Shown here: piece by piece, positions 1-64,000 of the stretch
How positions within the stretch are numbered: the stretch's first letter is position 1
How the letters are laid out: each line of letters starts with the position of its first letter
Assembly: GCA_016350165.1 (NCBI GenBank)
Contig: CP066225.1
Span: 4,898,001 to 4,962,000 of the forward strand
Direction of reading: 5' to 3'
Origin: Planctomycetota bacterium
Lineage (GTDB): Bacteria; Planctomycetota; Phycisphaerae; Phycisphaerales; Phycisphaeraceae
DNA: 64,000 bases
The notes under the pieces: generated by a model
Told to the model about the DNA's origin: nothing
The model's database searches: none
What the model saw: the letters and a program-made list of their open reading frames with translations, nothing else
Program-made: the position numbers and the translations under genes

Positions 1-1501
1 CTGGTTTGCCGAAGTTGTTGCGCATGTGAATGAATAGCTCTTCAAGCGTGACCATCTCGACGTTGTCGTTGAGGCCTGCGGTGATTTTGCTCATGCGGTC
101 CATTGGGTCGCCTGACCAAGGATGTACATTAACGATGGTGTAGGCTGTTTGATCGTGAGCTGAATCGGTTGAAGCGCTGTTGAGATCTTGTGTGACAGAT
201 TCGACGGTGTCGAAGCCGTCCCAGAGCGAGTATTTGACTGAAAGAATTGGTTTGCCGTTGTTCCAGTTGAGTTGACCGTTGTTGCCTTTATATGCGGCAC
301 CGGTTTTGAACATAAGACCCATGATCTGCTCAGGTGAAACCATCGCGCCTAGTTTTTCGAGATCAGTTTCGTATTCATCGAGAACACTGAGTACGTTTTG
401 ATCGACGTTGGCCATGGCTTTAAGTGTAGCTTCCATTTGGCCTTGAATATCAGGGGTTTTAGAAGGATATGTGAAGCCGTGCCCGCCTGCGGTGACGAAG
501 AAATCTTTGTGTTCGCCAGTTGAAGCAGAGTTGTAAATATGCGCGAAGTTGGTTGGATTGATGTTTGGAGCTTCGGGGGACATGTCCCAGTTCATGGTGA
601 AGTTGCCACGGTTTGGGGAGCCGTACCATTTGGTGTCCCATGCGAAGTAGTTGTTGAGCCACTGAACGTTGTCGCCGTCACTCATGACGAATGCAACGTA
701 GTGTTTGTTGGGTTTAGATTCTTTTGTAACTTTGGTGTGTGTGCGTTGCTTGCCCCAATCGGCTTCCCATTTGGACATGGGGGCAACCGGTGCGAGCCAA
801 TCTGCCGCGACGCCCATGAGATTGTTGCGTGATGCGGAACCGAAGAATTCCATTTCGGAGCTGCCCCAACCGTAAACGAGTGTGTGATCGTTTTGTGCAG
901 CGAGGTACTTGTCTTTGTTTGGTGGCTCGTAAAACATGAAGCTGTTGTTCATGATTGCAAAATCGCGAAGAAAGTATGTTTTATTTTTGTCTTGGTTAAA
1001 AATCAGATTTTTGTTGAGCTGATCGTTGTAGTTTTGAAAGACCCATTCAGCATCTTTGCCGCGAACATCTTTAATAAGCTTCAGGCCTGCATCAATGGCG
1101 ATTTGCTCTGTTGTTTCATCAACTAGAATACCGCGATGAATGCCTGCGATACTGGTTGCAACGTTGATTGAATCAGCATCATACTTAATGTAGCCATTGA
1201 TTAGATTCTGGTTCTTGTAACGATTAACGAAGAATGCTGGATTAGGATTCGTGTGCATTCTGGCATCAGTATTTTTGCGAAGATATAGGTGTAGCCAAGG
1301 CATACTCTCTTTGGTTGAGACGAACATCTCAGGGTTTGTTTTTGCAACAATACCGCTAAGTGAGGCCATCATGACGTCTTTACTGCCGGTCGAATTTTCG
1401 CGGCTATAAACGTAAACATGAGTAGGTTGAGCAGCCGACGTGGTACCCGCAATGAGTAACGACGTCGAAGTAAGCAATGTTGCTTTGAAATTAGCTCGCA
1501 T
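1..1501 (-). CDS. GxGYxYP-type secreted putative glycoside hydrolase (partial, C-terminus outside window)
   Basis: About 500 residues can be read from an ATG at 1501 to the window edge with no stop, so the C-terminus is missing. An N-terminal signal peptide (first ~24 residues, hydrophobic, ending near TSAAQ) indicates export. The segment GGHGFTYP at about residue 338 fits the GxGYxYP signature of a family annotated as putative glycoside hydrolases, and the acidic stretch FVMSDGDNVQW near residue 270 is also typical of it. The start lies 21 bp after the stop of the symporter gene, so it is probably co-transcribed with it and the upstream regulator. The substrate is unknown; a role in glycan use is inferred from the neighbours. 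Confidence 0.75.
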   Translation of the reverse strand, partial: MRANFKATLLTSTSLLIAGTTSAAQPTHVYVYSRENSTGSKDVMMASLSGIVAKTNPEMFVSTKESMPWLHLYLRKNTDARMHTNPNPAFFVNRYKNQNLINGYIKYDADSINVATSIAGIHRGILVDETTEQIAIDAGLKLIKDVRGKDAEWVFQNYNDQLNKNLIFNQDKNKTYFLRDFAIMNNSFMFYEPPNKDKYLAAQNDHTLVYGWGSSEMEFFGSASRNNLMGVAADWLAPVAPMSKWEADWGKQRTHTKVTKESKPNKHYVAFVMSDGDNVQWLNNYFAWDTKWYGSPNRGNFTMNWDMSPEAPNINPTNFAHIYNSASTGEHKDFFVTAGGHGFTYPSKTPDIQGQMEATLKAMANVDQNVLSVLDEYETDLEKLGAMVSPEQIMGLMFKTGAAYKGNNGQLNWNNGKPILSVKYSLWDGFDTVESVTQDLNSASTDSAHDQTAYTIVNVHPWSGDPMDRMSKITAGLNDNVEMVTLEELFIHMRNNFGKP

Positions 1502-1522
1502 ATGTTTGCTCTCCAGTTTGTA

Positions 1523-3532
1523 TCAATTAGCACTAGTGACTTCGGTTTGTTGTTGCAGATTTTCTTGGTCACGTTGTGTGTTAATGTCTGTATCTTTGAA
1601 ATTATGTTTGAGCCAAATTGAGTATAGCGCGATTAATGCTGCGGCTGCAATGAATGTTGTGATTAAACAGGCTTTGTATGATTTGATTAAAGCAAGCATG
1701 GGTATGAGGAAAATAGCGATTTGGAATATCAAGGCAAAGGGATATGCAAGAAGATCGCGTTTGTGTTCGAGCGTTGCTTTTTGGTGTAACTCGGTTGGGA
1801 GTTTGTCTTTGTAAGGTTTCCAGAAACCGAAAGGTAAAGTTTGCTGATAGAAGCTTGTTAATGTCTGTTCGGAGGTTGGTTTGGTCAGTAGCGAACCTGC
1901 GATGGTAGCGATCAGGCCGATGGCTCCGATGAGAAGGAACTGCATACGTGGATCAATATCTGAGAAGAAAAAACGTTGAATAACAGCAGAAACGAGGCCA
2001 ACGAAAGTACCGATTGCGAAGCCGATGCCATTGAAACGCCACCAGTAGAATCGCAAGATAGTTGGAACTAGTAAGCCGGCACCTAGACCCATGATGATCC
2101 AGTCCCATATGTCGTTAATGTTAGTGATGGCATAGGTGAAGAGGAAACCAATTGCGACGATGACAATGATAAATAGCCAAGATGCGTAGATGAGTTCTTT
2201 GACCGAAGCTTTAGGGCGGATATATTTCTGATAAACATCTTTTGTGAATAAGCCAGCGGTTGCGTTGACGGTTGAGTCGAAGGTGGACATGGATGCTGCA
2301 AGTAAAGCGACAAGCATGAGGCCACGCATACCTGTAGGGATTTGGTAAAGAAGGACTGCAGGCATGATGCGTTCTGGATTGATGTTGCCGTGGTAACTGA
2401 GTAGGAGAAGTTTGGAAGACCAGTCGTCGCCAAGCAGTGAAGTGAGGCTTGAAATCAAAGTTTGTGTGTGAGTTTCAGGATTATTTGTGAAACTTGAAAG
2501 CAATGGTTGCCAACCAACTTCAGTGATATTCGGGTATGCATCTTTGATCGCAGCGGCAGCGTGTGCAAGTACTGTTTGATCGGGGAAAAGATCATTGACA
2601 AGCAAGAGGCCAAGTATTGCCATGCCGATCATTAATGGCCAGCGGATGGACATGAGGCAGATCCACAAGAAACTCATCTTTGCGCAATCACGATCACTCT
2701 TGGCGCCGAAGTATTTTGGATCGCCGCCACTGCCCATGCCGCCGAAAATATTGCGAAGTAAGTAGAAGAACATGAATCCAATGAGGGCTTGATAGGTTTC
2801 GTATCCATTAGGCATTGGCGTGTGCCATTGTGGGTAGGCTGACGTCCAGTTAGGATTGCCAGTGACTTGTGTTGCGAGGTTCGCTATCGAATCGCCAGAT
2901 CCAGAACGAGTTAAAGCTAGAGTTGAGATGATGATGACAGCTAAAAGAATGACGCCGGATTGAAGAAAATCTGTAACGACGACGCCATAAAACCCAGAAA
3001 GCATCGTGTAAATTGTTGCAACGACAATAAGCATTACGGCGCATTGCGCAGGCGAAAATGGCAGGAACATTGCGAGAAAAATGCCTGCGCCTTTTATGAG
3101 ATATGCAAGCATGCCGATGGTGCCGACGATTCCTGCAAATGCTGCGATTAATTGTGCGCATCGACCTCCAAAATTATCACCAAATCTGAAGATCATCCAT
3201 TCTGCCCCCGTGATACATTTAGAACGTCGATGCCATTTACCTGTCCATAAAAGCATCGCAGGTAAGATCAGGCAAGCGCCGCCACGGAATTCGATGAATA
3301 ATCCGCGTGGGCCAAGCATGAAAAGAAATGAAACGATCAGCATCGTGCCAGCCACATCGACGAATGAAGCAGTGCCTGATACACCGAGCATCCACCATGA
3401 GAGTGATCTGCCGCCGATTAGATAATCTTCAAGACTTTTTGAAGCCTTTTGCTTCAAGTAAATGCTTATAGATATGAGTAGCGAGAAGTATAGTATGATA
3501 ACTATGTAATCAATGGTGTTAAGATAATCCAT
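1523..3532 (-). CDS. Sodium:solute symporter (SSS family)
   Basis: This 669-residue, strongly hydrophobic protein has some 13-15 predicted membrane segments in the arrangement of SSS (LeuT-fold) carriers: an N-terminal helix, a Leu-rich early core around IGGRSLSWWMLG, and a long C-terminal extension with further helices. SSS proteins couple sodium entry to uptake of sugars, organic acids or similar solutes. It lies between a GntR/LacI-type regulator (59 bp upstream) and a GxGYxYP protein (21 bp downstream), all on the same strand. It is therefore probably the importer for the sugar sensed by the regulator. The cargo cannot be read from the sequence. Confidence 0.85.
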   Translation of the reverse strand: MDYLNTIDYIVIILYFSLLISISIYLKQKASKSLEDYLIGGRSLSWWMLGVSGTASFVDVAGTMLIVSFLFMLGPRGLFIEFRGGACLILPAMLLWTGKWHRRSKCITGAEWMIFRFGDNFGGRCAQLIAAFAGIVGTIGMLAYLIKGAGIFLAMFLPFSPAQCAVMLIVVATIYTMLSGFYGVVVTDFLQSGVILLAVIIISTLALTRSGSGDSIANLATQVTGNPNWTSAYPQWHTPMPNGYETYQALIGFMFFYLLRNIFGGMGSGGDPKYFGAKSDRDCAKMSFLWICLMSIRWPLMIGMAILGLLLVNDLFPDQTVLAHAAAAIKDAYPNITEVGWQPLLSSFTNNPETHTQTLISSLTSLLGDDWSSKLLLLSYHGNINPERIMPAVLLYQIPTGMRGLMLVALLAASMSTFDSTVNATAGLFTKDVYQKYIRPKASVKELIYASWLFIIVIVAIGFLFTYAITNINDIWDWIIMGLGAGLLVPTILRFYWWRFNGIGFAIGTFVGLVSAVIQRFFFSDIDPRMQFLLIGAIGLIATIAGSLLTKPTSEQTLTSFYQQTLPFGFWKPYKDKLPTELHQKATLEHKRDLLAYPFALIFQIAIFLIPMLALIKSYKACLITTFIAAAALIALYSIWLKHNFKDTDINTQRDQENLQQQTEVTSAN

Positions 3533-3591
3533 ATCGCTAGGCTTTCAGGGGCTTCTAACACGTTGGTTGATGGTAGAAGTTGTGTTTCAAA

Positions 3592-4704
3592 CTAATGGCG
3601 GGCGGATGTAGATTCGCGAACAATTAGTTTGCCGGAAATCAGGATATCTGCAGGCTCAGCATTTGGTTTTTCCATACGATCACGCAAGGTACTGAGTGCT
3701 TTGTGTGCGATATCTTTTGTTGGTTGCTCAATAGTCGTTAAAGGCACGGGCAGGAGATTAGCTAATGGTTGATTGTCAAAACCTGCGATCTTAATTTGAT
3801 CAGGTACTCTAATACCCATTCGAAGTAGATTTTTTAAGCATAATGCAGCGTTGTAGTCATTGTTGCAGATGATGCCATCAGGTTGGTGTTTATCGAGAAC
3901 TGTTTTAAGGAAATTTTCATCGCCAATATTGCCATGACAAATATGATTCGTTGGCATGGTGATTTCTGCATCTGTAAAAGCTGAATTCGCGCCTTCAAGT
4001 CGTTTTTCTGTTGTTGGTATACGAGATTCTTCACCCAAGAATAAAATACGCTCGCAGCCTTGCGCAAGTAAATGTTGTGCTAGCAGGTAACCGCTGCGTG
4101 TATGATTTAGGCTGACGATATCATAGTGACTGCGTTTTGGGTATTGAACGATGTCTCGGTCTAATAAGACAACGGGAATGTTATTTTCATTGAGTTCATT
4201 CAATATGGTTGTGTTTAGATCTGGCCACGCAATGTCCATTGGGTGTGGCACAAAAATAACGCCTTGAACGTTGTGGGAGATGAGTCTTTCGGTCGTTTCA
4301 ATTGAGCGTTTGCCATCCTCGATATCGGTTGGCACGTTGGATGCAAGGATCTGCCAATTGAGTTGAGAAGCATAATGCATCATATGTTGCTGCATATGAG
4401 CAAAAATATCGTCTTGTTGAAGTCGAGGTGTGATGATGCCAATTCGTTTGGAATTGTTATGTGCTTGCTGTTTTACAAAGCTGCCAGCGCCTTGGCGACG
4501 CAATATATGCCCTGCATTTTCAAGTTCTTTAAGTGCCCGGATGACGGTCGTTCGTGAGACCTGATATCCATCTAGTAATTCACCTTCGGTTGGGAGCTTA
4601 TCTCCCTCGGCAAACTCACCACTTTCTATTCGCTCAAGCAATGATTCGAACAGGTATTTGTGTTTTGGGTTGGATCGAGTGGTTTTTTGCATAGAAATTC
4701 GCAT
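3592..4704 (-). CDS. GntR-type winged-helix regulator with LacI-like sugar-binding domain
   Basis: Residues ~12-80 form a GntR winged helix (KLPTEGELLDGYQVSRTT, then a RRQGAGSFV wing). Residues ~85-365 form a LacI/periplasmic-binding-protein-like effector domain, seen in RIGIITPRL, VVLLDRDI, LAQHLLAQGCERILFLG and the closing IEQPTKDIAHKAL. The AraR group has this domain order; such proteins are usually repressors released by a sugar. It heads a leftward unit with a symporter and a GxGYxYP protein, and faces the rightward pseudopilin/PEP-CTERM/GH92 genes across 265 bp, so it may control both. An alternative ATG lies at 4692. Confidence 0.85.
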   Translation of the reverse strand: MRISMQKTTRSNPKHKYLFESLLERIESGEFAEGDKLPTEGELLDGYQVSRTTVIRALKELENAGHILRRQGAGSFVKQQAHNNSKRIGIITPRLQQDDIFAHMQQHMMHYASQLNWQILASNVPTDIEDGKRSIETTERLISHNVQGVIFVPHPMDIAWPDLNTTILNELNENNIPVVLLDRDIVQYPKRSHYDIVSLNHTRSGYLLAQHLLAQGCERILFLGEESRIPTTEKRLEGANSAFTDAEITMPTNHICHGNIGDENFLKTVLDKHQPDGIICNNDYNAALCLKNLLRMGIRVPDQIKIAGFDNQPLANLLPVPLTTIEQPTKDIAHKALSTLRDRMEKPNAEPADILISGKLIVRESTSARH

Positions 4705-4969
4705 CCATATTTGGTGATGAGGGGTATTTTGACCTCTCTGGCATCATTATGCAAGATATATTCTTTAAATTAATATAACAAATAAGATACAAATAGAAAT
4801 ATAAACTTTCTAAATTAGTATTGCAAATGAATCTGATAGGAGATACTTTGATAAATGTTGCAGGTAGTATGTTGTGCTGTGTGTTTTCGTTTCCGGGCTC
4901 AGGCTCATCTTTTTATTTAGTACCTAATTAGTTCTACGTTTATGACCCTTTCTGAGAGGTTAGGTTGAT
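4705..4969. promoter_or_regulatory. Divergent intergenic region between regulator and pseudopilin gene
   Basis: This AT-rich 265-bp gap separates the two diverging units of the glycan locus and must hold both promoters and probably the operator of the GntR/LacI-type regulator. A short imperfect inverted repeat (GAGG...CCTC) lies at about 4719-4735, but no long palindrome stands out. A purine-rich AGAGG lies upstream of the ATG at 4970. Confidence 0.4.
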
Positions 4970-5719
4970 ATGTTATATAAAACACGCGCATTTACGTTAA
5001 TTGAGTTACTAGTTGTAATAAGCATCATAGCGTTATTGATTGGTATTTTGCTGCCAGCACTGCAATCAGCACGGCAGGCGGCTAGATCCATGTCTTGTTT
5101 ATCAAATCAACATCAACTGGGTATCGCATTCGCATCCTATGGCGTTGATTACGATACATGGCCTGCAATTCAGGCTGACGGTAATAGTGATGAATACCCA
5201 GATGCGAACCTAGAGTGGTCCAAGGATGGCGGGATCTTCCTTTACTTCTACAAAGGTCGTTATACCCCAAGTACGTGGCCGCCAGATTTTGAACACATCG
5301 TAGACACGATTTTTATGTGCCCAAATTTTGAGATGGGTTTTACAGAGTCTGCTATTGGGACTGACTATCAATATTATCGTGCTGGTTATGGCTATAACCG
5401 TCATCTAAATGAACGTGAAAATGATATCAGTAAAGCATTTGACGTGAGGAATGTAGCAAAACCTATTAACCCTGAGATGGTTCAGAAAACGTCACAGGCA
5501 ATGCATCTTGTAGACAACCTTGCACCGATTGTACAGATATCTATGGCTGCACCATTTGATCCTTATGGATTGCATCAAGCGGCAGGTCGTCACAAAGGTA
5601 AATGCAACGTTCTTTATATGGATGCACATGCCGCAACTTATTCGCCAGATAATATTAAATGGAACTGGATGCCGGTTGGGCAGGATGATGATTTGGATAC
5701 ATTTTGGCGAGGTTTGTAG
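4970..5719 (+). CDS. Prepilin-like (type II secretion pseudopilin / DUF1559-like) protein
   Basis: This 249-residue protein opens with a short basic leader and the prepilin signature [10 protein letters not shown], with Glu at position +5, then one long hydrophobic helix. A prepilin peptidase would cut before the Phe and methylate it. The rest is a soluble globular domain with [18 protein letters not shown] and, near the end, [17 protein letters not shown], the pattern of the large planctomycete family of H-x9-DG/DAH-ending pseudopilins. No secretion ATPase or secretin lies nearby. It is first in a rightward unit with a PEP-CTERM protein and a GH92 enzyme. Its role (surface display or filament) is not known. 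Confidence 0.85.
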
Positions 5720-5817
5720 ATTCAAAACATTAAATCACATTTTCAATACACATTTCGTTTTGTAGTTCATTGCAAAATATTTCGAAACAAAATCTAACAC
5801 TAACGGAGGCCAATGGG

Positions 5818-6591
5818 ATGTCAAAAATGAGACGTTTAAGCAAAGTAGGCTGCTATTTATGTGTCACAGCAAGTATGGTTTTGTTGAGTGAATCAGAAGC
5901 TAATGCAGAGGTGTTGTTCTTTAATGATATGGAGACTGGTGCTGTTGAAGTGAATGATTATCACACCGACGCAATTTTGCCAAAGGACAGTGAAGGCAAT
6001 GATATTTGGAATCGAGGATGGACTAACTGTGCTGTGGGTACGTTCGGCGGTGTTACATATGAAGGTGCTAGCCCATACGGAACTGATTCGCCTAGTCAGT
6101 ATTCGCTACTCTTGCAGAATGGTCTGTTGGAAGATTCAATGCAGGCTGAGTGGACTTTGGTTTCCAAAATGCCATTGGACAAAAATAAACTAGATGAGGG
6201 ATTGCTCTTTTCATGGGACTGGAAATGGAAAGATATGAATCACAGTGGAGCTGATCAAAACGCATGGGTTCAGTTCCGTATGTGGACAGAGAACGGCAGC
6301 TTTGTCACTGAAATTAACACCCCGACGATAGGCAACGAGTCAGTTGGTTTCGATAGCTCTGCAGGTTCATTTATTCACAGCGAAGTAGAGATCACTGTTG
6401 ATCAAATTCCAGGTGTTGTGAAGGCTTACGATATTCGAATTTTCTTGGAAAGTGATACTCAGGCCGCCGGTGAAGTTGGATTTGCATTAATCGACAATGT
6501 TCGGCTGGAAACTCTCCCTGTTCCTGAACCTGCATCGGCATCACTCATGGCTTTGGCGGCAACGGTAACGCTGATTCGCAGAAAGAAATAA
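5818..6591 (+). CDS. PEP-CTERM sorting-domain secreted protein
   Basis: This 257-residue protein has a signal peptide (MSKMRRLSKVGCYLC...) and a C-terminal tripartite PEP-CTERM tail: PVPEPASASL, a hydrophobic helix and a final RRKK. Exosortase-type enzymes recognise such tails for export and surface sorting. The middle (WNRGWTNCAVG, LDEGLLFSWDWKW, VGFALIDNVRLE) looks like an all-beta, carbohydrate-binding-type fold, but this is only an impression. The ATG at 5818 was chosen because GGAGG lies 8 nt upstream; an in-frame TTG at 5770 lacks a good site. It sits between the pseudopilin and GH92 genes, so it may be a surface partner in glycan use. Confidence 0.85.
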   Translation: MSKMRRLSKVGCYLCVTASMVLLSESEANAEVLFFNDMETGAVEVNDYHTDAILPKDSEGNDIWNRGWTNCAVGTFGGVTYEGASPYGTDSPSQYSLLLQNGLLEDSMQAEWTLVSKMPLDKNKLDEGLLFSWDWKWKDMNHSGADQNAWVQFRMWTENGSFVTEINTPTIGNESVGFDSSAGSFIHSEVEITVDQIPGVVKAYDIRIFLESDTQAAGEVGFALIDNVRLETLPVPEPASASLMALAATVTLIRRKK

Positions 6592-6604
6592 TTTGTTATA
6601 ACAT

Positions 6605-6648
6605 TTGTGATAGCCACAGAAATGTGGTTGTCACAATTTCATTTTTTC
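6605..6648 (+). terminator. Intercistronic hairpin with T-rich tail (possible attenuator)
   Basis: TTGTGA at 6605-6610 pairs with TCACAA at 6631-6636 and CCACA at 6614-6618 pairs with TGTGG at 6623-6627. The bases between can pair with G:U, giving a stem of about 14 bp, followed by TTTCATTTTTTC. It lies between the PEP-CTERM and GH92 genes, so it could end most transcripts or stabilise the upstream message. Confidence 0.6.
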
Positions 6649-6662
6649 AAACGGAACCCGCC

Positions 6663-8786
6663 ATGAGTTTTGCCGACTTAGTCAATCCTTTGCAGGGATC
6701 GCAAAGCATTTATAGTTTTTCAACTGGTAACACATATCCAGCAATTGGATTGCCCCGAGGTATGACCTACTGGACGCCTCAAACTTCAGATGAACGTTTC
6801 ATTTTCAGCAGAAATGAATCTAAATGGTCAGGCTTTCGTGCAACGCATTCCCCTTCACCTTGGATGGGTGATTATGGTCATTTTGATGTGATGGGTATTC
6901 AACTTGATTCAAGTGGCGCCTGTGGCTTGCTTCCCGCTCACCGGGCAGGCAGTTACGATCGTGAAGCACTTCATTCAAAACCTTACGAGTGTGCGATCGA
7001 TTGTTTTCGCTACAATGTCCAAACTGAATTAACTGCTACTACACGTTGTGCATTAATGAAGCTGTCGTATCCTGACTGCTCTGATCACAGTGCAGCAGTC
7101 GTGCTTCAAACAGGTTTGGGCGATGAAGTAACCTGGGGCGAGATTGCTGTTCGTCAGCAAGAGAACGGTTGGGTTATTGAAGGTGTTTCGCAATCGTATT
7201 ACGGCCATTTTGATCACCCCGTTGGTTGTTACTTTGTATGTGAAATTGAAAATGCAAAAGTACAAAAAGTATTTGCACTTGACGATGAACAGTTGTATCC
7301 CGACAAGCAAAATCATGAAGGCAAACGTGCAGGTTTATGCCTGCAAATTAAGCCTGAAGGTAAAGTGTTACTGAAAATTGCGACAAGCTTTATCAGTTTA
7401 GATCAAGCTAGACTTAATTTAAAAACTGAAATCGCGTCCAAATCATACGAGCAGGTACGTGATCTGAATAAGCAGCAGTGGGAGCAATGGCTCAGTAAAA
7501 TTGAAGTTGAGGGTGGCAGCGAACGTGAGCGAGTTTGCTTCTATTCAGCTTTATATCGCGTCGGTTTGTTTCCTACCTCAATGCATGAACCAACTGAAGA
7601 TGGTGTGCAACACTATAGCCCATTTGATGGCCAAGTTCATTCAGGCGTGCTTTACACAAATAACGGCTTCTGGGATACGCATCGCACCGTCTATCCGTTG
7701 CTTAGCCTCATCGATCCTGAAGGTTTTGCTGGGATTATCGACGGTTACATGCAGGCATATCGGTATAGTGGTTGGCTTCCTAAATGGGCAAGCCCCGGCT
7801 TCAGGAACTGTATGATTGGCACTCATATTGATTCAGTTGTCGCTGAAGCACTTAATTCAAATGTGCAGGATGTTGATTATCATGAAGCCTATGAAGCGCT
7901 TAGAAAGAATGCATTTACGGAAGGTGATACAGGTGGTAAGTTTGGGCGGCTGGGGCTAAAAGCATTCCGCAACTATGGCTACGTTCCAGACGATATTGCA
8001 CCGTACAGCGTCAGCCGCACACTCGATTTCTCATATAGCGATTGGTGTGTGATGCAGGTTGCTGAGCATGTTAATGCTGATGAAGATGTTCAGTCACTTG
8101 CAAAAACATACAAGAACTATAAGAACCTGTGGAATGATGAATATAGTCTTATGTTGCCGCGTAATTCCGATGGCTCATGGAATGTCTACGATTCAATGTA
8201 TCAATGGGGCGGGGCGTACATTGAAGGCAGCGCTTGGCAGCATAGCTTCTCTGTGCCACATGATATTAACGGCTTCGCAGAGTTGGTCGGCGGCAAAGAT
8301 AAACTTGCTGATTGCATACAAATGATGATGCACTTGCCTCCTCGTTTTGAAGTTGGGCCATACGGCCACGAAATTCATGAAATGACCGAAATGGTCTATG
8401 CGCGAGATAGTGATGGTAATCACTTCGGGCAGTATGCTCACAGCAATCAACCAGTACACGCATACCTTTGGATGCTTGCAACACTTGGGTGCAAAGACAA
8501 AGCTAATCAGCACATCAATCGCGTGATTGAAAATCTTTATACGCCAGACAATCTGCCGGGAGATGAAGATAATGGTGAGATGAGTGCATGGTATATTTTC
8601 GCTGCACTCGGCTTTTATCCAGTATGCCCCGGTTCAGGTAAGTTGATTCGTTGCTCTTCAGGTATTTTCGATAAAGTTGTCATTAACAGCAATGCTCACG
8701 TCGGAGAGAACAAGGACCCGTCGCAAATCGATAAGATTATTTCAGCCGATAATTATTTGGCTGAAACACCGCTCAATATCACGTAA
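6663..8786 (+). CDS. Glycoside hydrolase family 92 (alpha-mannosidase)
   Basis: The 707-residue protein matches GH92, calcium-dependent exo-alpha-mannosidases that invert configuration. The N-terminal beta domain starts at NPLQGSQSIYSF, and the (alpha/alpha)6 barrel carries VLYTNNGFWDTHRTVYPLL. The general acid is probably Glu521 in EGSAWQHS and the base pair Asp634/Asp636 in GDEDNGEMSAW. This spacing is close to that of the catalytic residues in characterised GH92 enzymes. The ATG at 6663 begins the family homology; an in-frame GTG at 6624 lies inside the upstream hairpin. No signal peptide is visible, unusual for GH92, so the substrate may be hydrolysed inside the cell after uptake. Confidence 0.9.
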   Translation: MSFADLVNPLQGSQSIYSFSTGNTYPAIGLPRGMTYWTPQTSDERFIFSRNESKWSGFRATHSPSPWMGDYGHFDVMGIQLDSSGACGLLPAHRAGSYDREALHSKPYECAIDCFRYNVQTELTATTRCALMKLSYPDCSDHSAAVVLQTGLGDEVTWGEIAVRQQENGWVIEGVSQSYYGHFDHPVGCYFVCEIENAKVQKVFALDDEQLYPDKQNHEGKRAGLCLQIKPEGKVLLKIATSFISLDQARLNLKTEIASKSYEQVRDLNKQQWEQWLSKIEVEGGSERERVCFYSALYRVGLFPTSMHEPTEDGVQHYSPFDGQVHSGVLYTNNGFWDTHRTVYPLLSLIDPEGFAGIIDGYMQAYRYSGWLPKWASPGFRNCMIGTHIDSVVAEALNSNVQDVDYHEAYEALRKNAFTEGDTGGKFGRLGLKAFRNYGYVPDDIAPYSVSRTLDFSYSDWCVMQVAEHVNADEDVQSLAKTYKNYKNLWNDEYSLMLPRNSDGSWNVYDSMYQWGGAYIEGSAWQHSFSVPHDINGFAELVGGKDKLADCIQMMMHLPPRFEVGPYGHEIHEMTEMVYARDSDGNHFGQYAHSNQPVHAYLWMLATLGCKDKANQHINRVIENLYTPDNLPGDEDNGEMSAWYIFAALGFYPVCPGSGKLIRCSSGIFDKVVINSNAHVGENKDPSQIDKIISADNYLAETPLNIT

Positions 8787-8811
8787 ATCATCATGATCCG
8801 ATATGACTTTC

Positions 8812-8843
8812 AAGGCCTTGGTGTGTGAAGCAATCAAGGCTTT
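8812..8843 (+). terminator. Weak terminator after GH92 gene
   Basis: AAGGCCTTG (8812-8820) pairs with CAAGGCTTT (8835-8843) through nine pairs including one G:U. The tail is only TTTAT, so termination may be weak. Confidence 0.4.
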
Positions 8844-8950
8844 ATCATGTAGATGGATTTCAGCAAAGTGAATGCTATTAGGGCAGGGGGTTTCAGAAAT
8901 CTTGCGGCTATTTTGCGTGAATATTGTGGCTCATCCTCATGGTGCGCAAA

Positions 8951-8979
8951 AAATAACCTCCTGAAAAACAAGAGGTTAA
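8951..8979 (-). terminator. Rho-independent terminator of tRNA-His
   Basis: Read on the - strand, TAACCTC pairs with GAGGTTA around a short loop and is followed by a run of T. It starts a few bases after the tRNA 3' end. Confidence 0.8.
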
Positions 8980-8982
8980 AAG

Positions 8983-9057
8983 GGTGACTGAGGGGATTCG
9001 AACCCCCGACCCCCGCGACCACAACGCGGTGCTCTAACCAACTGAGCTACAGTCACC
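8983..9057 (-). tRNA. tRNA-His (anticodon GTG)
   Basis: The - strand folds as a full cloverleaf. An eight-pair acceptor includes the extra G(-1) at 9057 opposite C73 at 8983, the histidine identity mark. T8 and A9 are followed by a GCTC D-stem, the anticodon loop reads TTGTGGT, and the T-arm contains GGTTCGAATCC. CCA is not encoded. It stands alone with its own terminator. Confidence 0.97.
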
Positions 9058-9407
9058 ATCTGATTGTCGAACTTGCCACCTTTCGGCTGCAAACCCTTGA
9101 GAGCAACAAGATTAGTATTCATCTCCCTATGTGTCAAATGCAAATAGCGTTGTTTGCACCTGTGTAAAACGTTGGGTATTATGCCTACTCACTTCTGGTA
9201 GGTGGGGGGCGATGTCCTATGATGCGCAAGGTTTTTGTCTAAATTATCTCGACCTTTTCGCGCGCGTTTTCATTGCTCAGCAATTTTTGGATGAACGTCG
9301 GTATATAGATACCTGACATTTGCGATGCCGTGCGCTAGTATTCCAAACAAACTTTCTCACGGTAACACAGCAAGGATCTTGTGTCCTCGCTTTTTAAGGA
9401 GATGTCG
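9058..9407. other. Intergenic region upstream of POT transporter
   Basis: No convincing gene is seen. It must hold the tRNA-His promoter (leftward) and the transporter promoter (rightward). A -10-like TAGTAT lies near 9336, and AAGGAG at 9396-9401 is the ribosome site for the ATG at 9408. Confidence 0.5.
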
Positions 9408-11144
9408 ATGAGTGAGGACAATGTCCTGCCGGAGAACGGTGAAGAAGTTCGTAAAACATGGTTTGGTCACCCCAGAGGGTTAGCTGTCCTCTTTTTTGCA
9501 GAAATGTGGGAGCGTTTCTCTTTCTACGGCATGAGAGCACTTCTCGTTCTCTACCTCACGCAACATTTCTTCTTCTCGGATACCAAATCACAAGGCATCT
9601 ACGCTGCCTACGCATCGCTCGTTTACTTTATGCCTGTCGTCGGTGGCTTCATCGCTGACCGTTATCTTGGCTCAAGAAAAGCTATCCTTATTGGTGCAAT
9701 TTTTCTAACACTCGGCCACTTCACAATGGTCTTTGAAGGTCCCGAACCGACCGAGCATCTTGTCTATCAAAATCAAACATGGGATATCATGTCTGAGGGT
9801 AGGGGGGAAAGCCGCCATTTATTTGCAGTAGATGAATCAGGTAAACAACCATTAAGTTTCTCAGCCGATGGCGCCATTATCGGTGACCGTGCAAATGGCG
9901 ATACAATTACATTACCACGTGGTGAATTCCAAACAGTCATAGAACGGAATACCTTCTATGAAGGTGTTCTCTTCTTCGCTCTTTCACTCATCACAGTTGG
10001 CGTCGGTTTCCTTAAGGCGAATATCTCGACAATCGTTGGTGATCTCTATCATAAAACTGATCCGCGTCGAGACTCTGGCTTCACCATCTTCTACATGGGC
10101 ATCAATCTCGGTTCACTGCTCTCAACAATACTCTGTGGTTGGCTCGGTATTGCATATGGTTGGAGTTACGGCTTCGGCCTCGCTGGTATCGGCATGCTCA
10201 TCGGTCTGATTACTTTTGTCGTAGGCAAGCCGCTTCTCGAGGGGCGTGGCGAACCACCGAAGGAGCTAACCAGCAGTTTGGTGTGGCTCACATGGGTAGG
10301 GGGCGCACTCGCACTTCTTCCGCTCTATTGGTTAACGCAACACGATCAAGTTGTCTCAACAACACTCAATTACTTCGCGCCAGCGATCTTTGTCGCCATG
10401 TTCCTCTACTCACTCATCTTCCTGCGTGGCAAAGTGCGTTCTCGTATGATCGCAGCCATCATCCTTATCGTTTTCTCAGTGCTATTCTGGACCCTCTTCG
10501 AGCAAGCAGGTTCTTCTCTCACGCTTTACGCAGCTCGAAACTCAGACCTCACCATCATCCCCGGCGTCTTCTCGATTACCTCAGCACAAACTCAATTCTT
10601 TAATCCTCTTATGATCGTTCTGCTCGCTCCTTTATTCGCTTGGCTTTGGCAAGCTTCCTCGCGCCGTAAACTCGAACCATCCACACCACTAAAGTTCGCC
10701 TTTGGTCTCATCCAGGTCGGACTCGGTTTCCTTGTTCTTGTCTTTGGTGCAAAAACCTTTAACTATCAGGTAGAAACAGCTGAAGGCATACGTATCCTCG
10801 TCCCCCTCATTTGGCTTTTCCTTGCATACCTCTTCCACACCACAGGCGAAATCTGTCTCTCACCAGTCGGTCTTTCAATGATCACTAAACTCTCAGCACC
10901 TCGACTTGTCGGCTTGATGATGGGCGTTTGGTTCCTCTCAACTTCACTCGCTCACTCACTCGCGGGCAGCATTGCAAAGATGACTTCATCAGAAACCGTT
11001 GGCGGCGTCGTCGTAAATCCGCAAGAGCAATTCGATACATATATCAGTGTTTTCACAAACATTGGTCTCGTCGGTGTGGCAATCGGCCTTGTACTGCTCG
11101 TCTGTTCCCCAATCCTCCGTCGTATGATGGCTGGTATTCATTAA
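9408..11144 (+). CDS. POT-family proton-coupled oligopeptide transporter
   Basis: This 578-residue membrane protein carries the POT/PTR2 signature EMWERFSFYG (the ExxERFxYYG motif in helix 1) soon after an acidic N-terminus. Later family blocks are DLYHKTDPRRDSGFTIFYM and FHTTGEICLSPVGLSM. Such carriers import di- and tripeptides with protons. A hydrophilic insert after about residue 115 (EGPEPTEHLVYQNQ to NGDTITLPRGEFQ) is larger than in E. coli-type members, which makes the protein longer than usual. The ATG at 9408 is preferred because AAGGAG lies 6 nt upstream. The gene is alone and ends at a strong terminator. Confidence 0.92.
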   Translation: MSEDNVLPENGEEVRKTWFGHPRGLAVLFFAEMWERFSFYGMRALLVLYLTQHFFFSDTKSQGIYAAYASLVYFMPVVGGFIADRYLGSRKAILIGAIFLTLGHFTMVFEGPEPTEHLVYQNQTWDIMSEGRGESRHLFAVDESGKQPLSFSADGAIIGDRANGDTITLPRGEFQTVIERNTFYEGVLFFALSLITVGVGFLKANISTIVGDLYHKTDPRRDSGFTIFYMGINLGSLLSTILCGWLGIAYGWSYGFGLAGIGMLIGLITFVVGKPLLEGRGEPPKELTSSLVWLTWVGGALALLPLYWLTQHDQVVSTTLNYFAPAIFVAMFLYSLIFLRGKVRSRMIAAIILIVFSVLFWTLFEQAGSSLTLYAARNSDLTIIPGVFSITSAQTQFFNPLMIVLLAPLFAWLWQASSRRKLEPSTPLKFAFGLIQVGLGFLVLVFGAKTFNYQVETAEGIRILVPLIWLFLAYLFHTTGEICLSPVGLSMITKLSAPRLVGLMMGVWFLSTSLAHSLAGSIAKMTSSETVGGVVVNPQEQFDTYISVFTNIGLVGVAIGLVLLVCSPILRRMMAGIH

Positions 11145-11190
11145 ATCCAGTGACAATTAAGCAGGGGGGATCTAAGCGAGAAATAGAATA

Positions 11191-11219
11191 AACGCCCTTC
11201 CGTTATAGAAGGGCGTTTT
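11191..11219 (+). terminator. Rho-independent terminator after POT gene
   Basis: AACGCCCTTC and GAAGGGCGTT form a perfect 10-bp stem with a 7-nt loop, followed by TTC. The convergent PEP-CTERM gene ends just beyond, so it may serve both. Confidence 0.85.
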
Positions 11220-11251
11220 CCATGTATCTTTAGATTGTGAATAACATACAC

Positions 11252-12535
11252 TTATATATGACGTTTAAGCATGCAAACACCACTCAATATGATCAATGCC
11301 AACGAGCTTGGTTCAGGTATCATATAAGCACATTTTGTAAAACGAACATCACTCAGTAAAACAGTATCAGCAACGAACTGTGTACAACCTTGTCCATTCT
11401 GCACACTTATCTCACCACCACCATCGCCTAAACTCCAAAACGCAGCTCCATTAATAATCGTGTTATTAAAACCAAACAGCGTGTCATTGGAATCTTGGTC
11501 AGTATAGAACATTACGCTACCACCACCAATGCCGCCGTCGCCAAGTAAAATATTACTGTTCGAAACAAGGAAATTCTCATCATCAAAACGAAAGATGACT
11601 GATGACTCGTCTGAGCCATTGATGATCAGATTCGAATTGTCAAGCTTGATATCATTCCCACCAGTTGTGAAATCTATAACATTTAAACCATCACTTAGTG
11701 TGATCGTAAAATCACGACTATCTGAGCTTGGATCATATGTTGATGTGTTAGGTGTTGGTGTACTTGCAATAGAAGCAGGGCCACTCAGCGTTGTTGAATT
11801 ATCAAACTGCCCGCCATTGCCATTTGAAACATTCAATATCCCCGTCGAAGGCAGGGCGTTGATCGCATTTCTAGTATCCGCCAAATCACTTAATAAAACA
11901 CTATGATCAAAGTTGAATGTGACACCCGCATTCCCCGGCGATCCATCATAATCAATCGCTGTTGACTGCACTGCGTCTCCATTGTTCACAAATACACCTG
12001 TTCCACCCTGGTTTCCTAAAACACCGGTTGATCCAGTTGGTGTGAATGTATTTGGAAACATGTTTGGATCATTAAAAAACGAATTGCCAGATGCGTTTTT
12101 ATCACTCGATTTGGAGCCAGCTAACTGTATGCCAATGTCAGGGTCGGCGTACACGCCAACATCTTGCGCATTAAATTGATCCGCACTATTTGTAACAGCA
12201 ACATTCGCATGCCCGCCAATACCTTGAAATACAGGGGCAACACCACTCAATGGAATATCTGGTACCGAGCCCAATAACGTGGGGCCGCCACTACTACCAC
12301 CAATTAGAAAATCATCAGTTGATGGAACTGGGGCTTTGTTGGCGCCTATTTCATAGTTAGAGATTGATACGCTCGTTAATCCATCCGATGCATCATTACT
12401 CGAGCCATCAGTCGTAATGATGAAATATTGGCTGGATAATGATGTATCAAAAGCAAGCTCATTTGCTTTAGCAGGGGAGCTAAATGCAAATACAGCAGTC
12501 AGTGCACTGACGCTTAACGATAATAAGTTTTTCAT
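11252..12535 (-). CDS. PEP-CTERM sorting-domain secreted protein
   Basis: This 427-residue protein has a signal peptide (MKNLLSLSVSALTAVFAFSS...AKA) and a PEP-CTERM tail (MIPEPSSLALIILSG... ending KRHI). The body is rich in Asn, Ser, Gly and Asp with many short beta-like stretches, as in extracellular beta-solenoid or adhesin-like proteins, but no named domain is recognised. AAGGA lies about 9 nt before the ATG, which supports the start. It faces the POT gene and has a long upstream gap, so it is probably transcribed alone. The function is unknown; a surface or matrix role is inferred from the sorting tail. Confidence 0.85.
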   Translation of the reverse strand: MKNLLSLSVSALTAVFAFSSPAKANELAFDTSLSSQYFIITTDGSSNDASDGLTSVSISNYEIGANKAPVPSTDDFLIGGSSGGPTLLGSVPDIPLSGVAPVFQGIGGHANVAVTNSADQFNAQDVGVYADPDIGIQLAGSKSSDKNASGNSFFNDPNMFPNTFTPTGSTGVLGNQGGTGVFVNNGDAVQSTAIDYDGSPGNAGVTFNFDHSVLLSDLADTRNAINALPSTGILNVSNGNGGQFDNSTTLSGPASIASTPTPNTSTYDPSSDSRDFTITLSDGLNVIDFTTGGNDIKLDNSNLIINGSDESSVIFRFDDENFLVSNSNILLGDGGIGGGSVMFYTDQDSNDTLFGFNNTIINGAAFWSLGDGGGEISVQNGQGCTQFVADTVLLSDVRFTKCAYMIPEPSSLALIILSGVCMLKRHI

Positions 12536-13122
12536 CTTTCTCGTCCTTCTTCTCCAGTAAGATTGAGCATGCTGGTGATAAAGAAATGACCCAGCAGCTA
12601 TTTTAAAGCATTAACGCTATCATAAACCTTAAACCATTCAATACAATACTAGTAAACCCCAACGAAAGGCTTTCAGCGATTCATTTTTGTGGGTTCAGGC
12701 ATTCAGTGAGAATTCACATAACTCAACTACAAGTTGTTTCTGGTGTTTAGGCAATTCGCAAAGACGTCGCATCAAAAGCGCATCTCTAAAAGAAGGCACA
12801 ATACGCCTGTTGCATCGGCATACGGTAGATCACAAAGGCGATTTCTCTGTGACTCTGAAGGACGAAGGTCGCGTGTATTCATCGAACTAACACTCCGTCA
12901 TATCAACCCACTATACCTTCAAATTTATCCTCTAGCCGCCACTGTCACCCATCTATAAATTGAAATTATACATAACATATATTATCGGACTTAGTATGGA
13001 TTTTTGCTCTTAGAGTCAATCAAGCGGGATTTTCGTGTTGCTGGATTAAGAATATAAAGAAAACGGACGTTACGCAGACGTGATTCAACCCAAGCAACAT
13101 CATGCATTAAACGCACAATGAT
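12536..13122. other. Intergenic region, no supported gene
   Basis: This 587-bp stretch separates a PEP-CTERM gene (starting at 12535) from the end of purN. Short open frames at 12687-12890 and 12734-12958 lack a ribosome site and any family resemblance. No strong hairpin is seen downstream of purN. Confidence 0.5.
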
Positions 13123-13857
13123 TTAACCACCAAATTTGATTTCTGTAACACAGCCAACAATTGCAACACGACCATTTGCAATTAATTGAATCGCTTCTGG
13201 GAATGCTTCACACTCTTGTTCGAACACGCGAGCTTGTACATCTTCAGGCGTATCACCCGTTAACACTGGACAAGTCTTCTGCAGAATGATTGGGCCTGTA
13301 TCGTAAGTTTGATCAGCGAAGTGTACAGTGCAACCTGAAATCTTTGCGCCGTGATTGATCACAGCTGTATGCACGTGCATCCCGTGCATCCCCTTGCCTC
13401 CAAATGAAGGCAATAATGCGGGGTGAATGTTGATGACCTGGTGGGCGTATTCGTCTGGGATTTTGAGCAGTGAAAGGAAGCCCGCGAGGCAAATAAGATC
13501 TGCATTGGCTTTACGGATGATACTGAAGATAAGGTCCGAGAATGCTGCGGTGTTTTCAAAGTCTTTTCGCGCAATCTTATGGATCTCAAACGGTTCTGAT
13601 TGTTTAAGAGCCCTACCCGCGAGTTTTTCGTGGATTTTATCGAAAGCTTTTTGATTTGAGCAGATAACCGTTGCGATCTCAGCTGAGAGCTTGTTTTCGT
13701 CGATCTTGTCGAGGATATTGGTGAGCGTTGTGCCGCCGCCGCTGATGAGCACCGCGAGGCGGATCGGATTGTGCTTCACCGTCGGAATGATTCGCGCACA
13801 GTCAGGTATAGAATTTGAGTTGGTGGAAGAAGCCGGTATGTGTTTATCTTCAGTCAT
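13123..13857 (-). CDS. purN: Phosphoribosylglycinamide formyltransferase
   Basis: PurN transfers a formyl group from 10-formyl-THF to GAR in purine synthesis. The core begins at about residue 32 (IRLAVLISGGGTTL), with the catalytic Asn/His in INIHPALLPSF and the catalytic Asp in TYDTGPIILQ. At 244 residues it is longer than the usual ~200-215 because of ~30 extra N-terminal residues with no homology. A GTG at about 13779 would remove most of them, so the start is uncertain. The ATG used here is only 22 bp from the divergent gluQ start. The + strand changes from C-rich to G-rich within this gene near 13.4 kb. Confidence 0.92.
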   Translation of the reverse strand: MTEDKHIPASSTNSNSIPDCARIIPTVKHNPIRLAVLISGGGTTLTNILDKIDENKLSAEIATVICSNQKAFDKIHEKLAGRALKQSEPFEIHKIARKDFENTAAFSDLIFSIIRKANADLICLAGFLSLLKIPDEYAHQVINIHPALLPSFGGKGMHGMHVHTAVINHGAKISGCTVHFADQTYDTGPIILQKTCPVLTGDTPEDVQARVFEQECEAFPEAIQLIANGRVAIVGCVTEIKFGG

Positions 13858-13879
13858 CTTACGATTAACATAGCGTGCT
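13858..13879. promoter_or_regulatory. Very short divergent gap between purN and gluQ
   Basis: Only 22 bp separate the two ATG codons, and neither has a clear Shine-Dalgarno sequence. TACGAT at 13860-13865 resembles a -10 box for gluQ. Promoters must overlap the opposing gene, or the true starts lie further in. Confidence 0.4.
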
Positions 13880-14911
13880 ATGTGTGCAGATCAAATTCCC
13901 ACAATTCAAAGTAATCAAAATGAACCAAATGAGTCGCCTTCTCCGACGACACGGTTCGCGCCGTCGCCGACTGGGGCACTACATTTAGGAAACGCGCGGA
14001 CGTTTCTGATTAATTGGGCATTGGCGCGACAGGGGGGTGAACGAATTGTATTTCGTATCGAAGATCTTGATGGGCCACGAGTTAAGCCGGGTGCGGATGT
14101 GCAGGCGATCGAAACAATGCGATGGTTGGGATTGGATTGGGACGAAGAACCACTGTACCAGCGGCAGGATTTGAGCCGATATCAGGTTGCTATAAATCGT
14201 TTGTACGAAAAGGGTTTGGTGTATCCGTGTCAGTGTACGCGAAAAGATATCGAAGCAGCACAATCAGCTCCGAATGCGGGTGACCATGAGATGCGTTACC
14301 CGGGTATTTGCAGAGACTTAGAAGGGGGTTTGAAACCCGAGTTGGGCGATGAGAGCGATGAGCGTGTGGGAGCTTTGGGCGGCGTTGCGTGGCGGCTGCG
14401 AGTGCCTGAAGGGGAGATTTCGTTTATTGATGAATTACGTGGTGAAGTGCGGGTGGATGTGCAGAAGGGGGTTGGTGATTTTGTGATTGCGACGAAGCTG
14501 GGGCTACCTGCGTATCAGTTGGCTGTGGTGTTAGATGATGCTATGCAAGGAGTTACGCATGTTGTGCGGGGGCATGATCTGTTGCAATCGACAGGAAGAC
14601 AGTTGTGGTTATATAAATTTTTGGAACTTGAGCCCCCTACTCGCTACACACACTTGCCTCTGATTGCGGGTGAAGATGGAAGAAGACTGGCTAAGCGGCA
14701 TGGGGATACGCGTGTGGATCATTATCGGCAATCAGGCGTTAGAAGTGAGAGGATTATCGGACTTTTGGCATACTGGTCGGGTGCGATTGAGCGGCGTCAG
14801 GAAATGAGTGCAGTGGAATTTTTGGAAGCATTTGATTTGATGAAGATGAGCCGGGAGGAGATGGTATTTGGACCGCGAGATCATGCGTGGTTGATGGCAG
14901 GGACGCTATAA
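13880..14911 (+). CDS. gluQ: Glutamyl-Q tRNA(Asp) synthetase
   Basis: This is a truncated GluRS paralogue that attaches glutamate to queuosine in tRNA-Asp. The class I HIGH-type motif is in FAPSPTGALHLGNA (from about residue 25). A zinc site is suggested by YPCQCTRKDI and YPGICRD, and the KMSKS-equivalent is LAKRHGDTR. At 343 residues it lacks the anticodon-binding domain of GluRS, as expected for GluQRS, though it is somewhat longer than the ~300 typical length. It is divergent from purN with a 22-bp gap. The first ~22 residues are not conserved, so the start may be internal. Confidence 0.88.
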   Translation: MCADQIPTIQSNQNEPNESPSPTTRFAPSPTGALHLGNARTFLINWALARQGGERIVFRIEDLDGPRVKPGADVQAIETMRWLGLDWDEEPLYQRQDLSRYQVAINRLYEKGLVYPCQCTRKDIEAAQSAPNAGDHEMRYPGICRDLEGGLKPELGDESDERVGALGGVAWRLRVPEGEISFIDELRGEVRVDVQKGVGDFVIATKLGLPAYQLAVVLDDAMQGVTHVVRGHDLLQSTGRQLWLYKFLELEPPTRYTHLPLIAGEDGRRLAKRHGDTRVDHYRQSGVRSERIIGLLAYWSGAIERRQEMSAVEFLEAFDLMKMSREEMVFGPRDHAWLMAGTL

Positions 14912-15375
14912 AATGATGACGGTTTGGGGTGAGTTAAGCGTTCGGTTTTGCGCGCATAAAAGCGCATTTTAGCTCGTTAACTAATGTTTAGATAATGAGT
15001 TAGCTGCTATGAGAAGTGGTTTTTTGAAAAGTGTTGGTTTTAGCTGGTTTTGGGTAAAAACATTCAAAAATGGGGTAGGAATCGTTCGTTTTAGGTAGTT
15101 TTTGGCGAAAAACAAAAAATTTGTTTGTTTTCGTGCGCGCATATGGAGGTTTTTGTGTTTAGATTTTGGACAAAACGTGCGCATGAATTTGCATATGATT
15201 GTGCGGAATTTTAGGTGATGAGAAATTTCTTTAACTGCCCTACCCTTTAATTGAATCACCCATAGTTACATAGCTAAAGTTTATAAAGTCATGATGTATG
15301 CGTATAAAGATATTAATGTATCGCGATGTCTAAATATTAAATGTTTTGATTCCACTTAGAGATGAGATGGTTTAA
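14912..15375. other. Intergenic region with GCGCGCACGAAA word (- orientation)
   Basis: This 464-bp G/T-rich gap has no supported gene. It contains the 12-mer GCGCGCACGAAA on the - strand (15129-15140), which is also present twice before aspS, and related fragments (TGCGCGCATAAAAGCGCA near 14948). An A/T-rich inverted repeat lies around 15106-15133. Confidence 0.5.
15129..15140 (-). repeat. 12-bp intergenic word GCGCGCACGAAA, copy 1
   Basis: An exact match to copies at 52951-52962 and 53107-53118 on the + strand. All three lie in long noncoding gaps. Confidence 0.5.
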
Positions 15376-16014
15376 TTATTTAATGATGATGTTTTTGGTA
15401 ATTGATTTGATGATGGGCTGCTCTTCAAATATTGGGTCGTGGGGGAAGTAGGATGAATACGTTGAAAGCGCTTTATGTACAGGGGTGAGGTCTATTGTGA
15501 GTTTTAATGAATATTTTCCGGGTACAGGTGGGGCCTGGATTCTTCGTGTCCAGTAGACTGATTGTTTGGGGTTGAGATTGTAGGAATTATCGCCAAATTC
15601 GAGGTGGCCGGTGGTGATGATGTTGTTTTGCTGATCTATAAATTGATATGTGAATTCTGCTGTCTCAAATCCTTTGTACCATGTTTTTTCGTCTATTCTG
15701 TAGGCCGGTTTTGTTTTGAGCTCGAAGTGTTTGCCATAGTCTGCGGCAAGAGGGATGCGGATTTGCTCTTGTGCAATATTAGATAATTGAATTTGTATCC
15801 AACCGGTTGTGCTGGCTTTGAATAGGCCGCCGTCTTGGCCAGCGATTCGATTGACGGTCATTTGAATGAGTTCGACTTCGGGTTTTGGCGATTTCTTTTT
15901 GACGGTGTAGAGTTGGCCACTTGCGGAGTTTGTGTGGTTGATCGTTATTAATAAGGTGATAACAAAGAAACAGGTTGATGTGATTATTAGGGGTAAGTGG
16001 TTTCGTTTGATCAT
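15376..16014 (-). CDS. Hypothetical membrane-anchored protein
   Basis: Not recognised. The 212-residue protein has an N-terminal signal anchor (about residues 8-28, LPLIITSTCFFVITLLIT) and an otherwise soluble, beta-rich extracytoplasmic part (STTGWIQIQLSN, GKYSLKLTIDLTP). It is the last of three same-strand genes with close spacing (60 bp after the preceding stop), suggesting an operon with the two upstream unknowns. The gene ends just before a long noncoding gap. Confidence 0.65.
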   Translation of the reverse strand: MIKRNHLPLIITSTCFFVITLLITINHTNSASGQLYTVKKKSPKPEVELIQMTVNRIAGQDGGLFKASTTGWIQIQLSNIAQEQIRIPLAADYGKHFELKTKPAYRIDEKTWYKGFETAEFTYQFIDQQNNIITTGHLEFGDNSYNLNPKQSVYWTRRIQAPPVPGKYSLKLTIDLTPVHKALSTYSSYFPHDPIFEEQPIIKSITKNIIIK

Positions 16015-16074
16015 GTTGAGGCTCCGGAAGTATGATCACGTCTAATCGATAGTTAGTTGAAGTTATGGATTGTA

Positions 16075-16830
16075 TTAATTGCTTTTCAATTGCTCTTCGG
16101 TGGCTTGAGATATCCAAACGATTGGTACGTTTTTATAGGTTATTGTATCAGCGAAGATTTCGGTGAGATCAGTATTATCCTGAGCATATCGTGGGTTGGG
16201 GGTGAGGATGATATCGCATGTTACTGCATTGGCGGTTTCAGCGGGGAATGCTTTTTCAATTTGGAAGGGGGTGCCGACGATAGAGAATGAGTATTCGTAG
16301 ATGATTTTACCGTTAATTGGGTAGATCTTATTATTGATGCGTATTGAGAGATCGAAGCAGAAAGGCGCAAGTTTGCCATCTTCATTGAACATGATGAAGT
16401 ATTGAAGTAACGCTAATTTTGAGTTTTCATGGAAGTTAGGTGGCGTGGAAGGATCGAAGCTTGCAGAGGTAATGATGTTTGATTTATTGGATTTTGGTTT
16501 TGATAGCGCGAGCCAAATTTCATTGTTGCGTTTGATCGTGCTGAGTGTTTCTGTTTCGTATAGATTGATTTCAGTTTGAATTGAAGCAGTTTCGAGGATG
16601 TGTTTGGTTGTTGGATCTTGAATGAGTTTGACTGCATTTGCATCGGGAGGGGCGATCGTGAAGGTGTTGGAATTGATGGTAAGATTATAGCTTTGACTTG
16701 TTTGTTCTTCGCGTTGAGGCGCATCATTGCGACTATTGATATGCATGCGAGCATCGATTTGAGCTGAGATATAATATTGCTTATTGCGAAATTTCAGTTG
16801 GGTGGGCGAGCGGTATTTTGATTGAGCCAT
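16075..16830 (-). CDS. Hypothetical protein, overlapping upstream gene
   Basis: Not recognised. It has 251 residues and no clear signal peptide or membrane helix. The region after residue 10 (SPTQLKFRNKQYYISAQ) looks like a beta-sandwich domain. The first 50 nt overlap the end of the preceding gene in another frame, and no ribosome site is visible before the ATG at 16830. Possible explanations are a later start (ATG at 16746), translational coupling, or an ancestral single gene split by a frameshift. The product is probably part of the same envelope-associated set as its neighbours. Confidence 0.55.
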   Translation of the reverse strand: MAQSKYRSPTQLKFRNKQYYISAQIDARMHINSRNDAPQREEQTSQSYNLTINSNTFTIAPPDANAVKLIQDPTTKHILETASIQTEINLYETETLSTIKRNNEIWLALSKPKSNKSNIITSASFDPSTPPNFHENSKLALLQYFIMFNEDGKLAPFCFDLSIRINNKIYPINGKIIYEYSFSIVGTPFQIEKAFPAETANAVTCDIILTPNPRYAQDNTDLTEIFADTITYKNVPIVWISQATEEQLKSN

Positions 16831-17800
16831 CTTTAGAGTGAAGTGTGAGTGAATTGGTTTGGAGTTGCAATTTGGCTTGCGTGATAAACAAATCTGAGAT
16901 TGGTTTGGTTGTGATCTTGAGGAAGATTGGTGAATCTTGATCGATGGTGTTGTTTGTGGTGAGTTGGTAGGTGTAGACGTATTGAGCGACCTTTTGGCCG
17001 AAGTCTTGAACGTAGTTGTCGTGATCGAGCGGCCCCATGATTAAGCTTGTGATGAAGTCATTGGTGATGGCGGCTTTGGGGTATTTGTGCTGAAGTAGAT
17101 CGAAGGCGATTTGAAGCGATTTACGCTCGGTTTCAGGTGAGATTCGTTGAATAGGATATAGCTGATTAAAGGTATTGCTGCTTTGGCTTGCGTTTGTTTT
17201 TTGTTGAGTAAGCATAGCTTTTTCTTGTTGTAGCGTGAGTTGATTGTAGCCATGCATCGATAGCCATATTGCAGCAAAGTCGGCGGTATTGGGCGTTGAG
17301 CTTGTCAGGTTTGCAAGCATGAGTTTTTCCATGCGCGCAAAATTTTCGGGCGAGAGTTGATTGCTTTCGATTATCTCTCCAAAGAGAGTGTTTTCATCGT
17401 TATCTATGTCGGAGTAGTTGTAGTTCGGATGAGCTTGGAGGTAAGTGAGGATTGCGGAAGCGGTGGCGTTGCCTTGGGAAGTTGTGAAGGGTTTAGTTTT
17501 GTTACGGTTATAGAGTTCCTGCCAAACTGCTTCGGGAGATGATGAGAGAGAATAGTGTTTGAGTTCAAGGTTGAGTAGCCAAAGTGGTTTGTAAGGGTTG
17601 AGATTGATGTTATTGATTTGAGCGACAGAGAGAGTTGTGGTTATTAATAACGTGAACGCAAAAAGCGTTGCGGAAATGGTGATTTTAATTTTTGATCTTT
17701 TGCGATTGGCTTGTTGTTCGGTGCGTTTGCCACGTAATGAGAGAAGGAGGAAAGAGAGTGTGATTAGTGTTAGAAAAACGTTGAAGTAAATCCAATGCAT
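16781..17800 (-). CDS. Hypothetical membrane protein
   Basis: Not recognised. This 339-residue protein starts with two hydrophobic helices (about residues 3-21 and 40-62) separated by a basic loop (RGKRTEQQANRKRSK), then a long, mostly helical soluble part containing WQELYNRNK and MEKLMLANLT. The topology suggests a membrane-anchored protein with a large external domain. It is the first of three linked genes, and its 3' end overlaps the next gene by 50 nt. Confidence 0.65.
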   Translation of the reverse strand: MHWIYFNVFLTLITLSFLLLSLRGKRTEQQANRKRSKIKITISATLFAFTLLITTTLSVAQINNINLNPYKPLWLLNLELKHYSLSSSPEAVWQELYNRNKTKPFTTSQGNATASAILTYLQAHPNYNYSDIDNDENTLFGEIIESNQLSPENFARMEKLMLANLTSSTPNTADFAAIWLSMHGYNQLTLQQEKAMLTQQKTNASQSSNTFNQLYPIQRISPETERKSLQIAFDLLQHKYPKAAITNDFITSLIMGPLDHDNYVQDFGQKVAQYVYTYQLTTNNTIDQDSPIFLKITTKPISDLFITQAKLQLQTNSLTLHSKDGSIKIPLAHPTEISQ

Positions 17801-17904
17801 CGTTTTGCGTCCAGAAAAAGTGTCTATAAGCTATTGATACAGGATTAAGTATAAAAGGTGAGTGTGTTGCAGAGTAGATTATTGTTTGATAAAAAATCGC
17901 GTTT

Positions 17905-19161
17905 TTAGGAAGTGATTGAGGTTGCTTCTTTTGGCTGAGGTGAATTATAGTCTATATTTGTAGGGTTTTGAGAGTTCATGAAGGTGAGGTATGTGAGGAA
18001 GGCGAAGCTGAGGATGGCGGAGAGGATGAGTGGGTTGGTGTAGCCGTTACCGGGAAGGAGGCCCCATGTGAGAAGAAGGAGTGCAAAGAGGGCGCGGCCG
18101 AGAAGGGATTGCATGGAGAAGTAAGTTGCGCGGAGGGATGGCTCGATGTGTGGGGTTGTATCGCGACGGACGAGTGGGACAGTGAAGGCGTTGGGGAGTG
18201 AGCGGCCTAGCAAGAGGATGATGATGAGGAAGTAACCTTGAGCGATGAGAAAGGAGATTGTGATGGCTTGGAGGAGGGTTGCGAGAAGGATGGTGCGACG
18301 TTGGCCGATGGTGTCGGCGAGTTTGATGGAGTGATGTGTGACGTAGGCGGCGATGAGTGTTGAGAGGGTTGTGTGTATGCCTGTCCAGAGTGAGACGGAG
18401 CTAGGGAATTCAGTGAGGTAGTTTTTGAAGTAGACTTGGTAGAACTCGTAGGGTACGTGGTTGAGGACGATGATGCCTACGGAGAAGATGAAGAGGAAGC
18501 GGAGGTTGGGTTGTGTGAGTGGTTTGAATGATTTGCGGAGTTGTGTGAAAAATGGTGGTGGGGTTTGTCGATCTTCGTAGTCAATTTCAGGATCAACGAG
18601 AAGGAAGGTGATAATGAAAAAGTTAATTAATGCGAAGGTGAATGAAAGGGCGTAGGCTAGTCTGTATTCGCCAATCCATGCGAGGAGTCCGCCGATGATT
18701 GCAGCTGATGCTGAGATGATGAGACCTTTGGAAGCGAGTGAGGCTTCGCGTGAGCCATAGGTTTCTTGTTTGCCAAGAGATTCGAGGAGTGAGTAGTGGA
18801 GTGTTGTGTCGGTCCCTGAGAAGAAGGCGAAGCCTGCGGCGAGGAAGATTTGTGCTACGGCGAGAAGAGTGAATGTGTATGCGAGGGTGAAACATGCATA
18901 TGCGATGGAGAGTAAGAGACCGCCTAGGATTAAGGTTTTTTTACGGCCGAGTTTGTCGGAGAAGTAGCCTGAGGGAACTTCGAGTAGGAATACAGTGGCG
19001 TAATAGATGGACTCGAGGAGGAAGACTTGCTTGAGGGTGACGATGGATGAGAAGAAGAGGATGAATAGTGAGGCCCAGAAGTATGCTCGAGTAATCAGAG
19101 CTACGGCGGTGTAGGCTTTCAGGGCTCGGTTGAGTTTTTGTGTGGTGTATAGACAACTCAT
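17905..19161 (-). CDS. MFS transporter
   Basis: This 418-residue protein has about 12 predicted membrane helices. The MFS motif A-like loop GYFSDKLGRKKTLILGG lies between helices 2 and 3, and a related loop, KLADTIGQRRTILL, lies in the second half. MFS carriers move small solutes by uniport, symport or antiport; the cargo is not predictable here. It is transcribed leftward, separated by 104 bp from the three-gene unknown cluster and by about 215 bp from the serine hydrolase end. It may be transcribed alone. Confidence 0.85.
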   Translation of the reverse strand: MSCLYTTQKLNRALKAYTAVALITRAYFWASLFILFFSSIVTLKQVFLLESIYYATVFLLEVPSGYFSDKLGRKKTLILGGLLLSIAYACFTLAYTFTLLAVAQIFLAAGFAFFSGTDTTLHYSLLESLGKQETYGSREASLASKGLIISASAAIIGGLLAWIGEYRLAYALSFTFALINFFIITFLLVDPEIDYEDRQTPPPFFTQLRKSFKPLTQPNLRFLFIFSVGIIVLNHVPYEFYQVYFKNYLTEFPSSVSLWTGIHTTLSTLIAAYVTHHSIKLADTIGQRRTILLATLLQAITISFLIAQGYFLIIILLLGRSLPNAFTVPLVRRDTTPHIEPSLRATYFSMQSLLGRALFALLLLTWGLLPGNGYTNPLILSAILSFAFLTYLTFMNSQNPTNIDYNSPQPKEATSITS

Positions 19162-19327
19162 GATGTAGCTGAATTTGAGATTGCTGATTAGTTTTGAAAC
19201 TGATCTATTTTAACATTTTTACTAAAAAAGAGATAATTTGATCAGGTGAGGTGATGCTTCGTGACTATTGTTTGAATTGCGTAGATTAATTCTAATCAAG
19301 AGATAGTTGCAGTGTGTAGGAATGAAA

Positions 19328-19356
19328 AACCCAGCCTTGTAACGGGCTGGGTTAAA
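19328..19356 (-). terminator. Rho-independent terminator after serine hydrolase gene
   Basis: AACCCAGCC and GGCTGGGTT flank a short loop; on the - strand the stem is followed by TTTTTC. It lies about 25 bp after the stop of the hydrolase gene. Confidence 0.85.
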
Positions 19357-19377
19357 TTTTCATCGTTGTATTAAGCT

Positions 19378-20625
19378 TTATTTGAAGTAGTTTTTGTATT
19401 GAGGGAGGGAGCGGAGGACTGCATCTGTGACGGCACGACGTTGTGGGTTGACTGATGCCATCTTCTTCCCTTTAGCTGTGAAGCAACGGTTAGTGAGGAA
19501 GACGATGTATGTGTCGGAGTATGTGTCCATCCAGAGGAACGTGCCGGTATAACCGGTGTGTCCGATGACGTAACGACCTGATTTGAAGTTGAGATCGGTT
19601 ACGTATGGTTTGGATTCCCAGACGTCAAAGCCGAGGCCACGTTTTTCTTTTTTGACATTAGCAGGTGTTTGTGGTTTTGAAGCTTCTTTGATGATGTTTG
19701 AACTGATGATTTGCTTGCCGTCGAATTTACCGTTGGCAAGAATCATTTGACAGTATTTTGCGAGGTCTGGGGCTGTTGAGAAGACGCCTGCGTTGCCGGG
19801 GCAATGTTCGGTTGAGCCATGATAAGCGGCGAGTGGGTCGTGCACTTTATCGTTAACTGGTATGCCTTTTGAGTTCTTGTATGAAGGGATGGTGCGTTTG
19901 AGTTGTGCTTTTGAGAGGATATAGCGTGTGTCGTTCATTTTCATTGGGCCGAAGACTCGCTCGATGAGAAGATCTTCATTGCGAAGATCGGTTGCGTTTT
20001 CGTTGAGGCGTGCGAGTGTTTGGAAGTTGAGGCAAGAGTAAACGTAATCGGTGCGAGTCTTGTACTTGAGTTTGAGATCAGAGTAAGCGCTGATTAGTGC
20101 GTCAGCTTTTGATTGGTTGGGCTTACGCTTTTTCTCTGCGACTGATGAGGACATGTATGCAGGGAGACCTGAGACGTGGGTCATGAGGTCTTTGACTGTG
20201 ATTTGAGTTTTATCTGGCTTGTTGAAATCGGGAACGATTTGGTAGACCGGTGTTGAAAGTTTGAATTTTTTGTCATCAAGGTTGATGAGTGTTGCGGTGG
20301 TTGTACCTACGACTTTAGAGCATGATGCGAGATCGAAGATCGTGTTGAGTTTAACTTTGGGAGCATTATTTTCGTATGTGAATGTACCATAAGCTTTGGC
20401 GTGAAGGATTTTACCTTTTTGGCCGACGATGAGTGTTGCGCCGGGATAGTTTTGTTTTTTAATGCCATCGAGAACGGCGGCGTTGAGTTTGTCGGAGAGC
20501 TTGGGTGTTGTGATGGGTTTCATGGTTTGAGCCTCGACGGGTATTGACAAGGTTGCGAATGTGGTGATGCAAGTGGCTGCGAGCAATGCTGCAGTTGAGT
20601 GTGTGAAAATGTGTTGTCTAATCAT
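19378..20625 (-). CDS. Secreted serine hydrolase, class C beta-lactamase/PBP-like fold
   Basis: This 415-residue protein has a signal peptide (MIRQHIFTHSTAALLAATCIT...) and the class C-like catalytic set: SCSK (SxxK, nucleophile Ser near residue 102), YSCLNF (Tyr motif, corresponding to YSxLNF in related esterases) and GHTGYTGTFLW, the C-terminal HxG block of this family. Members act as D-aminopeptidases, esterases or peptidoglycan-trimming enzymes; a true beta-lactamase role is not implied. It stands alone with a terminator and faces no partner genes. Export suggests action on peptidoglycan or an external ester. Confidence 0.85.
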   Translation of the reverse strand: MIRQHIFTHSTAALLAATCITTFATLSIPVEAQTMKPITTPKLSDKLNAAVLDGIKKQNYPGATLIVGQKGKILHAKAYGTFTYENNAPKVKLNTIFDLASCSKVVGTTTATLINLDDKKFKLSTPVYQIVPDFNKPDKTQITVKDLMTHVSGLPAYMSSSVAEKKRKPNQSKADALISAYSDLKLKYKTRTDYVYSCLNFQTLARLNENATDLRNEDLLIERVFGPMKMNDTRYILSKAQLKRTIPSYKNSKGIPVNDKVHDPLAAYHGSTEHCPGNAGVFSTAPDLAKYCQMILANGKFDGKQIISSNIIKEASKPQTPANVKKEKRGLGFDVWESKPYVTDLNFKSGRYVIGHTGYTGTFLWMDTYSDTYIVFLTNRCFTAKGKKMASVNPQRRAVTDAVLRSLPQYKNYFK

Positions 20626-20723
20626 TGACTGTACTCCAAGTTTTCAGGTCCATGACCATAATGGTTGAATCACTTACACCACGTAACCCATTTTGTAAGT
20701 TGTGTATCCCCTGCCCCAAAGAA

Positions 20724-20756
20724 AAAGCCGGCTTCATTGTAACCCGAGCCGGCTGT
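20724..20756 (-). terminator. Terminator after hisA-coupled small gene
   Basis: Two copies of the self-complementary AGCCGGCT (20726-20733 and 20747-20754) form the stem. On the - strand it is followed by TTTTTC. Confidence 0.8.
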
Positions 20757-20777
20757 GTCTACATGTGTTATTTTGTG

Positions 20778-21083
20778 CTAAAAAGTCAATTTTTCAGCAT
20801 TATTTATAATTTGAGCTGCTCTGAGTAGCGTTGTTTTTGTTATTTCGCGGAGAAGTTCAGCGGGCCAATCGAGATCTTGATTGTTTTTGTATTCTTCAGG
20901 TACGACATCGAGGGTGATGTGCTTGACTTCTTGCTCGATTTTTGAGCGGCGTTTTTCAGCAGTTGCTTCATCGTCGCCGAGGATTGGATCATGAACATCG
21001 TATGCGAGCATGAGTGTTGAGATTTGCCACTCGAAGTAACCGTAGAGGAGATCTTCGGGTCCTTGCTGTTGTTGATCACTCAT
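20778..21083 (-). CDS. Small acidic hypothetical protein coupled to hisA
   Basis: Not recognised. It has 101 residues, is acidic and mostly helical (PEDLLYGYFEWQIS, WPAELLREITKTTLLRAAQII), and has no signal peptide or cysteine motif. Its ATG overlaps the hisA stop (TAATG), so translation is very probably coupled to HisA. A terminator follows, which ends the hisA unit. A histidine-related role is only guilt by association. Confidence 0.75.
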   Translation of the reverse strand: MSDQQQQGPEDLLYGYFEWQISTLMLAYDVHDPILGDDEATAEKRRSKIEQEVKHITLDVVPEEYKNNQDLDWPAELLREITKTTLLRAAQIINNAEKLTF

Positions 21084-21826
21084 TATCCGTTCCCTTCAAA
21101 TGCTTCGATGGCCTGGTTGATGGTAAATGCGTTTTCGTAGAGTGAGCGGCCGATGATGGCACCTTGTACGTCGAGAACACGGAGTGCACGAAGGTGTTCG
21201 AGTGTGCCGACGCCGCCGGATGCGACGATTGGTACGTTTGTAACTTCGGCTATCTTGCGAGTCTCTTCGACGTTTGGCCCTTTGAGTGTGCCGTCTGTAG
21301 CGATGTCTGTGTAGACGATGGCAGCGAGTGGCCAATCGGAAACTTTCTTGGCGATTTCGATGGCTGTGGTGTCGGTGGTTTCTTCCCAGCCTGAGACAGC
21401 GATCTTGCCTTCACGTGCGTCGAGGCCGAGGACTATACGGCCGCGGTAGGTTGGGTTGGCCATGAGTGATTCGAACCAGTCCCAGTTGCGGAGTGCTGCT
21501 GTACCGACGATGACACGTTCAACACCTGCTTTAAGAAGGACATCGATTGAGCCTTCAGCACGAACGCCGCCACCAACTTCGACTTTGAGATTGGTGTTTT
21601 CGCATATGCGTTGGATTTCTTTGACGTGCATCATCTGGCCTGAACGTGCACCGTCGAGGTCGACGACGTGGAGCCATGTTGCGCCTGCGTCCTCGAAGAT
21701 TTTAGCTTGTTCGAGCGGATCGTCGCCATAGGTTGTTTGCTTGTCGTAATCACCTTGGAGGAGACGGACGACTTTGCCGCCCCGGAGGTCGATAGCGGGG
21801 AAGAGGAATTTGGATTTGTCAGACAT
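21083..21826 (-). CDS. hisA: ProFAR isomerase (phosphoribosylformimino-AICAR isomerase)
   Basis: HisA carries out the Amadori rearrangement in histidine synthesis. This 247-residue TIM barrel has the N-terminal FPAIDLRGGKVVRL (catalytic Asp in the first strand), VVDLDGAR, the phosphate loop VGGGVR, and the second catalytic Asp in YTDIATDGTLKGPN. The closing phosphate site is SGGVGTLEHL. Length is normal. It is followed by a translationally coupled 101-residue gene and preceded by a gamma-carbonic anhydrase gene 28 bp upstream. No other his gene is in the window. Confidence 0.95.
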   Translation of the reverse strand: MSDKSKFLFPAIDLRGGKVVRLLQGDYDKQTTYGDDPLEQAKIFEDAGATWLHVVDLDGARSGQMMHVKEIQRICENTNLKVEVGGGVRAEGSIDVLLKAGVERVIVGTAALRNWDWFESLMANPTYRGRIVLGLDAREGKIAVSGWEETTDTTAIEIAKKVSDWPLAAIVYTDIATDGTLKGPNVEETRKIAEVTNVPIVASGGVGTLEHLRALRVLDVQGAIIGRSLYENAFTINQAIEAFEGNG

Positions 21827-21854
21827 AGTTGATCCTAATTGTGTGGCATTGAAA

Positions 21855-22388
21855 TTAGTCTTCGACGTTGCCGTTCCATGTGATGACGCGTGGTTCGGTT
21901 TCTTTTTCTTCGAAGTGAAGTTTAGCCAGGTTGACGTAGTGTGGGGGGTTGCGTTCCATGAAGCCTTTTTCAGCGTCGTTTGCTTCGCGGCGGACTTTGC
22001 CGGGGACGCCCATGATTACCATGCCATCAGGAACTTCGGTGCCGGGAGGGACAACTGTGCCTGCTGCGACGACGCAGTTTTTGCCGATTTTGGTGCGACC
22101 GAGGATGATCGCGCCCATGCCGACGAGTGTACCGTCACCGATGTACTCGCCGTGACAGACAGCATTGTGACCGATTGTTACATTTTCACCGATGACGTTT
22201 GGGAAGCCGCCATCGCAGTGAACGGTTGCGTTGTCCTGTACGTTGGTGTTCTTGCCGATGGAGATTTTTGCGACGTCGCCACGGATTGACGCGCCGTACC
22301 AAATATTTACGCCTGCTTCGAGGTGTACTTCGCCGAGGACAGTGGCTGTGTCAGCGATGTAGACATCGTTAATCTTTTTGAAACTCAT
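21855..22388 (-). CDS. Gamma-carbonic anhydrase-like hexapeptide-repeat protein
   Basis: This 177-residue left-handed beta-helix protein resembles YrdA/PaaY/CamH. Metal-ligand histidines are expected in NATVHCDGG and in IGHNAVCHGEYIGDG, and hexapeptide turns run through GVNIWYGASIRGD to VVAAGTVVPPG. It probably forms a trimer with zinc between subunits. Some members hydrate CO2 and many have no known activity. It lies 28 bp upstream of hisA and may share its transcript. Confidence 0.88.
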   Translation of the reverse strand: MSFKKINDVYIADTATVLGEVHLEAGVNIWYGASIRGDVAKISIGKNTNVQDNATVHCDGGFPNVIGENVTIGHNAVCHGEYIGDGTLVGMGAIILGRTKIGKNCVVAAGTVVPPGTEVPDGMVIMGVPGKVRREANDAEKGFMERNPPHYVNLAKLHFEEKETEPRVITWNGNVED

Positions 22389-22498
22389 AGAAGAGATTTT
22401 AGCGAACGAGGCGTGGGACGCGAATTTTGGGGTGATCAGAGGAGCAATTTGTTGTTTGCGGGGGAAGATAGTCGGGTTAGAATGCGGGCAGGAGATAC

Positions 22499-22903
22499 AT
22501 GAGAACGCGAGTTTTCAACTGGATGATGGTGGGGTTGTTTGTGTTGTGGTTCGCGGTGATCGTGCCGGGCCATCAGCGTGGTGCTATTGCGTTGCCGGGT
22601 GAGAAGGCGGTGCGAGGTGACGAGGTTGGTGCGGGGAGTGGATTCTTTGGTGGTTCGTCTTGTCCACTTTGTGTGTTTGATGAAGAAGAGGGTGCATCTG
22701 GTGATGAGCCGACGAAGGCGCCGACTGAACGATGTGCGATATGTTATATCACGGGTGTGTTGGATGTGCCGCTGGTTGTGGATCTGACGCCGCCGCCGTT
22801 GTGGCTGGTTGATGATTTACCATATCAAGTTGCGGTTGAAGAAGTTTATGTTTCAGAGGTTGTGAATGAAGTTCGGGGTCGTGGGCCGCCGATTATCTTG
22901 TGA
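22499..22903 (+). CDS. Small secreted or membrane protein with two CxxC motifs
   Basis: Not firmly recognised. This 134-residue protein has an N-terminal hydrophobic segment (WMMVGLFVLWFAVIV, about residues 8-22), then VPGHQRGAIALPG, then two CxxC pairs (CPLC and CAIC) separated by an acidic stretch, and a Pro-rich TPPPLW. The CxxC pairs after a signal segment recall small DUF2946-like metal-associated proteins, but that link is tentative. AGGAGA lies 5-6 nt before the ATG, which supports a real gene. It is divergent from the carbonic anhydrase gene and 127 bp before a pseudopilin gene. Confidence 0.6.
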   Translation: MRTRVFNWMMVGLFVLWFAVIVPGHQRGAIALPGEKAVRGDEVGAGSGFFGGSSCPLCVFDEEEGASGDEPTKAPTERCAICYITGVLDVPLVVDLTPPPLWLVDDLPYQVAVEEVYVSEVVNEVRGRGPPIIL

Positions 22904-23029
22904 GACTGATTTTGTATTTGTGTATGACAACACCTTGAGGAGTTGGTGCTGTCTAATATGCGCATAGATATAGGAAATGCGTACACAAATGTTCTTACGA
23001 TCGATAACTCATATCCAAATGGGAAAAAC

Positions 23030-23749
23030 ATGAAACGCGAGAAACAAAATGCGATGAGGTTCGCATTTACGCTTATTGAACTTTTAGTGGTGATATCCAT
23101 TATTGCATTGTTAATTGGGATCTTATTGCCTGCATTGTCGGCAGCAAAACGTTCATCGCAAGCTGTCGTTTGTTTGTCGAATACACGGCAGATATCGATG
23201 GTGATGGAGATGTATTCGATGCAGGATACGCAGAATTTTTATCCGACGGCACGGATGAAGCCCTGGGGTGATCCTCCTGAAGCTTCATGGATTTACTTGA
23301 CACGGCCATATGTCGAGACGACGGATGTTTATGAATGTCCGTCAGATGAAAGTGAAAACTGGGAAGTGGTGACTGGTGAACCCCGTGTGACATCATATGG
23401 GATTAATGCATATTTTACGCCGAATCATCCGCCATATGATGGTGTAAAGGCATCGCAGATATTAAATCCATCGCAGACAATTTTGGCGGCGGAGTTAGTT
23501 GAGAATGCGAATATGGATCATTTTATGCCGATGTACTGGGGTGATCCGCCGCATGAATATGATGCTTGGATTCAGCCACGGCAGTGGGATATGGCGACTC
23601 AGTTGCCGGTTAAGGTTTTGATTGAGCGTCATACGACGACGGCTAACTATGTGTTTGCAGATGGACATGCGGCGACGCATCCGTTTGAAGATACGTGGCA
23701 TCAGGATCAGGGGCAGAAGCCAGATCTGGATTGGTATGATCCGCTGTGA
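23030..23749 (+). CDS. Prepilin-like (type II secretion pseudopilin) protein
   Basis: This 239-residue protein has a basic leader and the prepilin signal [10 protein letters not shown] with the conserved Glu(+5), followed by a hydrophobic helix and a soluble domain ending in the family pattern RHTTTANYVFADGHAATHP. The leader and helix are almost identical to those of the other pseudopilin at 4970, while the head domains differ. An upstream ATG at 22943 would add 29 residues before the leader; the ATG at 23030 gives a normal short leader. It is a monocistronic gene ended by a terminator, with no secretion machinery nearby. Confidence 0.85.
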   Translation: MKREKQNAMRFAFTLIELLVVISIIALLIGILLPALSAAKRSSQAVVCLSNTRQISMVMEMYSMQDTQNFYPTARMKPWGDPPEASWIYLTRPYVETTDVYECPSDESENWEVVTGEPRVTSYGINAYFTPNHPPYDGVKASQILNPSQTILAAELVENANMDHFMPMYWGDPPHEYDAWIQPRQWDMATQLPVKVLIERHTTTANYVFADGHAATHPFEDTWHQDQGQKPDLDWYDPL

Positions 23750-23776
23750 TTTAGGATTACTATGAGATAAGAATGT

Positions 23777-23808
23777 GAGCACGCTGATGACTTGGCGTGC
23801 TCATTTTT
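23777..23808. terminator. Terminator between convergent pseudopilin and MazG-like genes
   Basis: GAGCACGC and GCGTGCTC form a perfect 8-bp stem with a 10-nt loop, followed on the + strand by ATTTTTA. It mainly serves the rightward gene. Confidence 0.85.
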
Positions 23809-24163
23809 ATGTGTTTTCAGATCGGTTGATGCTATCTGATTGAGAGAAGCCTTGGGGGTAACGATTATGTAGTTTTTTGAGGTTGGTATTGGCAACATCG
23901 GAGAGATCAACGTTTAAGAGGGCAGCGGCTCGGGCGGTGTAATAGAGGATGTCGCCGAGTTCTTTGACGGCGTGATCGTGATCGAGAGGGTGCCCGTGGA
24001 AGATGTGCTTTTTTATGGCGTCTGCGAATTCACCTGCTTCACCGGTGAGACCTAGTGCGCAGTTGATGAGGCCATCTTTGTTGTGTGGGGTGCTGAGCGC
24101 TTCGTTAGCGGTTGTGGCTGTGGCGGATTGGTAATCGTTTAGTGTTGTTACATTCTGGTTCAT
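23807..24163 (-). CDS. MazG-like nucleotide pyrophosphohydrolase
   Basis: This 118-residue all-alpha protein has the metal-binding pattern of the MazG/dUTPase-alpha superfamily: GLTGEAGEFADAIKK (ExxE-type) and KELGDILYY (ExxD) on the next helix. Single-domain members cleave non-canonical NTPs to NMP and pyrophosphate, or act on dCTP-like substrates. It faces the pseudopilin gene and overlaps the shared terminator at its 3' end. It appears to be a stand-alone housekeeping gene. Confidence 0.85.
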   Translation of the reverse strand: MNQNVTTLNDYQSATATTANEALSTPHNKDGLINCALGLTGEAGEFADAIKKHIFHGHPLDHDHAVKELGDILYYTARAAALLNVDLSDVANTNLKKLHNRYPQGFSQSDSINRSENT

Positions 24164-24264
24164 AGTTGTTTGATCTTAAAATGTATTGAAATAGACAACA
24201 TCATGTTAAGCAATTTATTATCAAAATAAAATATCATGTGTTTATCGCATTGAATGAGTATAGA

Positions 24265-24297
24265 AAAACCGCCGATTAATTGCATCGGCGGTTTTGC
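24265..24297 (-). terminator. Terminator after Tyr-rich secreted protein gene
   Basis: AAAACCGCCGAT and ATCGGCGGTTTT form a perfect 12-bp stem with a 7-nt loop. T tracts exist in both directions, so it may be bidirectional. Confidence 0.85.
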
Positions 24298-24319
24298 TGT
24301 TTATAAAGTGTAAACTGGA

Positions 24320-25288
24320 TTAGTCTTCATAACCAAGATTTTTGCGGCCGTTATATGAGATACTGTACTGCTTAGCCGCAGTGTAATGCTTACCTACACT
24401 GGTTGAGGTATTGTAAAGAGTTTGATTATATGTGGTTTTGGGGCCTAGATCGACCGCAGTGCATGAGCCAGCATAGTAATCACTCACGTCTGTACTGATA
24501 TCATAAGAGGCTGGTGACCAATACGTGGTGTATTTCAGGAACTTTTTCTTTGTAGCCTGCTTGAGAGTTTTCTTGGAATATGATTTGTCTGGAACGTAGT
24601 TCATCTGTGGTGTGGAACCAGTTGATACGACACTAACGTAGCCACGTGAAAGTTCAACTCGACTACCTGAAGTTACCTTGCATTTATTAGAATTGTAGGT
24701 TGACCAATCGGCAGTGCTGTATACATATTTGCGATCACGCTTCACTCCGTAGGTTGAATAACTGCCGCTTTCATGAGCTTGGTTGAAAATTTCACGATAC
24801 ATGTACCAGATTTGAGTACTTGGTTTATTGGTATCAGCGACTGAGTTTCGATAGTCGGTTGTCCAGCCGCTGCTGATTCTGACAGCCGAATAATAGCCCC
24901 ATGATCGATACCAAGGAGAATTAACTGGCGATTCGACCGTAACAACATATTTATTTTTGGTACCAGTAGTGCTTCCAGGTACAAGAAAATTTTTATAAAC
25001 AAGATAAAGTGTTTTGGATGTTTTACTAGTGTCGCAGGTGTAGTTCCCACTTGCATCAACCCATCCATCAGAGAGTTGAACATAATCGACAAAATCAGTT
25101 TTTGTATAGCTGTAAGCTAAAGGATAATTTTGTGAATCATCTTGAATACCATAGTAAACAGGTTTAGAAGCTGATGCCATTATGTTTGCAGTAGGTGTAT
25201 CTTCTGCATGAACGTTTGATGATGCTACGAACAATAAAGCCATCGCGACAATGAAAAAGTAGCGAAATATGTTCTTAATGTTGCCCAT
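24320..25288 (-). CDS. Secreted Tyr/Ser/Thr-rich protein with internal repeats (orphan)
   Basis: Not recognised. It has 322 residues with a signal peptide cut near NVHAED. The mature part is very rich in Tyr, Ser, Thr and Lys and poor in acidic residues. Two segments of about 50 residues resemble each other (about 67-117 and 132-182). Each carries V-x-[LI]-S-x-GW, then DT[SN]K, then an aromatic [IL][WY] strand and YK/YR. This suggests a tandem small beta domain, perhaps SH3-like or carbohydrate-binding. It is monocistronic with its own terminator. Confidence 0.7.
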   Translation of the reverse strand: MGNIKNIFRYFFIVAMALLFVASSNVHAEDTPTANIMASASKPVYYGIQDDSQNYPLAYSYTKTDFVDYVQLSDGWVDASGNYTCDTSKTSKTLYLVYKNFLVPGSTTGTKNKYVVTVESPVNSPWYRSWGYYSAVRISSGWTTDYRNSVADTNKPSTQIWYMYREIFNQAHESGSYSTYGVKRDRKYVYSTADWSTYNSNKCKVTSGSRVELSRGYVSVVSTGSTPQMNYVPDKSYSKKTLKQATKKKFLKYTTYWSPASYDISTDVSDYYAGSCTAVDLGPKTTYNQTLYNTSTSVGKHYTAAKQYSISYNGRKNLGYED

Positions 25289-25468
25289 TAGAATGTAGTC
25301 CTTATGTTATTTGAACCGAATATTTGTCTGAATAGATACAGCGATATCCAGGTATGAAAAACTACTTAACTTTGCTAAATATTCTATATATAGAAGTGTT
25401 TACCGGTATGGGCGCATTGTATCAGTGTATACATAGAAGTATATGCTGTTTTTTTTATCCACTTCGCA

Positions 25469-25486
25469 GGCTAGCTTAAGCTAGCC
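25469..25486. repeat. Perfect 18-bp palindrome downstream of nadB
   Basis: GGCTAGCTTAAGCTAGCC is fully self-complementary and lies 14 bp beyond the nadB stop. No T-run follows in the nadB direction, so it is not a standard terminator. It could be a protein-binding site or mRNA 3'-end structure. Confidence 0.5.
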
Positions 25487-25499
25487 TTGAATACGTTGC

Positions 25500-27155
25500 T
25501 TATACCTTGTTAAGTTCCGGAGTCTCTGAACCGATTTGCCAGAGGTCATGGACTTGGAAGTCGTCTTTGGATTCGGGGCAATCTAGGCGTTGATGTGTAC
25601 CACGTGATTCTTCGCGCCAACGTGCAGCTTGGGTGACGAGTGAGCCAAGAGTAAGCATGTTTTGCGTTTCCCAGCCACGTCGGTCATCGAAGATTTTATC
25701 GAGTGAGTATTGTGCCCAGAAGTTGATTGATTTTTGAACTTCGTTGAGGGTTTGGCCATCACGTTCGATGCTGACATGACGCCACATGATGCTACGGAGA
25801 CTAGAACGTACATCGTCTATGTCAAGGTTAGATCGCTCTGAGATGCGGATGTCGGAGATGATTTTAACTGGTGGTTTGATGGTGCGTTTTTCCATCATTT
25901 CCAATGCTGTTTTTCCAGCTTCAGCGCCCATGACGAGACCTTCGAGAAGTGAGTTACTTGCGAGGCGGTTCGCGCCGTGGAATCCTGTTGCTGCAACTTC
26001 ACCGCAGGCGTAAAGACCGGTGAGTGAAGTGCGACCAGATAGATCAGTGTGTATGCCGCCTACCATGTAGTGAGCTGAAGGATGGACGGGGATGAGGTCT
26101 TTGAGTGGGTTAATATCGAAGGCATGGAGTTGCTTGGTTATGCCGGGGAAACGCTGAAGGAATTCTCTGCCCAGGTGTCTAACATCAAGATAGACGCTTG
26201 TGGCATTGGTTTTTTGTATTTGCTTGATGATGGATTTTGCAACGACATCACGTGGTGCGAGTTCACCGCGTTCATCGTAATCTTGCATAAAACGATAACC
26301 GTCTTTATCGAGGAGGTGTGCACCTTCGCCACGGACTGCTTCTGATATGAGTGATCGAGCTGCACCGGCGATATAGAGAGTTGTCGGGTGGAACTGGACA
26401 AAAGACATATCCTGTAGTTTTGCACCTGCGCGGTATGCTGCAGCGATACCGTCGCCTGTGACGGTTTGTGGGTTTGTTGATTCTCGGTAGAGGTGGCCGC
26501 AGCCGCCGGATGCGAGGATGGTAGCGCCGGCCCAAATAACTTGGAGGCCGTATTTAGGGTGGTGGGTGATTGCTCCGAGGCAGACTTGATTGTCTTTGTC
26601 TGTGATGAGGTCGAGTACAAAACAATCATCGAATAGACGGATAGAGTCATGCTCAAGGATCTTGTCGTATAGGGTCAGAGCAAATGCTTTACCTGTACCG
26701 TCGCCATCGGCGTGGAGGATGCGGCGATGTGAGTGTCCGCCTTCACGTGCAAGGGCTGTTTGGTTTGTTTTCGCTGATTTGTCGAATGGGAGCCCCCACT
26801 TGATACATTCTTCAATGCGCTGCGGTGCTTGTTCGACAATGTGTGCGACGGCGTTGCGATCACAGAGCCCTGCCCCAGCGATCATTGTGTCGTCGATGTG
26901 GCTTTCGAATGAATCAGCTTTGTCCATGACTGCGGCGATACCGCCTTGTGCCCAGTAGGTGGATGAGTCTTTGAGAACGCCTTTACTTGCGATGATGACA
27001 TCAGTGTTTTCGTCGGCACCTTCTTCAGCTGCGGAGAGTGCGGAACGCATGCCAGCGACACCTGCGCCGATGACGAGAACATCTGTGAAAATTTGCGGCA
27101 GAAGTACTGCACGGAAGGGAATGAGGTAACGTCGTTGATGGAAGATCTGGTCCAT
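25500..27155 (-). CDS. nadB: L-aspartate oxidase
   Basis: NadB oxidises L-aspartate to iminoaspartate, the first step of de novo NAD synthesis. This 551-residue flavoprotein has the FAD dinucleotide fold VIGAGVAGMRSALSA, the family segment STYWAQGGIAAV, the catalytic-region block TREGGHSHRR-like (AREGGHSHRRILHADGDGTG), HPTTLYIAG, and SAHYMVGGIHTDLSGRTS. The C-terminal helical domain is present. No nadA or nadC lies in the window. The next gene upstream is a LEA-like lipoprotein 72 bp away, which could be co-transcribed. Confidence 0.95.
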   Translation of the reverse strand: MDQIFHQRRYLIPFRAVLLPQIFTDVLVIGAGVAGMRSALSAAEEGADENTDVIIASKGVLKDSSTYWAQGGIAAVMDKADSFESHIDDTMIAGAGLCDRNAVAHIVEQAPQRIEECIKWGLPFDKSAKTNQTALAREGGHSHRRILHADGDGTGKAFALTLYDKILEHDSIRLFDDCFVLDLITDKDNQVCLGAITHHPKYGLQVIWAGATILASGGCGHLYRESTNPQTVTGDGIAAAYRAGAKLQDMSFVQFHPTTLYIAGAARSLISEAVRGEGAHLLDKDGYRFMQDYDERGELAPRDVVAKSIIKQIQKTNATSVYLDVRHLGREFLQRFPGITKQLHAFDINPLKDLIPVHPSAHYMVGGIHTDLSGRTSLTGLYACGEVAATGFHGANRLASNSLLEGLVMGAEAGKTALEMMEKRTIKPPVKIISDIRISERSNLDIDDVRSSLRSIMWRHVSIERDGQTLNEVQKSINFWAQYSLDKIFDDRRGWETQNMLTLGSLVTQAARWREESRGTHQRLDCPESKDDFQVHDLWQIGSETPELNKV

Positions 27156-27227
27156 ACGAAATTCTTTCAGCTGTAATAGACAGCTTATAATCAGGCGGTT
27201 ATGAAGTCAGGCGGCGTGTATGAGGAA

Positions 27228-27683
27228 TTATTGTTCGACGTTGCCTGATGCAGTGAATGGTGAAATGGGGAGTGGCAGATGGTATTGGTCAAGTAGTGCT
27301 CGTAGCTCACCGGGGGGGCGGTAGAAGAATTGACCATTGACGGTGTATTTTTTGCCGTTGAGTGTCGCATCTTCAGGTAAAGCGAATGCTGCTGGGAGGG
27401 TAACGGATTGTTTGCCACCTGCTGAGAGAGTAATGTCACCGAGTTCTGTGAAATTGAACGTGCCAGCATCCTGAAGACTGACAGAGTACTGGATATTGGT
27501 AACGGGTAGCGCAATCTGGTTTGGGTTTTCAATGTCGACACTGACGAGCATGCGGACGCCTATGGGAGAGCGTTCGGTGATTTCGACAGCGGTGACTTTG
27601 GAAATAGGTTGTTGAACAGTGCAGCCGAAGAGCATGATTGCTGCAAAAGTTAGCCCCACGATTTTGATCAGTTGGCCAGCCAT
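27228..27683 (-). CDS. LEA14-like (WHy domain) lipoprotein
   Basis: This 151-residue protein has a lipoprotein signal peptide with lipobox LFGC (Cys21). The body matches the LEA type 2/WHy beta-sandwich pattern: VSVDIENPNQIALPVTNIQYSVSL, the usual NPN block, and a matching closing strand VNGQFFYRP. Bacterial members are small envelope proteins of uncertain role, often linked to stress. It lies between cstA (90 bp upstream) and nadB (72 bp downstream) on the same strand. Confidence 0.8.
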   Translation of the reverse strand: MAGQLIKIVGLTFAAIMLFGCTVQQPISKVTAVEITERSPIGVRMLVSVDIENPNQIALPVTNIQYSVSLQDAGTFNFTELGDITLSAGGKQSVTLPAAFALPEDATLNGKKYTVNGQFFYRPPGELRALLDQYHLPLPISPFTASGNVEQ

Positions 27684-27773
27684 AGCCTCTCCTGTTTCAC
27701 AGCTTGATTGCTGTGTTTGTTTACTTTGTGTCCCTTGCCCTAATGGTTAGATTTTAGCTTAGATCGGTTGGGA

Positions 27774-29783
27774 TTAACAGTTCATGCCTGAAGGGCCGGT
27801 GCTTTGGAGCATACTTTCTTCGGCGGTGTCTTCGAGGATACCCTTGGTTTTTGGCCAAAGTAAGAGTGCCTCAATGATCATCCATGCTTCGAGGAGGATG
27901 GTTGCGGCACCGATGAAGATGAGCAGCTCATTTGGGTTTTCGTCAGTGATCCATGCTGGGAAGTCATCGGAACCGACGAAAAGCTGGTAGTACATGGCCC
28001 ATGCTGGCATGATGAGCATGAAGATCATGGGGATGAGTACGAACCAGACGGGCTTGTTGCGACGCCAGAGGTAGAAGGTGATGACGAGGAACGCGAGGCC
28101 TCCGAGAAGTTGATTGGTGGCTCCGAACATTGGCCAAAGGAGGAGGCCGCCTTTACCTGCGTTTGCAGTCATCCATGCCCAGATGCCGGTAAGACCATCA
28201 TCCGAGAGGTGCTGAATAAGCGATTTTTCGACTGCACCAGATGGAAGGGCTGCAATGATGGTTGCAACAGTGATGGCGAAGATTGTTGCAACGTGCTTAT
28301 TGGTGAACCATGTTGCAGGGTTAGTTGTTACACGGATTGAGTCGAGAGCAAATAAAGGTTGTTCGGTTTTTTCGCCACTGACAGCGTCTGCGACTGGTTG
28401 GCGTACGAATGTGGCTGCGAGCTCCTGAACAACATAACGTTGCAAACGGCAGGCTGTGTCGAGGGTTGTGCCTGCGAAGGAGGCGACGAGTACACCCATG
28501 AGTGCGTTTGCGATTGTTTTTGAGATACCCATTGCGACGAGGAAGTTGCCAGCACCGTCGACGAAGGCGCCGACTTTAGCACCGAGGCCATTGGACGATG
28601 CCCATGTTGCGTAGCGGGTGTTCCAAGCTGCTTCACCAAATACCATGCCGTCACCGGATTTAACGCCTAGGCCGAGGCCTGCGACGCATGCAATGATGAC
28701 GAGTGTGGCGAGGAAGCCTTCGAGGAGCATGCCGCCGTAACCGACGAAGCGGGCGTCAGATTCGCATTTAAGTTGCTTGGAGGATGTGCCTGAGGAGACG
28801 AGGCAGTGGAAGCCTGAGATGGCACCACATGCGATGGTGATGAAGAGGAATGGGAAAATGAGTGGGGCACCAGCGGGGGCGAAGTTTGAAGTTGGGCCAA
28901 TGATTTCGAGTGTAGGTCGAGCACCAGATTCCATGACTTGCACGCCGTTGATGGTTGGGGAGCCGCCGAAGATTGCTGCGATAGCGAGGCCAACGACGAT
29001 TAGGCCGAGTGCAGTAATGAGCTGAAGGGAGTTGATGTAGTCGCGTGGTTGAAGGAGTAGCCAAACGGGGAGGACAGAAGCAACGTATGAGTAAAGGAGC
29101 AAGACGATGACCCAGCCAATGATGGGCCAAGACGCGAGTGAGGAATTGAATGCGTGAAGATAACCGACGTCGCCGTAAATGACGGTGAGGTACATGATGG
29201 CGAGCGCGATGAGCGAGGGAATGAGAAGATTTTTGCCTTTTTTATGCAGATATGAGCCAATGATGACAGCGATTGGGATCTGTATGATGCATGGGAAGAT
29301 GGCGGAGGGGTACATCTTGAAAACGGCAGCGATGACGAGGCCGAAGATAGCGAGAACGATCGTCAGAGCAAGGAAGAGGACGAAGAGAAAGAGGAGGCGA
29401 ACACGTCTATTTAAGACGCGACCTGCGATGTCGCCGACGGTTTGACCATTGTTACGGAGTGAGACGACGAGAGAGCCGAAGTCGTGAACAGCACCGATGA
29501 AGATTGAGCCAAAGATGACCCAGAGTAAGGCTGGAAGCCAACCCCACATGACAGCGATGGCTGGTCCGACAATGGGGCCGGTACCTGCGATGGATGTGAA
29601 GTGATGACCGAAGACGACGCCTTTGGAAGTAGGAACATAATCGACATCGTCACGGAGTTTGAATGACGGACAAACGTATGCTGCTGAGAGGTTGAAGATT
29701 TTCTTACCGAGCCATTTACCATAGGTGTAATAGGCGAGGATAAATGCAAGACCGGCACCGATCGCAATGAGGAGCGTGCTCAT
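27774..29783 (-). CDS. cstA: Carbon starvation protein A (pyruvate/peptide transporter family)
   Basis: The 669-residue membrane protein has the CstA layout with about 16-18 helices. Conserved blocks are SIAGTGPIVGPAIAVMWGWLPALLW near the N-terminus, GAVHDFGSLVVSLRNNGQTVG, ISGFHCLVSSGTSSKQL and the late FGATNQLLGGLAFLVI. CstA/BtsT proteins import pyruvate and, by some reports, peptides during carbon limitation. The ATG is at 29783, with about 150 bp of regulatory space to plsC. No two-component regulator of the BtsSR type is adjacent. Confidence 0.93.
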   Translation of the reverse strand: MSTLLIAIGAGLAFILAYYTYGKWLGKKIFNLSAAYVCPSFKLRDDVDYVPTSKGVVFGHHFTSIAGTGPIVGPAIAVMWGWLPALLWVIFGSIFIGAVHDFGSLVVSLRNNGQTVGDIAGRVLNRRVRLLFLFVLFLALTIVLAIFGLVIAAVFKMYPSAIFPCIIQIPIAVIIGSYLHKKGKNLLIPSLIALAIMYLTVIYGDVGYLHAFNSSLASWPIIGWVIVLLLYSYVASVLPVWLLLQPRDYINSLQLITALGLIVVGLAIAAIFGGSPTINGVQVMESGARPTLEIIGPTSNFAPAGAPLIFPFLFITIACGAISGFHCLVSSGTSSKQLKCESDARFVGYGGMLLEGFLATLVIIACVAGLGLGVKSGDGMVFGEAAWNTRYATWASSNGLGAKVGAFVDGAGNFLVAMGISKTIANALMGVLVASFAGTTLDTACRLQRYVVQELAATFVRQPVADAVSGEKTEQPLFALDSIRVTTNPATWFTNKHVATIFAITVATIIAALPSGAVEKSLIQHLSDDGLTGIWAWMTANAGKGGLLLWPMFGATNQLLGGLAFLVITFYLWRRNKPVWFVLIPMIFMLIMPAWAMYYQLFVGSDDFPAWITDENPNELLIFIGAATILLEAWMIIEALLLWPKTKGILEDTAEESMLQSTGPSGMNC

Positions 29784-29930
29784 ATATCTTTTCCTGAAAT
29801 ATATGGAAGAGGGAGCTTGCTACCGAATCAAGCAGAGTCTCTTCAGGCGTGTGATCATATCATAGCCAGATTGGCTGAATAATTGTAACCAATTGCTGTG
29901 TATTATGATACAAAAAACCGGATTGTCGTT

Positions 29931-30647
29931 TTAGATGGGTGATGAATCGGTATCAGGTTGATCTTTGGCAGGCCTGCCGAGTTTTTCGCCGACTTCTTCG
30001 AAGAGGTCTTGCACTTTATCTTGTATGAACTTCGTTGCGATTTTGCCCTTCATACTGCAGATTTCATCATTGCTAATTGGGTCACCGAAGATGATGCCGA
30101 TGTGCTTGCCTTTGTTCGGTTTTTTTTGTCCGCGTGGCCACACATCGTAAGCACCCTCGATCGCGGCAGGGATGACAGTCGCTTTAGTACGTTTGACAAG
30201 AAGCATGAAGCCGGGTTCGAAGTTAGCGATTTTGCCATCTAAACAGCGAGCACCTTCAGGGAAGAGAATAAGTGCTTCATTGTGGTTGAGAACTTCGAGG
30301 CAATCACGCATGGCTTTGATGTCGCCGTCACCTTGCTCGACAGGTATCGCACTGAGCATTTTGATCAGTAAGCCAAAGAATTTATTATCAAAGAGGCCTG
30401 AACGCGCAAGCGACCAAAACGGGCGTTTACGTGAGCCAATACCTAGAAGGATGGGGTCTAAGTAACTCTGGTGATTACAGAGAAGAATGACAGGGCCTGA
30501 GCGTGGGATTTTCTCCCAGTTCCAAACGGACACTTTATTATTAAATTTGACCCACCAACCAGAGAGTGTGCTGCCGAAATACCACATCGGTGTGCGCCAC
30601 CATTGAAATTGGACGCGTGATACGTCTTTTTTATCAGAACTCATCAA
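29931..30647 (-). CDS. plsC: Lysophospholipid (1-acylglycerol-3-phosphate) acyltransferase, PlsC-like
   Basis: This 238-residue protein carries the acyltransferase motifs NHQSYLDP (NHxxxxD, catalytic His/Asp) and FPEGAR (block III), with the PVEQGDGDIKAM block between them. It acylates lysophosphatidate in membrane phospholipid synthesis. An N-terminal amphipathic/hydrophobic segment (WYFGSTLSGWWVKF) probably docks it to the membrane. It follows cmk by 42 bp on the same strand, a pairing seen in other bacteria, so the two are likely one operon. Confidence 0.88.
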   Translation of the reverse strand: MMSSDKKDVSRVQFQWWRTPMWYFGSTLSGWWVKFNNKVSVWNWEKIPRSGPVILLCNHQSYLDPILLGIGSRKRPFWSLARSGLFDNKFFGLLIKMLSAIPVEQGDGDIKAMRDCLEVLNHNEALILFPEGARCLDGKIANFEPGFMLLVKRTKATVIPAAIEGAYDVWPRGQKKPNKGKHIGIIFGDPISNDEICSMKGKIATKFIQDKVQDLFEEVGEKLGRPAKDQPDTDSSPI

Positions 30648-30689
30648 TTATCTCCGCAGAATCCACATCTTGGTTAGATTTTATTTGAA

Positions 30690-31379
30690 TCAGCTTTGAG
30701 GCATGCCCATTTGTTCGCGGACAGTATTTTCCAGATATTCGATGACCTGTTCAAGTGTCATGTCAGAAGTGTCTACACGTATGGCATCATCCGGGCAGAT
30801 AAGCGGACTTTCTTTGCGAGTAGAGTCTTTGCGATCACGTTCGATGATGTCTTTACGGATTTGCTCAAGGTCTGCACGTTTGCCAGCCGCTTTGATTTGT
30901 TCGACACGGCGCTTTGCACGAATCGTGGCAGTTGCGTCCAAATAGAACTTTACATTTGCATTTGGGAAGACGACAGAACCCTGATCTCGGCCTTCGGTGA
31001 CAAGTTGTGGGTGCTCTTTACCAATACGTTTCTGCATTTCAACGAGTACTTGCCTGACACCTTGAAGAGCTGCTACGTCGCTCACTTTACCAGTGACATC
31101 ACGGTCGCGAATCCGCTCTGTGACATCCAGATTGCCTACAAACAGACGAGGGGGGTCTTGCTGCCAGTCGAATCGCATGTCGGTGTGACGAGCCAATTCA
31201 ACGACTGCATGAGGCTCGGTAGCAGGGTCAATGCCGCGATGTACAGCTTTGGCGGTTAGGCCACGATACATTGCACCGGTATCCAGAAATTCGAGGCCAA
31301 GACGTTTGGCGAGAAATCTGGCGACCGAAGACTTGCCCGAGCCAGCAGGCCCATCCAATGTGACAATCAACTGATCCAT
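30690..31379 (-). CDS. cmk: Cytidylate kinase
   Basis: Cmk phosphorylates CMP and dCMP. The 229-residue protein starts with the P-loop LDGPAGSGKSSVA, then LDTGAMYRGLT (substrate site), VTEGRDQGSVVFPNA, and the LID-region IIERDRKDSTRKESPL. The insert typical of the long bacterial CMP kinases is present. It is 42 bp upstream of plsC and 89 bp downstream of mltA on the same strand. Confidence 0.95.
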   Translation of the reverse strand: MDQLIVTLDGPAGSGKSSVARFLAKRLGLEFLDTGAMYRGLTAKAVHRGIDPATEPHAVVELARHTDMRFDWQQDPPRLFVGNLDVTERIRDRDVTGKVSDVAALQGVRQVLVEMQKRIGKEHPQLVTEGRDQGSVVFPNANVKFYLDATATIRAKRRVEQIKAAGKRADLEQIRKDIIERDRKDSTRKESPLICPDDAIRVDTSDMTLEQVIEYLENTVREQMGMPQS

Positions 31380-31468
31380 AACCTAAGTTTAACCAACTTT
31401 TAGAGTTAATGACGAAATCCACATTCGAAAGCACGTCACATGAAATGTTGTCGGAAAGCGGACGTAAT

Positions 31469-32698
31469 TTACTTCAGTTGTCCATTCATATGATCATACC
31501 AGTACTGTACTCGCTCTGGTTTTAGAAGGAGATAGTACATCTGGCCTGTCGCGGCTTGTTGTCCTGCAATAACCTCAGCTGCAGGGCCAACTCCGAGGTA
31601 GATATCAGCTCTTCCAGCGGCCCGAATAGCACCACCCGTATCTTGATCAACCATGAGTTGCTGGAACGGCTGTTTGTTGCCGAATGTGTCTGGAATAGTG
31701 GTGTCGATCAGCATTGGGCAGCCACGTGGGAAAATAGATTTATCGGTAGCAAGACTACGATAGGCTGTAACGTTGACACCTAATGAACCGGCAGGCCACT
31801 TACCAGCTTCATACCACTGGAAAAAGACGAAACGATCATTGTGGCTGATGTATGAGTCAAGCTGGTTAGGATTCATATTGAAGTAGTTACGAATAGAGCC
31901 GAGATTGATTTCATGCTCAGCCATAACCCCCTGCTCTGCAAGCAATTTGCCAATGCTGGTGTAATCGTGGCCATTGTTGCCAGCATAACCAACGTACTTA
32001 ATGCTGCCATCGGTCATTTCAAGTTTGGCTGACCCATTAACTTCAATAATATATGCATCCAAACGGGTTGGGAGATAGACAAGTTCTGTACCAGAAAGTT
32101 TGCCGGATCGATCGAGTTGAGTACGTGTGAAGTAGCCACCAATGACGTCGCCGGTATTTGGGTCGCTTTTGAGATCGGATGGGCGTTTGTAAAGTGGATA
32201 TTGATATTCTGCGGTGCGTACAGAGGAAGCTTTGAATACAGGTGAGTAATAAGCTGTGAAGAGAACTTCGCCGCGGTTGTCCCAGCCTACAGACTGCCAA
32301 AGATCGAACTCTTTGAGTAGATTTTCGTATTTTCTTATTTGGAGTAATGCATAAACACTGGTCATTGCATGAGGGTGGCTGATCTGAGCAGTTGGGAAAT
32401 ACTGCTTGGTCGATTTCATCTTGAACCAGCCGAGACTGCGATGGAGTGCTTTTCTATATGAAGGGTCCCCCAGTTGATTGAATGCCTGGGGAAGAGCAGC
32501 AATGCGTTTAGGATTACTGATGCGAACGAGGCTCACAGAGCCATCTGCCAGAGGCCTGGCGTAGTCTGGTTCAGGAGCTGGCGGCAATTCCACCTTATTT
32601 TGGCAGCCAGCGATCCATCCAATTGTCAGTAAACAACATGCAGCAATAGCCCAGCTGTTGATTCGTCCGTGAATACGCCTCATCGCCTGTATCCTCAA
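31469..32698 (-). CDS. mltA: Membrane-bound lytic murein transglycosylase A
   Basis: MltA cleaves peptidoglycan to 1,6-anhydro products. The 409-residue protein has a lipoprotein leader with lipobox IAGC (Cys32), placing it in the envelope. The MltA domain includes LFTAYYSPVFKASSV and the PLYKRPSDL segment. The 3D (double-psi barrel) part closes with PMLIDTTIPD and QDTGGAIRAAGRADIYLG, carrying the conserved aspartates. It is the first gene of a leftward series with cmk and plsC, although the 89-bp gap leaves the operon uncertain. Confidence 0.93.
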   Translation of the reverse strand: MRIQAMRRIHGRINSWAIAACCLLTIGWIAGCQNKVELPPAPEPDYARPLADGSVSLVRISNPKRIAALPQAFNQLGDPSYRKALHRSLGWFKMKSTKQYFPTAQISHPHAMTSVYALLQIRKYENLLKEFDLWQSVGWDNRGEVLFTAYYSPVFKASSVRTAEYQYPLYKRPSDLKSDPNTGDVIGGYFTRTQLDRSGKLSGTELVYLPTRLDAYIIEVNGSAKLEMTDGSIKYVGYAGNNGHDYTSIGKLLAEQGVMAEHEINLGSIRNYFNMNPNQLDSYISHNDRFVFFQWYEAGKWPAGSLGVNVTAYRSLATDKSIFPRGCPMLIDTTIPDTFGNKQPFQQLMVDQDTGGAIRAAGRADIYLGVGPAAEVIAGQQAATGQMYYLLLKPERVQYWYDHMNGQLK

Positions 32699-32786
32699 TT
32701 ATCGTTAAAATGTGCTCAACGATTGCTCATATAATAGAGCAACTGTCTCTGAATAATTTAGAGACATCATACAATAAAGGGACGAG

Positions 32787-33437
32787 ATGGAATTTTTTCT
32801 TGGAAAATTATTTTCACCTGAAGAAAGATTTATCTACTTTTCGTGGATTTTGGTTGTGATCATAAGTGTAGTTCTTCATGAACTTGCACACGGTATCGCT
32901 GCAATTCGTTTTGGTGATGACACCCCCATCCGTATGAATCGCATGACACCGAACCCTATCGTTCATATGGGGCCATATTCTCTGTTTTTGCTATTTGTGT
33001 TTGGTATTGCTTGGGGAGCAATGCCTGTTGATCCGACTAAGCTCAAAGGGAAATACGCAGAAAGTATCGTTGCGGCCTCAGGACCTGCGACAAATTTATT
33101 ACTAGCAGTATTGGCTATTGTGGCTGCAGGATTAATGCTACGCTTTGGTTATGTTAGTAAGGAATCAGAGCCAACAGTTAATGCAGTGAATTTCTTATAT
33201 ATTGCAGGTTATGTCAATTTAATTTTAATGGCATTTAATCTCTTTCCTGTGCCACCATTAGATGGCTCGAAAATCATGTCGAATCTTGTACCGTCATATA
33301 AGAGATTAACTTATGATCCCGCACAGCAAGGGATGTGGATGGTCGCATTCATATTTACATTTGCAGTCATGTGGCAGTTAGTACCGAAATTTGTAGATTT
33401 TACAATTTATGCAATTCGATTCGTCGCTACTAGTTGA
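32787..33437 (+). CDS. Site-2 protease family (M50) metalloprotease
   Basis: The 216-residue polytopic membrane protein has the zinc motif HELAHG (HExxH) in an early helix and the third ligand Asp in the late NLFPVPPLDGSKIM block, the hallmark of M50 site-2 proteases. It resembles the short, PDZ-less group (YwhC/SpoIVFB-like). These cut membrane-embedded substrates such as anti-sigma factors; no such partner is adjacent. It is divergent from mltA (88 bp) and convergent with the PilZ gene (27 bp). Confidence 0.9.
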   Translation: MEFFLGKLFSPEERFIYFSWILVVIISVVLHELAHGIAAIRFGDDTPIRMNRMTPNPIVHMGPYSLFLLFVFGIAWGAMPVDPTKLKGKYAESIVAASGPATNLLLAVLAIVAAGLMLRFGYVSKESEPTVNAVNFLYIAGYVNLILMAFNLFPVPPLDGSKIMSNLVPSYKRLTYDPAQQGMWMVAFIFTFAVMWQLVPKFVDFTIYAIRFVATS

Positions 33438-33464
33438 TCATGCACTAGATTTTGCAAAACAGAT

Positions 33465-34088
33465 TTAGGTGTTATGCATCATGCTATCGTAGGCTTGCTT
33501 TAAATTTGGATCACTTAAAATGCCATATGCTTCTTTTAGCAACCTGATTTGTGTCGCATTGTCTTGAGCGTTGTTTTTGCCATCATATAGTTCAATGAGT
33601 TCTAGATAAGATGACTTAATTTTGTTTTCATTGGCTGTCGAATTAATATTAAGAATTTTGTAGTAGTTAGGTAGTGCAAAAGACGCTTTGACGGGTTCAT
33701 TGACGGTGTATTGAATGATGCTGTTTTGGGATAAATTTTCATAAACTTCGTCATCACATAGGAAGCTGAATTTTGCCAACTGTCCTAATTTCCTTTTTGC
33801 ATCCTCTTGCACATCAAAGAACATCATCCCAGCTTCATATTTAAATAAACCACGTCTTTTAACCCAACGTGTTTCCGCTTGCACTGTAATCCTGCTACCG
33901 TTTTGATTGAGTGTTAAGCTACCCGTTTGGCCGGGTTGAAGTGGGCTGGCAGACCCTTTGCATTCAACACGCATCCCTGCATCAGATAAGTCAAGAATAC
34001 GTCCAAGTTCACAATCGACTGCTTGCGTATTAAAACGCTTCGCACTTCGTATTATTTGGCCATCCTGTTTTTTTGCATGCTCAGCCAT
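33465..34088 (-). CDS. PilZ domain protein with C-terminal degenerate J-like domain
   Basis: Residues ~10-100 form a PilZ domain with both c-di-GMP motifs: R14-x-x-x-R18 (RSAKR) and D33-x-S-x-x-G38 (DLSDAG). Residues ~140-203 read like a DnaJ J-domain (NYYKILNINSTANENKIKSSYLEL ... AYGILSDP ... AYDSM in three parts), but the essential HPD between helices II and III is missing; the site reads YDGKN. So it probably binds c-di-GMP but does not stimulate an Hsp70 ATPase in the usual way. It is convergent with the site-2 protease and divergent from the proton pump. Confidence 0.8.
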   Translation of the reverse strand: MAEHAKKQDGQIIRSAKRFNTQAVDCELGRILDLSDAGMRVECKGSASPLQPGQTGSLTLNQNGSRITVQAETRWVKRRGLFKYEAGMMFFDVQEDAKRKLGQLAKFSFLCDDEVYENLSQNSIIQYTVNEPVKASFALPNYYKILNINSTANENKIKSSYLELIELYDGKNNAQDNATQIRLLKEAYGILSDPNLKQAYDSMMHNT

Positions 34089-34362
34089 AACAATCTCACC
34101 TCATCCAGTGTCCGAGAACATGTGATCCCCGTTGTTAAATCGGCAAGTAAGCAGAGAAGATTTGTTGTGGACGGTGAGCTATATGAAACATCACAAGTAT
34201 GCAGGCCGCATATTCCGTATAAATTCACATCCTCGCATCCCTAAATGGGACATACGCGACACTGGTGCATAAACAAGCCACAACTTATGCAGCATATACA
34301 TCCTGTTTTTCGATGCTAATTCATGTCTCTCTGAATCGGTTTACATAAGATCAGCCATACTG

Positions 34363-36933
34363 GTGCAGTTGCATTATGGGAAGGCCAATGTTTTGGATAA
34401 ACGTGCTGATAATAACACTGAAAATCACTGGTCATTAGACCAAATCGAGAAAGCAACCATTGATCAGGTGCTGTCATATCTTAATACCTCTGTTGACGGT
34501 TTATCTATTGCAGAAGTAAACAGCCGTTTGGATACCTATGGCTCAAATACGATCGAAGAAAAACAAATATCTTTATTACAAAGATTGCTTTCATATTTCT
34601 GGGGACCAATACCATGGATGATCGAAATTGCAGCAATTCTTTCTGCAGTTGTGCAGCATTGGCCTGACTTCATCATTATTGTTATTTTGCTTTTGTTTAA
34701 TGCGGCAATAGGTTTTTGGCAAGAATTCCAAGCTTCAAATGCAGTTGCAGCATTGAAATCACAACTTGCACTCAAAGCGCGTGTTAGACGTGACCAAAAA
34801 TGGTCAGAGGCGGATGCTGCTGAACTAGTGCCCGGAGATATTATTCGCATTCGTCTCGGGGATATCATTCCTGCAGATTGTAAATTGTTAGACGGAGATT
34901 ATCTTTCAATTGATCAATCAGCATTAACAGGTGAATCCTTACCAGTAAGTAAAAAACAAAATGATATTGCATATTCTGGTTCAATTGCAAAGCAAGGTGA
35001 AATGATCGCACTTGTTGTAGAAACAGGTGCATCAACATTTTTTGGTCGAACAGCAAAACTTGTTTCATCTGCTAAATCAATATCTCACTTTCAAAAAGCT
35101 GTATTGCAAATCGGTGATTATCTAATTTACCTATCTATTGGTTTAGTTTTAATACTGATCACCACTCAATTAATACGTGGTGAAGATTTTATAGAATTGA
35201 TTCAATTCGCTTTAATTTTGACAGTCGCAGCTATCCCCGTCGCAATGCCAGCCGTTCTAGCAGTTACGATGGCGCTTGGTGCAGTTGCTTTATCGAAAAA
35301 GAAAGCGATTGTCTCCAGACTTGATGCAATTGAAGAAATGGCCGGAATGGATATTCTTTGCTCAGATAAAACTGGCACATTAACTCAAAACAAGCTGACA
35401 TTAGGCGAACCTTCGCCGGTTGAAAATATATCTTCAGATGAACTAATTTATATTGCAGCATTAGCGTCGAAAGCAGAGGATCAAGATGCAATTGATTTAG
35501 CGATACTAGATGCCCTTAGTGAACCATCCATTCTTGAGCATGATAAACAAACGCACTTCACCCCATTTGATCCAATCAGTAAACGCACCGAAGCTGAAAT
35601 AACGACAACAACATCTACATTCCATGTGACAAAAGGTGCGCCTCAGGTTGTGCTGAACTTGTGTGAAATATCTGAAGACCTACATCAAAATATCACGAGT
35701 CAAGTGGATCAGTTAGCTAGCCAGGGTTACAGAACATTGGGTGTCGCAAAAACTAGTGATGCACAGAAAAATTGGGAGTTTTTGGGTTTACTCCCGCTCT
35801 TTGATCCACCGCGTGAAGACTCTTCGGAAACTATTCAAGATGCAAATAAATATGGCATAGATGTCCGTATGGTTACGGGCGACAATCTTGCAATTGCGAA
35901 GGAAATATCACAGAAGTTAGGGCTCGGGACACACATTCATGTTGCTGATGAGTATTTTGATGATCTTAAAAATGAATCTAAAATTCCAGATCAGATAGCT
36001 GAAAATGTTGAGCATGCTGAAGGTTTTGCTCAAGTGTTTCCAGAACATAAATTTGAAATTGTTAAATCACTGCAGTTACGTGAGCATATCGTTGGTATGA
36101 CGGGTGATGGTGTCAATGATGCCCCAGCGTTAAAGCAAGCAGATATTGGTATTGCTGTTTCAGGCGCGACTGATGCCGCAAGAGCAGCGGCTGCACTAGT
36201 GCTAACTGCTCCAGGATTATCCGTCATTATCACAGCTATCGAAGAAGCTAGAAAGATATTTGAACGCATGAATTCATATGCAATCTATCGCATCACTGAA
36301 ACCATTCGCATAATGTTCTTCGTGGTCTTAGCAATGCTTGTTTACAATCAGTATCCGATCACTGCTGTGATGATCATTTTACTTGCGTTGTTTAACGATT
36401 TGCCGATCATGACAATCGCATATGACAATACGATACTTAATAAGGAACCAGTCAAGTGGGACATGAAACGCGTTTTGACAGTTTCTACAGTATTAGGATT
36501 GATAGGTGTATTTGAGACGTTCTTACTTCTGGCAGCTTTTGAAAAATACTCTAACTTGACGATAGATCAAATTCAATCACTTATATTTCTGAAACTAGCT
36601 GTAGCTGGACATTTAACTTTGTTTGTAGCGCGAACGCCTGTTTCCTTCTTGAAACGTCCATTCCCCGCACCAATTATGCTCTGGGCTGCAATCATTACTA
36701 AAGCCCTTGCAACGTTATTGGTTGGTTTCGGCTTCGGTTTGATAGCTGCCGTGCCATGGTACGCAATCGGAATAGTTTGGGCTTACTGTATTGTGTGGAT
36801 ATTTATCGAAGATTATGCAAAACTTAAAGTCTATAAGCATCTAGCTCACCAAGCTCCACACCATCAAACACTTCTTAAGCATACAGGGCAAGCTTTAAGC
36901 CACTACTCTCATCATTTGCATCACAAGAGCTAA
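34363..36933 (+). CDS. P3A-type plasma-membrane proton-efflux P-type ATPase
   Basis: The 856-residue protein fits the H+-ATPase (P3A) group: ALTGESLPV (actuator), the phosphorylation site DKTGTLTQNKLT (Asp335), MVTGDNLAIAKE, GDGVNDAPALKQADIGIAV, and the late membrane block ITETIRIMFFVVL. It pumps protons outward using ATP. The last 32 residues hold ten histidines (HLAHQAPHHQ ... SHHLHH), an unusual tail. The start is uncertain: GTG at 34363 is used here, but TTG at 34393 has GGGAAGG 8 nt upstream. The gene is monocistronic. Confidence 0.9.
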   Translation: MQLHYGKANVLDKRADNNTENHWSLDQIEKATIDQVLSYLNTSVDGLSIAEVNSRLDTYGSNTIEEKQISLLQRLLSYFWGPIPWMIEIAAILSAVVQHWPDFIIIVILLLFNAAIGFWQEFQASNAVAALKSQLALKARVRRDQKWSEADAAELVPGDIIRIRLGDIIPADCKLLDGDYLSIDQSALTGESLPVSKKQNDIAYSGSIAKQGEMIALVVETGASTFFGRTAKLVSSAKSISHFQKAVLQIGDYLIYLSIGLVLILITTQLIRGEDFIELIQFALILTVAAIPVAMPAVLAVTMALGAVALSKKKAIVSRLDAIEEMAGMDILCSDKTGTLTQNKLTLGEPSPVENISSDELIYIAALASKAEDQDAIDLAILDALSEPSILEHDKQTHFTPFDPISKRTEAEITTTTSTFHVTKGAPQVVLNLCEISEDLHQNITSQVDQLASQGYRTLGVAKTSDAQKNWEFLGLLPLFDPPREDSSETIQDANKYGIDVRMVTGDNLAIAKEISQKLGLGTHIHVADEYFDDLKNESKIPDQIAENVEHAEGFAQVFPEHKFEIVKSLQLREHIVGMTGDGVNDAPALKQADIGIAVSGATDAARAAAALVLTAPGLSVIITAIEEARKIFERMNSYAIYRITETIRIMFFVVLAMLVYNQYPITAVMIILLALFNDLPIMTIAYDNTILNKEPVKWDMKRVLTVSTVLGLIGVFETFLLLAAFEKYSNLTIDQIQSLIFLKLAVAGHLTLFVARTPVSFLKRPFPAPIMLWAAIITKALATLLVGFGFGLIAAVPWYAIGIVWAYCIVWIFIEDYAKLKVYKHLAHQAPHHQTLLKHTGQALSHYSHHLHHKS

Positions 36934-36935
36934 TA

Positions 36936-36963
36936 GAAAAAGACGGGCCTTTGGAGCCCGTCT
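36936..36963 (-). terminator. Terminator of PEP-CTERM gene, shared convergent region
   Basis: AGACGGGC (36941-36948) pairs with GCCCGTCT (36956-36963). Read on the - strand it is followed by TTTTTC, so it fits the leftward gene. The rightward ATPase gene has only the stem. Confidence 0.8.
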
Positions 36964-36994
36964 GTAACTAAATCGACGATAAGAGTGGTCTGTT

Positions 36995-37930
36995 TTATTT
37001 ACGAGCTTTTCGGCTGCGATTGCGGGCAACCAATAGGCCCGTTGCACCTATCATCAAGAATGCACTTGATGGTTCTGGGACAGGGACGAAGTTTTCAAGT
37101 TTATTCTTATCAAGTTTATTTGGTGATGCATGGAATGTGCCAAGCTCGATTGAAAGGCTATTAAGATCGATGTTGGCCTCATTAAGCAGTGCATTTGACA
37201 TCTTGAATTCGTAGGTAACATCGAAAGCCCAGTTAGCATCTGCAGGATTCACAAGGTCATACGATGTTGATGATGTTGTTTCGGGCGAATCTTCATATAA
37301 AGCGTATTTAGTGCCAAGGTATGGATCATCTTTTTCTACGTCACGGATATTGAATTCATCCAGGTTATACTCCATGGATGTATCCATCATAATTTGGTTC
37401 CAGATTGGGTCTGGATTCTTGTCGTCTGCTTTGATTTCTTTCGCACCGTTAACGGACAGTTCAGATTCGTCTTTTAACTCAACCTTTTTGATTTCATCTT
37501 TCTTGTTATCCGTCTCAACCTTGAGTGTTAAGTAGTCCATCGTGAAGAAAATGTTATTACCGCTGCTATCACGGATAGTAAATTCACCTTTGTCGCTGCC
37601 GGATAGATCTTTGTAATCATGGTCTTTGCCGTTCGCCGCATTATCATCCCAGCCAACTGAGTTTGCGCCATAGCTGTTGTCAACGACATTGGTTGGCAAT
37701 GTGAATGCAACAAACAAATCACCACCAACGACATCCCAACGGAGAACAGCTCCGTCACGTTGTCCGTAGTTACCACCTTCAACATCAAATTCGTATTGTT
37801 GTGTGTGCGTGTACGTATCGCCTGTAACACGTCCATCAACTGAGATAGCAGCGTTAGCTGTGTTTGTGAACGCACTGATAGACATGACTGCTGACGCAGC
37901 GATTGCGCAAGAATAAACTGAATTTTTCAT
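36995..37930 (-). CDS. PEP-CTERM sorting-domain secreted protein
   Basis: This 311-residue protein has a signal peptide (first ~27 residues, ending TANAA) and a C-terminal PEP-CTERM tail (VPEPSSAFLMIGATG... RKARK). The body (AVLRWDVVGGDLFVAF, FTIRDSSGNNIFFTMDYLTL) looks like a beta-sandwich, with an acidic Lys/Asp/Glu-rich middle. GAGG lies 7 nt upstream of the ATG. A perfect 7-bp hairpin lies in the leader ~48 bp upstream. The gene is monocistronic and ends at the convergent terminator. The function is not recognised. Confidence 0.85.
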   Translation of the reverse strand: MKNSVYSCAIAASAVMSISAFTNTANAAISVDGRVTGDTYTHTQQYEFDVEGGNYGQRDGAVLRWDVVGGDLFVAFTLPTNVVDNSYGANSVGWDDNAANGKDHDYKDLSGSDKGEFTIRDSSGNNIFFTMDYLTLKVETDNKKDEIKKVELKDESELSVNGAKEIKADDKNPDPIWNQIMMDTSMEYNLDEFNIRDVEKDDPYLGTKYALYEDSPETTSSTSYDLVNPADANWAFDVTYEFKMSNALLNEANIDLNSLSIELGTFHASPNKLDKNKLENFVPVPEPSSAFLMIGATGLLVARNRSRKARK

Positions 37931-37977
37931 CTTAACCTCACTCCTACATGAGAAATCGTCGTTTTAGTTATCTTTCT

Positions 37978-37998
37978 CGGCCAGCACTTTACTGGCCG
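37978..37998 (-). promoter_or_regulatory. Leader hairpin upstream of PEP-CTERM gene
   Basis: CGGCCAG and CTGGCCG form a perfect 7-bp stem with a 7-nt loop about 48 bp before the start codon, leaving the ribosome site free. It may stabilise the mRNA 5' end or be a binding site. Confidence 0.45.
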
Positions 37999-38375
37999 TT
38001 CCTCTTATCAACAACGAGCAGAATATACTTCTCAACTAGACCTTTGCAAGCTTTTATGAATTAGGGATTACGCATACAGCGGATGATTAGATGCTAAAAG
38101 ACGATGTCTTGAAAACGATCCAAGCCGCCCCTAAGTAGTGCGTTTTAAGGCACTAGCATTCTTCCATCACTAATAACGAATACATCAAGCAAGGATGCAA
38201 AAATAAATGGTAATAATTGTAAATTAGGGGTTGATTTGCTGGTTAAAATCTTTCCATGAATGATGTTTAATATTCATCGTATTAAAAAATATGTATTCTT
38301 TATCACGCTATGAAGTGATTTTGAATGCTCTGATCTAAGTTGCTTTACTTATATGTAAAGTGCGGAATTGATAAA

Positions 38376-38410
38376 AAAACAAAAGCCTCCATTAAATAAT
38401 GAAGGCTTTT
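38376..38410 (-). terminator. Terminator after ppdK
   Basis: AAAAGCCT and AGGCTTTT plus an inner CATTA/TAATG pair form a long stem. On the - strand it is followed by a T-rich run. Confidence 0.85.
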
Positions 38411-38433
38411 GCAATTAATTATTTCAGCATATT

Positions 38434-41109
38434 TTAGCTGAGTGCTGCCTGAGCTGCTGCCAAACGTGCAATTGGTACACGGAATGGTGAGCAGGAAACA
38501 TAATTCAGGCCGACCTTATGGCAGAAGAAGATGGAAGCTGGGTCGCCACCATGTTCGCCACAGATACCACACTTGAGATCCTTCTTAGTGCTGCGACCGT
38601 TCTTCACGCCAGCCTCAACCAACTGACCAACGCCGTTGGTGTCGATTGATTGGAATGGGTCACGCTCAAGGATTTCTTGGCCGAGGTAGTCAGGCAAGAA
38701 ACCATTGATGTCGTCACGGCTGTAGCCGAAGGTCAACTGTGTCAGGTCGTTTGTGCCGAAGCTGAAGAATTCAGCGTCTTTCGCAATCTCATCAGCAGTC
38801 AATGCTGCACGCGGGATTTCGATCATAGTACCAATTGTGATACCGAGATTAGCACGAACCTTCTTGGCAGCCTTGACTTCAGCAATCGTCTTCTCAGCCA
38901 GTTCGCGGAGAATTGAGAGTTCTTTCTTGGTGCCAACTAATGGAATCATGATCTCAGGGATTGCCTTGATCTTCTTCGCACGGCAAGCAATCGCTGCTTC
39001 AACAATCGCTGTCACCTGCATGACCAGAATCTCTGGGTAGGTGATGCTGAGGCGGCAACCACGGTGACCAAGCATTGGGTTCATTTCATGGAGCTGAGCC
39101 ACACGTTGCTTAACAACAGCTGGCTTCACACCAAGAATGCCTGCCAAATCCTTCTGGCTCTTCGCATCATGAGGAAGGAATTCATGCAGTGGTGGGTCAA
39201 GCAAACGCACTGTTACTGGCAAGCCCTTCATTGCGGTGAAGATACCGACGAAGTCCTTACGTTGGTATGGGAGAAGCTTCTTAAGTGCAGCTTCACGGTC
39301 CTTCTTAGTTTCAGCGAGAATCATTTCACGCATAGCGGTGATACGATCGCCTTCGAAGAACATATGCTCAGTACGGCAAAGACCGATGCCTTCAGCACCA
39401 AAATCACGTGCACGCTTCGCATCAGCTGGTGTATCAGCATTCGTTCGAATGTTCAGTGTGCGGTACTTATCAGCCCACTTCATGACCTTGGAGAAATCAC
39501 CTGAGAGCTTAGGCTCAATCGTCTTCATTTCACCAGCAAAAACTTCGCCAGTTGAACCGTCAATTGAGATGACGTCCTTGATGCCGAAGGTCTTACCGTT
39601 AACAGTGAATTTCTTAGTCTTTTCGTTGATGTGGATTTCGCCAGCACCAGCGACGCAGCATTTACCCCAACCACGAGCAACAACAGCTGCGTGTGAAGTC
39701 ATGCCACCTGTTGAAGTGAGGATACCAGCTGCAGTGTGCATGCCATCCACGTCTTCAGGGCTAGTTTCTTTACGGACCAAGATGACTTGTTCGCCAGCGT
39801 GTGAACGTTCAACCGCTTCTTCAGCGGTAAATGCAGGCTTGCCGAATGATGCACCTGGTGAAGCTGGAAGACCAACTGTCAAAGCCTTAGCAGCTTTCTT
39901 CGCAGTTGGGTCAAAGCTTGGCAGAAGAAGCTGAGTCAAATCACCCGCAGGTATACGCTTGATTGCTTCGACTTCCTCGATGAGCTTTTCTTTCACCATA
40001 TCGCAAGCGATCTTCACAGCAGCAGCACCGGTACGTTTACCCGTACGTGTCTGCAACATGAAGAGTGTGCCCTTCTCAATGGTGAACTCAATGTCCTGCA
40101 TGTCTTTGTAGTGGAGTTCAAGTGTCTTCTTGATATCCATCAGTTCTTTATGAACCTTCTTGTTCCACTTAGGCATTTCTTCGGTTGGCTGTGGGGTACG
40201 GATACCAGCAACAACGTCTTCGCCCTGAGCATTGATCAGGAACTCGCCGTAGAACTTGTTCGTACCGGTGGATGGGTTACGTGTAAACGCAACGCCTGTA
40301 CCACAGTCATCACCCATGTTGCCAAAGACCATGCTCTGGACGTTAACAGCGGTGCCTGCAAGACCGAAGATCTCATTGATCTGACGGTAACGCACTGCAC
40401 GGTGCTGCATCCAGCTACCAAAGACAGCTTCAATCGCGAGGTAGAGCTGCTTCATTGGATCTTGCGGGAAGTCTTCGCCTGTGTGCTTCTTAACAACCTT
40501 TTTGTAAAGGTCACAAAGCTGGATCAAGCCTTGAGTATCAACATCAGTGTCAAGCTTCACGCCTTGCTTCTGCTTAACCTTGTCGAACTCAGCTTCAAAG
40601 TAATGGTGGTCCACACCAAGAACCACATCGCCATACATATTAATAAGGCGACGATAGGAGTCATAAGCAAAACGCTCGTTACCACTCTGGTTAGCCAGAC
40701 CAACAACAGCGTCATCATTAAGACCCAGGTTCAAAATAGTATTCATCATCCCCGGCATGGAAACCATCGCACCAGAGCGTACGGACATGAGCAGTGGGTT
40801 TGATACAGAACCAAACTTCTTGCCTGTTTCCTTCTGCAATGTCTTCACCGCAGCTTCGACTTGAGCTTCCATACCCTTAGGTAGATTTTCGCCTTCGTCG
40901 TAATACTTCTTACAGCACTCGGTTGTAATTGTGAAACCTGCTGGAACTGGAAGACCAATTGAGGTCATTTCAGCTAGGTTTGCACCCTTACCACCCAGCA
41001 ACTCCTTCATCGTTCCGTCACCATCGGTTTTTGTCTTGCCAAAGTAATAAACCATTGCTTTGGACTTCGTAGACTTCCGTTTTACGGAACTCTTCTTCTT
41101 TTTGGCCAT
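38434..41109 (-). CDS. ppdK: Pyruvate, phosphate dikinase
   Basis: PPDK interconverts pyruvate + ATP + Pi and PEP + AMP + PPi. The order is an N-terminal ATP-grasp part (LLGGKGANLAEMTSIGLPVPAG), the phosphohistidine domain with GGMTSHAAVVARG (catalytic His), and a C-terminal PEP/pyruvate barrel with FGTNDLTQLTFG and CGICGEHGGDP (catalytic Cys). The ATG at 41109 gives ~890 residues with a Lys-rich leader and AAGGA upstream; the frame stays open to 41169, but that start adds 20 non-family residues. The gene is monocistronic with a terminator. Its base bias is weaker than in neighbouring genes. Confidence 0.95.
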   Translation of the reverse strand: MAKKKKSSVKRKSTKSKAMVYYFGKTKTDGDGTMKELLGGKGANLAEMTSIGLPVPAGFTITTECCKKYYDEGENLPKGMEAQVEAAVKTLQKETGKKFGSVSNPLLMSVRSGAMVSMPGMMNTILNLGLNDDAVVGLANQSGNERFAYDSYRRLINMYGDVVLGVDHHYFEAEFDKVKQKQGVKLDTDVDTQGLIQLCDLYKKVVKKHTGEDFPQDPMKQLYLAIEAVFGSWMQHRAVRYRQINEIFGLAGTAVNVQSMVFGNMGDDCGTGVAFTRNPSTGTNKFYGEFLINAQGEDVVAGIRTPQPTEEMPKWNKKVHKELMDIKKTLELHYKDMQDIEFTIEKGTLFMLQTRTGKRTGAAAVKIACDMVKEKLIEEVEAIKRIPAGDLTQLLLPSFDPTAKKAAKALTVGLPASPGASFGKPAFTAEEAVERSHAGEQVILVRKETSPEDVDGMHTAAGILTSTGGMTSHAAVVARGWGKCCVAGAGEIHINEKTKKFTVNGKTFGIKDVISIDGSTGEVFAGEMKTIEPKLSGDFSKVMKWADKYRTLNIRTNADTPADAKRARDFGAEGIGLCRTEHMFFEGDRITAMREMILAETKKDREAALKKLLPYQRKDFVGIFTAMKGLPVTVRLLDPPLHEFLPHDAKSQKDLAGILGVKPAVVKQRVAQLHEMNPMLGHRGCRLSITYPEILVMQVTAIVEAAIACRAKKIKAIPEIMIPLVGTKKELSILRELAEKTIAEVKAAKKVRANLGITIGTMIEIPRAALTADEIAKDAEFFSFGTNDLTQLTFGYSRDDINGFLPDYLGQEILERDPFQSIDTNGVGQLVEAGVKNGRSTKKDLKCGICGEHGGDPASIFFCHKVGLNYVSCSPFRVPIARLAAAQAALS

Positions 41110-41458
41110 GCCTGTCTTATCCTTTATAGATAATGCATCAAACACATGTCTTTCAAACAAGCCACTCAACTACTTCGTCGAGTTCGCCTGCAAAATAGCT
41201 GACTCGCAATAATAGATCAGCGATTCTAGTGGATCAGTGCGTCCCGTCAATTTGAACGTGCATACCAACATAAGAGATTTAAAGTCGAAACCACCTCTTA
41301 AGGCAAGTTTTAGACCCTGTTTTCATCGAATTTTTACCCTATTTTGACATGATCTATACACCATCCATCAATATCTCAGCGCGCAATCATATACCACACA
41401 TTACCCTTACATTTGTGTTACATTACCTCGCCTCACAATCAATTTTGATTACCAAGTT
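41110..41458. other. Intergenic region upstream of ppdK
   Basis: No gene or clear repeat is seen. It should hold the leftward ppdK promoter and the 3' end of the C39-like peptidase transcript. The + strand becomes strongly C-rich from here rightward. Confidence 0.4.
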
Positions 41459-42274
41459 TTAGTTTTTGTGCTTAAAAACAAGGACTTGTTGCCGATAATA
41501 ATCTTCAAACTCATCTCGGCTCAACATCAATATCCCATCACTCGGATCTGCCATTTTAACCATATTATCCGTCACACTTAGCAAAGTGACCATATGTTGC
41601 ATCGTCGCCTCGAATTTCAGCGGTGCAACCGCCGGCATTGGCAACATTTTTAATTGATCATAATCCGGGGCAACCAGCTCAACTGAATAGAGTGTTCCAT
41701 CCAATCGCTTCCGTAATCCATCCATTGCCCGAAGCATTGTCGCCCCTGTACCCGGTCTCGTATCCGTCAAAATACCCATCTCCGCCTCAGTCGTCGGATA
41801 TCCCAGAATATTCATCGCCGAAGCACATGCTGCAGGCACGCACGAGTAATACTGCGTTTGCCTCACATACCCACTCTGATCCACCTCATTCGCCAGTGAT
41901 TGGCTCGGTGTCGTCTGTAACATCCATATCCCACCATGAAGAAAATAGAGCATACCCAGTACACATGCCCACCCAGCCACATACTTCTGGCGAGTCACCT
42001 TGCTCTTTCCCCAGGCAATTCCAATCACCAGCATGAATACAGGAACAGCACCCACCCCCTCAACGCGGCTTAATATGCCAACAGGAATCACATGCACAGC
42101 AACCGATGGATTTCTTACTAACCAAACCCATGTCCCAAGCAGCACGATTCCCAAAATAATACCCACGCGGCTCACACTCGGATTCTCATGCTTACCAAGG
42201 TGGATACCAATCGCCCAACCGATCACGGCCGCTATTGCTGTCACTAAAAACCAACCTGTGGATCCCAGCATCAT
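41459..42274 (-). CDS. Membrane-anchored C39-like cysteine peptidase
   Basis: This 271-residue protein has about four N-terminal membrane helices (residues ~5-125), then a papain-like C39 domain: QTQYYSCVPAACASAMNILG with the catalytic Cys, QHMVTLLSV with the His, and the DPSDG segment with a likely Asp. C39 domains usually sit on ABC exporters and cut double-glycine leaders; here there is no ABC part and no small peptide gene beside it. Stand-alone C39-like membrane proteins may process other substrates. It is monocistronic and leftward. Confidence 0.75.
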   Translation of the reverse strand: MMLGSTGWFLVTAIAAVIGWAIGIHLGKHENPSVSRVGIILGIVLLGTWVWLVRNPSVAVHVIPVGILSRVEGVGAVPVFMLVIGIAWGKSKVTRQKYVAGWACVLGMLYFLHGGIWMLQTTPSQSLANEVDQSGYVRQTQYYSCVPAACASAMNILGYPTTEAEMGILTDTRPGTGATMLRAMDGLRKRLDGTLYSVELVAPDYDQLKMLPMPAVAPLKFEATMQHMVTLLSVTDNMVKMADPSDGILMLSRDEFEDYYRQQVLVFKHKN

Positions 42275-42671
42275 ATTGCTCCACTTACCACCAAACCTTA
42301 ACCAACGCGCTTAATTACAGATGCAATTACAACGCACCTCTCTCATTAATTCGACCAAATAACTCAAAAACTCCATTGATAAAAACCAGTCCTTACAGCG
42401 ACCATTCATTAGCACTACGCTAACACATGTAAATAAGAATCAATTTCCATCATGCACAAATCAACCTATATATAAAGCATGATTCGCTAAACCTAACGAA
42501 CCTAACATCATTTACATAGTTGCCAATATGATGGTTGTTACAAGAAAGTCATCGATAGGTCATAGACATGCAATAGTACACAAGACTTATTGGTCACAAT
42601 ATTACTTCGCCCAATAAAAACAGCAGCAATACACTTCATATTGCTGCTTTCTAATTCACTCTTTTGTATGC
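42275..42671. other. Intergenic region, terminator only
   Basis: A 397-bp AT-rich gap between the thioesterase and C39-like genes. Apart from the thioesterase terminator, nothing is recognised. Confidence 0.5.
42616..42648 (-). terminator. Terminator after thioesterase gene
   Basis: AGCAGCAATA and TATTGCTGCT form a perfect 10-bp stem with a 7-nt loop. On the - strand it is followed by GTTTTTATT. Confidence 0.85.
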
Positions 42672-43142
42672 TTATCTTATTGCTTCAGGTATCGGCTGCA
42701 GCTTCCCATCACGATTCAGACACACCACAGTCGTTTCGCCACGACAGATCACTTCATCTTTACGTGTGATCGTATATATGTGCTCAATTTTCACACCAGC
42801 CGTCGGCTTCACTTTCGCATGAACCATCAACTCATCATCATAAAACGCTGGTTTCAGATATTTCACATTCATATTCGCGACAGCAAAAAAGATCCCACTC
42901 TTTTCCACGTCACTGTAATTAAACCCTCGTTTTCGCAAGAGTTCAGTGCGAGCCATTTCCATCCAAACAGGATACACCGCATGATGCACCACATTCATCG
43001 GATCACACTCCGGATACCGCACACGTACATCAATCTCTATCTCATTAATAGAGCTATCGGCCGATTCCTGTTCTGGAATCTCAACCTCATCGACCCTCGT
43101 TCCGTCTATCATGTCCATTCGAACCTTGCTAATCATCGGCAA
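42672..43142 (-). CDS. YbgC/4HBT-type acyl-CoA thioesterase
   Basis: This 156-residue hot-dog-fold protein has the 4HBT pattern YPECDPMNVVHHAVYPVWMEMARTE, with the catalytic-loop Asp, and the later strand FAVANMNVKYLKPAFYDDELMVHA in pieces. It hydrolyses acyl-CoA thioesters; the chain preference is not predictable. About 25 N-terminal residues (acidic, no homology) precede the fold. No tol-pal genes are nearby, unlike ybgC. It is monocistronic with a terminator. Confidence 0.88.
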   Translation of the reverse strand: MPMISKVRMDMIDGTRVDEVEIPEQESADSSINEIEIDVRVRYPECDPMNVVHHAVYPVWMEMARTELLRKRGFNYSDVEKSGIFFAVANMNVKYLKPAFYDDELMVHAKVKPTAGVKIEHIYTITRKDEVICRGETTVVCLNRDGKLQPIPEAIR

Positions 43143-43215
43143 TTATAGGCCTGCCTTTGCCCGGTCAAACAACCCTGATTCATGACTTTACTGTATATTA
43201 TCCGCCCAAATCCAC

Positions 43216-44904
43216 CTATTTCGGCGTCACATCCACCGCCTCAGGATACTTCACATTGTAGTAATCCAGCAATGCTCTGTATTTCGGAGCCTGTTCCAAG
43301 GGTTCATTCTGATAAGAAATATGCCCCCAAGCTCCAAAATTCGTGGCAGGCTCACAATAATCAAACGCATTAAACATTTGCCCCCCAGCTTTCTCAGTTA
43401 GCCGCATATTCAGCAAGTACGCCTCATACATCTCAGGCAGTACCTGTGCAGTCGCCACCACCGCTGTAGCCGTCTTTCCGCCCGGCGTAAAATGTTGGCC
43501 ACCTTCATACGTCAAGTAAGCCACGCCAAATTTCTTCGCAACGGCTCCCTGTTTCATCCTCGCTTCACCACGTTCGTTTACCAATATCTTCACACCCTCT
43601 GCAACCAATCCTCTTGCCAGTGGCAGTACCTGCTGTTCGCTAACCTTCGGCAAGGCACCGCCTTCATGCTTATTACCAAAATAAGCTGTCGTTGCAATCG
43701 CATCAAAATTCCCCTTCCCAACCTTCACACACAACTGCTCAGTAATCCACGCATTCACTTCCTGCCCAGCAATCACGCGTACAATCCGTTCAGGCTCATC
43801 CACCCAAACTTCATCCCAAATTTTAAATACCCGCGACATTTCCCAAGACCACTCATCTAGCCAATCCCATTTCACCCCTTTAATTGCAGCCTTTTTCTTT
43901 GCCTGATCCATGATGTATCGGTGCTGTTGGAAAACGCCGTTCCAAATCTCATTCGAATACTCAACATAAATCTTCGCATCCGGATGCAGATCCTTCTTCA
44001 CCATCATCGCAAACTGACGCACATAATCATCATCCGCCATCGCAGGCATACAGAACCATGCATCACTTTTCAGTTCATTCGCCAACGCAATCATGTTCTC
44101 AAGTGCAACACCCCGGCCATCTTGATTCTGGTTCTCAATCGTAGGCCGATTACGCCAACTCACTTCCTTATTGTTATTCGTCAACTGCCAGTTCATAAAC
44201 CGAATCGTCCCAAACGGGCGCAATCGTTCTACAAACAAAGGATAAAACGGCGAAGCCTGCCCCTCAGTCCCTGGCAACCAAAGCTTCAAATTCTTCAACC
44301 CATCATTAGGCTGACTTCTTACCCATATCGTCAGCCCTCTTTGTGGCTGCACATCCACTACCACCCTACCCGGCTCGTAACTCAAAATCGTTCCATCACC
44401 ACCAAACCGTATCTCCGCCATTCCTTCCCACGTACAAACATACTGCCCTTCCGGGTACTTCCCCTTCGTATCAACAAACATCTCACCCTTACGCCATCCT
44501 CGATCATCCGTCCACTTAGCCGTTGTTAAAATATTCGCCCACGCCCAGTCTGTCCCCCAGAAACTGACAGGCGACATATTCATCGCTAGTTTACCACTCG
44601 TGATCACTCTTCCCATTGCATCGCGTTTATCCTGCCCCAACGTCTGCAACTTCGCAAGCACTGCCTGCTCTTTTGCATAACTCTCATCCACAAACTTTTT
44701 ATCTTCACCCTCTGCCTTTTTCACCGCTTCTGCCTGTTGCTGTATCTCCTGCATTTTCCTCAGATTCGAGATCCATTCTTCATCGCTCTGATTCGTTCCC
44801 GAATTCTGCCCCCACACAAATGCTACCGCCGCCATCAGCACACCCATAGCCACAAAGTTGATGACGATCCACTTCTGATATTTTCGCAATCGTTTCACTG
44901 ACAA
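43216..44904 (-). CDS. Membrane-anchored TIM-barrel glycosidase-like protein
   Basis: This 562-residue protein has an N-terminal signal anchor (about residues 13-32) and a coiled-coil-like Lys/Glu/Gln-rich stretch (about 45-85). The body contains SFWGTDWAWANILTTAKW, GTIRFMNWQLTNNN and VEYSNEIWNG near residue 313. The last resembles the strand-4 Asn-Glu (acid/base) motif of clan GH-A hydrolases, as in planctomycete proteins annotated as cellulose-binding. The nucleophile Glu is not obvious. A role on an external polysaccharide is inferred. It stands alone, leftward. Confidence 0.65.
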   Translation of the reverse strand: MSVKRLRKYQKWIVINFVAMGVLMAAVAFVWGQNSGTNQSDEEWISNLRKMQEIQQQAEAVKKAEGEDKKFVDESYAKEQAVLAKLQTLGQDKRDAMGRVITSGKLAMNMSPVSFWGTDWAWANILTTAKWTDDRGWRKGEMFVDTKGKYPEGQYVCTWEGMAEIRFGGDGTILSYEPGRVVVDVQPQRGLTIWVRSQPNDGLKNLKLWLPGTEGQASPFYPLFVERLRPFGTIRFMNWQLTNNNKEVSWRNRPTIENQNQDGRGVALENMIALANELKSDAWFCMPAMADDDYVRQFAMMVKKDLHPDAKIYVEYSNEIWNGVFQQHRYIMDQAKKKAAIKGVKWDWLDEWSWEMSRVFKIWDEVWVDEPERIVRVIAGQEVNAWITEQLCVKVGKGNFDAIATTAYFGNKHEGGALPKVSEQQVLPLARGLVAEGVKILVNERGEARMKQGAVAKKFGVAYLTYEGGQHFTPGGKTATAVVATAQVLPEMYEAYLLNMRLTEKAGGQMFNAFDYCEPATNFGAWGHISYQNEPLEQAPKYRALLDYYNVKYPEAVDVTPK

Positions 44905-45170
44905 AATCCCTGCTCATTGCCCCGCAAATGAATCTCATCCCAAATGCATTGTCACAAAACAAAACAGATCACAAATCAATACATGTTATTTCGACCCCCC
45001 GCCTCATTTCACATCATGAATTCCCGCCCAATCTTGCATCTCACCTACACAATCACCCTACTCAATAATCTTTCCCCCTTATCACACCATCTCGCCGATT
45101 CATTAACAAGCACTCACCCAATAAAAAAAGTCCGAACATTTCTGTCCGAACTTCTTATTGGTCAGGTTAA
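44905..45170. other. Intergenic region downstream of tRNA
   Basis: Contains the tRNA terminator and the upstream region of the glycosidase-like gene. No other feature is seen. Confidence 0.4.
45123..45153 (-). terminator. Terminator of tRNA, G:U-rich stem
   Basis: On the - strand AAGTTCGGAC (45153-45144) pairs with GTTCGGACTT (45137-45128) through 10 pairs, several of them G:U, followed by seven T. The pairing works only for the - strand RNA. Confidence 0.8.
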
Positions 45171-45243
45171 TGGGAGCACCTGGGTTCGAACCAGGGACCG
45201 ATCGATTATGAGTCGACTGCTCTAACCACTGAGCTATGCTCCC
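45171..45243 (-). tRNA. tRNA with CAT anticodon, probably tRNA-Ile2 (lysidine type)
   Basis: A complete cloverleaf on the - strand: acceptor GGGAGCA/TGCTCCC, D-arm GCTCAGTGGTTAGAGC, anticodon loop CTCATAA, T-arm CCTGGTTCGAACCCAGG, discriminator A, no CCA. The first base pair is G:C, so it is not the initiator. The D-arm and anticodon arm (AGCAGTCGACTCATAATCGA) resemble bacterial tRNA-Ile(CAU) more than elongator tRNA-Met, but the choice is not certain without a classifier. Confidence 0.95.
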
Positions 45244-45333
45244 AAAATCGGTCGTGTTAGTATAGCGAATTCACCGTCGTTTGTGCATCATCCACAACGA
45301 TTGTGAAAAAAACACGTAATCTCGGATAAAGCC

Positions 45334-46368
45334 ATGCTCAGAAACAACTTCTACAACAATTCCCTCATTTGCATCACACTCCTTGCTGTTGCAATTTTTC
45401 TCATTCCAGCCTGTTCGCCCATGACCTTCGTCGTCGGCCTCGGCCCCTCCCAAAAAGAGCTCGAAACCCAGATCGTCCAAGCTGAGCCTAACGCGCAGAA
45501 GCGTGAAGTCGCCATCATCGACGTTTCAGGTGTCATCATCAACGCCAATCAGCCAGGCCCCCTTTTCACCGAAGGCGAGCATCCAATCTCACTCTTCCGT
45601 GAAAAACTCGAAAAAGCAGCCGCTGATCCCAACGTTCGAGCCGTCATACTCCGCATCAACTCTCCAGGTGGAGGCGTTACCGCTTCCGACGCGATGTATC
45701 GTGAAGTGCAGCGTTTTAAGCAAATCACTCAAGATACAAAACCTGTCATTGCACTCATGATGGACGTCGCAGCCTCCGGCGGCTACTACCTCGCATGTGC
45801 GTCTGACGAAATCATCGCATATCCCACCACCGTCACCGGCTCCATCGGCGTCATCTTCCAGACCCTCTCCGTTGAGCCCGCCCTCTCACGCATCGGCATT
45901 CAATCCAACACCATCACCTCAGGCCCCAACAAAGCTGCCGGCTCACCCCTTCAATCCATGACACAAAATCAGCGTGAAGTTCTCCAGAAGATGGTCGATA
46001 ACTTCTATGCACGTTTTACCTCTGTCGTACGCAATGCACGTCCAAACATCCCTGCAAACAAGTTCCAGCAAGTAACCGATGGACGCGTTTTCTCAGGCGA
46101 TCAAGCCCTCGAACTCGGCCTCGTCGATCATCTCGGCGACATCCAAACAGCTTTCAATCGTGCAAAATCACTCGCGCACATCCCCGCTGCAAACCTCACC
46201 ATCTATCACCGCCCACTCTCCTACGTCCCCACACCTTACGCTCAAGCACCCATCAATCCTAATCAATCAAACGCAGCCCCAGCCTTTAACGTTTCTGCTT
46301 CATTCAATCCAAGTTCACTTAAACTCCCCACCGGCTTCTATTACCTCTGGTCCCCTGCACTTCATTAG
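45334..46368 (+). CDS. sppA: Signal peptide peptidase SppA (S49 serine protease)
   Basis: This 344-residue protein has a lipoprotein-like leader (lipobox IPAC, Cys27) and one S49 domain. Blocks include VILRINSPGGGVTASDAMY, the catalytic Ser in VAASGGYYLAC, GSIGVIFQ, and the Lys of the Ser-Lys dyad in SGPNKAAGSPL. It degrades cleaved signal peptides and other membrane-associated peptides from outside the membrane. The short, single-domain form is normal for many bacteria. A small zinc-ribbon gene follows by 57 bp and may be co-transcribed. Confidence 0.92.
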   Translation: MLRNNFYNNSLICITLLAVAIFLIPACSPMTFVVGLGPSQKELETQIVQAEPNAQKREVAIIDVSGVIINANQPGPLFTEGEHPISLFREKLEKAAADPNVRAVILRINSPGGGVTASDAMYREVQRFKQITQDTKPVIALMMDVAASGGYYLACASDEIIAYPTTVTGSIGVIFQTLSVEPALSRIGIQSNTITSGPNKAAGSPLQSMTQNQREVLQKMVDNFYARFTSVVRNARPNIPANKFQQVTDGRVFSGDQALELGLVDHLGDIQTAFNRAKSLAHIPAANLTIYHRPLSYVPTPYAQAPINPNQSNAAPAFNVSASFNPSSLKLPTGFYYLWSPALH

Positions 46369-46425
46369 TGCTACAATCACATACCCACCATGCCTGTAAT
46401 TTTTTGTTCAAAGATAGGCTAACGC

Positions 46426-46791
46426 ATGCTCGAACTGCACTGCCCAAAATGCAATCAATCACTCAATATCGATGAAGCCTTCGCCGGCTCCGTCTGTCGT
46501 TGCTCAAATTGCGGCACCCTCATGTCCATCCCCGAACTACCTGCATCAAAACATAACACACCACCAGAAGATCAACCCATCTCGCGCATCGACAACCCCC
46601 TCCAACCCTCTACTCCACAACCCAAACCTCAAACACATAAACTCTCGACCAGTAAAAAGCAATCCAAATTGCGATCAACTATCAAATTCCTCACCCTGCT
46701 CATTTTCATCCTTCTCGCAATCGCAATCACGGTCTACGTCCTTGTCTACCTCAATCAAAACCCAGGCATCCTCACCCAACCTCCAAAATAA
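46426..46791 (+). CDS. Zinc-ribbon protein with C-terminal membrane helix
   Basis: This 121-residue protein starts with a four-Cys zinc ribbon (CPKCNQSL ... CRCSNCGTLM), then a Pro/Gln/Ser-rich linker and one C-terminal hydrophobic helix (LLIFILLAIAITVYVLVYL). Planctomycetes carry many such 'CPxC...CxC' proteins of unknown role. Tail anchoring suggests a cytoplasmic ribbon on the membrane. It follows sppA by 57 bp and ends at a bidirectional terminator shared with a cupin gene. Confidence 0.7.
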   Translation: MLELHCPKCNQSLNIDEAFAGSVCRCSNCGTLMSIPELPASKHNTPPEDQPISRIDNPLQPSTPQPKPQTHKLSTSKKQSKLRSTIKFLTLLIFILLAIAITVYVLVYLNQNPGILTQPPK

Positions 46792-46811
46792 ATTTCTTCC
46801 TGATTGCGCAT

Positions 46812-46842
46812 AAAAAAAGTGAGTCATTTTGACTCACTTTTA
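46812..46842. terminator. Bidirectional terminator between zinc-ribbon and cupin genes
   Basis: AAAGTGAGTC and GACTCACTTT form a perfect 10-bp stem with a short loop and T tracts on both strands. Confidence 0.9.
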
Positions 46843-46843
46843 C

Positions 46844-47200
46844 TTATTTTTCAGCTTCAATTTTAATCTTGTACCTGTCCGCCTGATCAAACAACGTCAG
46901 ATCTCTATACCCAGCTTTGATCTTCGCAGAATGCACAACCCCATCCCTAATCTCATATGTGTCACCCTTCCGATACGTCTTTGTTTCTTCACCAATCGTC
47001 AACTCAATCTCTCCGTCAAGCACAACGCCCCACTGCGCTTTATGTGCATGTGGCGCAACCTCAACATCTTCATCAAACGACATGAAAACAAATTGTTGCT
47101 CACCAGCATTCATTACTTTTGAATGTACACCGTCAACCGGGATATCTGCTTCATGCCAGTGCAAAGCTAGACTTGGAAATGTCGAATCATCCATAACCAA
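46844..47200 (-). CDS. Small cupin-domain protein
   Basis: This 118-residue single-domain cupin has the first motif around EVAPHAHKAQWGVVLDGEIEL (His-x-His-type metal ligands) and the second around VHSAKIKAGYRD. The beta-barrel is complete. Small cupins bind metals and act as isomerases, dioxygenases or sensors; this one has no diagnostic partner. It lies 27 bp downstream of the MlaE permease gene on the same strand, so it may be co-transcribed. Confidence 0.85.
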   Translation of the reverse strand: MVMDDSTFPSLALHWHEADIPVDGVHSKVMNAGEQQFVFMSFDEDVEVAPHAHKAQWGVVLDGEIELTIGEETKTYRKGDTYEIRDGVVHSAKIKAGYRDLTLFDQADRYKIKIEAEK

Positions 47201-47227
47201 ATACCTTTCACATACCCCAAACGCGCA

Positions 47228-48067
47228 TCAACCAAATGCCGTAATCCCACCGCTTCCCCAAATGATCGTATACAAATTCTTGAAGAACGTCGCCAGGAAG
47301 AAATTACTGATGATGATCGCAATAAAGCTCGTCACAAAAGCATCAGTCGCAGCACGGCCAACACCCGAAGCACCAGCACCACAATTAAACCCTTTATAGC
47401 AACTGATCACACCAATCGCGCCGCCAAAGAAGAACCCTTTACCTAGCCCCGTAAAGATATCCCAAGGCCCAACAAAACTTCTTGAAAACGCCCAGTACTC
47501 ACCATTGTCAACACCATACCCGCGAACGATCACAAACCAGCCACCCAGCACACCAAGAAGGTCACTAAACACTGTCAATACAGGTACCATGATCAAGCAA
47601 GCCAATACACGTGGCACCACCAAATACGCAATCGGATCAGTCCCCATCACCCTAAGCGCATCAATCTGTTCCGTCACTTTCATCGTACCAAGCTCAGCAC
47701 TGATCGCGCCACCAACTCGCCCTGCGATCATCACCGCCGCAAGCACAGGCCCGATCTGTTTCAGTACTGAAATACTGATGATCCCACCAAGCCTCGCCTC
47801 CTGCCCGATCGCAGCAAACTGGTCATAAGCTTCAACACCAAAAACCATACCCACAAACGCGCCCACCAGCATCACTACCCACATACTCTTGGTACCGATA
47901 CTGTAGAGTTGCGGTATCAGCAGTCGAAACCGCCCAAATGCCTGGCCACCCCAGACAGCCCACATCGCAGCCGAACCGCAGAACATCGCAAACTGCCCCG
48001 CAAGGTCCAGCTGTTCAATCACCTTACGTCCAAGCTCACCAACGCGTTGTGTTACAAGACTGACCAT
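47228..48067 (-). CDS. mlaE: MlaE-family ABC transporter permease
   Basis: About 279 residues with five or six membrane helices and the MlaE signature GRVGGAISAELGTMKVTEQIDALRVMG in parts, followed by DPIAYLVVPRVLACLIMVPVLT. MlaE is the permease of phospholipid/lipid ABC systems that maintain outer-membrane asymmetry. The partner ATPase (MlaF) and substrate-binding MlaD are not in the window. The ATG at 48067 is chosen; the frame is open to 48121 but the extra 18 residues lack family similarity. Divergent from the DUF192 gene. Confidence 0.88.
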   Translation of the reverse strand: MVSLVTQRVGELGRKVIEQLDLAGQFAMFCGSAAMWAVWGGQAFGRFRLLIPQLYSIGTKSMWVVMLVGAFVGMVFGVEAYDQFAAIGQEARLGGIISISVLKQIGPVLAAVMIAGRVGGAISAELGTMKVTEQIDALRVMGTDPIAYLVVPRVLACLIMVPVLTVFSDLLGVLGGWFVIVRGYGVDNGEYWAFSRSFVGPWDIFTGLGKGFFFGGAIGVISCYKGFNCGAGASGVGRAATDAFVTSFIAIIISNFFLATFFKNLYTIIWGSGGITAFG

Positions 48068-48323
48068 GAACCCTGATCTTCCTTTTATTACCGATAGCAC
48101 CACAAGCTCACATGCCTGCAATACAGTTTCTCATCATAACGCTTGCGCAACCCCAAGCCCCTGCTCGCTTTCCCCATCACCACACGCTTCCATCCCCTCA
48201 CCACCACCGCAAGCATACAAAATCTACATCGGAATTTATACTCGCCTCATCCCAATCTATCATCTGTTATATTCATTAAAATTCCGTAACCAACGCGCAT
48301 CCAAGCCGATAACATTATCAATC

Positions 48324-48815
48324 ATGAAAACACACACACCCATCTTCTTTCTGATCGCATTCCTCATCACATTCACCCTCTCTGCATGTACCGCGCAGCC
48401 AGCCCCCGATCTACTCGAACCCATCGACCTCACCATCAAAGATCAGACCTATTCACTTGAGCTAGCCGTCACACCCCAGGCCCGTTTCCAAGGCCTCTCC
48501 GATCGAAAATCCATGCCCGACAACCAAGGCATGCTCTTCGTCTTCCCATACCCCATGCAAACCTACTTCGTCATGCGCCGATGCTACTTCCCCATCGACA
48601 TCATCTTCCTCGACGCCTCAGGCCGCATCACCGCCACACATAAAATGAAAGTCGTTCCCATCGATACTCCCGAAAACGACCTCCCTCGCTATTCCTCACG
48701 TTATCCCGCTCAATTCGCCATCGAACTCCACGGCGGGCAACTGCAAAAACTCAATCTAAAAGACGGCGATCTTATACAACTTCCCATTCAATCACTTAAG
48801 AAGCTCGCTAAGTAG
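48324..48815 (+). CDS. DUF192 family lipoprotein
   Basis: This 163-residue protein has a lipobox LSAC (Cys22) and a full DUF192 domain: LAVTPQARFQGLSDRKSMPDNQGMLFVF in pieces, FVMRRCYFPIDIIFLD and FAIELHGGQL. DUF192 (YceD-like beta) proteins are often secreted or lipid-anchored and of unknown function. The ATG at 48324 starts a typical lipoprotein leader; the frame extends upstream to 48066, but that part is Pro/Ser/His-rich and not family-like. It is divergent from mlaE and 138 bp before the phosphatase gene. Confidence 0.85.
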   Translation: MKTHTPIFFLIAFLITFTLSACTAQPAPDLLEPIDLTIKDQTYSLELAVTPQARFQGLSDRKSMPDNQGMLFVFPYPMQTYFVMRRCYFPIDIIFLDASGRITATHKMKVVPIDTPENDLPRYSSRYPAQFAIELHGGQLQKLNLKDGDLIQLPIQSLKKLAK

Positions 48816-48953
48816 TCCGATACCTCTACTAAGAAGTAACTCTTAACGCGTAAGGTGCGTCTATATCAAGCCTTACAAACCCCATAACCCGCACAAACCC
48901 ACCCACTCACCTATGATCACCGCCAAGGACCCAGACTTAGTAGAGGATGGAAC

Positions 48954-50195
48954 GTGAGCAAGCTGATTCTCATCGTAGAAGATCAATCACTTCAGCAAAT
49001 AGTAGAGAAACAGGTCCAGAACCTGCTCGAACATTGGGGCGGCTCAGACAAGCCGCAATCCCAAATCATTTTTGCATCCGATCTTCACTCACACACACAA
49101 GCCCTCACCACCGGCGTCGCTTGGATCTGGTACAACAACTCATCATCCTCATCACTCTACGAAACACTTGGCATCGTCCAGGATTCGCACATCCCCTCCA
49201 TGATCACCTTCACCTCAGAACTCGACCCACACGGCTCCACCTTCGACGACGGCATCGTCTTCTGTCATCCCGACGCAACACCCGATCAAACCGCCGTCAT
49301 GATCCGCACGCTTTTCTGTCAGTACCACATGATCGATGGCATGCGTCAAGAAATGCGCGTCCTCAAAGCCCATCAAGGCGGCCTCGCCGACCAAATCGGC
49401 AAGATGGACGAAGAACTCCGCCTCGCTGCCCAACTACAAAAAGAATTCCTCCCACGTGAGCTTCCAACCCTCCACGATGTCTCATTCCAAGTCCTTTGGC
49501 GACCAGCAGGCTACGTCTCAGGCGACATCTACGACGTACAACGTCTCGACGAAAACCACATCGGCTTCTTCGTCGCCGACGCTGTCGGTCACGGCGTCCC
49601 CGCCGCCCTCATGACCATGTACATCAAACGCTCACTCCAAACCAAAGTCATCGACCCCGACTCACCGCGTGGCTACCGCATCCTCACTCCATCCGAAACC
49701 CTCGCAAAACTAAACCACGACATGATCGAGCGTCAAGCTGGCAAAGTTCGCTTCGCCACTGCTTGTTGTGGCCTCATCAACTGCAAAACCAACACACTCC
49801 AAATCGCCCGCGCTGGTCACCCCTTCCCCATGGTTCTCCGAGCCGACGGCTCTAACTCCATGATCGAACCCGAAGGCGGCCTCCTCGGCGTCTTCCCCGA
49901 CGAAGATTTCGAACAAGCAGAAGTCATCCTCAACCCAAACGATCGTCTACTCCTCTACTCCGACGGCTTCGAAGTCGCATTCCCACAAATCGGCACAAAA
50001 ACCTCAGAAGGCCGCATCGCCAACGAGCAATACCTCGAAGAATTCAATATGCTTCGTGAAGGCCATCTCGAAGAAGTCTTCGACCGCTTCTGTTCACGCC
50101 TCGACGAGCAAGCCGGCTCACTCAACCAACGCGATGACCTCACCGTCATCTGTCTCGCCGTCAACGAAGCCCAAGCCCAACAAAATGCCGCCTAA
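48954..50195 (+). CDS. SpoIIE/RsbU-type PP2C phosphatase with receiver-like N-terminus
   Basis: Starts at GTG (48954). Residues ~1-125 resemble a degenerate receiver domain (LILIVEDQSLQQIVEKQ), followed by a coiled helix (MDEELRLAAQLQKEFLP) and a PPM/SpoIIE phosphatase domain with GDIYDVQRLDEN, VADAVGHGVPAALM, RAGHPFPM, YSDGFEVA and DDLTVICL, carrying the metal-binding aspartates. RsbU-like enzymes dephosphorylate anti-anti-sigma factors in partner-switching stress or biofilm control. No STAS or HATPase partner lies adjacent. Its expected role is a signalling output; the input is unclear. Confidence 0.9.
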   Translation: MSKLILIVEDQSLQQIVEKQVQNLLEHWGGSDKPQSQIIFASDLHSHTQALTTGVAWIWYNNSSSSSLYETLGIVQDSHIPSMITFTSELDPHGSTFDDGIVFCHPDATPDQTAVMIRTLFCQYHMIDGMRQEMRVLKAHQGGLADQIGKMDEELRLAAQLQKEFLPRELPTLHDVSFQVLWRPAGYVSGDIYDVQRLDENHIGFFVADAVGHGVPAALMTMYIKRSLQTKVIDPDSPRGYRILTPSETLAKLNHDMIERQAGKVRFATACCGLINCKTNTLQIARAGHPFPMVLRADGSNSMIEPEGGLLGVFPDEDFEQAEVILNPNDRLLLYSDGFEVAFPQIGTKTSEGRIANEQYLEEFNMLREGHLEEVFDRFCSRLDEQAGSLNQRDDLTVICLAVNEAQAQQNAA

Positions 50196-50228
50196 TCACC
50201 AGATAGACATGCGAATAACCCTATAAAA

Positions 50229-50252
50229 AACGCCGCGAAGATTTGCGGCGAG
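50229..50252 (-). terminator. Terminator downstream of GIY-YIG-like gene
   Basis: CGCCGC and GCGGCG flank an 8-nt loop. On the - strand the stem is followed by TTTTTTATAG. It lies ~95 bp beyond the leftward gene's stop. Confidence 0.75.
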
Positions 50253-50343
50253 TCAATAAACGATTGTTCAAAATAAAAAGCATCAATTACCTGCAAGCAC
50301 GTTCATGTCTCGCTTGCGTCTTTCCTAGCACTAGCACTTCCAC

Positions 50344-50676
50344 CTAATTACAAGGCGGCTCATAAGCAGCAATCAAATCCTCAGCAATCTTCTTCCTCTG
50401 CTCAGGACTATTCTTTCTGCAAACACAAATCATATTCGCCTTCAGCTTCGTCAACTCACCCGACTTCGGATGCTCACGAAATTCACGCTGCATATCACCC
50501 GTCTCACCAATCAACAAACTCTGATGCGTAAACTTCTTCGTCTTCGCCTTATGCCGATTACTCACAAAATAAACCCCAGCCATCCCTTCATCCCAAAACA
50601 TGTCATACGGATAAACATCAAACGGATAAGCCACCCCTGACTTCCCAGTAAATTTAACGGTTGAAATACGCGACAT
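50344..50676 (-). CDS. Small GIY-YIG-nuclease-like protein
   Basis: This 110-residue protein has AGVYFVSN, then HQSLLIGETGDMQREF after a spacer, matching the GIY...YIG hairpin with substitutions (GVY and LIG). The C-terminal IAEDLIAAYEPPCN resembles the E...L...(K/P)PP.N ending of GIY-YIG domains. The full catalytic set (Arg on the first helix, Glu near the end) may be present but altered, so nuclease activity is uncertain. It is monocistronic with a terminator. It could instead be an uncharacterised small cytosolic protein. Confidence 0.7.
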   Translation of the reverse strand: MSRISTVKFTGKSGVAYPFDVYPYDMFWDEGMAGVYFVSNRHKAKTKKFTHQSLLIGETGDMQREFREHPKSGELTKLKANMICVCRKNSPEQRKKIAEDLIAAYEPPCN

Positions 50677-50790
50677 ATCAAATCCCTCTTTAAGTACTGG
50701 ATAAAACGCAATAGGTACACATCAATAAAACCAATCACCACCCCAATATTCTCATCGCACCCCACCCATTCTGCAAGGATTTTTTACGTA

Positions 50791-51207
50791 TCACACCTGT
50801 CGCTCTTTAAACACAATCACATACCCGCACTCAGGGCAACTTTCTTGCTCTTCATCCAACCCCTTCGTCATATACCCACACGCCACGCACCGTTTCACAC
50901 GAATCAAACCATCCGCATCCATCTCATCCACATAACTTTTCATCACCCGCATAAACACTCGCATGATCACAAAAGCGCTCGCCCCAACGATACCCATCCC
51001 AATCATCCAAACCCAACCTTTGCCCAGCAACGCAATCACACCCGCAATCACTAGAAAATTCAGCACAAACAAACCTCTGACCAACCGCATCTTTAGCATC
51101 TCTTCACGCCACACCAACCGCAGCAACTTCTTCCGCGCATCCTTAGGTAACCTCCCCGCAATCGGACAAATCGCCCACACATACGGTATTTCACTGTAAT
51201 TCGCCAT
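50791..51207 (-). CDS. Small membrane protein with C-terminal zinc ribbon
   Basis: This 138-residue protein has two hydrophobic helices (about residues 44-85: LFVLNFLVIAGVIALL, WMIGMGIVGASAFVI) and a C-terminal four-Cys ribbon (CVACGYMTKG ... CPECGYVIVF). Similar small planctomycete membrane/ribbon proteins have no known role. The start ATG has no strong ribosome site. It follows the NTF2-like gene by about 20 bp on the same strand, so the two may be co-transcribed. Confidence 0.65.
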   Translation of the reverse strand: MANYSEIPYVWAICPIAGRLPKDARKKLLRLVWREEMLKMRLVRGLFVLNFLVIAGVIALLGKGWVWMIGMGIVGASAFVIMRVFMRVMKSYVDEMDADGLIRVKRCVACGYMTKGLDEEQESCPECGYVIVFKERQV

Positions 51208-51228
51208 GCATCAAGCCCCAGCTGTCGT

Positions 51229-51612
51229 TTAGCTTATATCAGTCAAACGCACAATTTTTCCATCCGCAAACTCAAACTCAGATGTCCCGCGCAAGCTTAG
51301 CTCCTGACCTGCCTTCAATCCGTTTGGCAAATCAATCGCCAACCTGCCCGTATAAAAAATCTTCACAACCATTTTCTCACCCATCGTGACCATCTCATCA
51401 ATCACCTGTTCCCGCTCTGAAAACAATACCCGTCCTTGCTCCGCCATCGAACGGAATTCATCAATCCCATTCGCATTTGCCGTCACCTTGCCATCCGACA
51501 CATTCTCAAAAACAATCCCCTCATTCAAAAGCTCTAGCATCCCCTCAACATCAAACGCGTTATAGCATTCAATATAAGTCCGAATCACTTCAACCTTCTG
51601 CTCATCAGTCAT
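51229..51612 (-). CDS. SnoaL/NTF2-like protein
   Basis: About 127 residues of cone-shaped alpha+beta barrel type: VEVIRTYIECYNAFDVEGMLELLNEGIVF, then FRSMAEQGRVLF, VTMGEKMVVKIFYTGRL and LRGTSEFEFADGKI in pieces. NTF2-like proteins include isomerases, lyases and pure binding domains; no catalytic signature is clear here. The ATG at 51612 is preferred because a terminator hairpin of the upstream ribE transcript covers 51657-51686. Probably forms a unit with the ribbon membrane protein downstream. Confidence 0.75.
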   Translation of the reverse strand: MTDEQKVEVIRTYIECYNAFDVEGMLELLNEGIVFENVSDGKVTANANGIDEFRSMAEQGRVLFSEREQVIDEMVTMGEKMVVKIFYTGRLAIDLPNGLKAGQELSLRGTSEFEFADGKIVRLTDIS

Positions 51613-51651
51613 AAATACATATCTCCAAAAACCATCATCAAACAACCTAAA

Positions 51652-51686
51652 TAAAACACGCCCATTCTCTTCCAAGAACGGGCGTG
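51652..51686 (-). terminator. Terminator after ribE
   Basis: CACGCCCATTCT and AGAACGGGCGTG form a long stem with one mismatch. On the - strand it is followed by TTTTATTT. It ends the ribE transcript. Confidence 0.8.
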
Positions 51687-51727
51687 CATCAATCTTTTAT
51701 TTTTAGTATGAGTTCTGCTGCTCAATA

Positions 51728-51754
51728 TTAGCCGGCGAGCCACGCTCGCCGTGC
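51728..51754 (+). repeat. REP-like palindrome, copy 1
   Basis: TTAGCCGGCGAGCCACGCTC, then GCCGTGC; GGCGAG pairs with CTCGCC. It shares the pattern TAGCC-stem-loop-stem and the trailing CACCCCTCA with three copies upstream of ribE. Confidence 0.6.
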
Positions 51755-51784
51755 ACACCCCTCACTTACTCCACTTCTCAAAAT

Positions 51785-52507
51785 TTACTCACTTCCGGGG
51801 GCAACAAATCCGCCCGCATTTTTAAGCATTTCGATCGTCACCTTGCTCTGCTTCTTCGCCTTTTCGTCCTCATCTTTACCGAGAACCAATTTACCCAAAG
51901 CAGCAAGATTCAGATTATGCACCACCGTCTTGCTGATGATGTCAGCCTCAAGATTCAAACGATCACCAACCTTCGCCGTGCCAAGCGTCGTCACCGTCAA
52001 CGTCTCAGGAATCAACGCAACCTCAAACGTCATCGAATCAACATCAACTGTTGCAATCGTCAAGCTAATACCGTCCAAAGCAATCGATCCCTTATAAACA
52101 ACATAAGGCATCAACTCCGCCGGCGGCTTAACTCGCACCCTCACCTCATCATCACTCTTCTGAATCTCAACGATCTCACCCACCGCATCAACATGACCCT
52201 GCATGAAGTGTCCGCCTAATGGTTGATTAGGGAACACCGCTGGCTCCATATTGATCTCATCGCCAACATTCAAATCGCCAAGCTTCGTAACTGCCAATGT
52301 CTCAGCAATCACATCAAAGCTCAGCGTCGTGTCCGTCCAATCAATCACTGTCAGACAAACACCACTACAGCAGATCGACTCCCCCTGTCCCGGCACATAA
52401 TCATTCGCCGGTTTCCATGCACTACGATCCACGACCAATCGCTTACCCATTGCAATATCTTGCATCTCAGCGATACGACCCTTAGCTTGTACAATTCCTG
52501 TAAACAT
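51785..52507 (-). CDS. ribE: Riboflavin synthase alpha chain
   Basis: Converts two 6,7-dimethyl-8-ribityllumazines to riboflavin. It starts MFTGIVQAKGRI and holds two lumazine-binding beta-barrel repeats (about 1-97 and 98-200), with the paired catalytic-region segments SICCSGVCLTV and SIALDGISLTI, and GGHFMQGHVDAVG between. About 30 extra Lys/Glu/Asp-rich residues extend the C-terminus beyond the usual ~200-215. No other rib gene is nearby and no FMN riboswitch pattern is seen upstream. It ends at a terminator. Confidence 0.95.
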   Translation of the reverse strand: MFTGIVQAKGRIAEMQDIAMGKRLVVDRSAWKPANDYVPGQGESICCSGVCLTVIDWTDTTLSFDVIAETLAVTKLGDLNVGDEINMEPAVFPNQPLGGHFMQGHVDAVGEIVEIQKSDDEVRVRVKPPAELMPYVVYKGSIALDGISLTIATVDVDSMTFEVALIPETLTVTTLGTAKVGDRLNLEADIISKTVVHNLNLAALGKLVLGKDEDEKAKKQSKVTIEMLKNAGGFVAPGSE

Positions 52508-52587
52508 AACCCCATTCTAGCCCCCTACCCCAACCATGACAAAAATACGAATCACCTAATCATGAGTTAGAGCAAGCCTGCAGCGCC

Positions 52588-52613
52588 AATAGCCAGCGAT
52601 CCAAGATCGCCGG
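52588..52613 (+). repeat. REP-like palindrome, copy 2
   Basis: AATAGCCAGCGATCCAAGAT, then CGCCGG; the stem CAGCGAT/ATCGCCG has one mismatch. It is followed by a CATCCCTCACTCCTCC tail like that of the other copies. Confidence 0.6.
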
Positions 52614-52667
52614 AAACTCTCATCCCTCACTCCTCCATAAGCCAATTCCAAAATATCCTGCAACTCA

Positions 52668-52694
52668 ACTAGCCGCCGATGCACGATCGGCGTG
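52668..52694 (+). repeat. REP-like palindrome, copy 3
   Basis: ACTAGCCGCCGATGCACGAT, then CGGCGTG; GCCGAT pairs with ATCGGC. The tail CCCACTCCTCAATCC matches the other copies. Confidence 0.6.
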
Positions 52695-52800
52695 CCCACT
52701 CCTCAATCCTCTCCGTCTCAACATTTATGTTGATTAAGAACCATCAATAACGAAATAACACCATCCCATTATTTTTGTCTTCTCGAATTTCAAATTCTCC

Positions 52801-52828
52801 ATTAGCCGCTGACCTACGAGCAGCGGAA
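52801..52828 (+). repeat. REP-like palindrome, copy 4
   Basis: ATTAGCCGCTGACCTACGAG, then CAGCGGAA; CCGCTG pairs with CAGCGG. The stem bases differ from the other copies on both sides together, so pairing is kept. Confidence 0.55.
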
Positions 52829-52950
52829 GCCTCAAACCTTCACCCGATCTCTCCAAGTCCCAACCTACAGCCCACGCAGTAGCTCTAATCTAATACCACT
52901 TAAGCCGCCCTCATTTTCAGCCCAATATCCAAAATCAAAATCTCGAGGCC

Positions 52951-52962
52951 GCGCGCACGAAA
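52951..52962 (+). repeat. 12-bp intergenic word GCGCGCACGAAA, copy 2
   Basis: Exact match to 53107-53118 and to the reverse strand at 15129-15140. It begins a C-rich stretch ending near 53.17 kb. Confidence 0.5.
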
Positions 52963-53058
52963 ATTTAAAAACTCCGTTTTCTGTCCATTTCTTGCCCATT
53001 TCTCATCATTCTTGGCCTGTTTTTGCATATTTCTGTCGATTTCAGGCCGTTTTCAAAC

Positions 53059-53102
53059 CCTGATTTCGCCAAATCAGGCCCAATCTGCACGAAATCAGTG
53101 CA
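53059..53102 (+). other. Two adjacent hairpins upstream of aspS
   Basis: CCTGATTT-CGCC-AAATCAGG (53059-53078) is a perfect 8-bp stem with a 4-nt loop. It is followed at once by TGCAC...GTGCA (53086-53102). Together with the flanking 12-mers they may form a structured RNA or DNA element. Confidence 0.45.
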
Positions 53103-53106
53103 AAAC

Positions 53107-53118
53107 GCGCGCACGAAA
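53107..53118 (+). repeat. 12-bp intergenic word GCGCGCACGAAA, copy 3
   Basis: Lies just after the hairpin pair and is identical to the copy at 52951. Confidence 0.5.
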
Positions 53119-53326
53119 CCGACGCGAAATCTCAAATCTCTGCCTAATCCTTAAGCAAAAATAAGGCTTTTCTCATGCACATTTCCCGCAAGAAAAAGCT
53201 GCCAAATGGAGCAATAATCCACTTCGTGGTATCATTCCCATCCTGAATCATTCGCGACGACAACGGATTTAATCGTGAATGACCAAACGGTATTTATTAA
53301 CCCCACAGACAGTGATCGAAATCATC

Positions 53327-55120
53327 ATGAAAAAGAGAACTCACAGTTGCGGCGCTTTACGCAAAGACCATGCAGGACAAACAGTTACGCTCGCAGGTTG
53401 GGTTAATAATTACCGCGACCACGGCGGCGTCATCTTCATCGACCTCCGTGACCGTGATGGCATCACACAGTTCGTCTTCAACCCAGAAGAAAAAGAAGCC
53501 CACGAACTCGCTTCCAAGCTCCGTCTCGAAGACGTCGCACAAATCACCGGCAATGTCATCGAACGTGGTGTCGATGACAAAGGCAAGTCATTAGTAAACA
53601 AGAAGTTAGCCACAGGTGAAGTCGAAGTCGTCGCCACAGGCCTCGAAATCCTCAACAAAGCTGAAACACCGCCATTCGTTCCGAATGACGCTCATAAAGT
53701 CAGTGAAGAAAAGCGTTTACAGTACCGCTTCATCGACCTGCGTCAGCCACGCATGCAGGAAATCCTCAAGACCCGTCACCGCGTCACCAAGATCATGCGT
53801 GACCACTACGACAGCGAAGGTTTCTACGAAATCGAAACCCCATTCCTTTGTAAATCCACACCTGAAGGCGCACGTGACTTCCTCGTTCCATCACGCCTGC
53901 AGCCAGGTTCTTTCTACGCATTACCTCAGTCCCCACAGCTATTTAAGCAAATCCTCATGGTCTCGGGCATGGAAAAATATTTCCAGATCGTCCGCTGTTT
54001 CCGTGATGAAGACCCACGTGCTGACCGCCAAGCTGAATTCACTCAGCTCGACGTCGAAATGTCATTCGTCGAAGTCGAAGACATCATCACCACCCACGAA
54101 TCACTCATGCGAAAAATCTGGAAGACCGTTCTTGATGTAGACGTTCCAGAAATTCCACGCATGGCCTATGACGACGCGATCAACAACTACGGCTCAGACC
54201 GCCCTGACCTGCGTTTTGATATGCAACTCGTTGATGTAACAGAACTTGCATCGAAGACAGATTTTAAAGTCTTCACTGGTGCCATCGAAAAAGGCGGCAT
54301 CGTCAAGGCGATCCGCGTCCCAGGCGGTGCGAAACTTACCCGTAAACAAACCGATGCACTCGCAGTCTGGGTTAAAGACTTCGGTGCAGGCGGCCTGCCC
54401 ATCACCAAAGTCGTCGATGGCAACGTCTCAACCGGTATCGCGAAATTCATTGAACCTATTGGTAATAAACTAGTTACGCTCATGGGCGCAGAAGACGGCG
54501 ACCTGATCTGCTTCGGCGTCGACGCCAAGCCAGCAACAGTTCATCGTGTCCTCGGCGAACTCCGCGTGAAACTCGCCCACGACCTCGAACTCATCAAAGA
54601 GGGCGATTGGAAATGGGTCTGGATCGTCGATTTCCCACTCGTCGAATACCGTGAAGAAGAAGGTCGTTTCTTCAGCACGCACCACCCATTCACCGCTCCA
54701 AACGATGAAGATATCGATAAACTCGAAACAGATCCGGGTGCGATTAAGAGTAAGGCTTATGACCTTGTGCTTAACGGTTCGGAACTTGGCGGCGGTTCGA
54801 TTCGTGTGCATGACATGAATATGCAGAAACGTGTGTTCAAGATGCTGGGTATCGATGAAGAAGAAGCGGTCGAGAAGTTTGGCTTCTTGCTGAATGCACT
54901 TAAGTTTGGTGCACCGCCACATGGTGGTATCGCGTTTGGTTTAGACCGAATTGTGATGCACTTGTGCAACACAACGAATATTCGTGACGTGATTGCGTTC
55001 CCGAAAACGCAGACTGGTGCGGATTTGATGCTGGATGCACCATCGCCTGTTGAAGATGCACAGCTGAAGGAACTTTCGATCCGTAAAAATCTTACAACTG
55101 AAAAAATCATCAAAGAGTAG
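53327..55120 (+). CDS. aspS: Aspartyl-tRNA synthetase
   Basis: This ~597-residue class II enzyme has an OB-fold anticodon-binding domain (AGWVNNYRDHGGVIFIDLRDRDG in parts), motif 2 with FRDEDPRADRQAEFTQLD, a GAD insertion domain and motif 3 GIAFGLDRIVMHL. A bacterial-type insert is present, so it may also charge tRNA-Asn if no AsnRS exists. The ATG at 53327 starts the family homology (MKKRTHSCGALR); an upstream in-frame ATG at 53279 adds 16 residues. Codon bias and strand composition change sharply inside the gene near 54.74 kb. Confidence 0.95.
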   Translation: MKKRTHSCGALRKDHAGQTVTLAGWVNNYRDHGGVIFIDLRDRDGITQFVFNPEEKEAHELASKLRLEDVAQITGNVIERGVDDKGKSLVNKKLATGEVEVVATGLEILNKAETPPFVPNDAHKVSEEKRLQYRFIDLRQPRMQEILKTRHRVTKIMRDHYDSEGFYEIETPFLCKSTPEGARDFLVPSRLQPGSFYALPQSPQLFKQILMVSGMEKYFQIVRCFRDEDPRADRQAEFTQLDVEMSFVEVEDIITTHESLMRKIWKTVLDVDVPEIPRMAYDDAINNYGSDRPDLRFDMQLVDVTELASKTDFKVFTGAIEKGGIVKAIRVPGGAKLTRKQTDALAVWVKDFGAGGLPITKVVDGNVSTGIAKFIEPIGNKLVTLMGAEDGDLICFGVDAKPATVHRVLGELRVKLAHDLELIKEGDWKWVWIVDFPLVEYREEEGRFFSTHHPFTAPNDEDIDKLETDPGAIKSKAYDLVLNGSELGGGSIRVHDMNMQKRVFKMLGIDEEEAVEKFGFLLNALKFGAPPHGGIAFGLDRIVMHLCNTTNIRDVIAFPKTQTGADLMLDAPSPVEDAQLKELSIRKNLTTEKIIKE

Positions 55121-55212
55121 CTGGGAAGGTCTATATTTATAGGCTGAAACGTATACTTGATGATGGTTTATCAACTCGAACTTATAGAGAGTTGTGAGGG
55201 TAGAAAAGCAAT

Positions 55213-55242
55213 AGCACCCGGCTGAGAAGCTGGGTGCTTTTT
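55213..55242 (+). terminator. Rho-independent terminator after aspS
   Basis: AGCACCCGGCT and AGCTGGGTGCT form a long stem with a 4-nt loop, followed by a run of eight or more T. Confidence 0.9.
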
Positions 55243-55406
55243 TTTGTGTTGATGCGGGTTGGTTGTGATTGTGGTTTAGAAAAAGATGCGTGATGAAATT
55301 GGGTGGCTGGGGTATGATATTGGTCAGAATATTGGTGGCGTGTGCGGTCTTCAATGTTATGAAGATAATATAAGCGCTGATTAGATAGATTCGGGAGCGT
55401 GAGTTT

Positions 55407-57344
55407 ATGTGCGGCATAGCAGGTATGGTGAGGTTCGATCGTAAGTCGGTTGGACGCGAGGTATTGGAGGTGTTACTGTCGAAGATTTCTATGCGCGGTC
55501 GCGATGGTGCGGCGGCGTGGATGAATTCTGATCAGATGGTGGGGTTGGTACATTCACGTCATAGTGTGATTGACTTGCCGGGCGGCGGGCAGCCTATGGT
55601 TGCAGAGATGGATGCGAAGTTTGGGCAGTTGGCGGTTGTGTTTAATGGTGAGATTTATAATCACCGCGCGATACGTAAAGAGCTTGAAGAGAAGGGTCAC
55701 AAGTTCCAATCAAATCACAGTGATACAGAAGTGTTTCTGCATGGGTATCGCGAGTGGGGCGCGAAGGTATTGGATCGTTTGGAGGGGATGTTTGCGGTTG
55801 CGATTTGGGATCAGACGAATCGTTCATTGTTCTTAGCGCGAGATAGAGCGGGGAAGAAGCCGTTGTATGTTTGTAAGAAGAATGATGTACTTTTCTTTGG
55901 TAGTACAGCTGCGGCGGTGAGTCTTGGGGTGCAGAAATTTACACGTCAAGATGTTGAGATTGATTACGAAGCGATGCTGAACTATCTGCGGTTTGGTTAT
56001 ACGGGGCGGAAGAGTCTTGTAAAGGGCGTGCAGGAGTTGGAGCCCGGTTGCTGGACGCTTGTGGGCAGTGACGGGATGATGTGGTCAGAGCGGTATTGGG
56101 AGTGGCCTGCGGTGACGGGGATATCGCGGGTGGAAGATAAGTACGATGATAATATTGCGGAACTGATTGCACGTGCGCATATGACGCTGAAAGATGCGGT
56201 TGCGAAAAGGCTTGAGGCGGATGTGCCTTTGGGCTGTTTTTTAAGTAGTGGGATTGATTCGTCGGTGATAGCGGCGCTTGCTCAGGAGGCAATGAATGAA
56301 GCTGGGGCTGGGAAACTAAAGACTTTCTGCGTGCAGATGCCTGAAGCGACTTATGATGAATCAAATGTTGCGAAGGCGATAGCAAATCAGTTGGGGACAG
56401 AGCATGTGACGCTGAAGACGCAGGTGGGGGATGCGTTTAGTGATTTGGAATTTTTGATGAATGGCTATGGGGAGCCAACGGCGGACAGTTCGGTTTTGCC
56501 GACGTATTGGCTTTGTAAGGCGGCGCGTGAGCATGTGAAGGTTGCGCTGTCAGGCGATGGTGGTGACGAATTGTTTGCTGGTTATGATCGCTATCGCGCG
56601 CTTAGTCTGATGTCGAAACATGGTTGGTGGTTAAGCGCGATGCCTGGCGCTGCGTTTGGTGGAACTGATGAAAAATCAAAACGTGTGCGCATGGGAAGGT
56701 TGGTGAAAGCAGCGAAAACAAAAGGCGGTACAGCGATGAAGTATCGGAATATCGTGGAGATATTCAGTGATGACATGATTGGTGAGATTGGTGGGGAAGT
56801 AATGCAGAAACAGCTTGCGGAGGAAGGTAAGTTTGAGATGGATGGTTGGGCGGATATTGAAATGGGGATGGGTAAGCATGGTGACATGATTAATGCTGCG
56901 ATGCGATGGGATTTCTCGCATTATCTTGTTGATGATATTTTGCGTAAGGTTGATCGCGCGAGCATGAGCGTGCCTTTGGAGGTTAGGTGCCCGATTTTGG
57001 ATCATGAGGTGTGCGAGTTGTCGATGCGGTTGCGTGGTAAGAGCTTATTGGTGGACAAGATGCAAAAGGGGATATTGAGAAGGATTGCTGGTCGGTACTT
57101 GCCAGAGAGTGTGACGAAGCGTGGGAAGATGGGGTTCGCGCTGCCGATTGGGAGATGGTTTCAGTGGGAGTTGCGTGATGAATTGAAGGAACGGCTGCTG
57201 GATGGGAGTCTGGAGTCGATGGGGTTTGAGATGGAGGCTGTGAAGGGGATGCTGAACGCTCACCAAGTGGGTGATGTGGATCATGCTCACCGGCTATTTG
57301 CGCTAGCGCAGCTGACGATCTGGTGGAAGTCACTGAAATCGTGA
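55407..57344 (+). CDS. asnB: Asparagine synthetase (glutamine-hydrolysing)
   Basis: This 645-residue protein starts MCGIAG, with Cys2 as the glutaminase nucleophile, and holds the Ntn fold (VHSRHSVIDLPGGGQPM, VFNGEIYNHRAIR) and an ATP-pyrophosphatase domain with LSSGIDSSVIAAL. The synthetase region continues through LSGDGGDELFAGYDRY and the C-terminal KMGFALPIGRWF. It makes asparagine, or, as in many related paralogues, amidates a secondary metabolite or surface sugar. It is monocistronic. + strand composition here is strongly G-rich. Confidence 0.9.
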   Translation: MCGIAGMVRFDRKSVGREVLEVLLSKISMRGRDGAAAWMNSDQMVGLVHSRHSVIDLPGGGQPMVAEMDAKFGQLAVVFNGEIYNHRAIRKELEEKGHKFQSNHSDTEVFLHGYREWGAKVLDRLEGMFAVAIWDQTNRSLFLARDRAGKKPLYVCKKNDVLFFGSTAAAVSLGVQKFTRQDVEIDYEAMLNYLRFGYTGRKSLVKGVQELEPGCWTLVGSDGMMWSERYWEWPAVTGISRVEDKYDDNIAELIARAHMTLKDAVAKRLEADVPLGCFLSSGIDSSVIAALAQEAMNEAGAGKLKTFCVQMPEATYDESNVAKAIANQLGTEHVTLKTQVGDAFSDLEFLMNGYGEPTADSSVLPTYWLCKAAREHVKVALSGDGGDELFAGYDRYRALSLMSKHGWWLSAMPGAAFGGTDEKSKRVRMGRLVKAAKTKGGTAMKYRNIVEIFSDDMIGEIGGEVMQKQLAEEGKFEMDGWADIEMGMGKHGDMINAAMRWDFSHYLVDDILRKVDRASMSVPLEVRCPILDHEVCELSMRLRGKSLLVDKMQKGILRRIAGRYLPESVTKRGKMGFALPIGRWFQWELRDELKERLLDGSLESMGFEMEAVKGMLNAHQVGDVDHAHRLFALAQLTIWWKSLKS

Positions 57345-57589
57345 TGGCTTATGTGGGGGGTGTGACTTGAATGACAGCAGATGTGGTGTGGACGGAATTC
57401 GCGAGTGTGAAGTGCGGATTTTTTGTGGGCTTTATGGATGGAAATGCGTTAAAATGGCCGGTTGTCGAATTTTCGGTAGTTGCTGCGTGAATCACATGCG
57501 GCATGATGGCGGCGGAGAATATTGAAGCAGGTCTGAAGAAAAAAGCCATGACTTGTTTGAGATGAACACTCGCATTGGAGCGGTAATAA

Positions 57590-58489
57590 ATGAAAAGCAT
57601 GATGAAGCATGTTGTCGAATTATTGGTTGCGGTAGCGATCTTATGCAGCGCTGGTGTTGTACAAGCGGAGGAGTTGCGTGTTGCAGCTTACAACGTTGAA
57701 AACATGTTTGATGTTTTTGATGATCCGTATACAGCTGATGAGGGGACGGATGTTAAGTTTCGTGAGGAGCTTGAGCAGATTGCTGGCACGGTTCGCGTGT
57801 TGAATGCAGATGTGATTGTGTTTGATGAAGTTGAAAATGAATTTGTATTGAAGGCATTGATCAAAGAATTTTTGCCTGACATGGGTTACGAGTATGTATC
57901 TGCGATACGTTCGAATGATGGTCGTGGTATTCGTAATGGTGTGATTAGTCGTAAGCCGATTGTTAAGGCGACGAGTTATAAATGGCGCAGGTTTAAGTGC
58001 CCGGGTTTTGATAAAACGTATCGTTTTAGCCGCGATTTGATGCATGTTACGATCCAGGCGACTGATGACAAGGTGATGGAAATATTTGGTGTTCACTTGA
58101 AGAGTAAGCGTGATAGTGCTGGTGATCCTGAGTCGGCTAAGCGCCGATTAGCTGAAGCATTAGAAGCACGTCGTATTCTTGATGAAGTGATGGCGGATCA
58201 GGAAGATCCGTGGGTTGTGATAGCTGGTGACTTTAATGATACGCCTGAGAGTAAAACAATGGGCGCGTTCTTCAAGAACGATGGCTTGATTGATATGCAT
58301 AAGGGTTTGGGCAAAGAAGCACGTATTACATATTTGAATGAGCCACACCTGAGTACGATCGACTTTGTGCTTGCGAGCCCTGCTCTTGCAGCGAAGAAGG
58401 TTAAGGGTTCAGAGTTGGTGCTTCACGATAAGGAATTGAACAAGGCATCAGACCACGCGCCTTTGGCTGTGACGTTTGACCTTGATTGA
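57590..58489 (+). CDS. Secreted endonuclease/exonuclease/phosphatase (EEP) family protein
   Basis: This 299-residue protein has a signal peptide ending near VVQAEE, then an EEP fold with the catalytic set VAAYNVENMFD (Asn), DEVENE (Glu), VIAGDFNDTPES (Asp/Asn) and SDHAPLAVTF (Asp-His). Export suggests nutrient scavenging from nucleic acids or phosphoesters, as in secreted DNase-I-like proteins. The ATG has GGAG nearby. It is followed by a terminator, so it is transcribed alone. The exact substrate class (DNA, RNA, phosphoinositide) cannot be told. Confidence 0.88.
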   Translation: MKSMMKHVVELLVAVAILCSAGVVQAEELRVAAYNVENMFDVFDDPYTADEGTDVKFREELEQIAGTVRVLNADVIVFDEVENEFVLKALIKEFLPDMGYEYVSAIRSNDGRGIRNGVISRKPIVKATSYKWRRFKCPGFDKTYRFSRDLMHVTIQATDDKVMEIFGVHLKSKRDSAGDPESAKRRLAEALEARRILDEVMADQEDPWVVIAGDFNDTPESKTMGAFFKNDGLIDMHKGLGKEARITYLNEPHLSTIDFVLASPALAAKKVKGSELVLHDKELNKASDHAPLAVTFDLD

Positions 58490-58514
58490 TCGAAAATAAC
58501 TTTGTTGGATGTTG

Positions 58515-58544
58515 AAGATGCGTGCTACGGTGCGCATCTTTTTT
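58515..58544 (+). terminator. Terminator after EEP gene
   Basis: AAGATGCG (58515-58522) pairs with CGCATCTT (58533-58540) and is followed by TTTTC. Confidence 0.85.
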
Positions 58545-58635
58545 CATAGTCATGATGCGTTAACAGGTGCATGGGGTTGTGAAGATGGTACAATGAATGA
58601 GAAAGTTCATTGGTTGAATGAATAAGGTTTGAGCT

Positions 58636-59463
58636 ATGAAATTATCTTTGAGTTTATTGTTTGGGTTAATGCTTGTGATGTTTGGTTGTGTGAGTGAGTC
58701 TAATCATAAGATAGATGATGAGGATGTAAAAATGAAAGAGGTTCGCGAGGCGAAGTTGAGTCGGTTTGAGGGTGCGATTGTGAGAGGGCCTAAGGATGAG
58801 AAGGTGATGACGTTTGTGTTTACAGGTGGGAGTTATGGCGAGGGGATGCCTTACATTCTTGAGACGCTTAAGAAGCATGGGATTAAGGGTGCGTTCTTTT
58901 TTACAGGTGATTTTTTAGAGAACGCTGAGTTTGAGGGGTATGTAAAGCAGGCATATTCTGAGGGGCATTATGTTGGGCCGCATAGTTATGGGCATCCGCT
59001 TTATTGTGATTGGGGTGATCGTAGTAAGACACTGATTAGTCGTGAGGATTTTGAAGCTGACTTTGAAAAAAATTTGAAGCTGATTGAAGAAAAGTATGCG
59101 ATTGGTCGTAATGAGTTGAAGTGGTGGATACCGCCTTATGAACACTATAATAAAGAGGTTGCAGGTTGGGCTGAAGAGTTGGGATATCCGATGTTTAACC
59201 TGACGTATGGTACGCTAACTCATGCGGATTATACGCTAGCGAATGCTAAGAATTATCGTGATTCAGAGACGATTTGGAAGAGTGTGTTTGAATATGAAGC
59301 GAAGCATGAAGACGGTTTGAATGGTTGGATTATGTTGATTCATGCGGGGGCTGGTGATGGTCGGCCTGACAAGTTTTTCTTGAAGTTGGATGATCTAATC
59401 AACGAATTGAAGGGACGCGGGTATTCGTTTGTGAGAGTTGATGAGATGATCGAAGGCAAGTGA
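58636..59463 (+). CDS. Polysaccharide deacetylase-like lipoprotein (NodB fold, atypical)
   Basis: This 275-residue protein has a lipobox MFGC (Cys18) and a NodB-like barrel: VFTGGSYGEGMPYIL, KGAFFFTGDFL, and the zinc-type HSYGH (HxxxH) in GPHSYGHPLYCDW. The first motif lacks the usual double Asp (TFDDG reads FTGG), so the catalytic base is missing or supplied elsewhere. Related Bacteroidetes-type proteins share a TG-type first motif, so this looks like a subfamily rather than decay. It probably acts on an external amino-sugar polymer, if active. Monocistronic, ending at a bidirectional terminator. Confidence 0.82.
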   Translation: MKLSLSLLFGLMLVMFGCVSESNHKIDDEDVKMKEVREAKLSRFEGAIVRGPKDEKVMTFVFTGGSYGEGMPYILETLKKHGIKGAFFFTGDFLENAEFEGYVKQAYSEGHYVGPHSYGHPLYCDWGDRSKTLISREDFEADFEKNLKLIEEKYAIGRNELKWWIPPYEHYNKEVAGWAEELGYPMFNLTYGTLTHADYTLANAKNYRDSETIWKSVFEYEAKHEDGLNGWIMLIHAGAGDGRPDKFFLKLDDLINELKGRGYSFVRVDEMIEGK

Positions 59464-59483
59464 TAATGTTTAGATGAATGAAA

Positions 59484-59518
59484 ATTAAAAGGCTCTAATC
59501 AAGTGATTAGAGCCTTTG
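59484..59518. terminator. Bidirectional terminator between deacetylase and MBL genes
   Basis: AAAGGCTCTAATC and GATTAGAGCCTTT form a perfect 13-bp stem with a 4-nt loop and T/A tracts on both sides. Confidence 0.9.
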
Positions 59519-59538
59519 TTTATGCTTGTATTGTAGGG

Positions 59539-60192
59539 TTATGGACGAACGAATGGGTTAGTTTGTTTTTCCTGGCCGATGGTTGTTGCAGGACCATGAC
59601 CGGGGTAGACGACGGTATCGTCTGAGAGTGTGTAGAGTTGTTCGATGATTGATTTTGCGAGGGTTGGGCCGTCGGAGGTTGGGAAGTCGTAGCGTCCGAC
59701 GGAACCTGCGAAGAGGGTGTCGCCTGAGATGATGAATTTGTTATCTGCTTGATAGAATCCTACGCCGCCGGGGGAGTGGCCGGGTGTGTGACGCACTTCG
59801 AAGGGGATGCCCGAGAGTTGGAGGATTTGGCCATGCTCAAGAAAGTGGTCAGCTTCTGGTGCGATCGAGGGCATGCCCAGCATTGCAGAGAGGTTGAGGG
59901 AGGTGTCGGTCAGGAAATCTTTTTCAGCTTCGTGAATGTAGATCGGGATTTCGGGGAAGGCTTCGCGAACCTGTGAGATGCCTTCAATGTGATCGTGGTG
60001 AGCGTGTGTGAGAAGCAGTTTTTCAGGTTCTAGATCATTTTCTTGTATACATGCGATTAGTGATTCGGGGTCAGTACCTGCATCAATGATCCAGCATGTT
60101 TTATCAGGAGCTTCGAGGACGTAACAATTGGTTTGAAACGTACCAAGAGGAAAGGCGTGTATTTGAATGGTTTTTGTATCTTCCATGATCAA
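59539..60192 (-). CDS. MBL-fold metallo-hydrolase (glyoxalase II-like)
   Basis: This 217-residue protein has the metallo-beta-lactamase zinc motif THAHHDHIEG (HxHxDH), the next ligand His in VRHTPGHSPGGVGFY, and the Asp/His pair in ISGDTLFAGSVGR and VYPGHGPATTIG. The short form matches the YcbL/glyoxalase II-like hydroxyacylglutathione hydrolase group, though it may use another thioester. The first Met (60192) and a second at 60186 are both possible. It lies 36 bp downstream of ubiD on the same strand and probably shares its transcript. Confidence 0.9.
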   Translation of the reverse strand: MIMEDTKTIQIHAFPLGTFQTNCYVLEAPDKTCWIIDAGTDPESLIACIQENDLEPEKLLLTHAHHDHIEGISQVREAFPEIPIYIHEAEKDFLTDTSLNLSAMLGMPSIAPEADHFLEHGQILQLSGIPFEVRHTPGHSPGGVGFYQADNKFIISGDTLFAGSVGRYDFPTSDGPTLAKSIIEQLYTLSDDTVVYPGHGPATTIGQEKQTNPFVRP

Positions 60193-60228
60193 TCCTTTTG
60201 TGCTTTTGCTTTTCGTTTGGTTAGGCGA

Positions 60229-61884
60229 TTAAAGTCCGAACTCATGCCAACGTTGTGTGACTTGTTGTTTGATATCTTCGGCCATATCGAGGATATCTGG
60301 GAAGTCGCGGATGGGGTGACCGTTGCATTCTTCGCCGGGGATTTTGCGTGTGGCGTCGAAGCCGATTTTATGGCCTGCGCCGAGACGAGGAGCAGCGTGG
60401 TCGAGGATGTCGAGTGGGCCGTTGACGATTTCGATGTCGCGGCCTGGGTCGCAGTTGGATGTGAGTTGGAAGAGGACTTGCTCGTGATCGTGAACGTCAA
60501 CATCTTTGTCGACGATGATGATGGATTTGGTCCATGCCATTTGACCTGCTCCCCAGATGGCGTGCATGACACGGCGGGCTTGGAGTGGGTATTGTTTGTC
60601 GATTTTGATGAAGGCGCAGTTGTGGAAGCAGCCGAACATGGGAAGGTCGTAGTCGATGACATCGTGGACAAGAGTTTTGAGCGGTGGGAGGAAGAGTCGT
60701 TCGGTGGCTTTACCGAGGTAGTAGTCTTCTTGCGGTGGGAGGCCGACGATTGTGGTGGGGTAGATGGGGTCGTTGCGGTGTGTGAGTGCGGAGGCTTCGA
60801 AGATTGGGTAGCGATCGGGTAGTGAGTAGAAGCCGGTGTGGTCGCCGAAGGGGCCTTCGAAGACGGCGCCGGGACCGAGGGTTTGGCCTGTGCGTGGATC
60901 GTAGTTGATATTGGCGGATTCGGTTGAGACGTGGCCTTCGATGACGAACTCAGCGTTGGCGGGGACGTGCATGTCGATAGTTTTGCATTTGACGAGAGGG
61001 ATGGAGGAGCCGTTGAGGAAGCCTGCGAAGAGGAGCTCTGAGATGCCGGGTGGTAGTGGTGCGGTTGCTGCGTATGGGAGGACAGATTCGCCGCCGAGTA
61101 CGATGGCGCAGGGCATGGGTTTACCGATCTTTTTCCATGCGCGCCAGTGAGCGGCGCCGTCGTGGTGAATGTGCCAATGCATCGCGGTGCGTTTTTCATC
61201 GATGAGTTGTGCGCGGTACATGCCGATGTTACGCGATTGGCGTGGGGTGCCGTCGGGTTTGCCTGCGTCGTCGGGGTGGATAGTGTAAATGTGTGCGAGG
61301 GTGATGTAACGGCCCTGCCCTTTGGCGGTGCCGGCTTGCTTGGGTGTCATTGGGTAGCCGACGGATGTGGGGTCGCCGTCTTTGGGCCAGCATTTGATGA
61401 CGGGGAGGTCGAGGAGGTTGATGCCATTTCCGGTGAGGACGTTTTGCTGACACATGCCTGACTTAACGACTTTGGGGGCGAACGATGCGATTTTTGCAAG
61501 TTCGAGGCCTTTTTTCATCTTATCCATCAATCCTGATGGCGGGACAGGCTTTAGGAGTTGTTCGATTTTGTCGGCGAGGCCTTGGAGGCCGATGTCGGCG
61601 CAGCCGAGGGCGAGTTCGAGGCGGCGGTATGAGCCGTAGGCGTTGATGAGTAGCGGGTGTTTGGATGATTCGATGTTTTCGAAGAGGAGTGCTTTGCCGC
61701 CGAGATGGGCGTGGTGTGGGTCGAATGATTTTGCGTGTATGGATTTTTTGTGGGCAGGTGATTTTGAGACACGGTCAGTGATTTCTGTGACTTCGAGCAT
61801 TGGAGAGACAGATGCGGAGATGCGGTGTAGTTCGCCTTCGGATTCGAGGGCGGCGATGAATTGTTGAAGGTCGCGGAAAGCCAT
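60229..61884 (-). CDS. ubiD: UbiD family decarboxylase
   Basis: This ~551-residue protein matches UbiD-type, prenylated-FMN-dependent (de)carboxylases: DLQQFIAALESEGEL, GTPRQSRNIGMYRAQLID, HWHIHHDGAAHW and a later PIYPTTIVGLPPQEDYYLGKATERL in pieces. Residues in the R/E/E active-site set seem present (RNIGMYR; DHTGFYS region). It may act in quinone (ubiquinone or futalosine/menaquinone) synthesis or on an aromatic acid. The UbiX partner that makes prenyl-FMN is not in the window. The ATG at 61884 is preferred over 61920 because homology begins at MAFRDL. Confidence 0.92.
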   Translation of the reverse strand: MAFRDLQQFIAALESEGELHRISASVSPMLEVTEITDRVSKSPAHKKSIHAKSFDPHHAHLGGKALLFENIESSKHPLLINAYGSYRRLELALGCADIGLQGLADKIEQLLKPVPPSGLMDKMKKGLELAKIASFAPKVVKSGMCQQNVLTGNGINLLDLPVIKCWPKDGDPTSVGYPMTPKQAGTAKGQGRYITLAHIYTIHPDDAGKPDGTPRQSRNIGMYRAQLIDEKRTAMHWHIHHDGAAHWRAWKKIGKPMPCAIVLGGESVLPYAATAPLPPGISELLFAGFLNGSSIPLVKCKTIDMHVPANAEFVIEGHVSTESANINYDPRTGQTLGPGAVFEGPFGDHTGFYSLPDRYPIFEASALTHRNDPIYPTTIVGLPPQEDYYLGKATERLFLPPLKTLVHDVIDYDLPMFGCFHNCAFIKIDKQYPLQARRVMHAIWGAGQMAWTKSIIIVDKDVDVHDHEQVLFQLTSNCDPGRDIEIVNGPLDILDHAAPRLGAGHKIGFDATRKIPGEECNGHPIRDFPDILDMAEDIKQQVTQRWHEFGL

Positions 61885-62072
61885 GTGTTTCACCTTGGTT
61901 GGGGATCTCGGAGGATGCACAATTGTGCTTGATGATATTTTACTGGAAGGTGAGGAAGAATGTGATTTTGGGGGTAATGTTTGTTTACTGGACGATCGAT
62001 TCAGAGGTGGGTTTTGTCTTATAATTGAGCTAGAAGCTGATATGTGAAGTATGTGATCTTGTGGAGCGATGA

Positions 62073-62564
62073 ATGCTTATACGTGAAACTAAGGAACAGG
62101 ATTGGGATGGGATATGGCCGATCTTTCGTGAGATTGCTGTGGCGGGTGAGACGTATGCGTATGAGCGTGATGTGAGTCAGGAGGAGGGAGAGCGACTGTG
62201 GATGAGGTTGCCTCGTCAGGTGTTTGTTGTTGAAGGTGACGAGGGTGAGATTTTGGGGACGTATTACATTAAGACCAATCATGCTGGGCCGGGCGGTCAT
62301 GTGTGCAATTGTGGGTATATGGTTTCGCCAGCAGCTCGTGGTCGTGGGTTGGCGACGATGATGTGTGAGCATTCTCAGAAGGTGGCGGTTGAATTGGGTT
62401 ACAAGGCGATGCAGTTCAATTTGGTGGCGGCAAGTAATGATGGGGCTGTACGTTTGTGGCAGCGATTGGGGTTTGAATGTGCGGGGCGGTTGCCGGGAGC
62501 GTTTGAGCATCCTGAGTTGGGGTATGTGGATGCTTTGGTTATGTACAAGTGGTTGTCTGAATAA
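62073..62564 (+). CDS. GNAT family N-acetyltransferase
   Basis: This 163-residue protein has the GNAT order, with the acetyl-CoA pyrophosphate loop in VSPAARGRGLATMMC (R/Q-x-x-G-x-G/A), an acidic strand VVEGDEGEILGTYYIKTN and the closing NDGAVRLWQRLGFECAGR block. It acetylates a small amine or protein N-terminus; the substrate is not predictable. GGAG lies just before the ATG. It is a single gene, rightward. Confidence 0.88.
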   Translation: MLIRETKEQDWDGIWPIFREIAVAGETYAYERDVSQEEGERLWMRLPRQVFVVEGDEGEILGTYYIKTNHAGPGGHVCNCGYMVSPAARGRGLATMMCEHSQKVAVELGYKAMQFNLVAASNDGAVRLWQRLGFECAGRLPGAFEHPELGYVDALVMYKWLSE

Positions 62565-62878
62565 AAGTGGGAAGTGGCTGAAATGAATTTGTAAGTAGTC
62601 CGTCATAATGGTGAAGACGCATATTTGTATGGCAGAGTGTGTTGGATATTTAGATAAAGCATGATGGATATGCGGATTGAGATGATGATTTGATTCAGTG
62701 TCGTTAGAATTTCAGTTAAGGCATTACATGTGTCATTTTGAATAAGCTAGATTAGTGTGTGGGTCGCAATATGGGTGTGGATGTGAGACGCAATATTGTA
62801 TTCTCACAATGAGAAGAGCATATTTGAAGATAGCACCAGATGATAAAAATGGGTGTTTCTTTCGGAGATGGTTAAGCC
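62565..62878. other. Intergenic region, no supported gene
   Basis: A 314-bp AT-rich gap with a repeated CGCAATAT word (near 62765 and 62790) but no clear hairpin. It should hold the promoter of the truncated gene that follows. Confidence 0.4.
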
Positions 62879-64000
62879 ATGAAATTGATCATAAGATTGT
62901 TTATCACGATATTCGTGTTTGTAGCTTTGAGTGGGATAGCGACGGCTGCGGAGTATGAGTATTTAAAACCGCCAAAAGGGATGCATCAAATCAAGCTGTC
63001 GAATTTGATGACGACAAAAGATGATTTCGTTAATGAAGTTTTTGTGTTTGACTATAAACAAGTGGATGGCACTCCAATTGATTTTGATATTTATGCGCAA
63101 TTTAAAGGGCGACGTGCACGAATTTCGACTTTTGGTCGTTTGAAAAATAGTGGCAAAATAAGCATACGTAAACGAGACCATTTTAGAGAAGAGCTTAAAG
63201 CGATTGAAATTGTTGTTGTGGGTCGGATGAGTTTGCCTGATGTGGGTAATAGAGAATTTATTATTTCAAATACATTACGATCTGGAAGCGTGGGTACTAC
63301 ACACTCAGTCAGATCGATGAATGAAAAAGAAAAGCAAGCATTCCAGAAGTATTTAAAGGGGAAAAAGCCGCCGAAATTGTTTCCGCCGGATCATGTGGCT
63401 GGTAATCTTGCAGAACACTTATTGCCGGGCATGAAGGTTAAGGCTGCGAGGTATGGTGAGTGGTTCCATGCTGAGGTCGTCAGTGTTAACGGTAAATCGT
63501 CCGCGGTTGTATTGCTAAATGGCGAAGATGGTTTTAGAAGTGTGAAGCTGAAGGGTTATCTTGCAATACCTAACAGTGAGATAGAGAAAGCGAAGATAGA
63601 TCCATCACAGTTCGTTGCTTCCGTGAAAAAGGTCGAGGGGTCAATGTATCCGATGCCAGGCGGTTTGGAAAAACTACCTCATGGGATCAAGTTAGTGATT
63701 GGAACACCGCTTTATAAATTGGGAGAGAAATGGGAGCCTAAGTATGTAACTTATGCTTCAGATGATTCAGTGACGCTTCGTGTTACAAGCGGTGGCAGCA
63801 ATGTATACGAGCGTAGTCATGATTTACATGGTGAGACTTTTTATATTCATAAAGATGATTTGCAAAAGCTGATTGAGCCTGAGAAATACTTTGCTGAGTT
63901 TGCTAAGAATGTTAAGCCATTGTCGAGTACACACAATGCTGATTTGATGAAGAAGTATATGGAAACAGGTGGTTATGCTTTTGAAGAGCCTATAGATGAA
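62879..64000 (+). CDS. Secreted hypothetical protein (partial, C-terminus outside window)
   Basis: Open from ATG at 62879 to the window end with no stop (374 residues visible). It has a signal peptide (KLIIRLFITIFVFVALSG ... TAAEYE) and beta-rich segments such as FDIYAQFKGRRARISTFG, GMKVKAARYGEWFHAEVV (SH3-like, Tudor-like) and TPLYKLGEKWEPKYVTY (a second similar unit). The two small SH3-like stretches suggest a repeated domain used for binding. No function is recognised. GGAG at about 62864 lies upstream of the ATG, though at a long distance. Confidence 0.75.
   Translation, partial: MKLIIRLFITIFVFVALSGIATAAEYEYLKPPKGMHQIKLSNLMTTKDDFVNEVFVFDYKQVDGTPIDFDIYAQFKGRRARISTFGRLKNSGKISIRKRDHFREELKAIEIVVVGRMSLPDVGNREFIISNTLRSGSVGTTHSVRSMNEKEKQAFQKYLKGKKPPKLFPPDHVAGNLAEHLLPGMKVKAARYGEWFHAEVVSVNGKSSAVVLLNGEDGFRSVKLKGYLAIPNSEIEKAKIDPSQFVASVKKVEGSMYPMPGGLEKLPHGIKLVIGTPLYKLGEKWEPKYVTYASDDSVTLRVTSGGSNVYERSHDLHGETFYIHKDDLQKLIEPEKYFAEFAKNVKPLSSTHNADLMKKYMETGGYAFEEPIDE

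Follow-up and report, generated by a model that had tools for sequence, protein, structure and literature searches.

Small hairpins beside ribE belong to a family of about 130 intergenic copies in a marine planctomycete

Could the small hairpins on both sides of a presumed riboflavin synthase gene be members of a repeat family, and if so, of what kind? The question arises from a window of 64,000 nt (the whole stretch of DNA analysed, positions 4,898,001 to 4,962,000 of contig CP066225.1), where the initial annotation placed four TAGCC hairpins at 51728, 52588, 52668 and 52801. All four are present, and these starts are right within 1-2 bases: TAGCC begins at 51729, 52590, 52670 and 52803 in copies 1 to 4, respectively, always on the plus strand.

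Copy 1 (51728..51772, plus strand; G000:C1:4949728 in the genome) consists of the foot TTAGC, the stem CGGCGAGC/GCTCGCCG, the loop CAC and the tail TGCACACCCCTCA (class D), and copy 2 (52589..52633, plus strand) of ATAGC, CAGCGATC/GATCGCCG with one mismatch, CAA and GAAACTCTCATCCCTCA (class B). Copy 3 (52669..52713, plus strand) has the foot CTAGC, the stem CGCCGAT/ATCGGCG, a 5-nt loop and the tail TGCCCACTCCTCA (class A), with the leader CTGCAACTCAA on its 5' side at 52658, while copy 4 (52802..52846, plus strand) has the foot TTAGC, the outer stem CGCTG/CAGCG, a mismatched upper stem and the tail GAAGCCTCAAACC (class F). The tail motifs are CACCCCTCA, CTCTCATCCCTCA, CCCACTCCTCA and again GAAGCCTCAAACC, respectively. 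A contiguous-stem scan gave 8 pairs and a 3-nt loop for copy 1, 6 pairs and 3 nt for copy 2, and 7 pairs and 5 nt for copy 3; it missed copy 4, whose imperfect stem has the outer CCGCTG/CAGCGG pairing only, enclosing a longer loop. The covariance model described below (R1) scores copies 1 to 3 at 52.7, 45.8 and 51.1 bits, and copy 4, which belongs to the training set, at 32.0 bits.

The gene between copy 1 and copies 2-4 (51785..52507, minus strand), which we take to be ribE, has a counterpart with 85% identity in a genus-mate (G001). Copy 1 lies between ribE and, on the opposite side, another minus-strand ORF (51229..51675), and is antisense to both. Copies 2-4 lie within the 771-nt gap between ribE and the divergent plus-strand ORF at 53279..55120, presumably an aspartyl-tRNA synthetase-like gene. 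Copy 4 is just 5' of two CGCGCGCACGAAA motifs (52950-52962 and 53106-53118, plus strand), which resemble those recurring in long non-coding repeats elsewhere in the genome; nhmmer gave no long-repeat match in 52950..53118, so the membership of this stretch in the long repeats is weak. A search of 50000-55500 of the window against Rfam returned only a sub-threshold sR5 match, outside the hairpins. At its ribE locus, the genus-mate shows no model match, but the flanking sequence has diverged too far for this to count as an empty site.

Beyond the window, the exact core TAGCCGNNGATNNANGATCGNCG has 22+11 matches, that is 33, in the 5,234,020-bp genome, and the reversed control has none. The R1 model, built from 41 copies with one TAGCC hairpin of another type left out, gives at least 137 matches genome-wide at E<=1; the best 150 of 1685 first-look candidates were scored, so the model counts are lower bounds. 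A family restricted to the window is excluded by these matches, 130 of which (E<=0.03) were taken into the layout analysis. Under identical settings for both genomes, at least 102 matches were found here and at least 10 in the genus-mate. The design is an N-TAGC foot, an 8-bp stem, a 3-nt loop and a C-rich tail. In 464 kb of this genome, TAGCC ranks first of the 1024 pentamers for a hairpin of 6 or more bp next to it: such a hairpin follows TAGCC at 10 of 436 sites (the 10 include one hairpin of another kind), against an all-pentamer mean of 0.35%. At 796093 on the minus strand (L006), a leader and TAGCC run straight into the tail ATGCTCATCCC, which looks like the loss of the palindrome through slippage. 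No published account of these hairpin repeats was found in the literature searched, which mostly excluded subscription journals.

Flank statistics cover 106 of the 130 copies, the others having no retrieved or unmasked flank. The foot is ATAG in 64 of the 106 and exactly GTAG in 15, and any NTAG is present in 94. A CT dinucleotide starts 2 nt after the stem in 41/106 copies and occurs within 12 nt 3' of the stem in 97/106 (null about 60%). On the 5' side, CT within 12 nt is found in 72/106 copies (null 53%), a weak enrichment.

The statement that stem bases vary between copies while pairing is kept was borne out in the 41 aligned copies. Both sides have changed in six of the eight stem pairs, and 97.3% of the stem cells pair against 84.1% after shuffling, a percentage that is partly by construction, since 40 of the 41 copies were preselected for a contiguous stem. 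None of the 500 shuffles, nor any slid control, reaches the covariation score (0.312), although kinship among copies inflates such scores, and for one of five measures, further pair types, the observed value was reached in 35 of the 500 shuffles. These data support the existence of the stem, not its function. Compensatory stems fit structural selection but also subfamilies copied from different masters. In the list of 90 stems, the type CGCCGATC/GATCGGCG pairs with the tail type (C/T)GC(T/C)CACCCCTCA, CGGCGATC/GATCGCCG goes with GAAACTCTCA, and CGGCGAGC/GCTCGCCG with TGCTCACC; rarer stem-tail types are also present. Of the original proposal of a mobile or selected small repeat family, the genome-wide family with stem-preserving variation therefore stands, whereas mobility was not established, no clean pair of filled and empty sites having been found for the TAGCC hairpin (candidate hairpin-less leaders were not clean), and neither was selection.

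The layout of the family is unusual, with close neighbours all head-to-tail on the C-rich strand. Among the 130 copies listed, 35 neighbour pairs are less than 1.5 kb apart, where about 5 are expected at random, and all 35 are on one strand, head-to-tail, with none inverted. Same-strand neighbours make up 44 of 51 pairs below 5 kb and 38 of 78 at 5 kb or more. Therefore, the coupling of orientation is local. As to strand composition, all 60 testable clusters of hairpins (out of 95) occupy whichever strand of the intergenic region is richer in C, with a mean skew of 0.47, and shorter flanks gave 55/55 and 53/53; the number of testable clusters depends on flank length, the rest having no retrieved or unmasked flank. 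ORFs of at least 90 codons, all model copies and the 25-nt repeat described below were masked in this test, whereas the long repeats, which are C-rich on the same strand, were outside the mask and supply part of the skew. Note that unmasked intergenic stretches in larger pieces have a mean absolute skew of 0.28 (n=157), so the intergenic DNA of this genome is skewed in general. Coupling to the replication strand found no support, as the third-position GC skew flips sign many times between samples, with no clear two-arm pattern. Across 20-kb samples (L036, L041, L049 and others) this skew ranges from -0.59 to +0.53 and only partly follows the coding strand; it is -0.46 in the sample at 1100001, where 39% of the coding sequence is on the plus strand.

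Then, could the hairpins simply be elements acting at the RNA level? Such hairpins, transcribed near gene 3' ends, would shield mRNA or help in its trimming, the C-rich tail would load Rho, and the copies would be kept by selection without transposition. The compensatory stems are consistent with this explanation, and so is part of the gene context, which was computed for 90 of the 130 copies. One of the 90 lies inside a called gene according to the first gene caller, and 2 and 13 according to two others. Based on the first caller, convergent gaps are enriched for copies, and of the 58 copies downstream of a gene on their own strand, 16 are no more than 60 nt from the 3' end of that gene, a location also described for known REPs (PMC3733652). 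The first caller further placed 31 copies in sense against 5 in antisense between tandem genes (21:5 clusters, p 0.0025). However, this bias is not robust: one of the two other callers gave 20:11 clusters (p 0.15) and the other 21:11 (p 0.11), and the first caller had overlooked ORFs, for example 51229-51675, so that copy 1 was misplaced. A gene-sense orientation is therefore not claimed. In addition, 12-15 of the 90 copies, copies 2-4 included, lie between divergent genes, several copies come after the T-run hairpin of the upstream gene as judged by eye, and leaders and tails that are common beyond the stem point to copying. We consider RNA-level elements a possible but rather unlikely explanation of the family, although some copies may act as transcribed hairpins.

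A second alternative starts from two other repeats that are common to the C-rich strand of the hairpins. The first is the 25-nt repeat CAACGATACGCTNNAGTGAAACAAC, an imperfect dyad with 123 hits (at least 18 of 23 positions) and none for the reversed control in 684 kb, a set enriched for hairpins in that many stretches were taken from around them. All 123 hits are on the C-richer strand of the unmasked flanks, and all 63 pairs of neighbours 20-300 nt apart are same-strand, 33 of them spaced 45-54 nt. Direct tandems at about 45-54 nt with non-identical spacers are frequent, for example at G000:C1:1979511-1979632 and 4352238-4352284 (L049), while the period is about 106 nt at 2430563-2431221. With one mismatch at most, CGAYACGYTNNAGTGAAACAA has 88+76 matches here (164) and 6 in the genus-mate; six further genomes of the family have none. 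The second is a long non-coding repeat of about 370 nt, or 470 nt with the hairpin module, whose copies (e.g., L016:407-885, L030:64-542, L135:6368-6839 and L109:1948-2411) are roughly 64-88% identical and carry several CG[CT]GCGCACAAA motifs. It was found in two of 37 genomes: this one, with at least 17 long matches (query included), and the genus-mate, with at least 13 that are shorter or weaker; the other 35 have none among the matches listed. A coding role of the long repeat was rejected, as the longest stop-free runs differ by frame and copy and no consistent reading frame exists, and so was a structured RNA, the consensus fold being weak (12 pairs) and Rfam giving no match at gathering score in the six loci searched. 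Four of the 12 aligned copies (L112, L130, L049 and L124) contain a second hairpin, ACCTCAAAGGCC-CATC-CGGCCT..TTGAGG, with slightly differing variants, located after the left module and before the long repeat; its presence or absence among the long copies is an insertion or deletion.

Accordingly, the TAGCC hairpins could be passengers, that is, one module of longer non-coding repeats made of the 25-nt repeat, often spaced 45-54 nt, and the body of roughly 370 nt; these would have spread through recombination or gene conversion, or by means of an unknown element. A TAG hairpin stands at the left of 9 of the 12 aligned long copies (8 of them TAGCC), which mostly come from DNA around hairpins; genome-wide, a model copy stands at the left of 8 of the 17 long matches listed (query included). 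The 25-nt repeat precedes a hairpin in 38 of the 123 cases in the hairpin-enriched 684 kb, and the restriction of both repeats to this genome and the genus-mate, among the genomes searched, also argues for the passenger explanation. However, most matches of the hairpin module end before the long body, and leader, hairpin and body are each found alone. We therefore give the passenger explanation as low a chance as the RNA-level one.

Intrinsic transcription terminators, alike through common function, are suggested by the GC-rich hairpins and their frequent location 3' of genes. Yet TTTT within 15 nt 3' of the stem is present in 0 of 106 copies, by which this candidate was ruled out, and the conserved flanks, the exact core repeats and the copies in divergent gaps agree with its being very improbable.

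Is there, then, an enzyme in this genome that could have moved the hairpins? The linked REP-associated tyrosine transposase (RAYT) that the initial annotation suggested was not found in this genome with NF047646 and two other RAYT-type queries. The NF047646 model gave one sub-threshold match, on a broken IS200 gene, with no further match at E<=0.001; a profile built from three RAYTs reached E 0.1 at best; and the Y1-like gene of the genus-mate, as query, had no match at E<=0.01, in a genome that is 95.22% complete on one contig, where a very diverged RAYT could escape. The sole Y1 gene identified by PF01797 is a remnant at G000:C1:680223-680581 (L011), broken into two frames (680223-680492 and 680483-680581, with a stop inside the second piece), which scores 108.8 bits against the NCBIfam IS200 model and 30.6 bits against the RAYT model (cut-off 80). 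The remaining alternative, that an IS200/IS605 element of this genome produced the hairpins, is suggested by this IS200-type remnant, and is the least probable of all, as the gene is broken, PF01797 gave no other, and the neighbouring palindrome lacks the TAGC-foot design as judged by eye. In the genus-mate, a single Y1/HuH-like gene of about 180 codons was observed at G001:C1:3329508-3330044 (L156), adjoining an ORF that we take to be groEL-like; its closest relatives, in other genomes, are 35-42% identical, and its 3.5-kb locus contains no model hairpin.

The picture is different in other genera of the family. Among 61 genomes, 15, including this genome and the genus-mate, have R1 matches at E<=0.01; NF047646 matches at E<=0.001 occur in 46, and exceed the cut-off in 25 of these. 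From six genomes with model matches, 19 RAYT loci were chosen as a subset. TAG-footed hairpins occur on both sides, within about 350 nt, at 7 of the 19 (L082, L083, L090, L091, L093, L098 and L099), on one side at 2 (L092 and L100) and on neither side at 10. At L090 and L091 the foot is GTAG with other stems. The closest RAYT-flanking hairpins are TTTAGCG-GGCGATC-GAA-GATCGCC in G015 (L082), with relatives in G008 (L099), and another close one is TTAGC-CGCCGCCC in G011 (L083); the R1 E-values are 8e-8 at L082, 2e-7 at L083 and a weak 0.06 at L099. Three RAYTs that were checked score best to the RAYT model (56, 47 and 61 bits, under the cut-off of 80), and they keep an HxH motif and a YVxxNP tyrosine motif, interpreted in line with PMC6006769.

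The exact TAGCG-GATC hairpin TAGCGGSSGATCNNNGATCSSCG is present in 45, 17, 93 and 64 copies in G008, G009, G015 and G035, respectively, which represent three genera, and has no exact match in G000, G001, G011 and G019. These hairpins resemble the family studied here in the TAGC foot and the G[CG][CG]GATC-NNN-GATC core. They differ in the TAGCG foot, usually with GTT before TAG at the RAYT loci, in the presence of a RAYT, flanked by them at least in G015 and G008, and in the occurrence of inverted pairs. Nine of the ten adjacent hairpin pairs less than 150 nt apart at six chosen RAYT loci are inverted. G019 has at least 27 model matches, none of them within 1.2 kb of its RAYT (L087).

Taking the above together, we favour, with a probability of roughly 55%, the reading of the hairpins as a REP lineage at genus level, now orphaned. 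This reading is based on the TAG foot, the 8-bp/3-nt hairpin, the CT beside the stem and the RAYT-flanking cousins, and a REP origin is plausible because elsewhere in the family, in other genera, hairpins of a similar type flank RAYTs. An ancestral RAYT-type single-strand (HuH/Y1) transposase would have recognised the TAG foot and the 8-bp/3-nt hairpin and cut at CT dinucleotides beside it, and the cut hairpin would have been joined behind another CT on the same strand. Since the C-rich tail of the element itself is a source of many CTCA target sites on that strand, new copies may have landed head-to-tail in the same orientation, giving one-way C-rich mosaics between genes. The enzyme would later have been lost, and the present copies are probably inherited remnants. 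However, the foot is TAGCC here and TAGCG at the RAYT loci, and no exact TAGCG copy occurs in this genus; consequently, the two groups may have converged, and a common origin is not proven. The 10 RAYT loci with no such hairpin nearby, the mostly inverted pairs at the relatives' RAYT loci, the distance of the G019 matches from the RAYT, the rarity of exact GTAG and the weak upstream CT enrichment also weigh against the orphaned lineage.

A further step, which we put forward tentatively and hold to be rather doubtful, is that the hairpins form a self-targeting one-way system. A hairpin would insert behind CT or CTCA on one strand, the tail would bring the same sites along, and directional head-to-tail mosaics would grow between genes, giving these regions a strong C strand, on which the 25-nt and the long repeats also lie. 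If true, this would be a REP-like process creating local strand asymmetry.

REPs have usually been described as inverted doublets beside a resident RAYT. About 130 copies whose close neighbours have one orientation, on the C-rich strand, with no detectable RAYT, constitute a contrast case, which bears on what maintains REP populations after enzyme loss and on what sets the orientation of repeats. Both questions can be tested on the genus pair, with its different numbers of matches, and on those genera of the family that have RAYTs.

How do the hairpins compare with the known systems? The term "REP-like" holds in the sense of a resemblance; full membership is not supported. R. baltica is a planctomycete. 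It is listed among the carriers of GTAG-type repeats in PMC3733652, where the GTAG REP superfamily is described as short hairpins with a 6-9 bp stem and a short loop, in high copy number, intergenic and frequent near gene 3' ends, with stem subfamilies that show compensatory changes, all as here. However, the GTAG foot is more than 90% conserved in most families of the superfamily, whereas ATAG prevails here. In a REPtron, the RAYT gene is flanked by the repeat; no such gene was found in the present genome, while a similar repeat does flank RAYTs in the relatives. The group 3 REP of S. maltophilia, a foot with a perfect 8-bp stem and a 3-nt loop that is cut at CT by TnpA-REP, is similar in the foot, the 8-bp/3-nt hairpin and the CT near the stem (PMC8266576). 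It differs in that no TnpA-REP was found here and the first foot base is variable; a CTAG foot is cut less well, and ATAG is not among the variants considered here (PMC8266576).

REPINs are, like the present family, extragenic and of high copy number, but they are inverted doublets, as are 93% of 430 doublets in SBW25 (PMC3116915; PMC8049555). BIMEs are, as here, mosaics of hairpins and other short motifs, with REPs in alternating or inverse orientation (PMC2817692; PMC8266576), in contrast to the single orientation here. Unlike in REPINs and BIMEs, 0/35 close neighbour pairs are inverted here. Orphanhood itself is not new, since RAYT-free E. coli genomes keep REPINs, so that orphan populations are known (PMC8049555), and the loss of REPtrons by deletion is on record (PMC3733652). 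What is unusual is the one-way layout.
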